Made by a program: the position numbers and the translations under genes
NCBI GenBank assembly: GCA_016875405.1
Contig: VGRJ01000007.1
Location: forward strand, 1-64,000
DNA length: 64,000 bases
Direction of reading: 5' to 3'
Origin: Deltaproteobacteria bacterium
Lineage (GTDB): Bacteria > Myxococcota_A > Polyangia > Polyangiales > Polyangiaceae
Notes under the pieces: model-generated
The model's input: the letters and a program-made list of their open reading frames with translations, nothing else
What the model was told of the DNA's origin: nothing
The model's database searches: none
Part shown: positions 1-64,000 of the stretch, in pieces
Numbering within the stretch: the stretch's first letter is position 1
Layout: each line of letters begins with the position of its first letter

Positions 1-96
1 CGCGCCGCATGCCGAAACTGACGCGAACGCCATGAGCGCCATGAGGAGGAGCGGGACCGACGCGCTGCGATGAGGCTTTCGCTCGTGTCGTTTCAT
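1..96 (-). CDS. Lipoprotein N-terminus (partial, runs off the left edge)
   Basis: Reading leftwards from an ATG at 96, the frame stays open to the window edge (32 codons). It encodes a basic n-region (MKRHERKPHR), a hydrophobic core (VPLLLMALMAFA) and a lipobox-like VSAC followed by Gly. This is a type II signal peptide, so the product should be a lipid-anchored envelope protein. The mature part lies outside the window and its function is unknown. The gene diverges from the HelD-like gene at 159, with a 62-bp shared upstream region. Confidence 0.6.
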   Translation of the reverse strand, partial: MKRHERKPHRSASVPLLLMALMAFASVSACGA

Positions 97-158
97 GCTA
101 GACCCTCGCGTCTTTCGGGCTCTGTCGAAGAGCCTACCACCTCACCGAGAGAAGCCAC

Positions 159-2360
159 GTGAATCCAGCCTCCGACGAGAAGAGCCGCGCCGACCACGAC
201 GACGGGCGCGAGATCCTCGGAGAGGAGCAAGCGCTGTGCGACCGCGTCGTGGCGCACCTGCAAGCGCGCCGCCCGTCGAAGCCGCCGCCGCGCGTCGGCG
301 ACGAACAGGCCCTCCTGACGCTTCGCGATCAGGTCGCGGTCTCGCGCCTCGAGGACGTCCCCGCCCTCATCGCGCAGATGGAGCAGGTCGCGGCGATCGC
401 CGGGCAGCGCGGTCAGGGCACCGACGAGCCGGTCGATCCGAAGAGCCCCTACTTCGGGCACCTGCGCCTGTTCGAGGAAGGGCGCGGCACGCGCGACGTG
501 CTCATCGGCAAGACCACCTACGTGGAGCCGAAGGCCGGCGTACGCATCGTTGACTGGCGGCACGCGCCGGTGAGCCAGCTCTATTACCGATACGAAGAGG
601 GCTCGCCCTACGAGGAGGAGTTCGGCGATCGCGAGGTCGTCGGCAAGGTCCTCGCGCGACGCACCGTGACGATCGTCGACGGCGCGCTGCATCGCATCTC
701 CTGCCCCCAGGGCACCTTTGTGCGACGCACCGACGGGCGCTGGCGAACGCTCCTCGCGCAGCAGACCTTGCTCGCCGGAGGCCAGGGGACCGCGATCCGC
801 CCCGACCACATGCGCGGCGTGCTTGGAGTCGGCGGCTCGGGCGGCGACCAGCGCGAGGATCGGCACCTACCCGAGATCGCGGCGCTCCTCGATCCGCGCC
901 AGTTCGAGGTGATCTCGAAGCCCGACAGCGGCCTCGTGGTCGTGCAGGGTGGGGCCGGTAGCGGCAAGACGACAATCGGCGTCCACCGAATGGCGTACCT
1001 CGCCTACCAGTCCCGCGCGCGCTTCGCAGCCGATAAAATGCTGGTGATCGTCGGCACGCCCGCGCTCCGCGACTACATCTCTCAGCTGCTGGAGGCGCTC
1101 GAGCTCGCGTTGGTGAGGGTCGCGACCTTCACCACGTGGGCAACGGAGCTGCGCAAGAAGAATTTCGACTGGCTCGAGGTCGCGACCGACGACGGAACGC
1201 CAGTCGAGGTGTCGCGGCTCAAGACGGACCCGAACCTCCTGCCACTTCTCGAGCGGCGGGCCCGCGGGTACGTGCGCGAGGGCCGCAACAGCCCCGAGGA
1301 CGCGCTCTGGCTCTGGGCCGAGGTGCTGACGGATCTCGAGTCGTTGAAGCGCGCGATCCTCCGCGTGCCGAACCCACGACTCACCGAGGAACAGCTCGAG
1401 CGCGCCTGGCGCCACTGCAGCGAGCGCTGCCCCGCGGTCGCCGAGTGGTCGCCGTCCGAGCGCAACGTCGACACCGAAGGAGCGCCCATCGAGGGCGCCG
1501 ACGGCGCGAGTGAACAGGATGACGAGCGCGCGCTCCTCGACCCGGAGGACGACGCGCTCTTGTTGCGTGCGTATCAGCTCGTGTGCGGCCCGCTCTCGAC
1601 GGCCGCCCGTGGACAGCCGAAGCGTAAGTCGGTGCGGTTCGAGCACCTCTTTGTCGATGAGGCGCAGGACCTCGCCGCCGTGGACCTGTGCGTGCTCGCG
1701 GACGTGGTCACCGACCAGAAGAGCATCACGCTCGCCGGCGACACCGCGCAGCGGCTCCACCTCGACACCGGCTTCGCGACCTGGGCCGAGGTGCTGTCGT
1801 CGCTGAAGCTCGACCACACGTCCGTCGAGCCGCTCAAGATCGCCTACCGCTGCACGAAGGAGGTCCTCGAGGTGGCGCGCGAGGTCCTGGGCCCGCTCGT
1901 CGATCCCGAAGCGCCGGTCGCCCCGCGCTCCGGCGCTCCTGTCGAGCACCACGCCTTCCCGTCGCAAGGTGCGGCGGCCGCCTTCCTCGGCGACGTGCTG
2001 CGGCCGCTCTTCGCGCGGGAGCCTCGCGCGACCGTGGCCGTACTCGCGCGCTACCCGGAACAAGCCGACGCCTACTACGACGCGCTCCGCGTCGCCGAGG
2101 TGCCCAACCTCCGGCGGGTGCGGCACTTCGACTTCGCGTTCCGGCCGGGCGTCGAGGTCACCGAGATCCGGCAAGTGAAGGGCCTCGAGTACGACTACGT
2201 CGTGCTGGTCGACGTCAACGCCTCGAGCTACCCGCTCGACGACGAGGCTCGCTATCAGCTTCACATCGGAGCGACGCGCGCCGCCCACCAGCTGTGGCTC
2301 GTGACGAGCGGGACGCCCTCACCCCTCCTCCCCGGCCGGCTCGTCGACGGCGACGACTGA
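159..2360 (+). CDS. helD: HelD-like UvrD/Rep superfamily ATPase
   Basis: A 733-residue superfamily 1 helicase-fold ATPase. Walker A is GGAGSGKT near residues 264-271 and Walker B is LFVDEAQD near 497-504. Upstream of Walker A, around residues 131-180, sits the HelD signature (DWRHAPVSQLYY, then an Arg-rich strand and VDGALHRI). This signature separates HelD from UvrD/PcrA. HelD proteins use ATP to clear stalled or drug-bound RNA polymerase and do not primarily unwind DNA. Start: GTG at 159, with a purine-rich GAGAGAAG just upstream; no ATG fits better. The C-terminus has the helicase motif VKGLEYDYVVLVD and an ATRAAHQLWLV end. Helicase identity is strong; the HelD subgroup assignment is good but rests on the N-terminal motif. 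Confidence 0.85.
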   Translation: MNPASDEKSRADHDDGREILGEEQALCDRVVAHLQARRPSKPPPRVGDEQALLTLRDQVAVSRLEDVPALIAQMEQVAAIAGQRGQGTDEPVDPKSPYFGHLRLFEEGRGTRDVLIGKTTYVEPKAGVRIVDWRHAPVSQLYYRYEEGSPYEEEFGDREVVGKVLARRTVTIVDGALHRISCPQGTFVRRTDGRWRTLLAQQTLLAGGQGTAIRPDHMRGVLGVGGSGGDQREDRHLPEIAALLDPRQFEVISKPDSGLVVVQGGAGSGKTTIGVHRMAYLAYQSRARFAADKMLVIVGTPALRDYISQLLEALELALVRVATFTTWATELRKKNFDWLEVATDDGTPVEVSRLKTDPNLLPLLERRARGYVREGRNSPEDALWLWAEVLTDLESLKRAILRVPNPRLTEEQLERAWRHCSERCPAVAEWSPSERNVDTEGAPIEGADGASEQDDERALLDPEDDALLLRAYQLVCGPLSTAARGQPKRKSVRFEHLFVDEAQDLAAVDLCVLADVVTDQKSITLAGDTAQRLHLDTGFATWAEVLSSLKLDHTSVEPLKIAYRCTKEVLEVAREVLGPLVDPEAPVAPRSGAPVEHHAFPSQGAAAAFLGDVLRPLFAREPRATVAVLARYPEQADAYYDALRVAEVPNLRRVRHFDFAFRPGVEVTEIRQVKGLEYDYVVLVDVNASSYPLDDEARYQLHIGATRAAHQLWLVTSGTPSPLLPGRLVDGDD

Positions 2361-2450
2361 CGCGGCGTCACCGTCGGAGCCTCGAAAAGTCTCCGAACGC
2401 GAGGCGCCTGGAGCTTGCACGACGTCGTCGCCCGACGTATCTGGTGCGAG

Positions 2451-3551
2451 ATGTACTCCTTGAAGTCCTCTCTCGTCCTCGGCGCAGCCTCGCTCGCGCT
2501 CCTCGCCTGCACGACCGAGATCGCCGTGTTCGAGACGGCCGCGAGCCAGTCGTCGGCCGGCGCGGGCGGCGAAGGCACGACGACCAGCGTGGCGTCGAGC
2601 AGCGGCACCGGTGACGCGACCGGGAGCAGCGGCGCGGGCGGCTCGATGACGACCGGCGCGAGCAGCGGCTCGGGCAGCATGGAGGAGCCGCTCGCCGATC
2701 CCAACGTCGCGGGCCCCTACACCGCCGAGGTGCTCGAGGAGACCTTCATGGTCGCCGCGACCGGTCACATGGTGAAGATGCGCGCCGCGTTCCCGAAGAG
2801 CGGCCCCGACATGGGCCCCTTCCCAGTGGTCCTCGTCGGACACGGTTTCCAGACGCCGATCTCGCAGTACGAGAGCTACCTGCAGCGCCTCGCGTCGTTC
2901 GGCTACGTCGCCGTCGCGCCGGACTTCCCTGCGCCTTTCCTGAACAACAAGCACATCGACAACGCGAAGGATCTCGCCGCTGGTCTCGATTGGGTCGGGC
3001 AGCAAGCGAAGCTGAAGGCACTCGCGTTGGTCGACAACGCCGGCGCCACTGGCCACTCGCTCGGCGGCAAGGTGTCGGTCCTCGCAGCGTCGTTCGACAA
3101 GCGAATCAAGGCCTCGATCACCCTCGACCCGGTCGACTCGAGCTTCTTCTGCTCGGCGATGGACTGCCCCGACGCCTCGAACACGCTGCCGCTCGCGATC
3201 CCGATGGGTTTCCTCGGGGAAAAGCTCGACGCGACCAGCGCGGGCTTAGTCCCCGCGTGCGCGCCCGAGGCCGACAACTTCACGACCTTCTATGCGAAGG
3301 CCGGTCCGCCGAGCCTGAGCGTCGAGGTGCTCGGCGCGAGCCACCTCAGCTTCATCGACAACCCGCTGAGCGGCCTCTGCAAGGCGCCGACCGCCAAGAG
3401 CGAAGACGTTCTCGCCCTGTCGCGCGCCATGGTAGTCGCGTTCTATGAGCGGTACCTCAAGGGCAAGGTCGGTTACGACACGTATCTCACGGGCAGCGAA
3501 GCGCAAAAGCGCTACGTCGACACCAAGCTCGCCATCCTTCAGAGCAAGTAG
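2451..3551 (+). CDS. Alpha/beta-hydrolase lipoprotein (chlorophyllase / PAF-acetylhydrolase-like)
   Basis: A secreted esterase-like protein of 366 residues. The ATG at 2451 places a clean type II signal peptide (MYSLKSSLVLGAASLALLAC) at the N-terminus, then a Gly/Ser/Thr-rich linker to about residue 75. The hydrolase domain follows: VVLVGHGFQ (oxyanion strand), YVAVAPDFPAP, and the nucleophile elbow GHSLGG. Asp appears in ITLDPVD and a candidate His in GASHLSF. Families with this arrangement cleave ester bonds of lipids, pigments or polyesters; the substrate here is unknown. A TATCTG box lies 7 nt before the ATG and no Shine-Dalgarno is visible. The 3' end overlaps the next gene by 107 bp in another frame. 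Confidence 0.8.
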   Translation: MYSLKSSLVLGAASLALLACTTEIAVFETAASQSSAGAGGEGTTTSVASSSGTGDATGSSGAGGSMTTGASSGSGSMEEPLADPNVAGPYTAEVLEETFMVAATGHMVKMRAAFPKSGPDMGPFPVVLVGHGFQTPISQYESYLQRLASFGYVAVAPDFPAPFLNNKHIDNAKDLAAGLDWVGQQAKLKALALVDNAGATGHSLGGKVSVLAASFDKRIKASITLDPVDSSFFCSAMDCPDASNTLPLAIPMGFLGEKLDATSAGLVPACAPEADNFTTFYAKAGPPSLSVEVLGASHLSFIDNPLSGLCKAPTAKSEDVLALSRAMVVAFYERYLKGKVGYDTYLTGSEAQKRYVDTKLAILQSK

Positions 3552-4488
3552 CGCGCTCGTCGCCGCGCTGCTCCTCGTCGCGTGCGGCGGCGAGACGAAC
3601 GACGCTCCGACCTCGAGCAACGGGTGGCTCGCGACGCCCAACGACGCGAACCGGCCGGCCTCGGTGCGTCCGTGCGTGAACGCGAACCCAGAGGTCGCGC
3701 CCTCGCTCGCCAACTTCCGCGAGACCCTCTCGACGATGGATGTCGCAGGCCGCGACGCCGCGATCGCCAAGCTCGCCGCCTCGACGGACGCGCACCCGGA
3801 CGCCGCCGAAGCGTGGCTCCTGCTCGGCCTCGGTCACCTCTGGTCGGTCGCCGAGCCACCGAGCGACATCGACCTCGCGACGATCGGCGCGACGGCCTTC
3901 AAGGCGAAGGAAGAGCTCGAGAAGGCGTACGAGCTGTGCCCGACCGATCACCGAATCCCTGCGTGGCTTGGACCGATCGGCGCGCGTATGGGCGAGACGC
4001 TCAAGAACGAGGCGATGTTCGATGAGGCGATCGCCGTGCTCGACAAGGGGATCGAGGAGTACCGGGCCTTCGTCCTCTTCTCGCGGATGCTCGTCTTCGC
4101 AAACCGCCCGAAGACCGACTCCGATTTTCAACAGGCGCTCTCGGCCGTCGTCGACAACATCGGCGCCTGCGAGGCCGCACCGACCGACTCCTCGCTGCAT
4201 CTCATCCTCGACCCGGCGTGCAACAACTCACCGCACGCGTATCACAACATCGAAGGCTCCTCGGTGTTCCTCGGCGACGTCTTCGCGAAGGCCGGGCGGA
4301 AGGAGGACGCGCTCGCGAGCTACTCGTTCGGCAAGCTCGCGCCGAACTACGCCGACTGGAAATGGAAGTCGCTCCTCGACGAGCGCATCGCGGGCTTAGA
4401 CGAGCGCGTCGCCGCGTACGATACCGACGCGCCGAAGGATGAAGCGTGGAACCGGAACGATCAATGCGTGCTCTGCCACGCGAAGTGA
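3445..4488 (+). CDS. TPR-like lipoprotein ending in a CxxCH motif
   Basis: A 347-residue protein with a long basic N-terminal stretch, a hydrophobic core and lipobox LLLVACGG near residues 42-49. The body has helical repeats resembling tetratricopeptides (AWLLLGLGHLW, KEELEKAYELCP, FDEAIAVLDKGI), so a scaffold role at the outer membrane is likely. The last residues read QCVLCHAK, a haem-c-type CxxCH right at the terminus. The only in-frame start is ATG 3445, inside the preceding hydrolase gene. It gives an unusually long n-region and has no visible ribosome-binding site, so translation may be coupled. No named family recognised. Confidence 0.7.
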   Translation: MSGTSRARSVTTRISRAAKRKSATSTPSSPSFRASSALVAALLLVACGGETNDAPTSSNGWLATPNDANRPASVRPCVNANPEVAPSLANFRETLSTMDVAGRDAAIAKLAASTDAHPDAAEAWLLLGLGHLWSVAEPPSDIDLATIGATAFKAKEELEKAYELCPTDHRIPAWLGPIGARMGETLKNEAMFDEAIAVLDKGIEEYRAFVLFSRMLVFANRPKTDSDFQQALSAVVDNIGACEAAPTDSSLHLILDPACNNSPHAYHNIEGSSVFLGDVFAKAGRKEDALASYSFGKLAPNYADWKWKSLLDERIAGLDERVAAYDTDAPKDEAWNRNDQCVLCHAK

Positions 4489-4543
4489 ACGACCGCGGAG
4501 CGTGAAAAGCGCCGGCCGCTTCACCTCGTGTCGCGGTCGGTGC

Positions 4544-4549
4544 CACAAT
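4544..4549 (+). promoter_or_regulatory. -10-like box 6 nt before ATG (possible leaderless start)
   Basis: CACAAT followed by exactly 6 nt and the ATG at 4556. This is the same geometry as the TANNNT boxes at 7297, 10738, 17528, 17830 and 33747. There is no Shine-Dalgarno between the box and the ATG. It is the weakest member of the set (4 of 6 match to TATAAT). Confidence 0.3.
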
Positions 4550-4555
4550 ATCGCG

Positions 4556-5482
4556 ATGCTTCGACGCTTCCTCGTCACCTCCGGGATCACCCTCGGCGCG
4601 GTCCTCGCCATGACGAACGCGAGCGCACAGCCCGCCCCGAGCGCACCGAAGGACGACGGTGCCACGCCGAAGCCTCCGCTGCCCGCGCCGCCGGCTGCCG
4701 CGCCTGCTCCAAGCGCGCCCGCTCCAAGCGCGCCGGCTCCAAGCGCGCCGGCTTCAAGCGCGCCCGCACCCACGCCGCCGGCTGCCGCACCCACGCCGCC
4801 GGCTGCCGCACCCACGCCGCCGGCTGCCGCACCCACGCCGCCGGCTGCCGCGCCTGCTGCTACCGCGCCGGCTCCTACCGCGCCTGCGCCGCGCGGCGTC
4901 TCGCTAGGCCCGGTCGTGCCAGGGATCGCGCCGACCGCTCCGCCGACACCCATGACCCCTCCGGTCTTCGTCGCGCCTGGCGCGCCGCCGACGCTGGCGA
5001 TGGGTCCCGTCGATGCCTCCGTGGATCCCGAGGGGCTCTTGTCCGCGGGGCGGCCCGACCTCCGGTTGCTCCTGGGGATCGGCGCGGCCGGCCTCGGCGC
5101 GGCCGCCCTCGCCGTCAGCGGAGGGTCCTTCGCCGCGATCGCGCGCTACCAGGACGACCCCGGCTTCAACCGTTACCGCGCGGGCCTCGCCCCTGACGAC
5201 CACGCGTGCGACGCGGCCAACGCCGACGTCGTCGTCGAGGGCGGCTCGAAGCCGTCGCGCGTGCGAGCGATCTGCGGGAACGCGGGCGCGTGGTACGCCG
5301 CGGGGGTCACGAACGCGGTGGTCGGGAGCCTCCTCGTCGCGGGCGGCGCGGCGCTGGTGGTGACGAGCCCAACGGTGTGGCCGCGCCTCACGGGCAGGCC
5401 GGCCCCGTGGACCGGCAGGGTCGACGTGATCCCGCTCGTCGGCGGCGGGCTCGGCGGGCTTCTCGTCACCGGCGCGTTCTAG
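4556..5482 (+). CDS. Secreted Pro/Ala-repeat protein with C-terminal membrane segments
   Basis: 308 residues. The ATG at 4556 gives a typical signal peptide (MLRRFLVTSGITLGAVLA, cleavage near NASA-Q). A Pro/Ala-rich region follows with four PAPSA units and four PTPPAAA units. The C-terminal half has two hydrophobic segments (RLLLGIGAAGLGAAALAVSGG and AVVGSLLVAGGAALVV). Between them is a short loop with two cysteines (HACDAAN and RAICGNAG) that could form a disulphide. Proteins of this design are common and unnamed in Polyangiales. The repeat region probably acts as a flexible spacer across the envelope. No enzymatic motif seen. Confidence 0.65.
   Translation: MLRRFLVTSGITLGAVLAMTNASAQPAPSAPKDDGATPKPPLPAPPAAAPAPSAPAPSAPAPSAPASSAPAPTPPAAAPTPPAAAPTPPAAAPTPPAAAPAATAPAPTAPAPRGVSLGPVVPGIAPTAPPTPMTPPVFVAPGAPPTLAMGPVDASVDPEGLLSAGRPDLRLLLGIGAAGLGAAALAVSGGSFAAIARYQDDPGFNRYRAGLAPDDHACDAANADVVVEGGSKPSRVRAICGNAGAWYAAGVTNAVVGSLLVAGGAALVVTSPTVWPRLTGRPAPWTGRVDVIPLVGGGLGGLLVTGAF
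4706..4852 (+). repeat. In-frame tandem repeats (15-bp x4, then 21-bp x4)
   Basis: Positions 4706-4765 hold four near-identical 15-bp units encoding PAPSA-type pentapeptides. Positions 4769-4852 hold four 21-bp units (starting CCCACGCCGCC) encoding PTPPAAA, identical apart from the last base. Unit lengths are multiples of three, so copy-number change by slippage would keep the frame of the gene at 4556. Confidence 0.85.
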
Positions 5483-5518
5483 CGTCGGCCGACAACACCG
5501 CGTACGGCGACGCAGCGG

Positions 5519-7189
5519 TCAGCGGTTGCGGAAGCCGTCGGCTGGGCGCAACGAGGCCGCGTACCAGCTCGGAAGGATCGTCGCGAGCAGGCAAATCACA
5601 ATCGCGATGGCGCCGGTGACGAAGAATTCTTGTGGGCGCACGAGCACCGGCAGGCGCGAGATGAAGTAGACCTTCGGATCGAGCGGGAAGCCGTAGGCGA
5701 GGAGGCCCTTGCAGACGACCAGGCCGAGGCCGAGGCCGAGGACCGTCCCCGACACGCCGATGATGCCACCCTGGTAGAGAAACACGCGCAGGATCGCGCC
5801 GTCCGTCGCGCCCATCGCCTTGAGGACACTGATCTCCTTCTGCTTGTCGAGCACGACCATGATCAGCGTCGCTATCACGGTGAACGCCGCAACGAAGATG
5901 ATGATCGTGAGCACCGCGCTCATGCCCCACTGTTGGATCGTGAGCGCGGTGAAGAGGCCATGGTTCAGCTCTTCCCAGTCCATGGTGTGGTAGAGCCCTT
6001 CGGTGAGCATGCCGCCGATCTCTGCCGAGATCGCGCCGGCGCGATCGATGTCGTCCACGCGCATCTCGACCCCGGTGACGGTGTCGCCGTGGTCGTAGAA
6101 CTCCTGCGCCTCGTAGAGATCCGTGTAGACGAGCTTCGAGTCGTACTGGTCGAAGCCCGCCTCGAACACCGCGACGACCCGAAACCGCTTCGCAACCGGC
6201 TTCTTGATCGCGCCGTCCGAGAAGCTGAAGCCGATGGTGGGAGAGGTCACGGTGACGCAGTCGCCTAGCGTCCAGCGCGGCGAGTCTTCGAGCTCCCCCT
6301 CGTGCGCGAGGCCCAGGTTCTTCGCGAGCGTCGAGCCCACGACCACGCCTGGCATCGCCGCGACGGCGCGCGGGTTCTCGCAGGGATCCGGGTCGAGCTC
6401 CGGCGGGATCACGTCCTCGTCGGGCAGAGCCGCGAGCACTCCGTCGGCGCGCGGCGCGCGTTGCCGAAGTGGCTCAGCAGCGAGGCTCGGGAGCTGGACG
6501 CGCCCCGCTTGCCCGAAGCGCAGCGCACGGTCGGTCGAGGGGCCATCGGTCGACGCCGGTACTGGCTCACCGCCAGGCTCGGCGGTGAGCGACGTGCGGG
6601 GGGAAGCGGCGGCGCTGGCCGCACCGGAGGGGACGAGGATGGCGTCGTCCTCGCCACGGTCCTCGACGAGATCGCTGTCGACGTCCTTCGGGGCAGCCGG
6701 TCGGGCCTTCGCCGCGCGGAGCCCATCGAGGGACCCTGCGACGACGTACTCGGGGAGATCGAGGACCGGCTTCATGCCGTCGTAGCGGCCCTGCCACTCG
6801 TCGTCGTCCTTGGGCTTCACGCCGAGGCTCAGGTGCGGATCCACGCCCTTGACGAGGACGCCCGTCGCGGTCGAGCCCCGGTGCGTGATCATCATCGGGT
6901 TGATGCTGAACGGGGCGACTCCGACGACCCCCTTCACGCCCCCGACCTTGTCCATGATCGACCGGTACTCGCGGAAATTCGTCGAGTACTTGAGGACCAA
7001 GACGTGCGCGTTCACGCCGAGGACCTTCGAGCGAAATTGCTGATGAAACCCCCCCGTCACGCTCATGATCGTGGCCAGGGCAGCCACCCCAAGCACGACG
7101 CCAAGGATCGCAAAGGCGGTGCTGACCGAGATGGTCCCGCGCTTCTTCGAGCCCATGTAGCGAAGGGCGAGCTTCAGCGGGTACCCCAT
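5519..7189 (-). CDS. LolC/LolE-type lipoprotein-releasing ABC permease
   Basis: A 556-residue FtsX/MacB-fold permease with four predicted membrane helices. The N-terminus reads LKLALRYMGSKKRGTISVSTAFAILGV, the typical LolC/E cytoplasmic helix plus TM1. The C-terminal block holds TM2-TM4, with DKQKEISVLKAMGAT (coupling helix) and VFLYQGGIIG. The family releases lipoproteins from the inner membrane for transport to the outer membrane, together with the ATPase LolD, which is not nearby. Usual length is about 410. The extra length lies in the periplasmic domain, where a low-complexity Ala/Ser/Pro/Asp-rich stretch of roughly 120-150 residues separates two conserved parts. ATG at 7189 chosen because the membrane helix starts directly after it. 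Diverges from the kinase gene. Confidence 0.85.
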   Translation of the reverse strand: MGYPLKLALRYMGSKKRGTISVSTAFAILGVVLGVAALATIMSVTGGFHQQFRSKVLGVNAHVLVLKYSTNFREYRSIMDKVGGVKGVVGVAPFSINPMMITHRGSTATGVLVKGVDPHLSLGVKPKDDDEWQGRYDGMKPVLDLPEYVVAGSLDGLRAAKARPAAPKDVDSDLVEDRGEDDAILVPSGAASAAASPRTSLTAEPGGEPVPASTDGPSTDRALRFGQAGRVQLPSLAAEPLRQRAPRADGVLAALPDEDVIPPELDPDPCENPRAVAAMPGVVVGSTLAKNLGLAHEGELEDSPRWTLGDCVTVTSPTIGFSFSDGAIKKPVAKRFRVVAVFEAGFDQYDSKLVYTDLYEAQEFYDHGDTVTGVEMRVDDIDRAGAISAEIGGMLTEGLYHTMDWEELNHGLFTALTIQQWGMSAVLTIIIFVAAFTVIATLIMVVLDKQKEISVLKAMGATDGAILRVFLYQGGIIGVSGTVLGLGLGLVVCKGLLAYGFPLDPKVYFISRLPVLVRPQEFFVTGAIAIVICLLATILPSWYAASLRPADGFRNR

Positions 7190-7296
7190 TGGGGGAGGGT
7201 CATAGCAGAGAAGCGGGCGTATCGGTCCCCCGGGAACGCGCGCCGCCGACTGGACGGTCGGCCAATGGATGTTGTCGACGCCCCCGGGTTCTCGGG

Positions 7297-7302
7297 TATC
7301 CT
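7297..7302 (+). promoter_or_regulatory. -10-like box TATCCT, 6 nt before ATG of a leader peptide
   Basis: TATCCT, a 6-nt spacer and ATG at 7309. A weak -35-like TTGTCG lies at 7272-7277 (19-nt spacing). If used, transcription would begin at or next to the ATG of the 10-codon ORF, giving a leaderless message. Confidence 0.4.
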
Positions 7303-7308
7303 GTCGCG

Positions 7309-7337
7309 ATGCGTACTCGGCTTCACGCCGACGTCTC

Positions 7338-7341
<4 letters not shown>
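7309..7341 (+). CDS. 10-codon leader peptide coupled to the kinase gene
   Basis: ATG at 7309 opens a 10-codon frame (MRTRLHADVS). Its TGA overlaps the kinase ATG in an ATGA arrangement (7338-7341). There is no Shine-Dalgarno ahead of the kinase ATG, so reinitiation after this short ORF is a plausible way to start the kinase. The peptide is too short to judge by composition; the evidence is the exact overlap and the promoter-like box upstream. Confidence 0.4.
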
Positions 7342-9242
<1,901 letters not shown>

Positions 9243-9255
9243 GCGGAGCTCGGGC

Positions 9256-10680
9256 GTGGCAGACGACGCAATGCCGGTGACGGCGGGCGGACTGGGCGAG
9301 CACGCGCCCCTGTTCGCGGCGATCCATCCCGACGTCGTCGGGATCTGCCAGCGCCTGCGCGATCGCGGCAGGCGCGGCTGGGTGGTCGGCGGCTGCGTGC
9401 GCGATCTCTTGCGCGGAAAGCCCGCCAAAGACTGGGACATCGCCACCGACGCGCGCCCCGAGGAGGTGCTGACGATGTTTCGGAAGGTGATCCCGACCGG
9501 CATCAAGCACGGCACGGTGACGGTGCTCGTTCATGGGACCCCCTACGAGGTGACGACCCTGCGTGGCGAGGGCGCCTACGAGGATGGCCGCCGACCTACC
9601 GAGGTGCGCTTCCTCGACAACATCACCGATGACCTCGCGAGACGTGACTTCACGATCAACGCGATCGCGCTCGACCCGCTCGAGGAGCGCCTCATCGATC
9701 CGTTCGGCGGCGAGCGCGACCTCGAGGCCCGCGTACTCCGCGCCGTCGGTGAGCCAAGGCTGCGCTTCGCGGAGGACGGCCTGCGCATCCTGCGCGGAGC
9801 TCGCTTCGCCGCCGTGCTCGAGTGCGCGATCGAGCCTGGGACCCTCGCCGCGATGAGTGAGACCTCCGCGCTCGCGACGTACGCGAAGGTGAGCGCGGAG
9901 CGTATCCACGACGAGTGGCTGAAGGCGCTCGAGGCGCGCGCACCGAGCATCGCCTTCGAGATCATGCGCCGCACCGGCATGCTCGCGTTGACCTGCCCCG
10001 AGCTCCTCGAGAGCGTGGACTGCGAGCAAAATCGCTGGCATGCGTTCGACGTATGGGGACACACGATGGCGGTCCTCGACGCGGCCGAGGGCAGCACGCC
10101 ACTTAGGCTCGCGGCGCTGCTCCATGACGTCGGCAAGCCGCGCTCGCGCGAGCTCTCGGACAAGACGAACGACTACACGTTCTACAACCACGAGGCGATC
10201 GGCGCGACGATGAGCGACGCCATCCTGAAGCGGCTGCGCGCCTCGAACGACCTCCGCTCACGGGTCGTCGAGCTCGTCCGCCATCACCTCATCTGCTACT
10301 CGCCCGAGTGGACTGACGCCGCCGTTCGGCGCTGGCTACGCCGCGTCACGCCCGCGCTCTCGGACGAGCTGCTCGCGCTCGGACGGGCGGACGCGCGCGG
10401 CAAAGGGCGCCCGATCGACGACGAGCTCCAGAGGCTCGACGAGCTCTCGCACCGCGTCTCTGCTCTGCTCGCGGCCGGCGCGGCGATCGGGACGAAGGAC
10501 CTCGCGATCGACGGCAGCGTGCTCATGAGCGAGCTCGGGCTGCCGCCGAGCCGCCTCATCGGCGACGTGTTGAAGCAGCTCGTCGAGGTCGTGACGGACG
10601 AGCCGGCTGCGAACACGCGCGAGCGGCTGCTCGACGAGGCTAGCCGCCTCGTACTCGATGCCCACGTCAAGCCGAGCTGA
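9256..10680 (+). CDS. cca: CCA-adding / poly(A) polymerase family nucleotidyltransferase with HD domain
   Basis: 474 residues. The head domain has the class II nucleotidyltransferase signature GGCVRDLLRGKPAKDWDIAT, in which the two Asp bind metal. RRDFTINAIALDP and GEPRLRFAEDGLRILRGARF follow. The middle holds an HD phosphohydrolase-type block (HTMAVLD, AALLHDVGKPR, FYNHEAIGA). Family members either repair tRNA 3' CCA ends or add poly(A) tails. The GGCVRD...DWDIAT variant and the HD domain favour tRNA CCA addition, but sequence alone does not separate the two. GTG at 9256 chosen: GGAG lies about 8 nt upstream, and the next in-frame ATG (9271) has none. It follows the kinase by 13 bp and may be co-transcribed. 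Confidence 0.85.
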   Translation: MADDAMPVTAGGLGEHAPLFAAIHPDVVGICQRLRDRGRRGWVVGGCVRDLLRGKPAKDWDIATDARPEEVLTMFRKVIPTGIKHGTVTVLVHGTPYEVTTLRGEGAYEDGRRPTEVRFLDNITDDLARRDFTINAIALDPLEERLIDPFGGERDLEARVLRAVGEPRLRFAEDGLRILRGARFAAVLECAIEPGTLAAMSETSALATYAKVSAERIHDEWLKALEARAPSIAFEIMRRTGMLALTCPELLESVDCEQNRWHAFDVWGHTMAVLDAAEGSTPLRLAALLHDVGKPRSRELSDKTNDYTFYNHEAIGATMSDAILKRLRASNDLRSRVVELVRHHLICYSPEWTDAAVRRWLRRVTPALSDELLALGRADARGKGRPIDDELQRLDELSHRVSALLAAGAAIGTKDLAIDGSVLMSELGLPPSRLIGDVLKQLVEVVTDEPAANTRERLLDEASRLVLDAHVKPS

Positions 10681-10737
10681 GCCTGCGCGGTGCATCGGCG
10701 AACGGGGCCGCGCGATGACGGCTAGCGGCCGGGCTGC

Positions 10738-10743
10738 TAAGGG
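10738..10743 (+). promoter_or_regulatory. -10-like box TAAGGG, 6 nt before ATG
   Basis: TAAGGG, then TCGCCC and the ATG at 10750. Same spacing as the boxes at 7297, 17528, 17830 and 33747; no Shine-Dalgarno is present. Candidate leaderless promoter. Confidence 0.35.
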
Positions 10744-10749
10744 TCGCCC

Positions 10750-13011
10750 ATGGTCGCGTCCTCGCGCCTCACGCTCGCCGCCGTATGCCTCGCCCTCACC
10801 GGGTGCGGCGTCGGCGCCGTCCTCACGCCACCACTCCCGCTTGGGTCGACCTCGACAATGAACCCGCTCGCACCGATCCTCCCAGCCTCCGAGAGCCTCG
10901 TCACCGTCGACCGGATCGCGGCCTTTCCGCCTCCGGGCTGGCACGTTCCGCGAATGATCCGGATGGCGCCCGACGGCTCGCTCGTGACCTACCTGAAGAG
11001 CGAGACAGGTGGCTCGGACATGGCGCTCTTCGCGTTCGATCCGAAGACTCGCGAGCACCGCGTGCTCTTGCGCGCGCGAGAGCTCGTCGACGAGGGGCGC
11101 GCGATGACGCGAGAGGAAGAGCTGCGCCGCGAGCGGCAGCGCACCCAGATCCACGGCGTCACCTCGTACGCCTGGGCCTCCAACGCGATGACCATGCTCG
11201 TGCCGATCGGTGACCGCGTGTTCGTACGCCGCGCCGACGGGACGTCCACCGCGCTCGCAGGCGACGGAATCGTCGATCCGAAGCTCTCGCCCGACGGGAC
11301 GCGGATCGCCTTCGCGCGAGGTCGCGAGCTGTGGCTCGCTGAGGTGGGCGGTGCCGAGCGTGCGATCACCCAAGGAGCCCCCGAAGGAGTGACGCGCGGT
11401 CAGAGCGACTTCAACATGCAGGAGGAGTTCGACGAGCCGAGCGGGCTCTTTTGGTCGCCGACATCGGACCGCGTCGCGTTCCTCGAGGTGGACGAGCGCC
11501 AGGTCGCAGAGATCCCCATCCTCGGGTATCGAGGCGCCCCCGATTTGCAGGCGCTGCGCTACCCGCGGGCTGGAGCGACGAACCCATCGGTGCGGCTCGG
11601 CGTCGCGACGGTCGGAGGTCAGGTCCGCTGGCTCGACCTCGCACTCCCCGCGCCCTTCGAGGGGGCCTCGGGCTACCTCGGCCGGCTGAGCTGGTCACCC
11701 GACGGCCAATCGCTGTACCTGCAACGACTGACCCGAGACCAACGGCACCTCGCGCTCGTGAAGCTCGACGTCGCCACGGGTGCGGCACGCGTGCTCGCGC
11801 GGCACGACGACGCGAGCTGGACGTCGATGACCGAGCACGTCCCGCTCGCCGACGGTCGCGTGCTCGCCGTGTGGCCGCACGAGGGTCGTCGGCACCTCGC
11901 GCTGATCGACGGGGAGCGCGGCGGGCTCCTCCGGCAGGCGACCCAGGGTGAGTTCGACGTATTTCACCTCGTGGGCGTCGATCGGCGGGGCCGCGCGCTC
12001 GCCATCGCCAACCGCGACGCGCCGCTCGAGCGCGCGCTCTACGCGGTCGATCTCGTGACCGGAAGCGTTTTGCGGACCACCCCCGAGCCCGGCGTCCACG
12101 TCATCGAGAGCGGGCACGTCGAGCATGGCTACGTCGACGTCCACTCGTCCCATAACAGGCCACCGCGCGTGACGATTCATGATGCCGACGGCGCGCCGAT
12201 CGGCGCCATCGACCTGCCCGAGGATCCCGATGTCGCGAGGCTCGGGCTCCGCTCCCCCGAGCTGGTGACGGTGCCGGCGCGTGGCGATGCACCGCGGCTT
12301 CACGGAGCGCTGCTCAAGCCGCGGCGCCTCGAGCCGGGCGTACGATACCCGGCGCTCGTGGTCGTCTATGGAGGCCCGGGCGTGCAGTCGGTGCTCGACG
12401 ACTACAATCCACGCCTCCTCTGGCAACATCTCGCCGACCGCGGCATCGTCGTGCTTCAGGTCGACAATCGCGGCGCGAGCGGCCACGGGCATGGCTTCGA
12501 GTCCCCCATCGCGGGTCGGCTCGGCGAGCGCGAGCTCGAAGACCAGCTGCGCGCGCTCGAGTGGCTTGAGGGGCAACCGTTCGTCGACGCCTCGCGCGTC
12601 GGCGTCTACGGGCACAGCTACGGCGGCTACATGGCGCTCAGCGCGATGCTGCGCGCGCCCGGCCGCTTCAAGGTCGGGATCGCGGGCTCACCGGTCACGG
12701 ACTGGAGCCTCTACGACACCGGCTACACCGAGCGCTACATGGGCACTCCCGCCTCGAACCCGTCCGGCTACCTCGAGACGTCGCTCGTGCCGGTAGCGCA
12801 CAACCTCCGCGGCAAGCTGCTCATCGTGCACGCGCTGATGGACGAGAACGTCCATTTCGAGCACACCGCGCGGCTCATCGACGCCTTCGTACGAGCCGAC
12901 AAGGACTTCGACTTGATGGTCTTCCCGGGCGAGCGCCACGGCTACCGGTCGAGCGAGGCGCGACGCTACGCCTATCGGCGCGTGATCGACTACCTCGTCT
13001 CGCACCTCTAG
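10750..13011 (+). CDS. S9 family dipeptidyl-peptidase IV-like lipoprotein
   Basis: 753 residues. A type II signal peptide ends in LALTGC. The N-terminal half is a beta-propeller (repeats such as WSPTSDRVAFL and LSPDGTRIAFA) with FNMQEEFDEPSG. The adjacent Glu pair there matches the DPP-IV double-Glu that anchors a substrate's free amino terminus. The C-terminal alpha/beta-hydrolase domain carries the triad Ser623 (GHSYGGY), Asp698 (LMDENVHF) and His730 (ERHGYRS). Predicted to remove dipeptides from peptide N-termini in the periplasm or at the cell surface, probably for nutrient peptide use. Neighbours do not suggest a specific pathway. The gene ends 7 bp from a convergent one. Confidence 0.9.
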   Translation: MVASSRLTLAAVCLALTGCGVGAVLTPPLPLGSTSTMNPLAPILPASESLVTVDRIAAFPPPGWHVPRMIRMAPDGSLVTYLKSETGGSDMALFAFDPKTREHRVLLRARELVDEGRAMTREEELRRERQRTQIHGVTSYAWASNAMTMLVPIGDRVFVRRADGTSTALAGDGIVDPKLSPDGTRIAFARGRELWLAEVGGAERAITQGAPEGVTRGQSDFNMQEEFDEPSGLFWSPTSDRVAFLEVDERQVAEIPILGYRGAPDLQALRYPRAGATNPSVRLGVATVGGQVRWLDLALPAPFEGASGYLGRLSWSPDGQSLYLQRLTRDQRHLALVKLDVATGAARVLARHDDASWTSMTEHVPLADGRVLAVWPHEGRRHLALIDGERGGLLRQATQGEFDVFHLVGVDRRGRALAIANRDAPLERALYAVDLVTGSVLRTTPEPGVHVIESGHVEHGYVDVHSSHNRPPRVTIHDADGAPIGAIDLPEDPDVARLGLRSPELVTVPARGDAPRLHGALLKPRRLEPGVRYPALVVVYGGPGVQSVLDDYNPRLLWQHLADRGIVVLQVDNRGASGHGHGFESPIAGRLGERELEDQLRALEWLEGQPFVDASRVGVYGHSYGGYMALSAMLRAPGRFKVGIAGSPVTDWSLYDTGYTERYMGTPASNPSGYLETSLVPVAHNLRGKLLIVHALMDENVHFEHTARLIDAFVRADKDFDLMVFPGERHGYRSSEARRYAYRRVIDYLVSHL

Positions 13012-13018
13012 CGAGCGC

Positions 13019-13609
13019 TCACCTGCTCTTCTTGTTGAACTCGACCGAGAAGCTGACCGTCATCGGCGCGCCCTTCGGCGGTCGGGAGAACTCGACGGAC
13101 TCGAACACGCCGACCATACACTCGACGATGCCCTCGCCCTTCATCGCGGTGCGCGGCTTCGTGATCCTGGCCTTGCCGCCATCTCCGGGGATGCGGATGT
13201 CGACGCCGAAGGTCTCCTTATCCTTCGGCGAGAGCGCCCTCGCGTAGCACTCGCGCAGATCGTCGAAGTGCAGCTTCACCGCCTCGCGGATCGGGCGCTT
13301 CGTGACGTTGTCGTTCGGTCCACCGCCGATGTGCAGACCGACGTTCTTCACCTCGACGTCCGGGAGCGGCGGGGGCGGCTTCGGAGGCTCGGGCGGCTTG
13401 ACATCGGGGACGGCGACCGTTGGCTCGCTCGTCGGCGCGGCGCTCGCGGACGCCGTCGCGGAGGGGACCGGCGATGCCGACGGAGCGGCGGTGCGCGAGA
13501 ACTGAGGCACGCTCACGGTGGCCTCTGGCGAGGCCGCCGACGCCTGCGGCTTCGAGGCTCCGGTCTCGGCGCAGCCCGCGAGGAGCACGAGGAGCACGTA
13601 CGCTCTCAT
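13019..13609 (-). CDS. AgmX/PglI C-terminal-domain lipoprotein
   Basis: 196 residues. Signal peptide MRAYVLLVLLAGC, a Ser/Pro/Ala-rich spacer, then a compact C-terminal domain. The domain has a conserved pattern: an initial glycine-rich strand, LRECYARAL (Cys), IRIPGDGGKA, VECMVGVFESVEF (Cys) and SFSVEF. This pair-of-cysteines domain is the AgmX/PglI C-terminal type, which is widespread in myxobacteria and was first seen in gliding-motility proteins. Its biochemical role is not established. GAGG 4-5 nt before the ATG supports the start. Faces the S9 peptidase gene tail-to-tail. Confidence 0.75.
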   Translation of the reverse strand: MRAYVLLVLLAGCAETGASKPQASAASPEATVSVPQFSRTAAPSASPVPSATASASAAPTSEPTVAVPDVKPPEPPKPPPPLPDVEVKNVGLHIGGGPNDNVTKRPIREAVKLHFDDLRECYARALSPKDKETFGVDIRIPGDGGKARITKPRTAMKGEGIVECMVGVFESVEFSRPPKGAPMTVSFSVEFNKKSR

Positions 13610-13712
13610 GAGGCCTCGTTAACGTTCGCGGGATGAGAGGGCAAAGTTTCCGGCACGCGCGCTCGTGCCGGTTGCTTGGCCCGCGAGGCCGATGTGGGTG
13701 AAGGTGCGACTC

Positions 13713-13976
13713 ATGCGCCAGAAGCTCCGCTTTCTCTCGGTGATTCTCCCGTTCGCCGTGTCGTCGCTCGTCGCGGCGTGTCGGCTCCCGGAAGTCGATG
13801 CGCGCCAGCGCCTCGAGGCGGACGGACTCACCGAGATCCTGCTTGTCAAGACCGAGGCGGGCTTCGAGTGGACGGCGCTCGCGCGGGACGGGCAGCGCTG
13901 CCGCGGCACGGTGACCGTCGCCTCCGAGCAGGCGTCGGGCTGGAGCGTCGCTAGGACCTGCGCGCAGCCGGGCTGA
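13713..13976 (+). CDS. Small lipoprotein (87 aa), unknown
   Basis: ATG at 13713 is preceded by GAAGG with about 9-nt spacing. The signal peptide MRQKLRFLSVILPFAVSSLVAAC ends in a lipobox. The mature part (about 65 residues) has two further cysteines (QRCRGT and ARTCAQ), which could pair. It resembles small periplasmic domains that pack against the outer membrane, but no family is recognised. Its last 26 bp overlap the convergent gene at 13951. Confidence 0.6.
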   Translation: MRQKLRFLSVILPFAVSSLVAACRLPEVDARQRLEADGLTEILLVKTEAGFEWTALARDGQRCRGTVTVASEQASGWSVARTCAQPG

Positions 13977-14736
13977 GCTCCTCACCGTCCTCGGAAGCGA
14001 GCCACGTCGCGAGCGTCACCGTCGCGAGCTGCAGTCGCCCGAACGCGGCCGAGAGCGCCTCGAGGAGCTCGGGCCCGACCACGAGCCGGCTCGCCGACAC
14101 TCGGACGATCGCCCCGTCACGCGCCGCTCGCCCGATGACCACGTCGTCGCCAACCGAGGGGCGAGCGCCGAGCGACACCGTGGCGTCGACCACGTCGAAG
14201 CGCAACGCCCGCGCGATCGAGGCGAGCGCGGGCGCGAGGGTGCGGCTCGCAGCCCGAAAGGCGACGGGACGACGGCCTCCGTCGAGCGTCGCAAAGAGCT
14301 TCAGCGCGGCGTCGAGCTCGGCCTCGAGAGCCCGCCGGCTCCAGACGAGCCCAGCGTTCCCAAGGAGCGCGAGCTCGTGGCCGGCGGCGACAAGGGACGC
14401 GAGGGTCTCGGGGGTCTCCTCGACGACGGCCCGCGTGACGAACAGCGTCGCCCTCAGCGCGTGGCCCTCGAGCAACGGGGCGAGCGCCCTCGCGGCGGCC
14501 GCGTCCGCGACGTCGATCGTGAGCGCGACCCCACGCGCGTCGCGCGGCCCCTCGGTCACGACGTCGACGAACATGGCGAGCGAGGGGCAGGTGAGCCCAA
14601 CGGCGACGAGCGCGAGGTACGCTCCGAGCGCGACGAACGCATGCACGAGAGGCGGCGGCTCGAGGACGAGGGCTCGCAGCATCCAGCCGATCCCCGCGAC
14701 CGACGCCACGACGAGGAGCGCGCGTGCCGGCGGCAT
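13951..14736 (-). CDS. Membrane-anchored NodB-fold protein with lost catalytic residues
   Basis: 261 residues. Two hydrophobic segments at the N-terminus (LLVVASVAGIGWML and VALGAYLALVAVGL) are followed by a polysaccharide-deacetylase-like fold. The strand order matches NodB: GVALTIDVADA where active enzymes have TFDDGP; ATLFVTRAVVEETPETLASLVAAGHE where they have ATFFV...GHEIGNHT; and VAFRAASRTLAP where they have RPPYG. The metal-binding Asp and His-x3-His are missing. Most likely a non-catalytic carbohydrate-binding or structural derivative. Stop and start of neighbours are close (10 bp to the gene at 14747 on the same strand), suggesting one transcript. Confidence 0.65.
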   Translation of the reverse strand: MPPARALLVVASVAGIGWMLRALVLEPPPLVHAFVALGAYLALVAVGLTCPSLAMFVDVVTEGPRDARGVALTIDVADAAAARALAPLLEGHALRATLFVTRAVVEETPETLASLVAAGHELALLGNAGLVWSRRALEAELDAALKLFATLDGGRRPVAFRAASRTLAPALASIARALRFDVVDATVSLGARPSVGDDVVIGRAARDGAIVRVSASRLVVGPELLEALSAAFGRLQLATVTLATWLASEDGEELSPAARRS

Positions 14737-14746
14737 ACGGGCGCGC

Positions 14747-15301
14747 TCAGCCCTTCGAGCTGCGGCGCTCGGACTCGTCCGCGGCGGCGTCGAGCTCGGC
14801 GGGAGCGAGGCCGGTGAGCGCGGCGAGCTCGGGGTCGATGCGCTTGCCGGCGCCTGCCTTCGGCGTGGCCTTTGGCGCGACGGCCTCGGTGTTGTCGAGG
14901 TCGTAGAGGCCTGCCAGGACGGCCGCGACGAGCGCGACCGAGGTGAGCGCGAAGCTCCCGAGCGTGAGCGGCACGCCGCGGAGCGCGTCGATTCCCGGGA
15001 GCGCGCCGAGCCCAGGGAGCGTCGTCACGTCGGGCAGCGGCACGATGGCGAAGCGCCGCGCGAGCCACATCAAGCCGGGGCCGAGGAAGAGACCCGCGAC
15101 CGCCTTCAACGCCGCCTGCAGCGTGCCGTCCTTCTCCCAGATTTTCTTGCCGGAGATCGGCGCGACCAACATCGCGGCGGCGGCCGCCGCGACCGATGCC
15201 ACGAGCGCCCCGGGCGTCCCGAGACCGAGCACGACGAGCAGCGCACCGATCAGGGACCCCACGAAGAGCCCCTTCAGGATCCCCGCCAAGAGCCGCAACA
15301 C
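14747..15301 (-). CDS. Multi-spanning membrane protein, unknown
   Basis: 184 residues starting at GTG 15301. Hydrophobic stretches lie at about 3-24 (LAGILKGLFVGSLIGALLVV), 28-50, 65-85 and 113-132. A short polar Ala/Lys-rich tail follows. No motif is recognised. A TAAACC box lies 6 nt upstream of the GTG. It probably shares a transcript with the NodB-like gene downstream of it (10 bp apart), so the two may work in the same membrane complex; this is inference from spacing only. Confidence 0.6.
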   Translation of the reverse strand: MLRLLAGILKGLFVGSLIGALLVVLGLGTPGALVASVAAAAAAMLVAPISGKKIWEKDGTLQAALKAVAGLFLGPGLMWLARRFAIVPLPDVTTLPGLGALPGIDALRGVPLTLGSFALTSVALVAAVLAGLYDLDNTEAVAPKATPKAGAGKRIDPELAALTGLAPAELDAAADESERRSSKG

Positions 15302-15384
15302 TCTCGCGGTTTACGTCGGCGCTCCGCGCACCGCAAGCGGCGTCGCACATTGACTCAGTCGCTGCGACGCTCAATGGTCAAGGC

Positions 15385-15702
15385 ATGTCACGCGACCCCC
15401 TCCTCGCCGTCGGACTCGCCTTCGCGACCACCGGATGCTTCGCGGCCGACTTCAGCGGCAACGTGATGAACGCCGCGACGCCCTTCGTGCTCGGGCGCGC
15501 GACGCGCGACCTCGCGTGCCCCAGCAAGCAGATCGTGGTCAACCGCGAGCTCGGCGGGCGCTACGTCGCGAGGGGCTGCGGGCGCACCGCCGCATACGAC
15601 ACCGTATGCGAACAGCTTCAGTGCGACGTTGCGCGCGCGGGCGAGCGCCCGGCCGGCTGGCGCGACCGCCCTGACTACTCGAGCCCCGAGATGCAGCGTT
15701 GA
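15385..15702 (+). CDS. Small Cys-containing lipoprotein (105 aa)
   Basis: ATG at 15385, signal peptide ending in LAFATTGC. The mature part carries DLACPSKQIVV, YVARGCGRTAAYDTVC and LQCDVA, giving four cysteines and two likely disulphides. Short lipoproteins with this CxxxQI...GCG pattern recur in myxobacterial genomes (recognised by pattern, not searched). Function unknown. Its stop codon is 5 bp upstream of the next ATG, so it is probably translated with the cytochrome gene. Confidence 0.6.
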   Translation: MSRDPLLAVGLAFATTGCFAADFSGNVMNAATPFVLGRATRDLACPSKQIVVNRELGGRYVARGCGRTAAYDTVCEQLQCDVARAGERPAGWRDRPDYSSPEMQR

Positions 15703-15707
15703 GCCCG

Positions 15708-17363
15708 ATGAATCGCGTCACGACACCTCAGCTTTTCTCCGCGCTCCGCGCGCTCGCGACCGCGCTCGTGGTGTTCCTCGCCGCGGGATGCAAGCGCCCG
15801 CCGCCACCCGAGCCGAACGCGAACGCCGCGAGCGCGCAGCCGAGCGTGCGGCTCTACGTCTTGAGCGACGTGGCCGCAGCGCTCGAGCCGTGCGGCTGCA
15901 GCAAGGATCAGCTAGGCGGCCTCGACCACCTGGCGTCCTTCGTGCGGGCTCAGAAGCAGAACGCGCCCAACGCCTTGATGCTCGGCGCCGGGCCGCTTCT
16001 CTACATCGACCCAACGCTCGACGCCGCGCGCGCGTCACAGGATCGCTGGAAGGCCGAGGCGATCGCCGACGGGCTCCGAACGCTCGGCCTCGTCGCCTGG
16101 GCCCCTGGGTACAACGACTGGGCCGGCGGGACGAAGAGCCTCGGCGACGTCGCGACGAAGAGTGGCGCCGTCATGCTCGCGAGCGGGCTCGGGGGCGCCA
16201 TCGACGGGTTGCCGATCCGATCGAGCCTGCTCTCCGACGTCGGCGGCGTGAAGGTCGGCATCGTCGGCGTCAGCACCCCGCGGGACGGCGCGGGCAAGGC
16301 TCCCGAGGGGCTCGCGCTCCCCGATGCCTCCGGGCTCGTCCCGCTCGTGAAGGCCGAGATCGACGCGCTGAAGAAGGCGGGGGCCCGTCTCCTCGTGGTG
16401 ACGGCCGCGACCCAGCGTGGTGCGGCGCTGCGCCTCGCGGACGCGATCCCCGAGCTCGACGTGCTCGTGATTGGCAAGGAGCTCGGGCGCGGACACGGCA
16501 ACACAGCGCAGCCTCCCCCGGAGCGCATCGGCTCGACGCTGATCGTCGAGACGGCAAACCACCTGCAGACGGTCGCAGTGGTCGACGTGTACCTTCGAGG
16601 CGACGCGCCCGAGGTGACGCTCGCCGATGCCGGGGGGATCGCCGAGGCGGCGCGCGCGGCCGAGCTCGGGCGTCGCATCCGCGAGCTCGAGCTTCGGATC
16701 AACAACTGGGAGAGCGGAGGCAAGGTGGACGCGGCCGATCTCGCCGCGCGTAAGGCCGACCTCGCGAAGCTCCGCGCGGAGCGCGGCGCAGTCCCACCCG
16801 CCCCGCCTCCCCCTACCGGCAGCTACTTCCGCTACGCCGTCCACGAGGTGCGCGACGGGATGGGCAAGGACGACGCCGTGGCAACGCGGATGGTCTCCCT
16901 CTACAAGCAAATCAACGAGCACAACAAGGCCGCGCTGAAGGACCTCGTCGCGCCGAAGCCCGGCAAGGACGAGGCGTCGTTCGTCGGGGTCGAGGAGTGC
17001 ACGACCTGCCACGACGAAGAGCGGAAAGTGTGGGACGGGACGGCGCACGCGCACGCCTACAAGACGCTGGTCGACGGCTTCAAGGAGTACAACCTCGAGT
17101 GCGTCGGCTGCCACGTCACGGGCTACGGCAAGGCTGGAGGCTCGACCGTCACGCACAACGATACGCTCCAGAACGTTCAGTGCGAGGAGTGCCATGGTCC
17201 AGGCTCACGCCACGTGAAGAGCCCCGAGACGAAGGGCCTCATCGTCCGCGCCCCCGACCCGAAGGGGTGCGTCGAGGCCTGCCACCATCCGCCTCACGTT
17301 GAAGGCTTCGACCCTGTCGCGAAGATGGAGCTCGTCCTCGGTCCGGGTCATGGACGCGACTGA
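15708..17363 (+). CDS. UshA-like metallophosphatase-fold / multihaem cytochrome c fusion lipoprotein
   Basis: 551 residues from ATG 15708 (an in-frame TTG at 15699 is possible). Lipobox FLAAGC. Residues about 45-330 look like the N-terminal domain of UshA/5'-nucleotidase relatives: LYVLSDVAAALEPCGCSKDQLGG with Cys62/Cys64, then VGIVGVSTPRDG and VIGKELGRG. The usual metal ligands (NHD, GH.H) are mostly missing. A helical linker follows. Residues about 425-540 form a cytochrome c554-like domain with three CxxCH sites (431, 465, 492) and one CxxxCH (521), so four c-type haems are expected. Likely a periplasmic electron-transfer lipoprotein with a thiol-containing partner domain. Partner and substrate unknown. 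Confidence 0.8.
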   Translation: MNRVTTPQLFSALRALATALVVFLAAGCKRPPPPEPNANAASAQPSVRLYVLSDVAAALEPCGCSKDQLGGLDHLASFVRAQKQNAPNALMLGAGPLLYIDPTLDAARASQDRWKAEAIADGLRTLGLVAWAPGYNDWAGGTKSLGDVATKSGAVMLASGLGGAIDGLPIRSSLLSDVGGVKVGIVGVSTPRDGAGKAPEGLALPDASGLVPLVKAEIDALKKAGARLLVVTAATQRGAALRLADAIPELDVLVIGKELGRGHGNTAQPPPERIGSTLIVETANHLQTVAVVDVYLRGDAPEVTLADAGGIAEAARAAELGRRIRELELRINNWESGGKVDAADLAARKADLAKLRAERGAVPPAPPPPTGSYFRYAVHEVRDGMGKDDAVATRMVSLYKQINEHNKAALKDLVAPKPGKDEASFVGVEECTTCHDEERKVWDGTAHAHAYKTLVDGFKEYNLECVGCHVTGYGKAGGSTVTHNDTLQNVQCEECHGPGSRHVKSPETKGLIVRAPDPKGCVEACHHPPHVEGFDPVAKMELVLGPGHGRD

Positions 17364-17517
17364 CGAGGTGCTCTCTACACGCCGGGCCTCCATCGAGGCA
17401 ATGCGCGACGAGCGTCAAACCTCGCGAGATGCGGGAGGACACGTCGCGCCGATCGTTCGTGCGCAGCGGCACCTCGAGCCCGAGCCGAGCAGCGCCGTAG
17501 GCACTTCGCGACCGCCA

Positions 17518-17537
17518 CCTCACGCGCTAGCGTGAGG
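17518..17537 (+). promoter_or_regulatory. 8-bp perfect hairpin covering the start region of the gene at 17540
   Basis: CCTCACGC-GCTA-GCGTGAGG: two perfect 8-bp arms with a 4-nt loop, ending 2 nt before the ATG at 17540. The right arm contains GTGAGG, the only Shine-Dalgarno-like sequence, and also the TAGCGT box. It could hide the ribosome-binding site, act as an operator, or help terminate the cytochrome transcript; there is no T-run after it. Confidence 0.4.
17528..17533 (+). promoter_or_regulatory. -10-like box TAGCGT, 6 nt before ATG
   Basis: TAGCGT, GAGGCC, ATG (17540). Same TANNNT-N6-ATG geometry as at 7297, 17830 and 33747. It overlaps the inverted repeat at 17518-17537. The 12-mer CGTGAGGCCATG recurs at the start of the gene at 62063. 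Confidence 0.35.
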
Positions 17538-17539
17538 CC

Positions 17540-17794
17540 ATGCGAGAGACGACGACCGAGGAGCCTGGGGACGGTGCCGGCGCGCCCCCCTGGCTCCCCA
17601 TCCTCGGCACGTGGTTCCTCGCCGCGGCGGTCCTCCTGGCCCTGCCGCGCATGTGGATCCCGGCGACGCTGTGCGGCGTCATCGGCGGAAGCCTCCGGCT
17701 CGCGGCCGCGCGGCGCCCCGCGGGAGCGCGCGTCGAACCGCCCGCGGGTACCGACGTGCCCGCCGACGCCACGACACCCTCGGGCAAGGGCTGA
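17540..17794 (+). CDS. Small membrane protein (84 aa)
   Basis: A polar, acidic N-terminus, then WLPILGTWFLAAAVLLAL and a second moderately hydrophobic stretch (IPATLCGVIGGSLRLAAA), then a Pro/Ala tail. This gives one or two membrane helices. No family recognised. The region 17364-17517 before it holds no convincing gene. Confidence 0.5.
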   Translation: MRETTTEEPGDGAGAPPWLPILGTWFLAAAVLLALPRMWIPATLCGVIGGSLRLAAARRPAGARVEPPAGTDVPADATTPSGKG

Positions 17795-17829
17795 TGCGCC
17801 CATCGGTGTCGGCGCCGCTCCAGCTAGCC

Positions 17830-17835
17830 TAGGGT
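17830..17835 (+). promoter_or_regulatory. -10-like box TAGGGT, 6 nt before ATG
   Basis: TAGGGT, CTGCGC, ATG (17842); the octamer is CCTAGGGT. The same octamer occurs on the minus strand upstream of nuoL (61769-61776). No Shine-Dalgarno before the ATG. Confidence 0.4.
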
Positions 17836-17841
17836 CTGCGC

Positions 17842-18327
17842 ATGAAGTTCCGCCGAACCTTCGCCGTCGCGGTCGTCGTCATGCTCGTCGGATGCGCACG
17901 CGAGGCCGTCGTCGCGCCTCCTCCTCCCCCTCCGCCCCCACCACCGCCTCCACCTCCCGCGGTCGTCGAGGCTACTCCGGCGCCGCTCGTGATCCTCGAT
18001 CGGGTCCAGTTCGACTCCGGGAGCCCGCTCGTTCGCGACGAGGACCGTCCGGTGCTCGATCGGATCGTCGAGGCGCTGAAGCAGCGCCCGAACGTGCGCC
18101 TCATGGAAATTCACGGACACACCGATGACGGCGGCGAGGGCGACCCAAACCTCGTGCTCTCGCAACAGCGTGCCGACTCGGTGCGCGCCTACCTGGTGAC
18201 CCGAGGCATCGACGGGACGCGCCTGCGCTCGCGCGCGTTCGGAAAGACGGTGCCTCTGTATCCGAACGACACCGCCGATGGTCGCGCGAAGAACCGGCGG
18301 GTGGACTTTCGGATCCTCGAGCAATAA
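17842..18327 (+). CDS. OmpA-family peptidoglycan-binding lipoprotein
   Basis: 161 residues. Signal peptide MKFRRTFAVAVVVMLVGC, a run of about 14 prolines, then an OmpA/MotB C-terminal domain. The domain reads RVQFDSGSPLVRDE, LMEIHGHTDD, LSQQRADSVRAYLVTRGI and GRAKNRRVDFRI. Asp in HTDD and Arg in NRRV are the residues that bind diaminopimelate in peptidoglycan. It should tether the outer membrane to the cell wall in a Pal-like manner. Tol genes are absent nearby, so it is an accessory anchor and not clearly the main Pal. Confidence 0.9.
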   Translation: MKFRRTFAVAVVVMLVGCAREAVVAPPPPPPPPPPPPPPAVVEATPAPLVILDRVQFDSGSPLVRDEDRPVLDRIVEALKQRPNVRLMEIHGHTDDGGEGDPNLVLSQQRADSVRAYLVTRGIDGTRLRSRAFGKTVPLYPNDTADGRAKNRRVDFRILEQ

Positions 18328-18333
18328 CGCCGC

Positions 18334-20331
18334 TCAGCCCTCGTCTTCGACGGGGGCATCGGGGTACACGTCGCCGTCTCGCGGGACGTCCGCAGGTGCC
18401 TCGGTGGCCTCGTGCCCGTCGTCGCCTGCGTCCGCGGCCTCGGGACACTTCTCGCCGGTGGCGCCCTTTTGACCCGCCGGGATCTTGCAAGGATGCACGC
18501 GCACCCGTCGAACGCGCGGCTGGTAGACGACCTTGCGCTCGTCGTTCCGAGTCGTGCCGCCCGGAAAGTCGATGAGCCGGGACACCGTGACCGTCCAGCC
18601 GACCTGGCCGCGCTCCTTCACCTTTTCGTCGTCGGGCTCGAGGGTCGAGTCGGGGAGAAACTCGACGGGCGGCTGCACGATGTCGCGGACGTGGGAGACC
18701 TTGCGACGAACCCTGCGACCGCCATTATCGCCATAGAGCTTCACGGTGATCGAGGTCTTCGTGTACAGGCAGCGGATCAGCATGCCGGCGCTCGTGTCAT
18801 TCTTGATCACGAGGTCCGGCTTTGGGTACGAGAGCGTCGCCTCGTGGCCCATCGGGTAGCGCGGGATGTAGAACGAGTGCGGCTTCCGCTCGAGGATGTC
18901 GTAGCCGCCGTAGAACGCCGCGTTGAAGAGCGTCGTGGCGAACTGGCTGATGCCACCGCCGATCGTGTCCTCCATCTCACCGTGGACGATCGTCGGCGCG
19001 GCCTTGAAGCCCTTGTCGACGGTGCGCTCGCCGACGTGAGCGTTCACACTGAAGGTCTCCCCGGTCTTGACGATGACGCCGTCGATCAGGTCTGCGATCC
19101 GGTGGATGTTGTCGACGCGTGGCATGCAACAAGGGTGCGACGTCGTGAATTTCGAGACGAGCCTCGTGATCCCGAGCTGCTCGAGCTCTGCCACCGTCAT
19201 CGTCGGTGCGGCACCAGGCTCGACGGGCAAGCGGCCCTCGCGGGTCTCGGTGCGCGCGGCCGCGGTGAGCGCGGCCACCACCGCGTCGGCCTTCACGACC
19301 CGGCCTGCTCGACCAGGGACGACCGAAGCGCGCTCGGTCGGATCGATCTCGAAGTGCGGCTCCACCGATGGCTCCTCCACGACCTTGCGGAGATCGCCGA
19401 GGACGGAGTCGATCGCGGACGGGTCCAGAAACGCCTCGACGCCAAGCGGCTCCTCGACGAGCCGGCTCCTGAGGGCCCCGATGAGCTGCGCGCCAGAGAA
19501 GCTCACGGTGATTCGCTCGTCGGGTATCTCCTCCGAGGCGGCGCGCGAGGCCGGCGTCGTGCCGGTCTTCGGCTCGTCCTCGGTCGCGAGCGCACGCCGA
19601 TCGACGTAGAGCGCGATCGGTCCCGCGACGAGCTCACGCGCCGCGGCGAGCGCAGCCTCCACGTGAGCCGCGGTGCGCCGAGCGCTGCGCTCGACGAGGG
19701 GAAGCGCAAGGACCCTCGGCTTGCCTAGCTCCGAGAACTCGGCCTTGGCGGCAAGGCTGACGAGCTCTCGCGCGGCCGCCGCTCGATCGACGGAGTGACC
19801 GAGCCGCGGCGGAGCCGCCAGCGGTACCCCATCCTTCACCTCGACCGCACCCTCGAAGGGACCAAGCACGTGCTCGCGCTCCCAGCGGTCGAGCAGTGGC
19901 CCGAGCTTCGCATCGTCGATGGTGGTGACGAGCCCCACGTCGAGCTCGGCGACGAGGCTCGACATCCAAGACCGTATGCGCGCAAAGCCGGTGGGGCGGC
20001 GGGCGGCGAGCGCCTGGATCACGGTCGCGTCGACGTCGATGCGGTAGCCGAGCTCGTGCAACGCGACGACGACGGTCGTATCGCCGATGCGGACGTCGAG
20101 GGTCTCGAGCGCGAGCGAAGCGACTCGTCCCTCGATCGCCTCGCGCGCCTCGGCTTCACGGAAACCCGCGAGAGGAAGCGCGCCCGCACGGACGCCCCGA
20201 AACACCTTGCCCGAGAAGCGCACGTGATCGACCCCGAACGCGACCACGGGCAGGAGGAGGAGACCCAGCAAAAAGGCGAGGAGTGCGCGCGCTGGAGCGC
20301 GGCGAATCTTCGACCTGTCTCCCTCGGACAT
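18334..20331 (-). CDS. VanW-domain membrane protein
   Basis: 665 residues from ATG 20331. One membrane segment (ALLAFLLGLLLLPVVAF) is followed by a large extracytoplasmic region. That region has two putative peptidoglycan-binding-like (PG_binding_4/YoaR) repeats, then the VanW domain in the C-terminal part (TFSVNAHVGERTVDKGFKAAP, GGGISQFATTLFNAAFYGG, RYPMGHEATL). An acidic tail follows. VanW domains occur in cell-wall proteins and in vancomycin-resistance clusters, but the activity is unknown. No van genes are nearby, so a housekeeping wall role is more likely than resistance. Ends 7 bp from the convergent OmpA gene. Confidence 0.85.
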   Translation of the reverse strand: MSEGDRSKIRRAPARALLAFLLGLLLLPVVAFGVDHVRFSGKVFRGVRAGALPLAGFREAEAREAIEGRVASLALETLDVRIGDTTVVVALHELGYRIDVDATVIQALAARRPTGFARIRSWMSSLVAELDVGLVTTIDDAKLGPLLDRWEREHVLGPFEGAVEVKDGVPLAAPPRLGHSVDRAAAARELVSLAAKAEFSELGKPRVLALPLVERSARRTAAHVEAALAAARELVAGPIALYVDRRALATEDEPKTGTTPASRAASEEIPDERITVSFSGAQLIGALRSRLVEEPLGVEAFLDPSAIDSVLGDLRKVVEEPSVEPHFEIDPTERASVVPGRAGRVVKADAVVAALTAAARTETREGRLPVEPGAAPTMTVAELEQLGITRLVSKFTTSHPCCMPRVDNIHRIADLIDGVIVKTGETFSVNAHVGERTVDKGFKAAPTIVHGEMEDTIGGGISQFATTLFNAAFYGGYDILERKPHSFYIPRYPMGHEATLSYPKPDLVIKNDTSAGMLIRCLYTKTSITVKLYGDNGGRRVRRKVSHVRDIVQPPVEFLPDSTLEPDDEKVKERGQVGWTVTVSRLIDFPGGTTRNDERKVVYQPRVRRVRVHPCKIPAGQKGATGEKCPEAADAGDDGHEATEAPADVPRDGDVYPDAPVEDEG

Positions 20332-20412
20332 GACGCGGGGTGTCGCCCATCGCGAGGTCGAAGGCAAGACCTCCGCCGCTCACGAGCGAGCTCCGCGGCT
20401 CGAGGCCACGCC

Positions 20413-23400
20413 TCATGCTCTTGGTCGCTTCGGCGCTCGGCGCGCGGGCCCCACACCTGCGCCGACGAACGCTTCGAGCACCTTCCCCGTCGGCGTCCCG
20501 AGGGACACGACCTCCTCGGGAGGGCCGCTCGCGACGATCGCTCCGCCCCCCTCGCCTCCCTCCGGTCCCAGCTCGACGACCCAGTCGCTCGCCGCGATCA
20601 CGGCGGGGTGGTGCTCGATCACCACGAGGGAGTCGCCGCGCCGAACGAGCGAGTCCATCACCTCGACGAGGCGCGCGACGTCGCCGTGATGAAGCCCTGT
20701 CGTGGGTTCATCGAGGACGTAGAGCGTCGGGCGATGTCGGCCGGTCGCGGTGAGCTCCGCCGCGAGCTTGAGACGCTGAGCCTCCCCCCCCGAGAGCGTC
20801 GGTGAGCCTTGCCCGAGCTGGAGATAGCCGACGCCGAGCCGCGCGAGTGTCTCGAGAGGACGCGCGATTGTGGGGTGCGAAGCGAAGAGCGTCGCAGCCT
20901 CATCGGCGGTGAGCCGGAGGACATCTCCGATCGAGAGTCCCTGCCATCGAACCTCGAGCGTCGACGGCTCGAAGCGCGCACCGTGACATGCGTCGCACAC
21001 GGTCTCGACGTCCGGGAGGAACGACATCTCGTGCGCGATCACGCCGAGCCCCTCGCAACTCGTGCATCGCCCGCCCGCGGCCGCGCTGTTGAAGGAGAAC
21101 CGCGTCGCCCCAAAGCCTCGCATCCGCGCCTCGGGGAGCCCCGCGTAGAGCTTTCGAATCGGGTCCCATATCCCGAGGAACGTCGCCGGCACCGAGCGCG
21201 ACGTTCGGCCAATCGGGGCCTGATCGACCGCAACGGCCCGCGCCAGCCCCAGGGGCAACTCGAGCTTCGCGCGCGTTCCTCCGACGAGCCCGAGCGCACG
21301 CCTCACCGCGGGATAGAGGACCCGTCCGACGAGCGTGCTCTTACCCGAGCCCGACACGCCCGCCACGACGCACAGTCGCTCGGCGGGGATGCGAAGATCG
21401 TCGATGACCAGGTTGTGAAGCCGCACGTCTCGCAACCTGAAGTGCTGCGTCGGAGGCGGGAGCTTCTCGCGCCGAACGAGCGCCGACTCGTCGCGGAGAG
21501 CTCGCCCTGTCGGCGACCTCTCGCTCGCGAGCACCTCGTCCGGAGCGCCGATCGCTTGGATGCGACCGCCGCCGCGCCCACCGGTCGGCCCGAGGTCGAC
21601 GAGGTAGTCTGCGGCGCGGATCATCTCGGCGTCGTGCTCGACGACCAGCACCGTGCTCCCGGTGTCGCGGAGCGCTCGTAGGTTCGCGAGCAACCGATGG
21701 GTGTCGCGCGGATGGAGCCCGATGGTCGGCTCGTCGAGGACGTAGAGCGCGCCGGTGAGTCCGCTGCCGAGCTGCGCGGCGAGCCTGAGACGCTGCATCT
21801 CACCGCCCGAGAGCGTCTGCGCGGGACGCCCCAAGCTCAGGTAGCCGAGCCCGACCTCGGCGACGAACTCGAGGCGCCTCGTGAGCTCGACGAGCGGTGC
21901 GCGCGCGACCTCGGCGCGAGGCCCATCGAACGAGAGGGCGCGGGTGGCCGCGGCGGCACGCGCGACCGAGAGCGCGAGCATCTCGTGATAGCGACGACCA
22001 CCGAGGCGCACGGCCCGCGGAATCGGCGCGAGTCGCGCTCCCTCGCAGACGCGACACGGCTCGACGTCGGGAGCCTCCGCCGCCTCGTCGAGCGAGCCGC
22101 AAACGAGGGACTTCGCCGCCTCGACTCCGCCCTCGACGCCGGTCCCTTCGCAGGCATCGCATCGCCCCTGCGCGGTGTTGAAAGAGAACCACCTCGGGTC
22201 GAGCTCTGGGACGGCCAGCGCACACGTCGGGCACGCTCGCTCGGTCGAGAACGCCGTCGTCGACTCGTCCTCGTGACGGAGCACGACGTGACCGCGACCG
22301 AACCGAAGCGCGAGCTCGAGCGCGTCGCGCGTACAGTCTCGCCATCGACCCTTGAAGAACACGAGCTCGATCGTGTGCTCGCGCGTCTTGGCGAGGCGCG
22401 GCGGAGAGTCCACGGCTCGAAGCGCCCCATCGACGACGGCCTCGGTGACGCCCGCCCGCTCGGCCACCGTGAAGACGTCGAGGTGCGTCCCCTTGCGCGC
22501 GCGAACGACGGGCGCGAGCAGCCTCCCCTTGCCGGCGCGCTTCGTCACACGCTCGAACACCGTCGCGCTCGACATCGGCTCGATCGGACCGTCGCACGAC
22601 GGACAATGCGGCACGCCGACCTTGGCGTAGAGCAAGCGTAGGTAGTGCGCGATCTCGGTGACCGTCGCGACGGTCGAGTTTGCGCCGGCCCGCGCCGTCC
22701 GCTGCTCGAGCGCGACCGAGGGTGGTACGCCGTGAACCATGTCGACGTCGGGCTTCGGCATCGTTGGCAGGAACTGGCGCGCGTAGGGTGTCAGCGTCTC
22801 GAGGAAGCGCCGCTGCCCCTCGGCGAACACCACATCGAACGCGAGCGACGACTTACCGGAGCCGCTCGGTCCGGTGACCACGACGAGCTTGCCGCGCGGG
22901 ATGTCGACGTCGACCTCCGCGAGGTTGTGCTCTCGGGCCCCGCGGATGACGATCGACTCGGCGACGCCTCGGGCGCCGGCCTCGCGGCCTACCGCAGCGT
23001 CGCGAACGACGCCCGGCGACGAGGGCCGGCACGCGAGCGCGAGTGCTCGCCCGGTGCGCGTCGCCTCTCGTGAGAGCTCGCGGGGCGTCCCCTCGAACAC
23101 AACCACGCCGCCGCCGCTCCCGGCACCTGGACCAAGCTCGACGACCCAGTCCGATGCAGCGATGACCGACGGGTCATGTTCGACGACGAGAACCGATGCC
23201 CCCCGCTCGGCGAGCGCGCGCAGGCAGCGGCTGAGCCGCTCGACCTCGAGGGCGTGGAGCCCCGCGCTGGGCTCATCGAGCACGACGAGCACCCCCTCAC
23301 CCGCGTCACGGATCGCCTTCGCCAGCTTCAGCCGCTGCGCCTCGCCGCCCGAAAGCGTGGAGAGCGGCTGACCGAGCGTGAGGTAGTCGAGCCCGAGCTC

Positions 23401-25767
23401 GACGAGCGGCTCGAGCGCGCGCGCGATCGTCGGCTCCGTCGCGCCGCACCAGTCGAGCACCTCGCGGACCGACATCGCCATCACGTCGGAGACCGACCGT
23501 CCGTCGAGCAGGACCTCCAGCACCTCGGGGCGAAAGCGCCGACCGCCGCACGCCGGGCAGGTGAGCCGAACGTCCGCGAGGAACTGCATCTCGACCGTCT
23601 CTGCGCCCTCGCCCGAACACGCCTCGCAGCGACCGGCCGCGACGTTGAACGAGAAGTGCGATGCCGTGAGCCCAGCGAGCTCGGCGGCGGGCTGCTCGGC
23701 GAAGCGCTGGCGAAAGCGGGACCAGCAATCCGTGTAGGTAGCCGCGTTCCCGCGAGACGTGCGCCCGAGCGGCGCCTGGTCGACGAGCAGCACCGAGCGC
23801 AGCGACTCGAGACCCTCGAGACCGTCATGCGCTCCCGGGAGCTCGCCCTCGGCCTCTCCGAGCGCGCGCGCCGCCGCGCGATAGACGATGTCTTCGACCA
23901 GCGTGCTCTTCCCCGAGCCGCTAGGACCACAGACCGCGACCACCCTGCCGAGCGGGAGTGCGACGTCGACGCCGCGGAGGTTGTTGGCGCGGGCGCCGCG
24001 CACTCGAAGGACACGACCGTCGAGCGCACGAGGCGCGCCGAGCGTCACGGCGTCGAGGGTCTTTGCGGTGCTCCCTCCGTGCCGGCGCGCATCCGTCGGA
24101 GTCCCGTCGAAGACGAGGGCACCCCCCTCTCTTCCAGCGCTCGGACCGAGCTCGAGTACGCGGTCGGCCGCGTCGATGACCCGCGGGTCATGTTCCACGA
24201 CGACCACGGCGTTGCCCCGCCGTGCGAGCTCGCCCATCGCCTCGACGAGGGGCGGGAGGTCGGTCGGGTGCAGGCCGACGGTGGGTTCATCGAGGACGAA
24301 GAGCGCCCCCGTGAGCGAGCTGCCGAGCGCCGCGGTGAGCGACACGCGCTGAGCCTCGCCGCCCGAGAGCGTCCGAGCCTGACGGTCCAGCGTGAGGTAG
24401 CCAAGCCCGACACGCTCGAGGTACCCGAGGCGCATCAGGAGCTCATCCCGCGCGAGGCTCCCCTGCCCGCTCGTCGTCGCGAGCGCCTCCAGCCTGCGCC
24501 GCGCGTCGCGGAGCTCGAGGCCGTGCCAGTCCCCGAGATCGAGCCCATCGACGCGGTAGCCGAGCGCAGTCGGGCCGAGCCGCTTTCCGCCGCAGGCGCC
24601 GCAGGGATCGTAGGCGCGGTAGCGCGCGAGCATCACGCGCACGTGCATCTTGTAGCTCTTTGTCTCGAGCCACTCGAACCAGAGCCGCACGCCAGGATAC
24701 TTTCCGCCGGTCCATCCTCCTTCGCCGTCGAGCACGGCGCGACGCTGCTCCTCGGTGAGGTCGCCCCATGGCGTGCTCATCGAGATCCCGCGCCGCTCGC
24801 AGAATTTGGCGAGCGCGCGCCGCTCCCAGGCGGTCTTCTTGCCACGCCACGGTCGAATCGCTCCGTCCGCGAGCGTCGCCTTGGGGTCGGGCGCGACCTT
24901 GTGCCAGTCGACGCCGAGGACCCGGCCGAAGCCGCGGCAGCTGCCGCACGCACCGACAGGCGACTGGTAAGAGAAGAGGCCCGGAGTCGGGGCACGAAAG
25001 CCCTTGCCGCACCCCGGACAAGAGAGACCGCTCGCGAGCGGCAGCACGACGCCACCTTCGACGAACACCTCGGCCCGATCGTCGCCACGGCGCCACGCGA
25101 CCTCGAGGGCCGCTGCGAGTCGCGCGCGCTCGCGAGTGGCGAGCTTCAGGCGATCGACGACGACGTCGAGCCCGCCCCCGACGAGCACGTCCGTCGGACG
25201 CACCTCGTCGAGGTCGCGGGCTTCCCCTCCGACCAAGACGCGCCGATAGCCCTCGCCGAGCAGCCGCTCGCGAAGCTCGAGGTAGTGCTCGGTCCCCTCG
25301 ATTCGAGCGCGATACGTGACGATCGCGCGCTCCCCGTCGTGGGTGTGAATCGCGCGGAGCGCCGCCTCGGTCGGATCCGAGCGCTCGGCGAGGCGCCCAC
25401 ACTCACCGCACAGCGGCCGAGCCTCGCGGAGGAACAGCGCGGCGAGATAGGGCTCGAGGTCCGCCATCGTCGCGACGGTCGAGCGCGAGCTCTTCACGGG
25501 CGCGCGGCGATCCACCGCGACCCCGGCCGCAACGGGCTCGAGCTTGTCCATCGGCGGACGCTCGAGGCGCTCGAGGAACTGGCGCGCGTACGGGCTGAAG
25601 CTCTCGACGAACCGCCGCTGCGCCTCGGCGTACAACGTATCGAAGGCCAACGAGGACTTCCCCGACCCCGAGACCCCGGTCACCGCGACGAGCTCGCCAG
25701 CGCGGAGCGTGACCGACACGCCCTTCAGGTTGTGGAGCCGGGCGCCGGAGAGCTCGATGGTGTGCAT
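20413..25767 (-). CDS. uvrA: Tandem (double-length) excinuclease UvrA
   Basis: 1784 residues, about twice the usual 940. Two complete UvrA units are fused, giving four ABC ATPase modules. Walker A sites lie near residues 31, 613, 965 and 1470 (GVSGSGKSS, GPSGSGKST, GPSGSGKSS, GVSGSGKST). Each is paired with an LSGGE signature (LSGGEAQR or LSGGEMQR) and a Walker B such as FVLDEPTVGLHP. Zinc-binding Cys pairs (CGECG, CPACG, CPSCD) occur in both halves. UvrA normally works as a homodimer to find bulky DNA damage for UvrB; here one chain supplies both halves. Chlamydia species encode a similar dimeric UvrA of nearly this length. Whether a normal UvrA exists elsewhere cannot be seen. A TAGATC box lies 7 nt before the ATG. 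Confidence 0.93.
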   Translation of the reverse strand: MHTIELSGARLHNLKGVSVTLRAGELVAVTGVSGSGKSSLAFDTLYAEAQRRFVESFSPYARQFLERLERPPMDKLEPVAAGVAVDRRAPVKSSRSTVATMADLEPYLAALFLREARPLCGECGRLAERSDPTEAALRAIHTHDGERAIVTYRARIEGTEHYLELRERLLGEGYRRVLVGGEARDLDEVRPTDVLVGGGLDVVVDRLKLATRERARLAAALEVAWRRGDDRAEVFVEGGVVLPLASGLSCPGCGKGFRAPTPGLFSYQSPVGACGSCRGFGRVLGVDWHKVAPDPKATLADGAIRPWRGKKTAWERRALAKFCERRGISMSTPWGDLTEEQRRAVLDGEGGWTGGKYPGVRLWFEWLETKSYKMHVRVMLARYRAYDPCGACGGKRLGPTALGYRVDGLDLGDWHGLELRDARRRLEALATTSGQGSLARDELLMRLGYLERVGLGYLTLDRQARTLSGGEAQRVSLTAALGSSLTGALFVLDEPTVGLHPTDLPPLVEAMGELARRGNAVVVVEHDPRVIDAADRVLELGPSAGREGGALVFDGTPTDARRHGGSTAKTLDAVTLGAPRALDGRVLRVRGARANNLRGVDVALPLGRVVAVCGPSGSGKSTLVEDIVYRAAARALGEAEGELPGAHDGLEGLESLRSVLLVDQAPLGRTSRGNAATYTDCWSRFRQRFAEQPAAELAGLTASHFSFNVAAGRCEACSGEGAETVEMQFLADVRLTCPACGGRRFRPEVLEVLLDGRSVSDVMAMSVREVLDWCGATEPTIARALEPLVELGLDYLTLGQPLSTLSGGEAQRLKLAKAIRDAGEGVLVVLDEPSAGLHALEVERLSRCLRALAERGASVLVVEHDPSVIAASDWVVELGPGAGSGGGVVVFEGTPRELSREATRTGRALALACRPSSPGVVRDAAVGREAGARGVAESIVIRGAREHNLAEVDVDIPRGKLVVVTGPSGSGKSSLAFDVVFAEGQRRFLETLTPYARQFLPTMPKPDVDMVHGVPPSVALEQRTARAGANSTVATVTEIAHYLRLLYAKVGVPHCPSCDGPIEPMSSATVFERVTKRAGKGRLLAPVVRARKGTHLDVFTVAERAGVTEAVVDGALRAVDSPPRLAKTREHTIELVFFKGRWRDCTRDALELALRFGRGHVVLRHEDESTTAFSTERACPTCALAVPELDPRWFSFNTAQGRCDACEGTGVEGGVEAAKSLVCGSLDEAAEAPDVEPCRVCEGARLAPIPRAVRLGGRRYHEMLALSVARAAAATRALSFDGPRAEVARAPLVELTRRLEFVAEVGLGYLSLGRPAQTLSGGEMQRLRLAAQLGSGLTGALYVLDEPTIGLHPRDTHRLLANLRALRDTGSTVLVVEHDAEMIRAADYLVDLGPTGGRGGGRIQAIGAPDEVLASERSPTGRALRDESALVRREKLPPPTQHFRLRDVRLHNLVIDDLRIPAERLCVVAGVSGSGKSTLVGRVLYPAVRRALGLVGGTRAKLELPLGLARAVAVDQAPIGRTSRSVPATFLGIWDPIRKLYAGLPEARMRGFGATRFSFNSAAAGGRCTSCEGLGVIAHEMSFLPDVETVCDACHGARFEPSTLEVRWQGLSIGDVLRLTADEAATLFASHPTIARPLETLARLGVGYLQLGQGSPTLSGGEAQRLKLAAELTATGRHRPTLYVLDEPTTGLHHGDVARLVEVMDSLVRRGDSLVVIEHHPAVIAASDWVVELGPEGGEGGGAIVASGPPEEVVSLGTPTGKVLEAFVGAGVGPARRAPKRPRA

Positions 25768-25830
25768 CGGGCGGGATCTACCGCCCCGGAGCGAGGGGTG
25801 CTAGCAACTCTGGCCGCAAGGAGACGCGCC

Positions 25831-26343
25831 ATGAAGAAGCTCCAGCTCACGCACGAGATCCACTGCTCGGTCGAACACTTCTGGGAGGTGTTCTTCGACA
25901 AGGGCTTCAACACCACGCTCTACCTGAACGAGCTCGGCTTCCCGAAGTACGAGATCCTGGAGCAGCGCGAGGAGGGCGGAAAGGTCGCCTATCGCAAGAC
26001 CCGCGGCACACCGAGGGCGGACGCGCCCGCGGCGGTGAAGAAGCTGATGGGCGACGGATTCGGCTACGACGAAGAGGGCCGGTTCGACTCGAGCGGCCGG
26101 CTCTGGACGTTCAAGCTCAAGATGAACACCCTCGCCGACAAGCTCCGTACCGAGGGCTCCGTGCGCTGCGAGGCCGCCGGCCCCGACCGCTGCAAGCGGA
26201 TCATGCAAATGGAGTTCGAGGCGAAGATCTTCGGCGTCGGCAGCATCATCGAGGCCTTCTCCGAGGGAGAGATGAAGAAGGGCTGGGACCAGAGCGCCGC
26301 CTACATGAACCGCTGGGTGAAGGACCACCCGAAGGCGGGCTGA
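25831..26343 (+). CDS. DUF2505 / SRPBCC-fold protein
   Basis: 170 residues. Shine-Dalgarno AAGGAG sits 7 nt before ATG 25831, one of the few strong ribosome-binding sites here. The sequence (MKKLQLTHEIHCSVEHFWEVFFDKGFN at the start, SVRCEAAGPDRCKRIMQMEFEAKIFGVG later, ending KKGWDQSAAYMNRWVK) matches the DUF2505 pattern. This is a helix-grip (SRPBCC/START-like) fold with a deep hydrophobic pocket. Such proteins bind lipids or other apolar ligands; the ligand is unknown. No signal peptide, so cytosolic. Diverges from uvrA with a 63-bp gap, so the two may share a control region. Confidence 0.75.
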   Translation: MKKLQLTHEIHCSVEHFWEVFFDKGFNTTLYLNELGFPKYEILEQREEGGKVAYRKTRGTPRADAPAAVKKLMGDGFGYDEEGRFDSSGRLWTFKLKMNTLADKLRTEGSVRCEAAGPDRCKRIMQMEFEAKIFGVGSIIEAFSEGEMKKGWDQSAAYMNRWVKDHPKAG

Positions 26344-26362
26344 GCCCTCGGTCCGCCGCGAC

Positions 26363-26635
26363 TCAAGCCGAGGACGCCGCCCCGAGGCTCTCCTCGACGA
26401 GCGCGCGCTGCGGTCGAGTGAGGTTCACGAGCCGCCCGTCGACGGTGAACATGCCATCGTCTCTGCGTACGCTTCGCGCCACCTTCAAGTCGAGCACCTC
26501 AGCCGCCTCCTCGACGACCGCCTTCAGCGGAGTACCAGGAGCGTACGCGCGTGAGGCGCGCATCCAGAAGCGCTCGCCCTCGACACGGTCGAGCTCGGCG
26601 GTCGCGCCGGCAGGGAGCGTCAGACGGAGGCTCAT
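26363..26635 (-). CDS. Small conserved-looking protein (90 aa), last gene of the smpB operon
   Basis: Its ATG overlaps the smpB stop (ATGA, 26632-26635), so it is translationally coupled. The sequence is soluble and mixed alpha/beta: an N-terminal beta strand MSLRLTLPAGATAEL, a helix LKAVVEEAAEVLDL, then VDGRLVNLTRPQRALVEE. No Cys/His motif, membrane helix or known family. The position suggests a link with SmpB or the regulator upstream, but nothing in the sequence proves it. Confidence 0.6.
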   Translation of the reverse strand: MSLRLTLPAGATAELDRVEGERFWMRASRAYAPGTPLKAVVEEAAEVLDLKVARSVRRDDGMFTVDGRLVNLTRPQRALVEESLGAASSA

Positions 26636-27126
26636 CCGCGCCTTCCGGAGACCGCCGCGCGAGCCTCTCGATCGGCCTCCTTGCGCTTCAGCGACTCACG
26701 CTTGTCGTGGAGCTTCTTGCCACGAGCGAGAGCGATCTCGAGCTTGGCGCGTCCACCCCTGAAGTAGATCTTCGTGGCGACGACGGTCATCCCCTCGCGC
26801 TCGGTCGCGCGCTCGATCGCGTCGATCTCGTCGCGATTGAGCAGGAGCTTGCGCTTGCGCTTCGGCTCATGACCGAACGGAGTACCGGAGAGCTCGGGGA
26901 TGTTGGCGCCGTGCACGAAGGCCTCGCCGCGCTCGATGGTCACGTAAGCGTCGCTGAGATCCGCCTTCCCCGCGCGCAGCACCTTCACCTCGCTGCCGAT
27001 GAGCTGAAGACCGGCCTCGTAGGTGTCGCTGAGCTCGTAGTCGAAGCTCGCTCGACGGTTCTTCGCGATGATGCCATCCCCGTACTGCTCGACCGCGGGG
27101 GCGTCGTTCTTCTTGTGCTTCGCCAT
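26632..27126 (-). CDS. smpB: SmpB, tmRNA-binding ribosome-rescue protein (internal start within the chaN frame)
   Basis: 164 residues if started at ATG 27126, close to the normal 160. GAGGAG sits just ahead of this ATG (CCCGAGGAGCGC then ATG), a proper ribosome-binding site. Family features are all present: IIAKNRRASFDYELSDTYEAGL, LIGSEVKVLRAGKADLSDAYV, FVHGANIPEL, HEPKRKRKLLLNRDEI, and the Lys-rich tail LALARGKKLHDKRESLKRKEADRE that enters the decoding site. SmpB delivers tmRNA to ribosomes stalled on broken messages. Unusually, the frame is open upstream without a stop and continues into ChaN, so SmpB may also exist as the tail of a longer protein. Confidence 0.93.
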   Translation of the reverse strand: MAKHKKNDAPAVEQYGDGIIAKNRRASFDYELSDTYEAGLQLIGSEVKVLRAGKADLSDAYVTIERGEAFVHGANIPELSGTPFGHEPKRKRKLLLNRDEIDAIERATEREGMTVVATKIYFRGGRAKLEIALARGKKLHDKRESLKRKEADREARAAVSGRRG

Positions 27127-28023
27127 GCGCTCCTCGGGGACGGTCAACACGTAGTCGCTCGCGGCGAGCGAGGGAAGTCCGCCGCGTCCCGAGCGCGTCA
27201 GCACCGATACGATTGGCCCATGGCGGCGACCTGCCGCCTCGAGTCGTCGCGCGATGCGGCGAGGGATCGCGCTGCGATGGCAGTGCCCGTTCCCGGCGAC
27301 GACGACGACCTGTCGCGGCGCGTTCGACGGCACGAGCAACCACGCGGCCGCGGTCGCGGCCATCGTCTCGTCCCAGATCACCTGTGCGGTGTAGAGCGCC
27401 TCCGCGCCTCCCCCATGGGCGTGTGCGCCCATCGCCGCTGCGAAGAATCGCTGGTGTTCGGCGTCGTCAAGGACCAGCTCGGGCACCTCTGCGCGCACGG
27501 CGGGCGGCAGCGCGTCGAGCCCCATCTTGGCAACCGCACGCGTCACCTCACGGCGCGCGTTCAGCGCAAGCAAGGCATCGACCGCCCCGCGCGCCCCTTC
27601 GAGCAGCGGGCGATACGGCTCCGGATCGTGCCCCCAGCGATGGGTCCAATCCGTCGCGGCGAGAAGCCCTCGGTGATCGAGCGCGCCGCGATGGTATGCG
27701 TCGAGCGCGGGTTGAGCCGTGCGCTCGAACATTTCGAGCCCAAGGGCCAAGGCGCGCCCTTCAGCGCGCGCCGCCTGCCCCCAGGTCTCCACGAGCCTCC
27801 CGTGCAGCCGGTGATGGGTCGAAGTCCCGTGCTGTTCGCCGAGGCACACGACGTCGGCGCGCGCGCCCATCCGAACGAACTCGGCGAGGGGGACCACGCG
27901 GCCGTTCGCCTCGACCTCCGCCACGATGGGCAGCGGGGCGGCCGCGGGCGCCCTCGCCCCCGAGGGGACGACGCAACCAACCAGCGCGGGCGCGAGCGCC
28001 GCGAGCGCGAGGAGCCGCTTCAT
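26632..28023 (-). CDS. ChaN-like haem-binding lipoprotein, in frame with SmpB (no stop between)
   Basis: The frame is 463 codons long. Residues 1-18 are a lipoprotein signal (ALAPALVGC). Residues about 35-285 match ChaN/DUF399: VVCLGEQHGTSTHHR near the start, LGLEMFERTAQP, TDWTHRWGHDPEPY, and GNGHCHR near the end. ChaN is an outer-membrane lipoprotein thought to bind haem or act in iron uptake. After VLTVPEER the frame enters SmpB directly at its Met. A natural stop codon for ChaN is absent. Either the native product is a secreted ChaN carrying an SmpB tail, or a stop was lost by mutation or sequencing error. It starts at an ATGA overlap with the regulator gene upstream (28020-28023). Confidence 0.8.
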   Translation of the reverse strand: MKRLLALAALAPALVGCVVPSGARAPAAAPLPIVAEVEANGRVVPLAEFVRMGARADVVCLGEQHGTSTHHRLHGRLVETWGQAARAEGRALALGLEMFERTAQPALDAYHRGALDHRGLLAATDWTHRWGHDPEPYRPLLEGARGAVDALLALNARREVTRAVAKMGLDALPPAVRAEVPELVLDDAEHQRFFAAAMGAHAHGGGAEALYTAQVIWDETMAATAAAWLLVPSNAPRQVVVVAGNGHCHRSAIPRRIARRLEAAGRRHGPIVSVLTRSGRGGLPSLAASDYVLTVPEERMAKHKKNDAPAVEQYGDGIIAKNRRASFDYELSDTYEAGLQLIGSEVKVLRAGKADLSDAYVTIERGEAFVHGANIPELSGTPFGHEPKRKRKLLLNRDEIDAIERATEREGMTVVATKIYFRGGRAKLEIALARGKKLHDKRESLKRKEADREARAAVSGRRG

Positions 28024-30299
28024 CGCATGGCTCCCGATGGCACGCGCACCGGACCAGAGTCGCTCGGCACCTCGACGAGTCGGCGCCCGAGCGCCTCCTC
28101 GACGTCTGCGAGCGTCACCACGGGCCCCGTGGCCGCTCGTGCCGCGCGGACGAGGACGGCGTGGAGCTCGGCCTCGTTGCCGGGCCAGCCGTACTCGGAG
28201 AGCGCGCGCTGAGCATCGAGCGCAAGGCCGAGAGCCTCCCCGCGCAGCTGAACCCCCAGGCGCGCGAGCTCGTGGAGAGAGAGCGGTCGGAGGTCCTCAC
28301 CGCGCTCGGCGAGGAGCGGTGGCACAACCAACCGGTCGGAGAAGAGCGCCGCGAAGTGCTGGTCGAGCATCCCCGCGGCGAGCATCGCCTGCGGCGCCTC
28401 GGGCAACACGGCGATGACGGCGGTGTCCTCGCGGCGACCAGTCCCGATCGCGCGCTGGACCTCGAGCGGTAGCGCCTGCGCGTCGAGCACGACCAAGCTC
28501 CCTCCGCGGGCGAGCTCGAGCAGAGAGCGCCGCGGCTCGAGCCACGTCTCGAGGAGCTGCTCCTCGCGCCGCATCGCATCGACGATGAGCATGAGCTGCC
28601 CCTGCCGCGGCGAGGCGAGGTGGACGACGGCTGCCCAGCCGAGGGCATCGCCGCCGGGCCGCTGCAGCACGGCGACGGGCTCGCCCCGCGCGCCGAGATG
28701 CTCGGCCGTCGTGAGGGCCATGCGAGCGGCCGGCCCATAGCTCGCCCGTCGCGCGCGCTCGGCGAGGTACACAGCGGCCGCGCGCTGGCGCGCCTCCTCG
28801 CGGGTGAGGCGCTCGCGCAGGGCGTCGATCTCGACCGAAAGGGCGAGCTTGTCACGCTCGGTCTCGACGGCGTGCTCGCGGGAGCGATCGAGTCGCGCCT
28901 CGGCGCCCGCCGCGACGGCGAGGTGGTCTGCAAGGCAACGCAGCGCGCGCACCTCCTCGTACGAGAGCGGCTCGGACCGACCGGCGGAAGGCCACAGGAA
29001 CAGGCCAATCGGTACGTCGTCATCGACGAGCAAGGCGGCCGCTCCCGCGCTGCGACCGTCGAGCCAAGCGAGCCAGGGACGCACCTCTCCCCGCCGGACC
29101 TGAAGCGCTCGCAGCACCTCGGTGCTGACAACGCGCTCCGGCTCCAAGGACGCGAGCTCGACGAGCGCGAGCGGAACCTCGGCATGCTCGCCATGCAAGT
29201 AGCCCGCGCGGTCGACGACCAGCCGGTCGTTCGTCGCAAAGCGATACAGCGCGGCGCTGCCTTCTCCGCTGCCCAGCGCGTCGCGGATGGCCGAGAGAGC
29301 GAGGATCACGGCTTGACGGGGGTCAGGTGCCTTGGCCGCGCGCGTCGCCTGCTCGAGCGCTCGCACGGTCCGTCCTCGCGCAGGCGCCATTCGCTCGGCG
29401 ATGCGAGGCGCGAACATGCCGAGGGCGACCGCGAGCGCCGTGACGATGAAGAGGATCGCACCCGCGTGCGTCGGAGCCTTGTAAGCGATCACGACCGCGA
29501 TCGACATCAGCGGCGTCGCGAGCATCGTGACGGCCGCGAGGAGCCGCAAGACGCGCGCGACGAGCGCGGGACGCTGCGAATTGGAGCACGCCACGAAGGC
29601 GATCGCCGACGCGAGAGACGCGAGTGGCACGAGCCGCTCGGGCGAGGCGACCTCCATCAACGATGCCAGCGCTCCGAGGGCGAGGCACACGACGCTTAGC
29701 CACAGCGCCCCGGCGGCGCGCTCAGCGACACCGAGCTCGTACCGGCGCGCCCGAAAGCTCCGAAAAGAGGCGACCATTCCGATCCCGACCGAACCGAGCG
29801 ACGCGGCGAGCACGGCATAATCGACCGTGAGCGCGTCGACGACGACGTCTCCGGAGAGCGCGCGCAGCGCCGCCACGCCGACCGCTGCCATCCAGAGGAG
29901 TGACGTGGCCCACGCGGCATCGTTCGAGGCATCGAGTGTCCTCGACGTGCCCCCGAGCGCGCCGATTCGCGAGAGGGCGATCGGTGCCGACGTCGCGGCG
30001 AGCGCGAGGCCCACGGCGCGCGCGGCGACGAACGCGGGACGCGCGGGCGCGAGCTCGGCCGTGAGCACCGCGGCGGCGCCCGCGGCGACCCCCTTCGCGG
30101 CGCGACGGGCGGTCGCATCGATCCAATCGGCCCCGAGCGCTGGCGCAGAGGCGAGGCGCCACCCCAGCCCTAGTACGAGCGCCCCGAGGAGGAGACCTGC
30201 CCACGCTTCGGGCGCGTCGGGCGCAGACTGCAGGTGCGCCGCACCCACGTAGAGGACGAGCGCCATGGCTCCCCAGAACGAGCGCTCGCGCACCGGCAT
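28020..30299 (-). CDS. Membrane sensor with GAF-like region and degenerate sigma-54-type ATPase domain
   Basis: 759 residues from ATG 30299. The start is uncertain: the frame extends further upstream into the neighbouring gene and no ribosome-binding site is visible. About ten hydrophobic segments fill residues 1-330. A GAF-like part follows (ALLVDDDVPIGLFLWP), then a coiled coil (about 470-520). The C-terminus resembles a sigma-54 activator AAA+ domain in layout, but key motifs are lost. The Walker A position reads QRPGGDALGWA, the GAFTGA loop is absent, and Walker B reads GGSLVVLDAQALP. There is no DNA-binding helix-turn-helix at the end. So it should sense a membrane signal but not activate sigma-54 by ATP hydrolysis. 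First gene of an operon with chaN-smpB (ATGA overlap). Confidence 0.6.
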   Translation of the reverse strand: MPVRERSFWGAMALVLYVGAAHLQSAPDAPEAWAGLLLGALVLGLGWRLASAPALGADWIDATARRAAKGVAAGAAAVLTAELAPARPAFVAARAVGLALAATSAPIALSRIGALGGTSRTLDASNDAAWATSLLWMAAVGVAALRALSGDVVVDALTVDYAVLAASLGSVGIGMVASFRSFRARRYELGVAERAAGALWLSVVCLALGALASLMEVASPERLVPLASLASAIAFVACSNSQRPALVARVLRLLAAVTMLATPLMSIAVVIAYKAPTHAGAILFIVTALAVALGMFAPRIAERMAPARGRTVRALEQATRAAKAPDPRQAVILALSAIRDALGSGEGSAALYRFATNDRLVVDRAGYLHGEHAEVPLALVELASLEPERVVSTEVLRALQVRRGEVRPWLAWLDGRSAGAAALLVDDDVPIGLFLWPSAGRSEPLSYEEVRALRCLADHLAVAAGAEARLDRSREHAVETERDKLALSVEIDALRERLTREEARQRAAAVYLAERARRASYGPAARMALTTAEHLGARGEPVAVLQRPGGDALGWAAVVHLASPRQGQLMLIVDAMRREEQLLETWLEPRRSLLELARGGSLVVLDAQALPLEVQRAIGTGRREDTAVIAVLPEAPQAMLAAGMLDQHFAALFSDRLVVPPLLAERGEDLRPLSLHELARLGVQLRGEALGLALDAQRALSEYGWPGNEAELHAVLVRAARAATGPVVTLADVEEALGRRLVEVPSDSGPVRVPSGAMR

Positions 30300-30358
30300 G
30301 CTGTTGAGAGCGTAGCGTTGCCCGTCCCGAGTCGCCAACTTGACGACCGAGTACGCCG

Positions 30359-32140
30359 TCAGGGCGAGAAGGCGTAGACGACGCCGTCTTCCAGATTGTC
30401 GGCGGTCTTCACTGCGACGCCTCCAAACAGGTAGCCACCGCTCGTCGAGCCGAGCGCGTAGACGGAGTCCCCGTCGACGAGCGCTGCGAGCAGGAAATCC
30501 TGGGCAGGTCCGCCGATGACGCGCCGCCAAAGTGGCGCCCCCTCACGCGTCGTCCGCACCACGAAGCCGTCGTAAGCCCCGACCGAGTCGACGTCCTTGC
30601 CGAAGAGGTTGAGCTTCCCCGGGCCGCCTCCTGGGCCGATGAACGTGCCGGTGACGGTCAGGTTGCTTGCGGCATCGAACGCGACACGGCTCAACAGCAG
30701 CTCGGCGTTCCCGATGAACGGCTTCGCCCAGCGGACGTCGCCGGTCTGCCCGTCGAGGACGATGACGTAGCCCTCCGAGGCGTCGCCCCCCTTGAAGCCG
30801 ATGTTCTTGTCGACCGACATCTCGTAGAGGAAGCGGCCGCTCACCGCGACGAGCCCGTCGGGCGACAGCGCGACACCGCTGATGCGCTCGGCCGAGCCGC
30901 CCCCGAACACGCGCCACCAGCGCACGGCGTCGACGTCGGGACTTAGGCGCATGACGAGGACGTCGTCGTAGTTGGGCGCGAGCACCGTCGTCCCCGCGAC
31001 GAGCGCGCTGCCTCGGAGAATTCCGGCGACGATGAGATCGCCGTCCGGCGCCACCGTGAGCCGCTCGAAGGTCAGGTAGCTCTGGGCCGAGAGGAAGTCC
31101 TTCGACCACAGCTGCGCACCGTCGAGCCCCAGCTTCACGATGCGTCCGCGCTTCGAGCCGCCGATGCCAGTCACGCCGGCCTCGCCGACGACGAAGAGCG
31201 CGTTCGCCCCAGGTGGCAGGGCGACGTCGTTCATCGAGTCGGATTCGGGGGTGGCTTCGAGCACCTTCGCCCAGACGACCTTCCCCGCGAGGTCGACCTT
31301 GAAGACCATCCCGTTCCGCTGCCCCCCGACGCACGGCGTCGCCGCGGGATCCGGAAACACGAGCCCCTGCGAGCAGAAGCCCACCGCATAGCCCTCGTCC
31401 TTCCCGTCGACCGCGACCGCGAGGACGGCGTCGTCGCCGGACGAGCCCAAGGAAAGCGCCGCCTTCACCTCACCCTTTGCCGTGAGACGCGCCACGAACG
31501 CATCCTGAGCGCCTCCCTGGAACGGCCCGAAGGCTCCGCCGTGCGTGCCCCCGACGAACCACGCACCTTCGCTCGTCCCCACACCGGAGACGATTCGATC
31601 CGAGCCAGGAGACTTGGCTGTGGTCAAGACGCCCTTTGGATCGCCCGTCGCGCAGCGCCCGAGCCCGTCGCAGCGGTTGTCTCCGCACGCTCCGCCAGGC
31701 TCCTCCGTGCCGCTCGCCGCCGCACGGCACGTGCCCTCGAACCCCGGCTCGGCGCACGAGGCGCAGACACCGCACGCGGTCGCGCAGCAGCGCTCATCGA
31801 CGCAGGCCCCACTCTCGCACGAGGAGGCTGCGTCGCAGCTCTCCCCGTCGACGAGGACGCACGCGCCGCTCTCGTTGCAGCGCCGTCCCTCACCGCACGG
31901 AAACTTCGAGGGCACGAGCAGGTCGACGCACGAGCCCGCGTCGCACGACGCCATCCGGCAGGGTTCGCTCGGCTCCGCGCACTCCGCATCGGTCACGCAC
32001 TCAGGGCCCGAGTGTCCTCCGGCCCCGGCGGCCCCACCCGCGCCGGCAGGGGCCGCGGTGGGCTCGTATTCGCCGACGCCGAGAACCTGGGCGCAGGCCG
32101 CCGTGAGGAAGCAGGCGAGCGTAAGAGGCCAAGCCCTCAT
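30359..32140 (-). CDS. Cys-rich lipoprotein with SBBP beta-propeller
   Basis: 593 residues. Signal peptide ends at FLTAAC. A Gly/Ala linker follows. Residues about 50-175 are very Cys-rich, with disulphide-knot-like spacing (CVTDAECAEPSEPC, CDAGSC, CCATACGVCASC). The rest is a chain of SBBP-type beta-propeller repeats (DAFVARLTAKGEVKAALSLGSSGDD, MVFKVDLAGKVVWAKVL, VRWWRVFGGGSAERISGVALSPDG). This architecture is characteristic of surface or outer-membrane proteins in Polyangiales; its binding partner is unknown. It ends 60 bp before the next gene on the same strand and follows the PP2C gene by 7 bp, so the three may be co-transcribed. Confidence 0.8.
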   Translation of the reverse strand: MRAWPLTLACFLTAACAQVLGVGEYEPTAAPAGAGGAAGAGGHSGPECVTDAECAEPSEPCRMASCDAGSCVDLLVPSKFPCGEGRRCNESGACVLVDGESCDAASSCESGACVDERCCATACGVCASCAEPGFEGTCRAAASGTEEPGGACGDNRCDGLGRCATGDPKGVLTTAKSPGSDRIVSGVGTSEGAWFVGGTHGGAFGPFQGGAQDAFVARLTAKGEVKAALSLGSSGDDAVLAVAVDGKDEGYAVGFCSQGLVFPDPAATPCVGGQRNGMVFKVDLAGKVVWAKVLEATPESDSMNDVALPPGANALFVVGEAGVTGIGGSKRGRIVKLGLDGAQLWSKDFLSAQSYLTFERLTVAPDGDLIVAGILRGSALVAGTTVLAPNYDDVLVMRLSPDVDAVRWWRVFGGGSAERISGVALSPDGLVAVSGRFLYEMSVDKNIGFKGGDASEGYVIVLDGQTGDVRWAKPFIGNAELLLSRVAFDAASNLTVTGTFIGPGGGPGKLNLFGKDVDSVGAYDGFVVRTTREGAPLWRRVIGGPAQDFLLAALVDGDSVYALGSTSGGYLFGGVAVKTADNLEDGVVYAFSP

Positions 32141-32147
32141 GGTCCGC

Positions 32148-32936
32148 TCACGAGTGCGGGGCCACCACCAACGCCGTGATGTTGTCGTAGCCCCCCTCGT
32201 CGTTCGCGAGGGCCACGAGCAGCTCGGAGGCCTCCTCGAGATCGTCCGCGAGGCGAACCGCCTCGATCATTTCGCGAGACGACACGAGCCCGCTCAAGCC
32301 ATCGGAGCAGAGGAGAAACACGTCGTCGGGACGAACCTCGACGGCGCGGAGGTCGACCTGGACTTCCGCCTCGAGCCCGAGCGCGCGCGTGATGATGTTG
32401 GTCGGGAGGCGCGCGAGGTCCTCCTCCGTCAGCGTCGGGTCCATGGCGCGGGCCTCGTTGACGAGCGAGTGGTCCTCGGTGAGGAGCTCGATGGCGCCGC
32501 TTCGGATCCGATAACAGCGGCTGTCGCCGACGTGCCCGATGTACGCGACGTCGCCGGTCTCCCCGAAGTGAATCGCCACGACCGTCGAGCCCATCCCGCG
32601 ATGCGAGCGCGACTCCAGAGAGGCCGAGTGGACGTCGCGGTTCGCCTTGCGCACCGCGGCGAGCAGCCTCGTCGCCGCCTTCGGTAGCTTCGCCTCGGCC
32701 GGTAGGATCAGGTCGCTCGGGGTCGCCTTGCTTGGGCTCGCGTCGAAGAAGTCGGCGATCGAGCTCGCGACGAGCGCGCTCGCGACGTCGCCCGACTCAT
32801 GACCGCCCATCCCGTCGGCGACCGCGAACAGCGCGTACTCGGGGCGCAGGAGGTACGAGTCTTCGTTGTGCTCGCGGCACCGTCCAACGTCGGACGTCGC
32901 GGCAGCCTTCAGCTTGGGTTTCGCTTCGCGCGCCAT
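32148..32936 (-). CDS. PP2C-type Ser/Thr protein phosphatase (Stp-like)
   Basis: 262 residues, all PP2C metal-binding motifs present: SDVGRCREHNEDS, VADGMGGHESGD, GMGSTVVAI, HVGDSRCYRI, LLCSDGLSGLV and GGYDNITALVV. No signal peptide, so cytosolic. It should dephosphorylate Ser/Thr residues in a Mn/Mg-dependent way and so reverse Hanks-type kinases. No kinase gene is adjacent; the nearest is at 7338. AGAGG precedes the ATG, and TAGCCT in the intergenic region could serve as its -10 box. Confidence 0.95.
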   Translation of the reverse strand: MAREAKPKLKAAATSDVGRCREHNEDSYLLRPEYALFAVADGMGGHESGDVASALVASSIADFFDASPSKATPSDLILPAEAKLPKAATRLLAAVRKANRDVHSASLESRSHRGMGSTVVAIHFGETGDVAYIGHVGDSRCYRIRSGAIELLTEDHSLVNEARAMDPTLTEEDLARLPTNIITRALGLEAEVQVDLRAVEVRPDDVFLLCSDGLSGLVSSREMIEAVRLADDLEEASELLVALANDEGGYDNITALVVAPHS

Positions 32937-32989
32937 CGTCCTCTGCCTGCCGAGGGACTGAGGCTAGGACGAGCGCGCGTCCGGGGCAA

Positions 32990-33631
32990 TCACCGCGCGC
33001 GGGAGCACGTCGGGCAGCTCCGCTCGACGCGCTCGCCGGAGCGGCTCACACGCCCGCGGGCATCGAGGCATTCCTCGTCCCCCTCGCCCATCAGCTCGCA
33101 CACGCGCTCCGCCGCGCGACGCATGGACGCGAAGGCCTTGCATGCGACAGCGCAGCGCGCACCGAGCCCATCGTCGGCATCTGCTGCGCGGCCACCGCTC
33201 GCGCCCTCTGCGCTCGAGGGCGGCGGTGACGACGGCGAGGCGCTCTTCTTCGGCTTCGCCACCGCTCCCCCCTCGTCCTCGACGACGCGCGCGCCCGTCG
33301 AGTCGTCCTTCCGAGCCCTCGACTGGGACGGGGCCCCGTCCTCGAGCGCGAAGAGCGCACGCTCCCCCTCCCTCAGCATCGCCCGCGCAGCCTCGAGCTC
33401 GCGGTTCGCCACCTTCGCATCCGCGGGGGCGTCGCTGGTCGCACGCGGGGACTCGCTGCGTGCCCCGGCAGGCCGCGAGAAGCGCTCCTCGCTCTTCGAT
33501 TCGACCGTAGCCGGCGGGGCTGCGGCGGCCGGCGGTGAGGCTGGGCTCAAGGCCGTCTCGGGCGCGCGAGAGGAGGCGCACGCCGCGACCACGAGCAAAA
33601 ACGGCACGACGAGGAGCTTGCGTTGCGACAT
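32990..33631 (-). CDS. Lipoprotein with low-complexity body and C-terminal cysteines
   Basis: 213 residues from ATG 33631. Signal peptide ends VVAACASS. The middle is disordered (Ala/Pro/Ser-rich) with a short helical stretch REGERALFALED. The C-terminal part has CAVACKAFASMRRAAERVCELMGEGDEECLDA, where cysteines are spaced like a small disulphide-linked helical hairpin, and ends RSCPTCSRAR. No family recognised. Diverges from the M48 gene. Confidence 0.6.
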   Translation of the reverse strand: MSQRKLLVVPFLLVVAACASSRAPETALSPASPPAAAAPPATVESKSEERFSRPAGARSESPRATSDAPADAKVANRELEAARAMLREGERALFALEDGAPSQSRARKDDSTGARVVEDEGGAVAKPKKSASPSSPPPSSAEGASGGRAADADDGLGARCAVACKAFASMRRAAERVCELMGEGDEECLDARGRVSRSGERVERSCPTCSRAR

Positions 33632-33746
33632 CACATTTTCTTGGACAACGAACGAGCCTCGAACGGCTTACGCGCGCGGGACGAAGCACGATTCGGACGC
33701 GGCCTCGCCCTCCCGCAAGGCAGGTCCGAACTTGTCTCCCATAGGC

Positions 33747-33752
33747 TAGAGT
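33747..33752 (+). promoter_or_regulatory. -10-like box TAGAGT, 6 nt before ATG
   Basis: TAGAGT, GTCCGC, ATG (33759). Same geometry as at 7297, 10738, 17528 and 17830; no Shine-Dalgarno. Sits in a 127-bp region between divergent lipoprotein genes. Confidence 0.4.
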
Positions 33753-33758
33753 GTCCGC

Positions 33759-34922
33759 ATGCAAAGCGTCGTCAAGCTCGCTCTCGCCTGCTCTCTCGTC
33801 GCCATGGTCGTCGCGTGCGACCGCCCCTCGCAGCGGCCGCCGCAGGCCCCACCTACGGGCTCGTATGCGCAGCCCTACGGCGCTCCTCCCGGCGCATACC
33901 CGCAGCCCTACGGCGCTCCTCCCGGCGCTTACACGCAGCCCTACGGCGCTCCTCCCGGCGCTTACACGCAGCCCTACGGCGCTCCTCCCGGCGCTTACAC
34001 GCAGCCGTCCCCGAGCACGCCCTCGCCCGCCGGGCCTGCGACGCCTCCTCCCGCCCCCACCGCCAGCGCCCCGCTGCCACCCGTGTCGGCCGACCCGCTG
34101 AACCAGCTCGATCTCGCCTTCATGCGGCAGCGCGCGAACGGCGTCCTCACCGAGCTGCGCTCCGTGCTCCCGCAGGGTCAGGCCTCCGCGGTCGCGTCGA
34201 TCCCGCTCATCGTCGACGATACGCCGGGCGAGGTGAACGCGTTCGCTGCCTGCCCGAAGCAAGGGCCGGTCATGGCGGTGAGCGATGGGCTCCTCGAGAT
34301 CATCGCTCAGATGGCGCGCGCCAAGGCGACCGATGAGCTCTTCGGGACGAGCAAGCTCAGCGACTACATCAAGCTCGTGTCGAACCAGCAGCAGGCTCGT
34401 CAACCGATCGTGCGACCGGCACCGGGCTTCTTCGAGCCGAGCCAAGACGCCGACGGACGAAAGGTAGCGCGCCAGCACGCCCTCTTCGATGAGCAGGTCG
34501 CGTTCATCCTTGGGCATGAGCTCGCACACCACTACTTGCAGCACACGGGATGCGCCGGGGCGCAGCCTGCGTTCGTGACGCCTGCCGACATCGGGCGCCT
34601 CCTGTCGAACGCGGTGCCGGTGTTCAATCAACCGAACGAGCTCGCGTCCGACATGAACGGCGTGACCAACTTGCTCCAGGCGGGGAAGGTCCGTTCCGGG
34701 CAGCACTGGAACGAAGAGGGGGCACTCATGGTGCTCCACTTCTTCATCTCGCTCATGCAGATGGACCCGGCGGATCGCCTGCTGTTTGCGTTTCAAGGCT
34801 CCCATCCACCGCCGGAGCTGCGCATCCCGATCGTGCAGCAGGCCGCCAATCAGTGGCGCTCCACGGGCGGCGCCGCAGGCGCATGGCCCCTCCCGCTCCC
34901 GCTGCCGCTTCCATTCCCCTGA
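33759..34922 (+). CDS. M48-type zinc peptidase lipoprotein with QPYGAPPGAYT repeats
   Basis: 387 residues. Signal peptide MQSVVKLALACSLVAMVVAC, then four near-identical 11-residue repeats, a Pro/Ala spacer, and a catalytic domain from about 120. The motif FILGHELAHHYLQH is the HExxH zinc site. NELASDMNGV supplies the third-ligand Glu and Asp as in M48 (ExxxD). LSVLPQ-like and VNAFAACP (gluzincin VNAFA motif) are also typical. M48-type outer-membrane peptidases such as BepA and LoiP degrade misassembled proteins; a similar envelope quality-control job is likely. The C-terminus ends in a Pro/Leu-rich tail. Confidence 0.88.
   Translation: MQSVVKLALACSLVAMVVACDRPSQRPPQAPPTGSYAQPYGAPPGAYPQPYGAPPGAYTQPYGAPPGAYTQPYGAPPGAYTQPSPSTPSPAGPATPPPAPTASAPLPPVSADPLNQLDLAFMRQRANGVLTELRSVLPQGQASAVASIPLIVDDTPGEVNAFAACPKQGPVMAVSDGLLEIIAQMARAKATDELFGTSKLSDYIKLVSNQQQARQPIVRPAPGFFEPSQDADGRKVARQHALFDEQVAFILGHELAHHYLQHTGCAGAQPAFVTPADIGRLLSNAVPVFNQPNELASDMNGVTNLLQAGKVRSGQHWNEEGALMVLHFFISLMQMDPADRLLFAFQGSHPPPELRIPIVQQAANQWRSTGGAAGAWPLPLPLPLPFP
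33870..34001 (+). repeat. 33-bp tandem repeat, four copies
   Basis: Units start at 33870, 33903, 33936 and 33969, each beginning CAGCCCTACGGCGCTCCTCC. They encode QPYGAPPGAY(P/T). Units differ in only a few bases, so this is recent duplication. It lies in the linker of the M48-type lipoprotein, so copy changes stay in frame. Confidence 0.9.
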
Positions 34923-34945
34923 CCGGGGCGGGGCTCCGCTTTCCC

Positions 34946-34962
34946 CGTCCGAGGGTCGGACG
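34946..34962. terminator. Hairpin between convergent genes
   Basis: CGTCCGA-GGG-TCGGACG: perfect 7-bp stem with a 3-nt loop, in the 148-bp gap between the M48 gene (ends 34922) and the reverse-strand beta-propeller gene (ends 35071). There is no T-run, so its role as a two-way terminator is inferred from position. Confidence 0.35.
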
Positions 34963-35070
34963 CAGTCAGCAGCACGAAGGACTCAGCACCGAAGACTCAC
35001 CGGCGAGGTCGCGGCACCACGGCCGGAGTCGAGCGCCCGCAAGTGAGCGCCCGGCTCCGCGTCACGCCGA

Positions 35071-37077
35071 TCAGTCCGGCATGTCGTAATCGCAAGCGTT
35101 GTCGAAGCAGCGCGCCTCGGGATCGCAGCAATCGGCGTCTTCTTCGCAGTACTCACCAACCTCGACGCAGGTGCTCGGACCACCGCACTTGCCGTCGAGG
35201 CAAGGCGAGCCGTCGCAGCAGTCGCTGTCGACCTTGCACGAGTCACCCTTCTGGATGCACGGGTCGAGCGCCCAGTAGGCGCGCATGTTGAGATCCTTCG
35301 AGTCCTGCCCGCCGAGCCAGAAGGCCGGGTGGCTCGGGTCCTTGCCGGGCTGGGGGTTCAGGTCGACGGCGGTGACCCAGAGCTGCTTCGTCGAGTTCTT
35401 GTTACCCGTGAGCTTCGTGCCGTAGGTGCGGCGGCTCGTAAAGACGACCCACATGTAGCCGCCCGACGGCTGCGGCGCGAACGTGGGTTCGTAGTCGTAG
35501 CCCCGATCACGATCGCCCGCCGCGAATGGATAGCTGTCGCCGTTCGCGTTGGCGAGCCGGATCTCCACGCCGGGAGTGTCGACGCTCGCGAGGTAGAGGT
35601 ACCCTGGTCCGTAGCGCGTATCGAGCGAGCCCGGCGTGCCGCGGTGGTACACCGTCCAGGTCTTGCCGTCGTCGTTCTCACCGGACTTGATGGTCGGCGA
35701 GACGCTCGGGAAGCAAATCTGGAGGGTGTTGGGATCGTTACCCGCCGCAACCAGCGGGTAAGGGTTCTTCGCCTTGCCGAGCGCGAGGTCGAACTCGTAG
35801 GTCGCGAGGTCGTGCGTGCCAAACGAATCGACGTAGACGAGCTTGTGCCCCTTCGGCGCGAACGCGGGCATCCACAGCTTCGCACCCTCGAGGCCGCTGT
35901 CGGGGATCTTGAGGCCCGTGTCGGCGTCGAACATGCCGTCCGAGCCGCCCGGGGGCCCGGGGAGTGGCGCGTTGTTCTCGACGACGAACTTCCCGTCCGG
36001 CGAGATCGCGGGCATCGCCCAGTTGCGGACGCTCTTGCCGATCGACGTGGTCGTGAAGACCGGCTGATTGTTCAACAGGTCGAATTTCGAGACGTTGACG
36101 TCGCCGCCGAGGATCATCGTCTGCCCGTTCGCCGACACGGCGTGGCAGGTGCTGCACCCATTGACGTTCGCGGCCTTGAGGAAATCATCCGGAGCCGGCT
36201 GCCCAGGCTTCAGGCGGACGACGCGACCGAGGTTGTTCACCCAGTAGTAAACGCTGCCGCGCATGCTCGCCTTGGCCATGCGCCACTTGTGGGAGATGAC
36301 GTCTTGAGCGGTAGGCTGCCCGGGGGTGAGGCGCGCGACCTTGAGGTCGACGGTCGAGCCATTGCCGCTCTCGCTGATCGAGACCCAGTCGGCCTGGTCG
36401 ATCGCGAACGACTGCTGCGGCGCCTTCGCGTACACCTTGAGGTCGAGGAACTCGCTCTTGAACGAGATGAGGTAGCTGTCGCCTGCCGTGGCGCCCTTCC
36501 ACATCAGCTCGGGCGCGAGCAGACCGCGCGGCCACACGGTGCCGTCGTAGGGGTAGGTCCAGGTGACGGCTTGGTCTTGTCCGAAGGGCTGATCGAGCTT
36601 CGCTTTCTCGTCATCCGGAACGCCGCCGTCCGTGACCTTCTTGTAGGTCACGTTCACGACCGCTTGCGCGACCTGACCGTTCGCCTTCGCGAACACCTTC
36701 ACCTGAGCGCCCTTGTTGTTCAGGGCCGTGAAGACACCGCTCGAGTTCACCGTCGCGACGTCGGCGCGATCGACGTACCAGGTCCCGGGGAACACCTCTT
36801 CCTTGCCCACCTTTGCCTTGAAGGGGACAACCGGCGACATGCCGTTCACGATCTCGATGGAGGCGGTCTTGGGCTCGAGCTCGAGCACGGCCGTATCGCC
36901 AGCCGAGGTCGAGAACAGGTCACCCCCGGTGCCCGCGCCGGCGTTGGCGGTCGACCCGCCCTGACCGCCGCTCGTCAGCGTGTTGCCCTGATTTTTGTCG
37001 CTCGAGCACGCCGCGAGGCTAGACCCAAGAACCACAGCTCCCGCGAGCAGGAGCGACCAAGTCATCTTTTTATGCAT
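35071..37077 (-). CDS. Beta-propeller lipoprotein with Big-like domain, single CxxCH and Cys-rich tail
   Basis: 668 residues from ATG 37077. Signal peptide ends SSLAAC. A Gly/Thr/Ser linker, then a Big_2-like bacterial Ig domain (about 70-155: VVPFKAKVGKE...VDRADVATVNSSGVFTALNNKGAQVKVFAKANG). A TolB/PD40-like beta-propeller forms the body. One haem-type motif CSTCH sits within it, in NGCSTCHAVSANGQTM. The last 60 residues are Cys-rich (DSDCCDGSPCLDGKCGG, EEDADCCDPEARC), like small toxin/Dickkopf-type knots. Probably outer-membrane or exported; a single covalent haem would make it an electron carrier or sensor, but this is not proven. Function unknown. Confidence 0.8.
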   Translation of the reverse strand: MHKKMTWSLLLAGAVVLGSSLAACSSDKNQGNTLTSGGQGGSTANAGAGTGGDLFSTSAGDTAVLELEPKTASIEIVNGMSPVVPFKAKVGKEEVFPGTWYVDRADVATVNSSGVFTALNNKGAQVKVFAKANGQVAQAVVNVTYKKVTDGGVPDDEKAKLDQPFGQDQAVTWTYPYDGTVWPRGLLAPELMWKGATAGDSYLISFKSEFLDLKVYAKAPQQSFAIDQADWVSISESGNGSTVDLKVARLTPGQPTAQDVISHKWRMAKASMRGSVYYWVNNLGRVVRLKPGQPAPDDFLKAANVNGCSTCHAVSANGQTMILGGDVNVSKFDLLNNQPVFTTTSIGKSVRNWAMPAISPDGKFVVENNAPLPGPPGGSDGMFDADTGLKIPDSGLEGAKLWMPAFAPKGHKLVYVDSFGTHDLATYEFDLALGKAKNPYPLVAAGNDPNTLQICFPSVSPTIKSGENDDGKTWTVYHRGTPGSLDTRYGPGYLYLASVDTPGVEIRLANANGDSYPFAAGDRDRGYDYEPTFAPQPSGGYMWVVFTSRRTYGTKLTGNKNSTKQLWVTAVDLNPQPGKDPSHPAFWLGGQDSKDLNMRAYWALDPCIQKGDSCKVDSDCCDGSPCLDGKCGGPSTCVEVGEYCEEDADCCDPEARCFDNACDYDMPD

Positions 37078-37130
37078 GTTGAAGCGGGCCCTCGCTGGGC
37101 GTTCTCTTTCGGATGCAGACTCCCTCATCG

Positions 37131-37160
37131 ACAGTAGCGTGCAAACGAGGCGAACAACAA
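37131..37160 (-). promoter_or_regulatory. Candidate sigma-70-type promoter for the gene at 37077
   Basis: On the minus strand, TTGTTG (plus 37155-37160), an 18-nt spacer and TACTGT (plus 37131-37136). This would give a leader of about 50 nt, in a 149-bp gap downstream of guaB. Match to consensus is partial. Confidence 0.35.
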
Positions 37161-37226
37161 GCAAGCCTTCCCTATTCGCTTCTGACAATCGATTGAACGC
37201 GGTGCCCCCGCGCGTCGAGGGAGCCC

Positions 37227-40345
<3,119 letters not shown>

Positions 40346-40391
40346 CCCGACGCGCCTCCAGCTCTCGATGGGCGAAAAGAGGGCCGGGCCC

Positions 40392-42242
40392 CTACTCGAC
40401 CGTCACCGTCTTCGCGAGGTTGCGGGGTTGATCGACGTCATGACCCTTGCGAGAGGCGACGTAGTACGCGAGGAGCTGCAGGGGCACGACGGTGAGGAGC
40501 GGCAGGACGTGCTCCGGAGCGTCGGGGAGCCAGACGATGTGCTCCGCGAGGTCGTGCATCGCTTCATCCCCCTTCGTCGCGAGCGCGATGACGCGTCCCT
40601 CACGGGCCCGCACCTCCTGGACGTTCCCGAGGGCCTTGTCGTAGCTCGCGTCGCGGGGCGCGACCACCACCACGGGCAGCGACGAGTCGATGAGCGCGAT
40701 AGGTCCGTGCTTCATCTCGCCCGCCGCGTAGCCCTCGGCGTGTGCGTAGCTGATCTCCTTCAGCTTGAGCGCCCCCTCGAGCGCAATCGGGTAGTTGAGC
40801 CCACGCCCGAGGAACAACACGTCCGTCGCGTCGACGAGCGAGGTCGCGATCGAGCGCACGTAATCGGCGTCGCCGAGCAGCTCGTTGATGAAGCCCGGCA
40901 CCGCGCAGAGCCCCTCGAGGAGCGAAGCCCCCTGCGTGGCGTCGAGCGCCCCGCGTTGCCGCCCCAGGTAAACCGCGACGAGCAACAGCGCGGTGAGCTG
41001 CGCGGTGAAGCACTTCGTCGAGGCGACGCCGATCTCGGGGCCGGCGCGGGTGTAGAGCTCGCCATGCGCGAGCCTTGGGATGGCGCTGTCGAGCACGTTG
41101 GCGATCGCGAGCACGCGCGCGCCTCGGCTCTTCGCCGCCTTGGCGGCGGCGAGGGTGTCGAACGTCTCGCCGGACTGGCTCACCGCGATGACGAGATCGT
41201 CGTCGCAGAAGACCGCCTTGCGGTTGGCGAGCTCGCTGCCGAGCTCGACCACGGTCTGGACACCGGCGAGCGACTCGATCCAGTACCGCCCCAAGAGCGA
41301 CGCGTGAAAGCTCGTCCCGCACGCGACGATGTACACGCGGCGAATGCCGCGCACGACCTCGGGAGAGAGCCCGATCTCGGAGCCGTGCACGTCACCGTTC
41401 TCGAGATCGATGCGCCCACGCAGCGTCGCCGCGATCGCGTCTGGCTGCTCGTGGATCTCTTTCAGCATGAAGTGCTTGAAGCCGCCGCGCTCCGCCATCG
41501 TCGGGCTCCAGTCGATGCGCTTGCGGGGCCGCTCGACGGCAGCGCCGGCGATGGTCGTGATACGAGCCGAGGGCCCCTCCGAGGACGTGGGCCCGCGGAG
41601 CTCGACGACGTCGCCGTCTTCGAGGAACACCATGTCCCGCGTGTGCGACAGGAGCGCGGAGATGTCGCTGCCGCAGAGCATCTCGTTCTCGCCGTACCCG
41701 AGCACCAGCGGGGAGCCGTGCCGTGCCGCCACGATCGTGTTCGGCTCGTCGACGCTGAGGACCGCGATCGCGTAAGCGCCCGTCACCTCGGAGAGCGCGA
41801 CGCGCACCGCGTCGAACAGGTTCACCGCACCGCGCGAGAGCGCTCGGTCGACGAGGTGTGCGAGGATCTCGGTGTCCGTCTCGGAGCCGAAGCGCGCGCC
41901 GTCGGCGGCCAGCTCGCGGCGTAGCGCAGCGTGGTTCTCAATGATCCCGTTGTGAACGAGTGCGACCTTACCCGCGACATGCGGGTGAGCATTCTCTTCG
42001 CTCGGTCGACCGTGCGTGGCCCAGCGGGTGTGCCCGATCCCGAGCGCCCCCTCGAGCGGTCGCTTCGCGAGCGCGTCGCCTAGGGCGCGAAGCTTCCCGA
42101 GCGCGCGCACCGTCTCGATGCCGCGACCGTCGTGGATCGCGACGCCCGCAGAGTCGTACCCGCGATATTCGAGCCGACGAAGGCCGTCGACGATGATAGG
42201 GGCGGCCGATTGCCGCCCCGCGTAACCTACGATTCCGCACAT
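40392..42242 (-). CDS. glmS: Glutamine-fructose-6-phosphate aminotransferase
   Basis: 616 residues (E. coli 609). Begins MCGIVGYAG, where Cys2 is the glutaminase nucleophile after Met removal. RRLEYRGYDSAGVA, GHTRWATHG and the glutamine-binding DTEILAHL region are intact. Two SIS domains bind sugar phosphate (IVACGTSFHASLLGRYWIE and LFLGRGLNYPIALEGALKLKEISY). Ends NLAKTVTVE, the family C-terminal signature. Makes glucosamine-6-phosphate for peptidoglycan and LPS. GAGG precedes the ATG. A glmS riboswitch was not seen in the 77-bp upstream gap. Confidence 0.97.
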   Translation of the reverse strand: MCGIVGYAGRQSAAPIIVDGLRRLEYRGYDSAGVAIHDGRGIETVRALGKLRALGDALAKRPLEGALGIGHTRWATHGRPSEENAHPHVAGKVALVHNGIIENHAALRRELAADGARFGSETDTEILAHLVDRALSRGAVNLFDAVRVALSEVTGAYAIAVLSVDEPNTIVAARHGSPLVLGYGENEMLCGSDISALLSHTRDMVFLEDGDVVELRGPTSSEGPSARITTIAGAAVERPRKRIDWSPTMAERGGFKHFMLKEIHEQPDAIAATLRGRIDLENGDVHGSEIGLSPEVVRGIRRVYIVACGTSFHASLLGRYWIESLAGVQTVVELGSELANRKAVFCDDDLVIAVSQSGETFDTLAAAKAAKSRGARVLAIANVLDSAIPRLAHGELYTRAGPEIGVASTKCFTAQLTALLLVAVYLGRQRGALDATQGASLLEGLCAVPGFINELLGDADYVRSIATSLVDATDVLFLGRGLNYPIALEGALKLKEISYAHAEGYAAGEMKHGPIALIDSSLPVVVVAPRDASYDKALGNVQEVRAREGRVIALATKGDEAMHDLAEHIVWLPDAPEHVLPLLTVVPLQLLAYYVASRKGHDVDQPRNLAKTVTVE

Positions 42243-42319
42243 GACAGGCCTCGCCTAGCAGCCCCCGAGCCAGCGCACGAAGGACGCCGCACTCTAGACG
42301 GAAGGTCCCATCGAGGCAG

Positions 42320-43396
42320 CTAATTTGGTCTCGGCGTGGCCGTCGGGACACCACGCGAGTCCGAAGCGCCTTCGCCGACGAGTCGCTTCAACGCCACGGC
42401 GCGGCGCACGACGACGAGCACCTCGGCGAGCGGCATGTCCGCCTCGAAGCGAACCTGTCGCTCATCAGCTCGAACCTGGACTCGCGCGAGGAGAGACCCA
42501 TAACCCACCAGCTTGGCGAGGCTCGAGTCTGCCTGGGTACCGAGCTCACTCCGGACGTGCTCGGCGAGCGCGCCAGCCGATGTCGGGTCGTCGGCGACGA
42601 GCAATCCTCGTACCCTGAGGGTGTCGCCGACATCGACCGAGAACCCGCCGGCACGAAGCGCGCGGAGCGGCGAGTTCGAGGCGCCTTGTCGACCGAGCTC
42701 GTCGAGGAGCGTGCCTCGCTGCTCGTCGGACAGGAGCGCCGTGGCCACGAGGGCCCCCGTTCCGAGGGCGCGGCGCATCTCCACAAACCGCGAGTCGGAG
42801 GCGAGGCTCTTGCGCCGTCCATCCGCAACCGCGAGGATCTGGGTCAGCAACGCAGGCTCGGCAAGGGCGAGGCTGCGCCCGGGTACCACGGCGAGCTGCG
42901 CGGCCTCTGGCGCGGCGACATCACGGAGGAACATCGCTCCGTCGCGAGCCTCGCGCGCGGCCGTCCCTCCCCGCCGAGCGATCAGCTTCTCGGCGCACCC
43001 GAGCAGCACCGAGGCATTTAGGTCGCCGGTCGCGACGAGGCCGAACCCAGCGTCTCCGGTCCCGGGTATGGCGAGGACGAGGCGCCTTACGCGCTCGAGC
43101 GGATCGTTGCCGCACAGCGCGGAGACGTCGCCGATCCCTTCGATGGGTCGAGGCTCGCGCAGCCACTCGCGGGTCGCCGGGTGGGCTCGCAGCGCCTCGA
43201 GGTCGAGCTCGACGGCGAGCACCGCGCCGGCCGGGACGTGCGCGACAGGCTCGAGCGTCGAGGGCGCCCGGGTGCCTCCGTCGTCGCGCGTCGCGCTCCA
43301 GCGCCGGAAGGTGACCCAGCCTGCCATCGACATGACGAGCGTCAAGAGGATCAGCGTACCACGCCGTCCGAGCCCGCCTCGCCGAGGTCCCACCAT
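42320..43396 (-). CDS. Membrane-anchored protein of unknown function
   Basis: 358 residues from ATG 43396. A basic N-terminus, then one membrane helix (GTLILLTLVMSMAGWVTF), then a long extracytoplasmic region. The region contains repeated strand patterns (AVLAVELDLEALRAHP, LVLAIPGTGDAGFGLVATG, LAVVPGRSLALAEPALL) seen in DUF3352-like periplasmic proteins, but no catalytic motif. The family call is only suggestive. The frame extends far upstream, but that part has the low-complexity composition of an antisense shadow, so the start at the membrane helix is preferred. Confidence 0.65.
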   Translation of the reverse strand: MVGPRRGGLGRRGTLILLTLVMSMAGWVTFRRWSATRDDGGTRAPSTLEPVAHVPAGAVLAVELDLEALRAHPATREWLREPRPIEGIGDVSALCGNDPLERVRRLVLAIPGTGDAGFGLVATGDLNASVLLGCAEKLIARRGGTAAREARDGAMFLRDVAAPEAAQLAVVPGRSLALAEPALLTQILAVADGRRKSLASDSRFVEMRRALGTGALVATALLSDEQRGTLLDELGRQGASNSPLRALRAGGFSVDVGDTLRVRGLLVADDPTSAGALAEHVRSELGTQADSSLAKLVGYGSLLARVQVRADERQVRFEADMPLAEVLVVVRRAVALKRLVGEGASDSRGVPTATPRPN

Positions 43397-43433
43397 CGGC
43401 GGCTTTGTAACACGATTTCCCGATTGGAGCGGC

Positions 43434-43580
43434 TCAAGGGGCGCGGTCGAACCAGCTGCCGACCGCGGCGCCGATTCGCGGCGCCCAGGTGAAGGCGAGG
43501 ATTGTCGCGAAGACCGCGGCGACCAGCAACACCTCGCCGCGCGACACCTCCCCCAGGACCTGCTCCATCCACTCACGCAT
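43434..43580 (-). CDS. 48-residue single-pass membrane protein
   Basis: A short frame (ATG 43580 to TGA 43434): MREWMEQVLGEV, then a hydrophobic helix (VLLVAAVFATILAF), TWAPRIGAAVG and a short polar end. The amphipathic start plus single helix is typical of genuine small membrane proteins and would be unusual by chance in GC-rich noncoding DNA. It sits on the same strand as, and 37 bp upstream of, the DUF3352-like gene, suggesting an operon. No named family. Confidence 0.45.
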   Translation of the reverse strand: MREWMEQVLGEVSRGEVLLVAAVFATILAFTWAPRIGAAVGSWFDRAP

Positions 43581-43646
43581 GGCGCCCGCACACTAGCCCG
43601 TTCGAGCCGCATGCACGAGGATCGAGCGTCCGCGAGCCGTACGGGG

Positions 43647-43652
43647 TACCTT
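43647..43652 (+). promoter_or_regulatory. -10-like box TACCTT, 7 nt before ATG
   Basis: TACCTT, seven nt, ATG (43660). Weaker member of the leaderless-type set; here GAGGG also lies just before the ATG and can serve as a ribosome-binding site. Confidence 0.25.
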
Positions 43653-43659
43653 GAGGGCG

Positions 43660-45414
43660 ATGTCGACGGAGACAGGGCACGACGCCTCGAGGTCGAGCGA
43701 GCCTGGTGGTGCGACCGCGCGCCGCTCCCGACCGGAGCTGCCCTCGGCGCCGTCGTCTCGAGGCTCGAGCCCACTAGGCTTTGAAGCGGACGGACTCTTC
43801 GGCGAGTTCGGCTCGCTAGGCGACATCCCTGATCTCGAGCTGCTGGTGCAGGGCGCATCGACGACGGGCGGCGAAGCCCCGAGCGTGAGCCCCGAAATCG
43901 AGGCGTTGATGCTCGCCGCCGCGACACGAGCCCGCGCGCAGCGCATGGTTCCGGAAACCTCCAAAGCGTCCGACCTGGTCGTCTCCGCGGAGGCGGCGCG
44001 TGACATCGAGCAACTCTTCGAGGGTGGCTCACCGCGCGAAGGCTCGACGGGCCGCACGTCCGCGCCGACGCCGCTCGAGGACGCAACGGCGCCCGCACCG
44101 ATGTCCTTCAGCACGCCCTCCGCGCGGTCAGGCCCGGCGTCCGTCGAGGCCGCGATGGCCGGACGAAGATCCCCGACCTCGACCTTGGGAGAGCCTCCAC
44201 CGCAACCTACGGCCCTCGGCGATGGCGATGCCCTCGAGGCACGTGACGCAGCCCCGAGGGCGGGCCTTCGTTTGACCGAGGCGCCGAGGTCTTCGCCTCC
44301 TCTGAGCGCCGCCACCTTCGAGCAGCGACCGACCCTCTTCGAGGCGCTTCGACCGTCGGCGAGCCCTTCGCCTCACGTTCCGTCGAGCGGCAACGACGCG
44401 ATGAGCGCGATAGGCGACGCGCTGCGGGCCCACGCAACCGGCGCACTCGTGCTCCGCACCGGGCGCGGCAGCGAGGAGCGTCACGTCGTGTTCCGCGACG
44501 GTGACATCGTGACCGTGGATTCCTCCGTCGAGGGGGAGACGCTCTTGCACGTCCTCGTCGAGCGGGGAGACGTCTCATCAACGCTCGCAGCCGAGCGGTC
44601 GGCACGCTTGCCGCGCAGCGGTCGGCATGCCGCGGCAGCGCTGATCGCCCAGGGCTTCGTCCCGCAGGACGCGCTCTGGACCATGCTGCGAGCTCACGCG
44701 GAGTGGTTGCTCGTTCGCGCGTTCCGTGACGGCGTCGCATCGAGCGCCCTCGTCGAAGAGCTCCCCGAGCGACTCGCCTCCGAACCCAGCGTGTTCGGCG
44801 GCGCGACGGGAGTCGAAGTGTTCGTCGAGGTGACCAAGCGCGCACTCGACGCCGAAGCGGCGCGCGAGCGGCTCGGCGACGAAGATGCTCGCTTCGTCGA
44901 GGGTGCGTCCGGGAGCTTGGTGCACGAAGCGGCGCTGGATCCGACCGAGCTGGAGCTGCTGCGCGAGGTCGCGGGGCGCTCGCCGCGACGCATCCTCGAG
45001 CAGTCGCCGGAGGTGGCCCCCTTGCTCGCCGCGATGATGGCCCTCGACATCCTGCGCCTTGATCGCAAGGCATCCGCGACAGTCCAGCGCTCGACGCCGC
45101 CCCCCGCAGCGACGGGCGACCTCGACGACGCAGCCGTACGCGCGAAGGTCGCCACGAGGCTCACGCTCGTTCGACGAGGCGACTATTTCGCGCTGCTCGG
45201 ACTTCGCAGCGACGCCACGGGGCATGAGCTGCGCCAAGCGTACGTGGCCCTGCGCCGCGACTTCGAGCCTGCGCGCCTTCTCACCGCGACAACTTGGGAG
45301 CTCGAAGGGGACGTACGCCTCATCCTCGACGTCGTCGAGGAGGCTTACTCGGTCCTCGCAGACGAGCGCCGGCGCGCTCGTTACCGCAGGGCGATCGAAG
45401 CCACGCCTCCCTGA
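43660..45414 (+). CDS. DUF4388 (PATAN) protein with degenerate J-domain
   Basis: 584 residues from ATG 43660 (GAGGG 4 nt upstream). Residues 1-240 are Pro/Ser-rich and disordered. A DUF4388/PATAN domain follows (about 245-370: AMSAIGDALRAHATGALVLRTGRG, RHVVFRDGDIVTVDSSVEGETLLHVLVERG). The C-terminus (about 505-580) resembles a DnaJ J-domain: DYFALLGLRSDATGHELRQAYVALRRDF...EEAYSVLADERRRARYRRAI. The HPD tripeptide that stimulates DnaK is replaced (RRDFEP), so it is unlikely to drive Hsp70. PATAN proteins act in gliding-motility and polarity signalling in myxobacteria. Function here unknown. Confidence 0.75.
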   Translation: MSTETGHDASRSSEPGGATARRSRPELPSAPSSRGSSPLGFEADGLFGEFGSLGDIPDLELLVQGASTTGGEAPSVSPEIEALMLAAATRARAQRMVPETSKASDLVVSAEAARDIEQLFEGGSPREGSTGRTSAPTPLEDATAPAPMSFSTPSARSGPASVEAAMAGRRSPTSTLGEPPPQPTALGDGDALEARDAAPRAGLRLTEAPRSSPPLSAATFEQRPTLFEALRPSASPSPHVPSSGNDAMSAIGDALRAHATGALVLRTGRGSEERHVVFRDGDIVTVDSSVEGETLLHVLVERGDVSSTLAAERSARLPRSGRHAAAALIAQGFVPQDALWTMLRAHAEWLLVRAFRDGVASSALVEELPERLASEPSVFGGATGVEVFVEVTKRALDAEAARERLGDEDARFVEGASGSLVHEAALDPTELELLREVAGRSPRRILEQSPEVAPLLAAMMALDILRLDRKASATVQRSTPPPAATGDLDDAAVRAKVATRLTLVRRGDYFALLGLRSDATGHELRQAYVALRRDFEPARLLTATTWELEGDVRLILDVVEEAYSVLADERRRARYRRAIEATPP

Positions 45415-45439
45415 CCGGCGCCCCGGCGACGGACGCGCA

Positions 45440-48037
45440 TCAGCGGCCTGGACGCCGCGGCGAGAGTCTGGGCGACACGGCCTCGATCGAGACGCCGTCA
45501 CCCTGACCGGAGAGCCGAACGGTCGTCCCGCGAGGGAACGCACCAGACAGCAGCCGGTCGGCCAGCGGCGCTTCGACGACACGCGCCACGGCTCGACGCA
45601 TCGGCCTCGCGCCGAGCTCTGGCTCGAACCCACCTGCGGCCATGAGCGCTTCGATGACCGCCTCGTCGTACTCGAGCCCAAGACCACGAAGCGCGAGCGC
45701 GCGCCCGAGGTCATCGAGCAACCGCCGCGCGATCGTGGCGACCTGGTCACGCCCGAGAGGCGCGTAGAATAAGACCTCGTCGAGGCGATTGTAGAGCTCG
45801 GGCGGCAAGGCCGCGCGCGCGGCGCGCAGCGCCACGTCGGCGAGACGTACGCCGTCGCTCAACGCCGATGGCGTCGAGGCGAAGCCCACGCGCTTCTCGG
45901 TCTGCGCGACGCGCATCTCCTCGGCGCCGAGGTTCGAGGTCAGCACGATCACGGTGTTGGTGAAGTCCGCGGTTCGACCGCGCCCGTCGGTGAGGCGCCC
46001 TTCGTCAAACACCTGAAGGAACGACTCGAGCACGTCGCGGTGGGCCTTCTCGATCTCGTCGAGGAGGAGCACCTGGTAAGGGCGCTTGCGCACCGCCTCC
46101 GTGAGGAGCCCTCCTGACTCGTGTCCGACGTAGCCGGGCGGCGCACCGACGAGGCGTGCGACCGCATGAGCCTCGGCGTACTCGGACATGTCGAGGCGCG
46201 TCATGGCGTCGGGCGAGTGGAACAAGATCTCGGCGATCGCCTTCGCGGTCTCGGTCTTGCCGACGCCCGTCGGACCGAGGAGGAGGAAGCTCCCGATAGG
46301 CCTGCGTCCTCTTAGGCCCGCCGCATTGCGCCTCAACACCGCGGCGATGCGACCGCATGCCGCCTGATGCCCCACGACCTTCTCGCACAGCGTCTGCTCG
46401 AGCTTCAGCATGCGCTCGCCATCGGTCTCGAGCAGCCGCTCGATCGGGACAGCTGCCATCTCGGCCACGACCTCGGCGACGGCGCGCGCGTCCACCTCGG
46501 CATCTCGAAGCCGCGGCGGCTTCAGCCCGCTCGTCGCGGATAGCGCGCGGCGGCTCGTCCGCGCGCCCGCGAGGTCGAGGATCGAAAGCGCTTTGTCTGG
46601 GAGCGCGCGACCCGTCAGATACCGCACCGACCAGCTCACCGCCTGCGCGATCGCCTCGTCTTGGTACGTGGTTCGATGATGGAGCGAGAGCCGCTCGCAC
46701 ACAGCCGCGAGCACGGTCCGCGCCTCGACCTCGCTCGGGGCGTCGATCTCGACGACGGAAAAGCGTCGCGCGAGCGCGGGATCGCCATCGATCGCCTTCC
46801 GCTGCTGCTCCGGCGACGTCGCTCCGACCATTGGAAATTCGCCAGCCGCGAGCGCGGCTTTGAGCTCGCTCATCGCCTCGTCGGCGGCGCCGCCGAAGAG
46901 CTCGTGCACCTCGTCGATGAAGAGCACCACGCGACCGGCGGCACGCGCGAGCTCGACGCGCAGCTCGGAGATTCGCTCCGCGAGCGAGCCGCGTGCGCCC
47001 GTGCCCGACAGCAGCTCGCTCACCTGGACTTCCACGAGGAGCCGCCGACGCACGCCATCCTCGACGAGGCGCCGACCGAGCGCCCGCGCGACGCTGGTCT
47101 TACCGACGCCGGGTGCGCCCACGAGGAGCGGATTGTTGGCGTGCCGCTTCGCCAGCACGTCGAGCGCGCGCTCGACCTCGAGGGCGCGTCCGATCACCGG
47201 CTCGAGCTCTCCACGCACAGCCGCCGCCGACAAGTTCCTGCCGATGCGGTGGAGGAGCGGAAAGGCCGCGGCGTCGAGGTCGAGCCCATCGACAAAGGAG
47301 ACGATCGGGCGTTCGAGCGCGACGGCGGTCGACACGGGCGACGCGATCGGGCTCGGCAGCGGGCTCTCGGCCTCTCCCACGAATCCGACCTCGTCGAGGT
47401 CCTCATCGTCGCGACGTAGGTCAGCCCGAGTCGGTACGGGGGTTCGCGCGGACGCAGGGAGCCCCGTCGACGGAATCCACGCGACCTCGACCGCGCGCCC
47501 CGTGCGGCGCGGCAACGGCTTCGAGGTCGGCGTCGGCTCCTCGATTCGCGGGGCCGGACGCGGCGGATGCACGCTGCCATTCGCGACACGCGCGGCGGCG
47601 GTTCGAAGGCGCGCGACGTCGACGCCGCACTGCTCGAGCACACGCTGCGCCGCGAAGCGACGGTTCGAGAGGAGCGCGAGCAGGACGTGCACGGGAGTCG
47701 GCGACAGGGGCTGCGTGCCGCCAGGGAGCGCGACGTGTCGACGCAAGAGCTCGCGCGCCGCGCCGAGCGCTTCACCGAGCGGATCGCTCGAAGCCTCCTC
47801 GGACGAGCGCGTCGCCGAGAGGAGGCGGGCTTCGTCGAGCTTTCGCGCGAGGAGGAGCTCTCGAGCCGGGCCAGGAATCGCACAAATCGCCGCGAGCAAA
47901 TGAACCGTGGAAGGTCGCTCCTTCCGGTCCCGCGCGAGGGCGCGCGCGCGTTTCCTCAGTCCGAAAAGCTCGGACTCGCTCCGAGGCACGGCCGAGTCGA
48001 GCTCGTCGGCCAGATTCTCTCCGCGGCGGTCAGCCAT
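45440..48037 (-). CDS. Clp-family AAA+ unfoldase (ClpA/ClpC-like)
   Basis: 865 residues from ATG 48037. N-domain (about 1-150, Clp-N repeats), then an unusually long Pro/Ala/Asp-rich linker (150-245). AAA1 has Walker A GAPGVGKT (307-314) and Walker B LFIDEVHE (371-379). AAA2 has Walker A GPTGVGKT (588-595), Walker B LLLDEIEK (657-664) and TSNLG. A VGF loop at 717-719 (KRVGFAS) is the tripeptide that docks ClpC onto ClpP. The long coiled-coil middle domain of ClpB is absent, so it is a protease partner and not a disaggregase. Sensor Arg residues are in place. Convergent with the DUF4388 gene, 25 bp apart. No clpP or clpS nearby. Confidence 0.9.
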   Translation of the reverse strand: MADRRGENLADELDSAVPRSESELFGLRKRARALARDRKERPSTVHLLAAICAIPGPARELLLARKLDEARLLSATRSSEEASSDPLGEALGAARELLRRHVALPGGTQPLSPTPVHVLLALLSNRRFAAQRVLEQCGVDVARLRTAAARVANGSVHPPRPAPRIEEPTPTSKPLPRRTGRAVEVAWIPSTGLPASARTPVPTRADLRRDDEDLDEVGFVGEAESPLPSPIASPVSTAVALERPIVSFVDGLDLDAAAFPLLHRIGRNLSAAAVRGELEPVIGRALEVERALDVLAKRHANNPLLVGAPGVGKTSVARALGRRLVEDGVRRRLLVEVQVSELLSGTGARGSLAERISELRVELARAAGRVVLFIDEVHELFGGAADEAMSELKAALAAGEFPMVGATSPEQQRKAIDGDPALARRFSVVEIDAPSEVEARTVLAAVCERLSLHHRTTYQDEAIAQAVSWSVRYLTGRALPDKALSILDLAGARTSRRALSATSGLKPPRLRDAEVDARAVAEVVAEMAAVPIERLLETDGERMLKLEQTLCEKVVGHQAACGRIAAVLRRNAAGLRGRRPIGSFLLLGPTGVGKTETAKAIAEILFHSPDAMTRLDMSEYAEAHAVARLVGAPPGYVGHESGGLLTEAVRKRPYQVLLLDEIEKAHRDVLESFLQVFDEGRLTDGRGRTADFTNTVIVLTSNLGAEEMRVAQTEKRVGFASTPSALSDGVRLADVALRAARAALPPELYNRLDEVLFYAPLGRDQVATIARRLLDDLGRALALRGLGLEYDEAVIEALMAAGGFEPELGARPMRRAVARVVEAPLADRLLSGAFPRGTTVRLSGQGDGVSIEAVSPRLSPRRPGR

Positions 48038-48510
48038 ACTCGCGGGAGTGCTCGCACGCGACGGAAACCTGGGCCAACTGTCGAGCAACCCTCGGCGAGG
48101 GCCGCCGCATGCCATGGACCGTCAATGCTCCATGGCTGGTTCATAGGTTCACCATCCGACGGACCAGCGACTCGAGATCCCGGATAGTTGGAATCCTAAA
48201 GCACCATCAAAATCGGGGCACGAAGGCTGCATTCACGGATAGAGCCCGGTGATCTTGCACAGGCTTACGTGAAGGCAAAGCTGTGCGACACACCTCGCTT
48301 ATCCGACATAAACGAACGGGGGAGACAGCAAGCATCTTCCCATCGCCACGATCTCCGGCGATACTGGAATGGCGTTACTCTTTTCGCCCCTTGTCCGTGC
48401 GTCGCACGACTCACGAGGGAGCGCACTAGGCGGCCGTATCAACGCGAGCCCACCGCCGGAGGACGCATCGACTGGCGACGCTAACCACCACTCAAACGCT
48501 GGGATAGCCA
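48038..48510. other. 473-bp intergenic region upstream of the three-gene secreted operon
   Basis: No gene longer than a few codons with good composition is seen. GC is visibly lower than in flanking genes. It contains a 7-bp inverted repeat GCCATGG...CCATGGC (48111-48136, 12-nt loop) and a palindrome CGTGCG-T-CGCACG (48396-48408). Either could be an operator for the divergent clp-like gene or the operon starting at 48511. No convincing -35/-10 pair could be assigned. Confidence 0.4.
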
Positions 48511-50010
48511 ATGGAAAAAGGCACCGTCATCAAGAAGGGCGTGATGTTCGCCGCCGCGTCCGCGATCATCGCGGCGTACGGCTGCGAGCGGCCCAACCCG
48601 CACAAGCTCTCGGGCGACACCTCGGCCGTCTTCGATGACTGCCCGACGCCGTCGACTGGAAGCGGCAACAACGTCAACCCGACGAGCGGCACGTCCACCG
48701 TGGCCTCGACCACGGGCGTGACGACCACCACGACAGGCGGCAACGGCCCGACCCCTGGCGTCACCACCACTGGCGTCACCACAAGCGGGGGCGGCAGCGA
48801 GGGCCCGAAGGTCGAGAAGACCGAACTCGACGACCGCGAGCTCGACTACTCGGAGGCCCTCCGCACGGCCAGCATGCTCGTGGTGGGTGACCTTCCGACG
48901 CTCGCTCAAATCTACGAGCTCGGCGACCTCCCTCCCGAACAGCAGAAGGCGAAGTACGAAGAGCTCGTCGACAAACTGCTCGCCGATCCGCGCTTCGCGG
49001 ACTCGATGCTCGACTTCTTCAAGTACACCTTCAAGATGGGTGGCGCGTCGACGGTCAGTGGCGAGCCGACGCGTGAAACGGCGCCGACCTTTGCCGCGCG
49101 CATCGTCTTCGAGGAGAAGGATTGGCGAAGCATCCTGACCCAGCAGACGAACACCTGCCCGACCTACAACCCGACGACGAAGACCTTCGCGGACGGTAGC
49201 TGCAACAACCTCCCGGCAGGGATGATGCACTCCGGCATGCTGACTGACCCCGGGACGCAGAGCCTGTTCTACGGGAACCTTGCGTTTCGACGGAATCGCT
49301 TCTTCCACGAGACGTTCCTCTGTCGCTCCGGCAACGAGCAGGCGGGAGGCGAGCCGACAGATATGCCGCCTCAGGAGACGCCCTGCGCTGGCAAGGACAA
49401 AATCCCCGGTTATCAGAACAAGTGGCCAGTCAATGAGATCGCGGGTGCCTGCAACAACGCCGGCGGCGTCGACTTCCACGACTACAACACCGGCAACATC
49501 TGCGCGAACTGCCACGCGACCTGGAATCACCGCTCACCGCTCTTCGCAAACTTCGACTCGAACGGCATGTGGCAGCCGGTCAATGCAAGCGGCGAATACT
49601 CGGTGTTCGTGCCGGTCGCTGGCTCGCCCAAGGCGAAGCTGAAGGACTGGCTCTGCGTCGATCCGGCCACCTGCCCGCCGAACGTATCCACGGCCTGGAA
49701 GAAGACCATGAAGGTCGACGGTGTCGAGCAAGCGGCCCCTGCGGCGAACCTGACCGAGCTTGGTCAGGCCATGGCGAAGGACGATGAGGTCATCGAGTGC
49801 ACCGTCAAGCGCGTCTGGAACTACGCGATGGGACGCGCGGACATCACCGAGATCGGCGGCCGGAGCTGGGTCAACCTGCCAGACCGCAAGGATCCGAACG
49901 CGGAGCTCGTGACGCTTTCGAAGCTCGTCGCGAACTTCAAGTCCAACAACTACAACCTGAAGAAGGTTCTTCGGGCCGTCCTCGTCTCCGACGACTTCAC
50001 GAGGTTCTAA
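48511..50010 (+). CDS. Secreted lipoprotein, DUF1549/DUF1585-like, with CxxCH
   Basis: 499 residues. Signal peptide with lipobox-like IIAAYGC. A Gly/Thr/Ser-rich linker (about 45-110) is followed by a mostly helical domain: DYSEALRTASMLVVGDLP, LVDKLLADPRFADSMLDFFKYTFKMGG and FRRNRFFHETFLC. It contains one haem-type CANCH in NTGNICANCHATWNHRSPLF. The end has VWNYAMGRADI, as in DUF1549/1585 secreted proteins common in Planctomycetes and Polyangiales. Those sit next to DUF1501/1552 proteins, as here. Biological role not known; a periplasmic complex is likely. First of three tightly spaced genes. Confidence 0.7.
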   Translation: MEKGTVIKKGVMFAAASAIIAAYGCERPNPHKLSGDTSAVFDDCPTPSTGSGNNVNPTSGTSTVASTTGVTTTTTGGNGPTPGVTTTGVTTSGGGSEGPKVEKTELDDRELDYSEALRTASMLVVGDLPTLAQIYELGDLPPEQQKAKYEELVDKLLADPRFADSMLDFFKYTFKMGGASTVSGEPTRETAPTFAARIVFEEKDWRSILTQQTNTCPTYNPTTKTFADGSCNNLPAGMMHSGMLTDPGTQSLFYGNLAFRRNRFFHETFLCRSGNEQAGGEPTDMPPQETPCAGKDKIPGYQNKWPVNEIAGACNNAGGVDFHDYNTGNICANCHATWNHRSPLFANFDSNGMWQPVNASGEYSVFVPVAGSPKAKLKDWLCVDPATCPPNVSTAWKKTMKVDGVEQAAPAANLTELGQAMAKDDEVIECTVKRVWNYAMGRADITEIGGRSWVNLPDRKDPNAELVTLSKLVANFKSNNYNLKKVLRAVLVSDDFTRF

Positions 50011-50013
50011 GTC

Positions 50014-51066
50014 ATGAGCGAAAAAGGAATGCGTTGGGCTTTGCCCGGAATCGTGTTCGTGTCGTCGTTCGCGATGTCGGCGGCATGCGGCTCCGAAGCC
50101 CCGTCGATCGGCAGCGACGACTGCCCCACCGAAGAGACCCCGGGTACCACGGTCACCACGACCGTGGCGACCACTGGAGCTGGCGGCACGACCGCGGCCT
50201 CGACGAGCGCGACGACCGCCACCACCACGGTAACCACTGCCGTGACGGCGACGTCCACAGGAAGCGGCATGGAGCCTCAGGAGTCGTTTATTCCGCCGGA
50301 TGCGGCAGAAATCGCATCACGGCTTCACGGCTGCCACAAGGTGACCTACTTCCAGCTCGGCAACTTCCTCCGGCGGCGCGGCGTCGCGGTCCCCCCGGGT
50401 GACATCTCCGACTTGAAGACCACGCAGGTCAACATCTTCGGGAGCATGCAGTCTCTCCAGCAGGTATTCGGCGGCAGCGGGAACGCGTGCGAGGTTCAGA
50501 ACACTCCCGGCGTCGGCAACGGCGCAGACCCGCTCTGCGGGAGCGGTGAGGTGTGTTTCTGCAACCAGAGCGACAAGATGAACGCCGTCAACGCCAACTG
50601 CGTCGACGTCGGCAACAACGCTCCTCAGAACGAAGCGGCTGATGGCTATTGCGTGTCGAAGCCCGCAACCCCCGGCTACCTCTTCTTCAACGGCAAGGAC
50701 GCTCTCGGAGTACCGAAGCTGAACTCTCGCCTCGGGGAGAAGGAAGAACACTCCACCGCCAGCGCCCTGCGCCTCTTTGACATCTTCATTCAGTCGGCGT
50801 CCCAAATCATCACCAACATCGGGGATGCCTCGAAGGCCCCGGCTTGCAGCCTCAACGGCAAGAACCTCCCGATGTTCGATCCCAAGGACGGGAGCTGCGT
50901 CGAGGAGTCCGTCAGCTGCATCATCGGCACGCCCGCCTCGGAAGACCACATGCTGCTCTGCAATCTGATCGTGCAGAAGGCAAACGTGGCCGACCCGACC
51001 GACGTGGCCAAGAAGCGCAACATCGCGGTCGCTGCTCTGCTCAGCGCCGCCCACTCGTGCCAGTAA
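50014..51066 (+). CDS. Secreted lipoprotein with Thr-rich linker, second gene of operon
   Basis: 350 residues, 3 bp after the previous stop. Signal peptide with SAAC. A Thr/Ala-rich linker (TTVTTTVATT type) to about residue 88, then a domain with many cysteines (HGCHKVTY, NACEVQN, DPLCGSGEVCFCNQS, NCVDVG, GYCVSK, APACSLNG, SCVEESVSCIIG, LLCNLIV), so several disulphides are expected. No known family recognised by eye. Its position between a CxxCH protein and a Tat-exported protein suggests one extracytoplasmic complex. Confidence 0.65.
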   Translation: MSEKGMRWALPGIVFVSSFAMSAACGSEAPSIGSDDCPTEETPGTTVTTTVATTGAGGTTAASTSATTATTTVTTAVTATSTGSGMEPQESFIPPDAAEIASRLHGCHKVTYFQLGNFLRRRGVAVPPGDISDLKTTQVNIFGSMQSLQQVFGGSGNACEVQNTPGVGNGADPLCGSGEVCFCNQSDKMNAVNANCVDVGNNAPQNEAADGYCVSKPATPGYLFFNGKDALGVPKLNSRLGEKEEHSTASALRLFDIFIQSASQIITNIGDASKAPACSLNGKNLPMFDPKDGSCVEESVSCIIGTPASEDHMLLCNLIVQKANVADPTDVAKKRNIAVAALLSAAHSCQ

Positions 51067-51082
51067 GCGGAGGTACCAACAC

Positions 51083-52699
51083 ATGGCAAACTGGAAACTC
51101 AAGGAACTCCGCGACGAGCGGCGTCGTACCTTCCTGAAGATGGCCACCGTCGCAGCGGCGGCGGTGGGCGTCGAGCGAACGAAGCTCCTCAACTTCCTCG
51201 CCGACGAGGGCGGCCACGGCCTCGCCGAGGCCGCGGGTGCGACCTACGGTCGCTCCCTGCTCGTGCCGTGCCCGAACGGGGTTTACGCGTGGATGCAGGA
51301 GCTCTGGCCGCAGGCCGACATGGCCGTCAAGGCGGTCGGGGGCTTCAATGTCCCGAGCGGGCAGATCCCTAATGGCCCAAGCGGAAACCTCGGCGGAATC
51401 TCGTCTTACCTCTACACGTCGCAATACGGGTACACTCCAGGCGACGGGTACCGCGGGACCTACGCGCCGGGCAAGGGCAACGCCACCCCGAGCGTCAACG
51501 GCCTGAAGATGTGGCTCGGCGGTGACCGTCCCTTCTTCTACAGCCCCCACGCGCCGTGGTTCGACCATCAGACGGGCACGCCGAAGTATCCGGTCACTGC
51601 GTACATGTCCGGCAAGGACGAGACGCACACGGAGTTCCCGGTCTCGTCCCTGACGCTGTCGGGCACCGCGACGCTCCAGGCGGCCTTGTCGTCGCTCGGC
51701 GCGGCCAGCTCGAGCGCCATCGTCCCGGTCCTCGGCATTGACCCCGTCAAGTACGGACGCGCTCCTGGTGCCCCGGACATCGCAACGGTGCCAAGCTCGG
51801 CCGGCATGATCGACCTGTTCAACAGCGCGGCGAGCCAGTTCACGCTGTCGAGCAAGGTCGACGGTGAGCTGTTCGAGACCTACTACAAGGCGCTCGCGGG
51901 CCTGCGTAAGTCGGCCTCGCGTTCGTCGTGGGCTCCGCAAATGCAGGTGACCAAGAACGCGGCGCGCATCATCGGCCTGAACTTCGCGTCGCAGCTGATG
52001 CCGACCAACCAAGACATCGTCGACATGGGCATCCAGGAGATGATTGACCAGGTCGGCATCAACTCGAACTACATGACGAGCGGCCAGAAGAACGGCATCG
52101 AGGAGTTCGGTCGCGTCCTCATCGTCGTCGCGAAGGCATTCGCTCTCGGCCTGAGCAAGACCGCCATCGTGGCGCTCTCTCCCGGGTCGACAGGCGAGAC
52201 CACCTTCACCGACCCGCACGTCACCTTCGACAACCAGATGCGCATGTCACAGGGTCGTATGACCACGAAGCACCTCGGCAAGGTCCTCGATGGCTTCTAC
52301 AATTACCTGTCGCAGCAGGTGGATCCGGAGAGCCCGACCGAGAAGCTCGATCAGAACACGGTGTTCGTCGCGTACGGCGACACGCCGCACACGCCGCTCG
52401 TCGGCTCGACGTGGCCGGACGCGACCCCGGACAGCTGCAACTGGATGTATGTCATGGATCCGAAGGCGAACATCCGGAATGGCTGGTTCGGCCAGTGCTA
52501 CCCGCTGAAGGTCAACAACCGCAACGGCTTCGGCTTCAACCCGGTGACCGGAATGGATGACCCAACCAAGACCGCCGAGCAGTCGACGGCGTTTGGTTCG
52601 GCCGCCGCGGTCTTCGCAGCCGCGCGAGGCGACAAGAACAAGGCCGCCGAGTACGGTCAGTCGCCGAACACCATCCCGGGCCTCATCAACTCGAAGTAG
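51083..52699 (+). CDS. Tat-exported DUF1501/DUF1552-like protein, third gene of operon
   Basis: 538 residues. The N-terminus RRRTFLKMATVAAAAVGVE has the twin-arginine and hydrophobic core of a Tat signal, so it is exported folded. The body reads like a secreted alpha/beta protein of the DUF1501/1552 group (SLLVPCPNGVYAWMQELWP at the start, GRVLIVVAKAFALGLSKTAIVALSPG in the middle, FVAYGDTPHTPLVGSTWPDATPD near the end). These relatives have a sulfatase-like fold in Planctomycetes but lack clear metal ligands here. Ends 20 bp before a strong terminator hairpin. Confidence 0.7.
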   Translation: MANWKLKELRDERRRTFLKMATVAAAAVGVERTKLLNFLADEGGHGLAEAAGATYGRSLLVPCPNGVYAWMQELWPQADMAVKAVGGFNVPSGQIPNGPSGNLGGISSYLYTSQYGYTPGDGYRGTYAPGKGNATPSVNGLKMWLGGDRPFFYSPHAPWFDHQTGTPKYPVTAYMSGKDETHTEFPVSSLTLSGTATLQAALSSLGAASSSAIVPVLGIDPVKYGRAPGAPDIATVPSSAGMIDLFNSAASQFTLSSKVDGELFETYYKALAGLRKSASRSSWAPQMQVTKNAARIIGLNFASQLMPTNQDIVDMGIQEMIDQVGINSNYMTSGQKNGIEEFGRVLIVVAKAFALGLSKTAIVALSPGSTGETTFTDPHVTFDNQMRMSQGRMTTKHLGKVLDGFYNYLSQQVDPESPTEKLDQNTVFVAYGDTPHTPLVGSTWPDATPDSCNWMYVMDPKANIRNGWFGQCYPLKVNNRNGFGFNPVTGMDDPTKTAEQSTAFGSAAAVFAAARGDKNKAAEYGQSPNTIPGLINSK

Positions 52700-52719
52700 C
52701 CGAAGGGCGCGACGAGCTG

Positions 52720-52749
52720 CGACGGGCTCACCTCACGGTGGGCCCGTCG
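52720..52749 (+). terminator. Intrinsic-type terminator after the three-gene operon
   Basis: A 13-bp stem (CGACGGGCTCACC / GGTGGGCCCGTCG, with one G-U pair) and a 4-nt loop TCAC, starting 20 bp after the stop at 52699. Followed by CGTTTGTGG, with only a short T-run. The strongest hairpin noticed in the window, between convergent genes. Confidence 0.65.
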
Positions 52750-52845
52750 TCGTTTGTGGGGTCGATCATCGCGGCACGCGCAAGCCCCCCGTCCGAGGAT
52801 GACGCGCTCGCACCATGGGCGGGAGAGGCCCGTTCTGCCTCCCGG

Positions 52846-54945
52846 TCAGGCGCGCACCAGCATCGATACGGAGCGCCGTCTCACTCGCGCTTCCACGGTG
52901 CCCTCTCGGGACCGGACCTCAGCACCCGTCATGGCGTCCATCCAACCCGCATCGAGCCCCACCGAGCAACGCGCGACCGTGTCCTCAGCAGAGGAGTTCA
53001 CGAGAAAGAGAACCCTACCCACGCCGTCCAGCGACTCGTGGACGGTCGCGTGCACGAACGAAGGATCGCACGCGAAGCGCGGCAGCCCGAGCGAATCCAC
53101 GTGCTGTGCCACCAGCGTGTCCACCGTCGCAGGATCGTGCCGCAACACGACCTCGAACTCCTCGAGCGAAGCGGACCAGTCATGCGCCTTCCATGCGCCA
53201 TCAAAGCGCGGGAGGTGGGGGCCGACGGTGACCCGAGCGCCGCGGCTTCGCGCCTGTCGAAGCTCTGCGACGAGCTCCTGATGAAGGCCACCCGACGTCG
53301 CGCACACGATCCAGCTTGCCCCATCGAGCGCCGCACCACGTAGCTCTCCACCGACGAACGCGTACGGGACACCTCGCCCGTCGAGCGCCTCCTCGAACGA
53401 GGCGAGGAAGCCATCGGCCTCGATCGCGACGGGGTAACCGAGTCCGAGTTCGTCCTCGAGGCAGCCCTCGCGCACCCCCTTGCCCATCACCGCGAAGACC
53501 GCGCCGCTCACGGGGCCAAACGCATGCATCACACGCGCGAGTCGACGCTCGGAGCGAGGCATCACGAGCCGCACGGGGGCGCGGCGACGGAGGCGGAAGA
53601 ACTCGCTCCGCTCGAGGGCCCGAGCGAGCTTCTCGTAGTCGTCCGCGAGCGAGCGACGCCGACCTCGCGGGTCGATCGGCGCACCAAGCCAGCGATCGCG
53701 GTCCACTGCCATGTAGAGGTTGTAGCCGCGCAACCCGTACGCAAGCGCACACATGACGGTGAACAGGCTGTCGCGCTCGTCGAGGGGCGGGAAAAACGGC
53801 GGGAAGCCAACGCCCATCTCACAGGCAAATGCGGGAAAGCCACGATGCTCGGCGTGGCACGCGAGCTCACTCGTCCGGCGCGCGATGTCGCGGCGTGCTG
53901 CCTCGGAAGCCTTGCCGTAATAGTCGAGGCCGATCATGTCGACGACCTCGACGATGCGCGCGGCGTTGAGCGGCGTCGTCTCTTGCGCGGGCGGGAAGTT
54001 GTGAACCGTCGGCACTCCACCGAGGCCCGCGGCGACGAGCGCTTCGCGAAAACGCGCGAAGGTGTCGGCGAGCAGCTGCTCGTGAAACTCCGCCCAGTCG
54101 AGGTATCGCGCAAGCTCCTCGGTGCTCGACGCCTCGAACGCCTGCGGTGGAGCGACGTCCGACCACGCGAGGAGGTTCGGGTCCTGGAACGCCGGTTGAG
54201 GCGCGGCCTCTACGCCCGTCGGCTTCAACCGGCCCGCTTCCTCCGCCCACGCCTGCGAGTCCAGGCCCTCGTTTACGAGTCGCGCCCCGTACGCGTGGGT
54301 GAGCGCGCCGAGCGAGCCATACTTCGCTCGAAGGAACCCCCGATAAAGGGCAAGCGCGTCAGGGTGGTAGTCCTGATCGTAGGCGCCATCGCGAAAGTAC
54401 ATCGCGCCCTCGTTGTCGATTTGCACGAGCACGATTGGCCCGCGTGGCCAGACGAGCGGTGCGAGAGCGCGGCCAAGTAGCTCGAAGAAGCGCGCGACCT
54501 CGCCACGAAACGCCTCGCTCGCGTAGCTCGGCACAGGAAACACGCGTGGAGGCGATGGGAGCATCACGGGATTGCCGCGCGGAGTTCGCGCTTGGCAACG
54601 CTCATCCCAGACCACGCGCTCGGGGATCCCGAAGTAGGTGAGCTCCGCGTTGATGTGGGGGCCCGGCCGCACGATCGCGAGGAGCCCTACCTCCTCGGCC
54701 ATCCGTAGGAAGCGCACGACATCGTGAGCCGGCGTCTGCTCGCCAAGGTCGAGGACCCCAGGCGCGCGCTCGTGTACCGACCATGGGACGTACACGTCGA
54801 CGAGACGCGCCCCGAGGCTGCGTAGCGACACCAGCGCGGACCGCCAATCCGCTGGCTCAAGCCGCCAGTAGTGGACCGCCCCTGCTAGGAGCGGCACGTC
54901 CGTCCCGTCGACCGTCAACCCGTGTGTGCCGAGTGTGACGGTCAT
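52846..54945 (-). CDS. GH35-like glycoside hydrolase (beta-galactosidase family)
   Basis: 699 residues, no signal peptide. TIM-barrel motifs: GAVHYWRLEPADWRSALVSLRSLGARLVDVYVPWSVHE near the N-terminus; LLAIVRPGPHINAE; the acid/base region VLVQIDNEG with Glu179; and the nucleophile region FACEMG with Glu376. A C-terminal beta-sandwich region follows. GH35 enzymes release terminal beta-galactose or related sugars; the substrate here is unknown. The gene follows nuoN by 31 bp on the same strand, so it may be co-transcribed with complex I genes, an odd pairing. It faces the terminator of the operon at 48511. Confidence 0.85.
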   Translation of the reverse strand: MTVTLGTHGLTVDGTDVPLLAGAVHYWRLEPADWRSALVSLRSLGARLVDVYVPWSVHERAPGVLDLGEQTPAHDVVRFLRMAEEVGLLAIVRPGPHINAELTYFGIPERVVWDERCQARTPRGNPVMLPSPPRVFPVPSYASEAFRGEVARFFELLGRALAPLVWPRGPIVLVQIDNEGAMYFRDGAYDQDYHPDALALYRGFLRAKYGSLGALTHAYGARLVNEGLDSQAWAEEAGRLKPTGVEAAPQPAFQDPNLLAWSDVAPPQAFEASSTEELARYLDWAEFHEQLLADTFARFREALVAAGLGGVPTVHNFPPAQETTPLNAARIVEVVDMIGLDYYGKASEAARRDIARRTSELACHAEHRGFPAFACEMGVGFPPFFPPLDERDSLFTVMCALAYGLRGYNLYMAVDRDRWLGAPIDPRGRRRSLADDYEKLARALERSEFFRLRRRAPVRLVMPRSERRLARVMHAFGPVSGAVFAVMGKGVREGCLEDELGLGYPVAIEADGFLASFEEALDGRGVPYAFVGGELRGAALDGASWIVCATSGGLHQELVAELRQARSRGARVTVGPHLPRFDGAWKAHDWSASLEEFEVVLRHDPATVDTLVAQHVDSLGLPRFACDPSFVHATVHESLDGVGRVLFLVNSSAEDTVARCSVGLDAGWMDAMTGAEVRSREGTVEARVRRRSVSMLVRA

Positions 54946-54976
54946 CGAACGGTTCGTCCGGGCCGCGCCCGCGCGC

Positions 54977-56518
54977 TCAGCGAATCATCCCGAGCGACGA
55001 CGCGACGAAGTCGTACACCGGCGCCCAGTATACGCCGATGATGAGCGTCGGGATCGCAAGCGCAACGCTCACCGCGCCGAAGAGCTGTCGCAGCCCGACC
55101 TCGCCGGTCGCGGTCGACTCCTCTAGGTACATCGCCCGAATGATGCGCGCGTAATAGAACAACGAGATGACGCTGTTCACGACGCCGACCACCGCGAGGA
55201 CCCAGTTCCAGGTGGTCCCGGACTTCACGAGCGCGGCGAACAGGTAGAACTTGCCGACGAACCCGGCCATCGGCGGGATCCCAGCGAGCGAGACGAGAAA
55301 GATCGTCATCACCACCGCGACGACCGGCGCGCGCTTCCCCAACCCACGGAACGCGTCGATCGACTCATCACCGCCGTTGGCCTCCGCGAGCGCCATGACG
55401 ACGAGGAACGCGCCGAGGTTCATGAAGCAGTACGACAGCACGTAGAACACGATCGCCGCGAGGCCGGCTTGGTTGAAGACCGAGACGCCGAGCAGCATGT
55501 AGCCCGCGTGCGCGATGCTCGAATAGGCGAGGAGGCGCTTGACATTGGTCTGCCCGAGCGCCGTGAGGTTTCCGACGCTCATCGTCGCCATTGCAAGGCA
55601 CCCCGCAACGACCGCCCATGGAGCGGCTCCCGGGTCGGCCGAGGAGGTCGCGTCCATGACGCCCTTCGCCGAGAGCGCATCCATAAAGAAGCGCATCATG
55701 ACCGCGAGCCCCGCGGCCTTCGGACCAACGGACAGGAACGCCGTCACCGGTGTGGGGGCGCCCTCGTACACGTCGGGCGTCCACATGTGGAACGGGGCCG
55801 CGCTGATCTTGTAGCCGAAGCCCGCGAGCATGCAGACGACCCCGACGAAGACGGCCTCGGGCACCTTGCCCTGCGCCTTGGTCAGCTCCGCGATCGCGAC
55901 GGAGATCTCTCCAAGGTTCAACGAGCGCGTGACGCCGTAGATCCAGCTCATGCCGTAAAGCATGACGCCCGACGCGACGCCGCCGTAGATCACGTACTTC
56001 AGGGCGCCCTCGCTCGACTTGCGGTCGCCAAGCTTGAAGCCGGCAAGCACGAAGCTGATGATGCTGACCATCTCGATCGAGAGATAGATCATGAGCAGGT
56101 GGCGGCTTGACGCCATCATGTTCATGCCGAGCGTCAGCACCAGGAGGAGCATGAACATCTCGGCGGCGTTTTTCTTCTCGCCGGGGCTTGTCTTGTCGCC
56201 GAGGTAGGCCGGCGCAGCGAAGAGCACGATCAGCGCGGTCACGAACGCGAAGAGCACCCGGAAGGTGTTGGCGAAATCGTCGAACGCCAGCATCCCGTAG
56301 AACAGGTTTCGCGGCTCGGCGTGGCGGCACAGAGCGGTCATCGACGCGACGGCCGAATAGCCGACCCCCGCGAGGCTGATGCCAACCGCGCCAAGCACCT
56401 TCGAGCGCTCGTCCTTCGCAACGAGGTCCCACCCGAGTACGGCGAGGATCGCGCCGATGATCGCGAGCTCGGGACCGTAGTAGGACAGGCTCTGGACGTT
56501 GTTGAGCGACTCGGACAT
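54977..56518 (-). CDS. nuoN: NADH-quinone oxidoreductase subunit N
   Basis: 513 residues (E. coli 485), about 14 membrane helices. ATG 56518 lies 2 bp after the nuoM stop. Conserved features: YLSIEMVSIISFVLAGF with the membrane Glu, APFHMWTPDVYEGAPTPVTAFLSVGPKAAG with the Lys/His channel residues, and LLAYSSIAHAGYMLLG. Antiporter-like proton-pump subunit of complex I, last of the nuoLMN set here. Confidence 0.96.
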   Translation of the reverse strand: MSESLNNVQSLSYYGPELAIIGAILAVLGWDLVAKDERSKVLGAVGISLAGVGYSAVASMTALCRHAEPRNLFYGMLAFDDFANTFRVLFAFVTALIVLFAAPAYLGDKTSPGEKKNAAEMFMLLLVLTLGMNMMASSRHLLMIYLSIEMVSIISFVLAGFKLGDRKSSEGALKYVIYGGVASGVMLYGMSWIYGVTRSLNLGEISVAIAELTKAQGKVPEAVFVGVVCMLAGFGYKISAAPFHMWTPDVYEGAPTPVTAFLSVGPKAAGLAVMMRFFMDALSAKGVMDATSSADPGAAPWAVVAGCLAMATMSVGNLTALGQTNVKRLLAYSSIAHAGYMLLGVSVFNQAGLAAIVFYVLSYCFMNLGAFLVVMALAEANGGDESIDAFRGLGKRAPVVAVVMTIFLVSLAGIPPMAGFVGKFYLFAALVKSGTTWNWVLAVVGVVNSVISLFYYARIIRAMYLEESTATGEVGLRQLFGAVSVALAIPTLIIGVYWAPVYDFVASSLGMIR

Positions 56519-56520
56519 GG

Positions 56521-58728
56521 TCAAAGGCCCGTGGTGAGGTCAGTGGCCTTCGCGGCGCCGGTCGTCTCGGTGACACGCGGCCCATCGACGATGGCGCGGT
56601 TCGCGACCTGGGTCGGCCCAGGGGCATCGACCCATCGGTGCATCTGAGCCGCGCCCTTGTCGATCAGGTTGAAGAGCGGGCGAGGCCAGAAACCGAGGAG
56701 CAGGACGAGGAACGCGAGCGGCGCGAGGCTCGCGAGCTCACGCTTGTTGATCTCGGGGAATTTCCCGCCGTACTCCGCGAGGTAGTGGTTGGTGCGCCAC
56801 TCCTCCCGGAACTTGCCGAGGAACATGCGCTGCATGGCCCAGAGGTGGTAGGCCGCCGTCACGATGACGCCGGTCGCGGCGAGCACCGTCAGGCCGCGGA
56901 AGCGCGGGAAGGCGCCAATGAAGGTGAGCGCCTCACCCCAGAAGCCGGAGAGCCCCGGAAGGCCAAGCGAGGCCATGAACGCGAAGCCGACGAGCGCCGT
57001 ATAGAGCGGCATCTCGGTCGCGAGTCCTCCGAACTTATCGATGTCGCGCGTGTGGACCCGGTCGTAGACCACACCGACCAACGTGAAGAGCATCCCCGTG
57101 ATGAGGCCGTGGTTGAACATCTGGACGAGGCAGGCCTCGATGCCCTGCGGCGTCAGCGCGCCGAGCGCCAGAAGCGTGAAGCCCATGTGGCTCACCGAGG
57201 AGTAAGCAACGAGCTTCTTCAGATCCTTCTGGGCCATGGCGCAGAAGGCTCCGTACAGAATGCCGATGACGCCGAGCGAGGCCATCGCCGGTGCAGCCCA
57301 GCGCGTCGCCTCCGGGAGCAGCGTGAAGTTGATGCGCAGGATGCCGTAGGTGCCCATCTTGAGGAGGACGCCGGCGAGAATCACGCTGATCGCCGTCGGC
57401 GCCTCGACGTGCGCGTCGGGCAGCCAGGTATGGAACGGGAACATCGGGATCTTGATCGCGAAGCCGACGAAGAGCCACACCCAGCAGAGCTTCACGGCGC
57501 TGACGCCGAGGATGGTGAGCCCCTTCGAGGCCCACGCCATCCGCTGCAGCTCGAGCACCGAGAGCGTCCGCGTCGCGACGTCGCCGTCGACGAGGTAGGT
57601 CGGGTCCGCGTTCAGGTAGAAGAAGATGAACGCGAGGAGCATGAAGACGCTGCCCGCGAGGGTGTAGATGAAGAACTTGATCGCGGCGTACTGTCGGCGC
57701 GGACCGCCCCAGATGCCGATGAGGAAGTACATCGGCAGCAGCATCACCTCCCAGAAGACGAAGAAGAGCAGGAGGTCGAGCGACACGAAGGTGCCGTACA
57801 TGCCGACGACGAGCAGGTTGTACATCGCGAAGTAGCCCTTCAGCTGCTTGTCGATGCTGAAGCTCGCGATGCACCCGACAAACGAGATGAGGGCCGTCAG
57901 GAGAACCATCGAGACGCTGATGCCGTCGATGCCAATCGAGTACTCGAGGTTCAACGAGCGGACCCACACGGCGCGCTCGATGAACTGGTAGCCGTCGTTT
58001 CCGTCGACCTTCGTGAAGGACGCGTCGTAGTTGAGGTAGAGCCAGACCGCGAGGAGGAGCTCGGCGCCCATCAGGACAAGCGTGAGCGTGCGGATGTTCT
58101 CGTCTTTCTTGTAGCCAATGAGGTGCGCGATGAAGATCGCGATGACGCCGAGGAGCGGCAGGAAGGTCATGATGGTCAGGATGTGCTGACCGAGGAAGCC
58201 GTGCTTCTCGGCGTGGATCCCGATCGCTTGCGGGATCCCGAGCGCACCTTCGGCGCTGCGCGCGTCCGACTCGACGACAACGTGGCCGTAGAGCTCGCTC
58301 GTCGGGCGTCGCGTGCTGTTGCTCGCCCAGGTGACCTCGACCCGCGCTTCCTGGCCGGGTTCGATCGTCTTGGCGGGCCCCTCGAGCTTCGCGGTCACGC
58401 CCGCGGGGAGTCGTGGGTCATTCGCCGAGGTGCGGGGCGCGACGCGCGACACGTGGAGCGGTCCCTCGCCGACGTTGCGAATGACGAAGGTCCCCTTGAA
58501 GACGCCGTCGCCCTGCGCGGTCAGCTCGAGTGAACGCTCGCCCGACGCGGACACCAGCTCGACCGCACCCGACGGCTTCGCCGCACCTGGTGCAGCGGCA
58601 GCCGCAGTGGAGGCAGACGGAGCCGCGGCCGGAGCCGCCGCGTCGTCCGCGAACGCACGGGAGGGGGCGACGATCGCGAGCACCGCGAAGGCAAGCGCCC
58701 AAACCAGGGACCGAATGCGAGTGTTCAT
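56521..58728 (-). CDS. nuoM: NADH-quinone oxidoreductase subunit M with extra secreted N-terminal Ig-like domain
   Basis: 735 residues (E. coli 509). The NuoM part (from about residue 175) is complete: VFWEVMLLPMYFLIGIWGG with the key Glu, FPFHTWLPDAHVEAPTAISVILAGVLLKMGTYG, and KKLVAYSSVSHMGF. Unlike the family, it begins with a cleavable-looking signal peptide (LVWALAFAVLAIVAPSRAFA). An Ala-rich linker and a domain of about 110 residues follow (GVFKGTFVIRNVGEGPLHVSRVAPRT...EPGQEARVEVTWAS), with the pattern of an ASH/DUF1573-type Ig fold. This domain should face the periplasm. It could bind another complex I subunit or the wall; neither is known. Start at ATG 58728, with no alternative that removes the extension cleanly. 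Confidence 0.93.
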   Translation of the reverse strand: MNTRIRSLVWALAFAVLAIVAPSRAFADDAAAPAAAPSASTAAAAAPGAAKPSGAVELVSASGERSLELTAQGDGVFKGTFVIRNVGEGPLHVSRVAPRTSANDPRLPAGVTAKLEGPAKTIEPGQEARVEVTWASNSTRRPTSELYGHVVVESDARSAEGALGIPQAIGIHAEKHGFLGQHILTIMTFLPLLGVIAIFIAHLIGYKKDENIRTLTLVLMGAELLLAVWLYLNYDASFTKVDGNDGYQFIERAVWVRSLNLEYSIGIDGISVSMVLLTALISFVGCIASFSIDKQLKGYFAMYNLLVVGMYGTFVSLDLLLFFVFWEVMLLPMYFLIGIWGGPRRQYAAIKFFIYTLAGSVFMLLAFIFFYLNADPTYLVDGDVATRTLSVLELQRMAWASKGLTILGVSAVKLCWVWLFVGFAIKIPMFPFHTWLPDAHVEAPTAISVILAGVLLKMGTYGILRINFTLLPEATRWAAPAMASLGVIGILYGAFCAMAQKDLKKLVAYSSVSHMGFTLLALGALTPQGIEACLVQMFNHGLITGMLFTLVGVVYDRVHTRDIDKFGGLATEMPLYTALVGFAFMASLGLPGLSGFWGEALTFIGAFPRFRGLTVLAATGVIVTAAYHLWAMQRMFLGKFREEWRTNHYLAEYGGKFPEINKRELASLAPLAFLVLLLGFWPRPLFNLIDKGAAQMHRWVDAPGPTQVANRAIVDGPRVTETTGAAKATDLTTGL

Positions 58729-58779
58729 GGTTCTGTTCGTGCGATGAGGCGTCAGTCAAGGAGCCAAAAACGATGAGCG

Positions 58780-61755
<2,976 letters not shown>

Positions 61756-62062
61756 TTCGGCGCGGTGGACCCTAGGAGACAGAACGCGCGGGGTCAAGCA
61801 GACTGTGTGAATTCTGGGAGGGGCGAGGCAGGTCCATGGCGAGCGAAGGTCGTGCGCCGACGGGGTGAGCGGGACTCAGCATCGAGGCGCCGAGGGGCCG
61901 GTGCGCGGCAGGCTGAGCCAAGACTTGCGCCATAGTGAGCCACAGGGAACCATGGCGTTCACAGCACGTCGCACTCCTGTTCATTCGTCGATAGATTCCT
62001 TTGTCATTTCATGCAATTGTCGCTTAGGCCACTCTGGCACGCTGTCTGCTTTACGTGAGGCC
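61756..62062. other. 307-bp divergent intergenic region (nuoL / lipoprotein)
   Basis: No convincing gene. On the nuoL side there is a TAGGGT box (61769-61774). On the lipoprotein side there are TTACGT-GAGGCC-ATG and an overlapping sigma-54-like TGGCAC...TGC. The lower-GC part near 61981-62030 (including GATAGATTCCTTTG) stands out from the surrounding DNA and may hold the promoter. Confidence 0.4.
61769..61774 (-). promoter_or_regulatory. -10-like box TAGGGT upstream of nuoL
   Basis: On the minus strand CCTAGGGT, 13 nt before ATG 61755. The same octamer lies before the OmpA gene at 17842. It would give a leader of about 6-7 nt, too short for a Shine-Dalgarno, and none is present. Confidence 0.3.
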
Positions 62063-62959
62063 ATGACCCACCCAAACAGCACCCCGCGCTTCCTCACCCT
62101 CGCTCTCGTCCTTGTGGCCGCCCCGACGCCCGCCTGTCTGAACAGCAGCGCGGACGGGCTCGGAGCGAACGGCGATGGCGACTCGGAGTCGGTGGGCGTC
62201 TGCAAGCTGGGCGAGACGCGGATTTGTCAGCAGCAGGTGGACGCGGACCAGCAGGGCATCGCCTCGTGCGTCTCGACGCCCGCGGGCAACGACTGGGGCG
62301 AGTGCGCCGTGAACCCCGACATGGGGAAGGCGAACTGTGACCCCTCGTACGAGGAGTGGAACGGGTTTTGTTGCGCGCGCCCTTCCATGCCGGGCTGCGC
62401 GGACTGCTGCGCTGGAGAAACGTGCGCAGGATGCCACACGCCACTGGTGCTCTCGTTCGATGACCGGCCGGTGAGCTACACGACCGAGGCTGGCGCGGTG
62501 ACGTTCGACCTGAGCCAGCATGGCGCGACCCAGACGTTCGACTGGCCGTCGGCGCGGACGCCCTGGCTCGCGCTGGACGTCGACGGCAACGGCGCGATCG
62601 AGAGCGGCGCCGAGCTCTTCGGCTCGGCGGTGCGGCTCACGAACGGACAGTTCGCGGACAACGGCTTCGAGGCGCTGGCCGAGCACGACCTGAACCACGA
62701 CGGTCGGATCGACGCGGCCGATCCGGTGTGGGCGCGGCTCGTCGCGTGGGGCGACACGAACGGCGACCGCGTGAGCCAGCCGCGCGAGCTCCGGCCGCTC
62801 GCGGACCTCGGCGTCTACCGGCTCGACCTCGGCTACCTGCGCGCGCCACGCTGCGACGAGCGCGGCAACTGCGAGATCGAGCAGGCGACGATGGGTGTGC
62901 TCGAGGACGGCGAAGCCAGGCAGGGCCGCGTCATCGACGTTCACCTGCGAGTCCAGTGA
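62063..62959 (+). CDS. EF-hand lipoprotein with CxxCH motif
   Basis: 298 residues from ATG 62063. Signal peptide (LTLALVLVAAPTPAC) with a weak lipobox. A Cys-rich part follows (CKLGETRICQQ, NGFCCARPSMPGCADCCAGETCAGCHTP) that includes CAGCH. Then come three EF-hand-like loops: DVDGNGAIESGAE, DLNHDGRIDAAD and DTNGDRVSQPRE, so Ca2+ binding is likely. The upstream frame to 61865 is open but is composed like noncoding DNA. GTGAGG lies 2 nt before the ATG. Its last 29 bp overlap engB tail-to-tail. Role unknown; a calcium-dependent surface protein is a fair guess. Confidence 0.75.
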   Translation: MTHPNSTPRFLTLALVLVAAPTPACLNSSADGLGANGDGDSESVGVCKLGETRICQQQVDADQQGIASCVSTPAGNDWGECAVNPDMGKANCDPSYEEWNGFCCARPSMPGCADCCAGETCAGCHTPLVLSFDDRPVSYTTEAGAVTFDLSQHGATQTFDWPSARTPWLALDVDGNGAIESGAELFGSAVRLTNGQFADNGFEALAEHDLNHDGRIDAADPVWARLVAWGDTNGDRVSQPRELRPLADLGVYRLDLGYLRAPRCDERGNCEIEQATMGVLEDGEARQGRVIDVHLRVQ

Positions 62960-63551
62960 CTCGGCGCAGGGCGCGCCACACCTCGTCAATCCCCTCGTGC
63001 TCCACGGCGGAGACACCAAGCACACGCTTTCCCGAGCCGAACCGATCGAGCGCAGCGCGTCGCTGGCTCTTCGGCAGCTTGTCGAGCTTCGTCGCGACGA
63101 GCAGCGTCGCGGGTCGCGGCTCCTCGCGGGTCTTGAGGAACTCGAGGAGCTGCGCCTCCTCCTCTTCGACGCCGCGGCGCGCGTCGACGAGCACGACCAC
63201 GGCGCGGAGCGAGGCTCGGTGCAAGAGGTAGTGTTCGATGAGCTCTGCCCATGCGTCCCGCTCACCCTTGCTTCGCTTCGCGTAGCCGTAGCCCGGCAGG
63301 TCGACCATGCAGAGCTCGGCGCCGTCGCGTGCGCGCGCCGAGAAAAAGCTGATCTGCCGCGTGCAGCCCGGCGTCGAGCTCGTCCGAACCAGGTTTCGCC
63401 GTGACATGAGGGCGTTCATGAGGCTGCTCTTGCCGACGTTCGAGCGCCCTGCAAACGCGACCTCGAGCCCGTACTCCGGGGGGAGGTGCGCAGCGCCTTG
63501 TGCTCCAGCGACGAACGACGCGTCGAGGATGTCCCAGACGTTGGTGCTCAC
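62931..63551 (-). CDS. engB: EngB (YsxC/YihA) ribosome-assembly GTPase
   Basis: 206 residues. G1 GRSNVGKS, G2 with STPGCT, G3 DLPGYGYAK (family-specific), G4 TKLD. YGLEVAFAGRSNVGKSSLMNALMSRR at the N-terminus is diagnostic. Helps 50S subunit maturation and is essential in many bacteria. ATG 63551 overlaps the DUF971 stop (ATGA), so translation is coupled. Confidence 0.96.
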   Translation of the reverse strand: MSTNVWDILDASFVAGAQGAAHLPPEYGLEVAFAGRSNVGKSSLMNALMSRRNLVRTSSTPGCTRQISFFSARARDGAELCMVDLPGYGYAKRSKGERDAWAELIEHYLLHRASLRAVVVLVDARRGVEEEEAQLLEFLKTREEPRPATLLVATKLDKLPKSQRRAALDRFGSGKRVLGVSAVEHEGIDEVWRALRRVTGLAGERR

Positions 63552-63913
63552 GAGGCCGCACCGGGACGCGTCAGCGTCACCTCTGGCCGGTCGGCCAACG
63601 AGCGGAGGTACTCGAAGGTATAGAGCCCCGTGTCATGGCCATCGCCCCAGACCAGCTTCAGCGCGTAGAAGCCGACGGTCTCGATCTCTCGCAGTTCGGC
63701 GTTGCCACCGGGGATGAAGTTGATCGTGCCGCCGTGGCCCTGGCAGTGCGCGCACGGGCAGTAGCCGCGGAGGATCGCGTTCGGGTAAACGGCGCGTGCG
63801 CCATCGCCCCAAGTGATCTCGGTCGTGTTCGCGCCGCGGGGCGCCTTGAGGTGCGTCGGCGTGTGCTCGGGCTTCACGGCGACGTTCTTCTTCGTGGAGC
63901 CAGGTCCCGTCAA
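63548..63913 (-). CDS. DUF971 protein
   Basis: 121 residues from TTG 63913; a GTG at 63877 is also possible and the frame is open to the window edge. The features GARAVYPNAILRGYCPCAHCQGHGG and the end WGDGHDTGLYTFEYLRSL match DUF971, a Cys-containing domain (CPCAHC) also found as the N-terminus of gamma-butyrobetaine hydroxylase. The Cys cluster may bind a metal or Fe-S; role unknown. Coupled to engB. Confidence 0.8.
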   Translation of the reverse strand: MTGPGSTKKNVAVKPEHTPTHLKAPRGANTTEITWGDGARAVYPNAILRGYCPCAHCQGHGGTINFIPGGNAELREIETVGFYALKLVWGDGHDTGLYTFEYLRSLADRPEVTLTRPGAAS

Positions 63914-63959
63914 GCAGGGACGCGCCGCAGGCCGCCGCGGTCCCCTCGCTTGCGCCCGC

Positions 63960-64000
63960 TCACTGGTTCTGTTCGGGCAACACCTTGCCCTCGGGCGTGA
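63960..64000 (-). CDS. C-terminal end of a protein (partial, runs off the right edge)
   Basis: The minus strand has an open frame entering from the right edge and ending at TGA (63960-63962), giving the tail TPEGKVLPEQNQ. Only 13 codons are visible, so it is only a hint of a gene that would precede DUF971 on the same strand. Confidence 0.3.
   Translation of the reverse strand, partial: TPEGKVLPEQNQ

Follow-up and report, generated by a model that had tools for sequence, protein, structure and literature searches.

The window, by which we mean the whole 64,000-nucleotide stretch of DNA analysed here, carries on its minus strand an open reading frame of 463 codons (26632-28023) with no internal stop, in which a lipoprotein signal and a complete ChaN domain are followed by a complete SmpB. 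ChaN (PF04187) is a family of haem-binding exported lipoproteins, and SmpB is the ribosome-rescue factor of trans-translation, acting on ribosomes in the cytosol. The Pfam matches to ChaN (residues 54 to 257, E = 1e-49) and to SmpB (PF01668, residues 319 to 457, E = 7e-51) are both far over the curated cut-offs, and the SmpB part also lies above the cut-off of the NCBIfam SmpB equivalog TIGR00086. The lipoprotein signal, MKRLLALAALAPALVGC, was read by eye and contains the lipobox LVGC; the ChaN motifs EQHGTSTHH and GNGHCHR are both found in the frame. A preliminary description of this DNA had reported the passage from ChaN into SmpB without a stop, together with the signal, the two motifs and an in-frame ATG at 27126 preceded by GAGGAG, and all of these observations are confirmed, the fused frame also recurring in two further species of the genus (genomes G001 and G004). 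The features of the locus are as follows.

26363-26635, minus strand: downstream gene of 90 amino acids, whose start overlaps the smpB stop by ATGA
26632-28023, minus strand: fused ChaN-SmpB open reading frame, 463 amino acids, uninterrupted also in G001 and G004
26632-27126, minus strand: SmpB coding region including the stop (PF01668, TIGR00086)
27103-27177, minus strand: junction window, codons -17 to +7 around the SmpB ATG, with the lowest synonymous observed/expected ratio (O/E) of the frame
27124-27126, minus strand: in-frame internal ATG, the putative start of SmpB; it does not vary among the three species and corresponds to the N-terminus of the free SmpBs of relatives
27130-27135, minus strand: GAGGAG, Shine-Dalgarno-like and also coding for Glu-Glu of ChaN, of a strength not beyond what the peptide forces
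27127-28023, minus strand: ChaN part, residues 1 to 299 (PF04187; PDB fold match 2g5g)
27973-28023, minus strand: lipoprotein signal, lipobox LVGC (identified by eye; G001 and G004 have lipobox-like signals too)
28020-30530, minus strand: upstream gene, membrane protein with AAA_lid_14, whose stop overlaps the chaN start by ATGA

Free ChaN proteins carry near their C-terminus a strand of the type DY followed by hydrophobic residues, after which only a few to about 25 residues remain. In the fused frame the corresponding strand is SDYVLTV; PEER and the SmpB methionine come directly after it, so that the ATG at 27126-27124 lies four codons past the last ChaN strand. An AlphaFold model of the fusion places the end of this strand at residue 295, and the best PDB fold match of the ChaN part is 2g5g, the ChaN of Campylobacter jejuni (E = 8.9e-13, TM-score of 0.75 by target length). 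The ChaN part is therefore untruncated, and the frame consists of a full ChaN and a full SmpB essentially without a linker. The model is confident for ChaN and of low confidence for SmpB, since the alignment covers SmpB with only three rows, and the arrangement of the two domains is not readable from it.

The overlap between the upstream gene and chaN (ATGA or GTGA) is present in the window genome, G001 and G004, as is an xTGA overlap between smpB and the downstream gene, and the block of upstream gene, chaN-smpB and downstream gene looks like a translationally coupled operon, judging from these overlaps. The product of the upstream gene is large, with apparent membrane segments; the one Pfam domain it matches, AAA_lid_14, is at its C-terminus, giving the impression of an NtrC-like activator whose AAA+ core is no longer recognisable. 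Genes resembling it precede the chaN/smpB region in G001, G003, G004 and the sister-genus genome G086. Elsewhere in the window, a minus-strand frame of 1784 amino acids (20413-25767) contains two tandem UvrA-like halves, with two UvrA_inter stretches and several ABC segments.

Conservation of the fused frame

We compared the locus across five genomes of the genus (the window genome, G000, and G001 to G004) and 103 other genomes of the family, Polyangiaceae, the organisms of the genus being uncultured and known through metagenome-assembled genomes (MAGs) alone. The same uninterrupted frame is present in three of the five genus genomes, G000, G001 and G004, the latter two being separate MAGs whose frames share 64-65% amino acid identity with that of the window. 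All three species share the junction sequence LAASDYVLTV(P/D)(E/G)ERMAKHKKND, and no indel lies near it. With the Nei-Gojobori method (NG86), dN was 0.20-0.40 for the ChaN half, against a dS of about 1.5-1.7 in the pairs that allowed an estimate (one pair was beyond estimation), and 0.04-0.11 for the SmpB half, with dS about 1.0-1.3. Since dN is well below dS, both halves are under purifying selection as judged from these substitution rates, and synonymous sites are near saturation among the three species. The frame is not a chance opening in GC-rich DNA, given that both halves are conserved proteins and that the whole frame recurs in two other species.

The preliminary description had asked whether the stop is absent in several species, and this is the case for three of the four genus members in which SmpB was found; no SmpB was found in the remaining genome, G002, which is 67% complete. 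The fourth, G003, has an intact SmpB preceded by a short, broken ChaN-like remnant with stops, the remnant resting on a weak alignment. In the SmpB tree G003 groups next to the three species with the fusion, at modest support values (84/62). In G003 a PIN-domain gene and an AbiEii-like gene (L033:3498-4979), both antisense, separate the upstream gene from smpB and take the position of ChaN in relatives. The retention of SmpB in G003 after the loss of ChaN argues that the fusion is not required for SmpB.

Among the matches listed for the 103 other family genomes, no ChaN-SmpB fusion was seen. Partial matches with a fused appearance in G024, G025 and G033 were rejected, as they have stops in frame or unrelated upstream sequence. 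In G086, ChaN lies between the upstream gene and smpB in the opposite orientation (L070:309-2706), an arrangement that suggests an inversion at this locus. From the comparisons with G003, the family and G086, it is probable that ChaN and SmpB came to lie in tandem orientation in this genus or close to it, and on the comparative record the fusion goes back at least to the common ancestor of the three species that carry it.

The possibility that the frame reflects an assembly error or a recently lost ChaN stop, the latter raised in the preliminary description, has a precedent in database entries, where SmpB fusions recorded earlier were errors of this kind (PMC4131195). We give it virtually no credence. 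Two further MAGs, at 64-65% identity, carry the same frame without interruption, which refutes an assembly error; a stop lost only recently is refuted by a fused frame older than the split of three diverged species whose synonymous sites are near saturation. A programmed frameshift that would end ChaN was likewise rejected, as there is no nearby out-of-frame stop common to the three fused species at which translation could terminate after such a shift.

Evidence at the putative internal start

The internal ATG is invariant in the three fused species and sits where the free SmpBs of relatives begin. In a scan of synonymous change over 405 windows of 25 codons in the three sequences, the lowest O/E, 0.40 (13 changes observed against 32.3 expected by amino acid), fell on the junction window (codons -17 to +7 relative to this ATG), and all of the twelve lowest windows overlap it. 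By permutation, with columns shuffled within domain and amino acid, the constraint has a p of 0.0005 for the window itself and of 0.011 for any window of the scan. Most of the signal comes from the pair G001-G004 (0.0005), followed by G000-G004 (0.0125), with the least from G000-G001 (0.056). Such a depression of synonymous change is expected if the last ChaN codons double as the start region of SmpB.

From -25 to +25 relative to the ATG, the mRNA ranks with the least structured stretches of the frame (4/424, 8/428 and 12/425), and a Shine-Dalgarno-like motif, GAGGAG or GGGGAG, precedes the ATG in the three fused species. Both features are mostly forced by the amino acids: upon synonymous shuffling, 31-80% of the variants encoding the same peptide have an equally strong Shine-Dalgarno motif and 6-20% are equally unstructured. 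Within the window, an equally strong motif precedes 25 of the 378 internal ATGs. Motif strength and low structure are thus consistent with an internal start without being decisive, and we rejected them as proof of one, the striking raw ranks following mostly from the peptide.

The fused SmpB is the only SmpB of the window genome, and SmpB is also single in G001 and G004. A tmRNA over the Rfam cut-off is present on another contig of the window genome (G000:C54:114-460, 125.8 bits) and in G004 (126 bits); G001 has no tmRNA over this cut-off, possibly because of an assembly gap. With SmpB in single copy and tmRNA present, cytosolic SmpB would have to derive from the fused locus, if trans-translation works in these organisms. 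As a separate observation, two genomes of the same family, G007 (96% complete) and G027 (92% complete), have a tmRNA over the cut-off and no PF01668 match to SmpB, for which assembly gaps may again be responsible.

Two putative products from one frame

Taken as a whole, the locus is probably a genuine, conserved gene fusion with two translation starts, predicted to yield an exported ChaN-SmpB and a cytosolic SmpB. A ribosome that starts at chaN would encounter neither a stop nor a shared frameshift exit and would read through smpB, making a ChaN-SmpB with a lipoprotein signal; provided that chaN is translated, production of this long form is near certain given the missing stop. A ribosome that starts at the internal ATG, using the last ChaN codons as its binding region, would make an ordinary cytosolic SmpB for trans-translation, and such a free SmpB is supported by the comparative evidence, which draws on three sequences. 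The SmpB tail of the exported form, whose signal peptide was judged by eye in the three species, would be tolerated (our default assumption), trimmed or degraded, which we consider most likely, rather than have a dedicated role. Because the last ChaN strand and the SmpB start region fall within about ten codons, chaN and smpB would be locked together. One locus with two products had already been proposed in the preliminary description. This proposal gains from the missing stop in three species, the single-copy SmpB, the placement of the ATG and the constraint at the junction, and it loses the GAGGAG motif as an independent argument, this being weak by itself in view of the shuffled variants.

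In an alternative explanation, the long ChaN-SmpB would itself be selected, for example because the SmpB tail has an activity prior to export or in place of it, or because translation of chaN over the internal start region tunes the amount of free SmpB. No stop has been regained in three diverged species even though mutation could turn the codons immediately preceding the ATG into stops, and the junction residues are conserved, both of which would fit a selected long product. The conserved junction can be explained by the last ChaN strand and the SmpB start region with no role for the fusion; G003 retains SmpB despite its decayed ChaN, and there is no known target for SmpB outside the cytosol. 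We therefore regard a selected long product as unlikely, albeit a credible option, and if true, as a lipoprotein carrying a rescue factor or as a means of SmpB tuning, it would be the first SmpB fusion with a function. Quite unlikely in our view is that a promoter within the 3' end of chaN gives smpB a transcript of its own and accounts for part of the synonymous constraint. The constraint does extend about 20 codons upstream of the ATG, more than a Shine-Dalgarno motif needs, but it is also explained by the last ChaN strand together with the start region, and the read-through product would remain, which makes this a variant of the model with two starts. Finally, only the long protein might be made, with SmpB activity arising from it before export or after proteolysis. 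This would agree with a frame that has no stop and with a Shine-Dalgarno motif and low structure not beyond what the peptide forces; it is highly improbable, as the lipoprotein signals in all three species would remove SmpB from the cytosol, and neither the internal ATG nor the synonymous constraint on it would have an explanation.

The persistence of this fusion across several species shows that a bacterium can dispense with the stop that would separate an envelope protein from a translation factor and still retain the two; an internal start seems the only workable way of doing so. The locus offers a test set up by nature: can a housekeeping protein be supplied by internal initiation alone, and what becomes of an RNA-binding domain attached to an exported protein?

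SmpB was described as single-domain in a 2014 survey of 4542 SmpBs, in which all five multi-domain Pfam cases were explained as artefacts, three of them possibly sequencing errors (PMC4131195), and beyond that survey we found nothing relevant on ChaN-SmpB or other SmpB fusions in the open-access literature. In-frame internal starts that give rise to two forms are known in bacteria, with some pairs predicted to differ in location and with SsaQ, ClpB, InfB and the short forms of OmpX and PagC as examples (PMC11005335), and isoforms from such starts occur in Mycobacterium tuberculosis (PMC9094748). The SmpB described here resembles known SmpBs (PF01668, TIGR00086) in its complete domain above the equivalog cut-offs, its single copy and the tmRNA in the genome, but its coding sequence forms the 3' part of a lipoprotein frame, whereas known SmpB is single-domain. 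The ChaN part shares with other ChaN proteins (PF04187; 2g5g) the lipoprotein signal, the full domain and the best fold match in the PDB, and differs in continuing into SmpB after the last strand. With dual-start genes (PMC11005335) the locus has in common one frame, two putative starts and a common C-terminus; unlike in those genes, the short form would be a complete housekeeping protein in its own right, to which the long form would add an entire, unrelated exported protein. A conserved SmpB fusion of this kind, resolvable by a second start, appears to be new.
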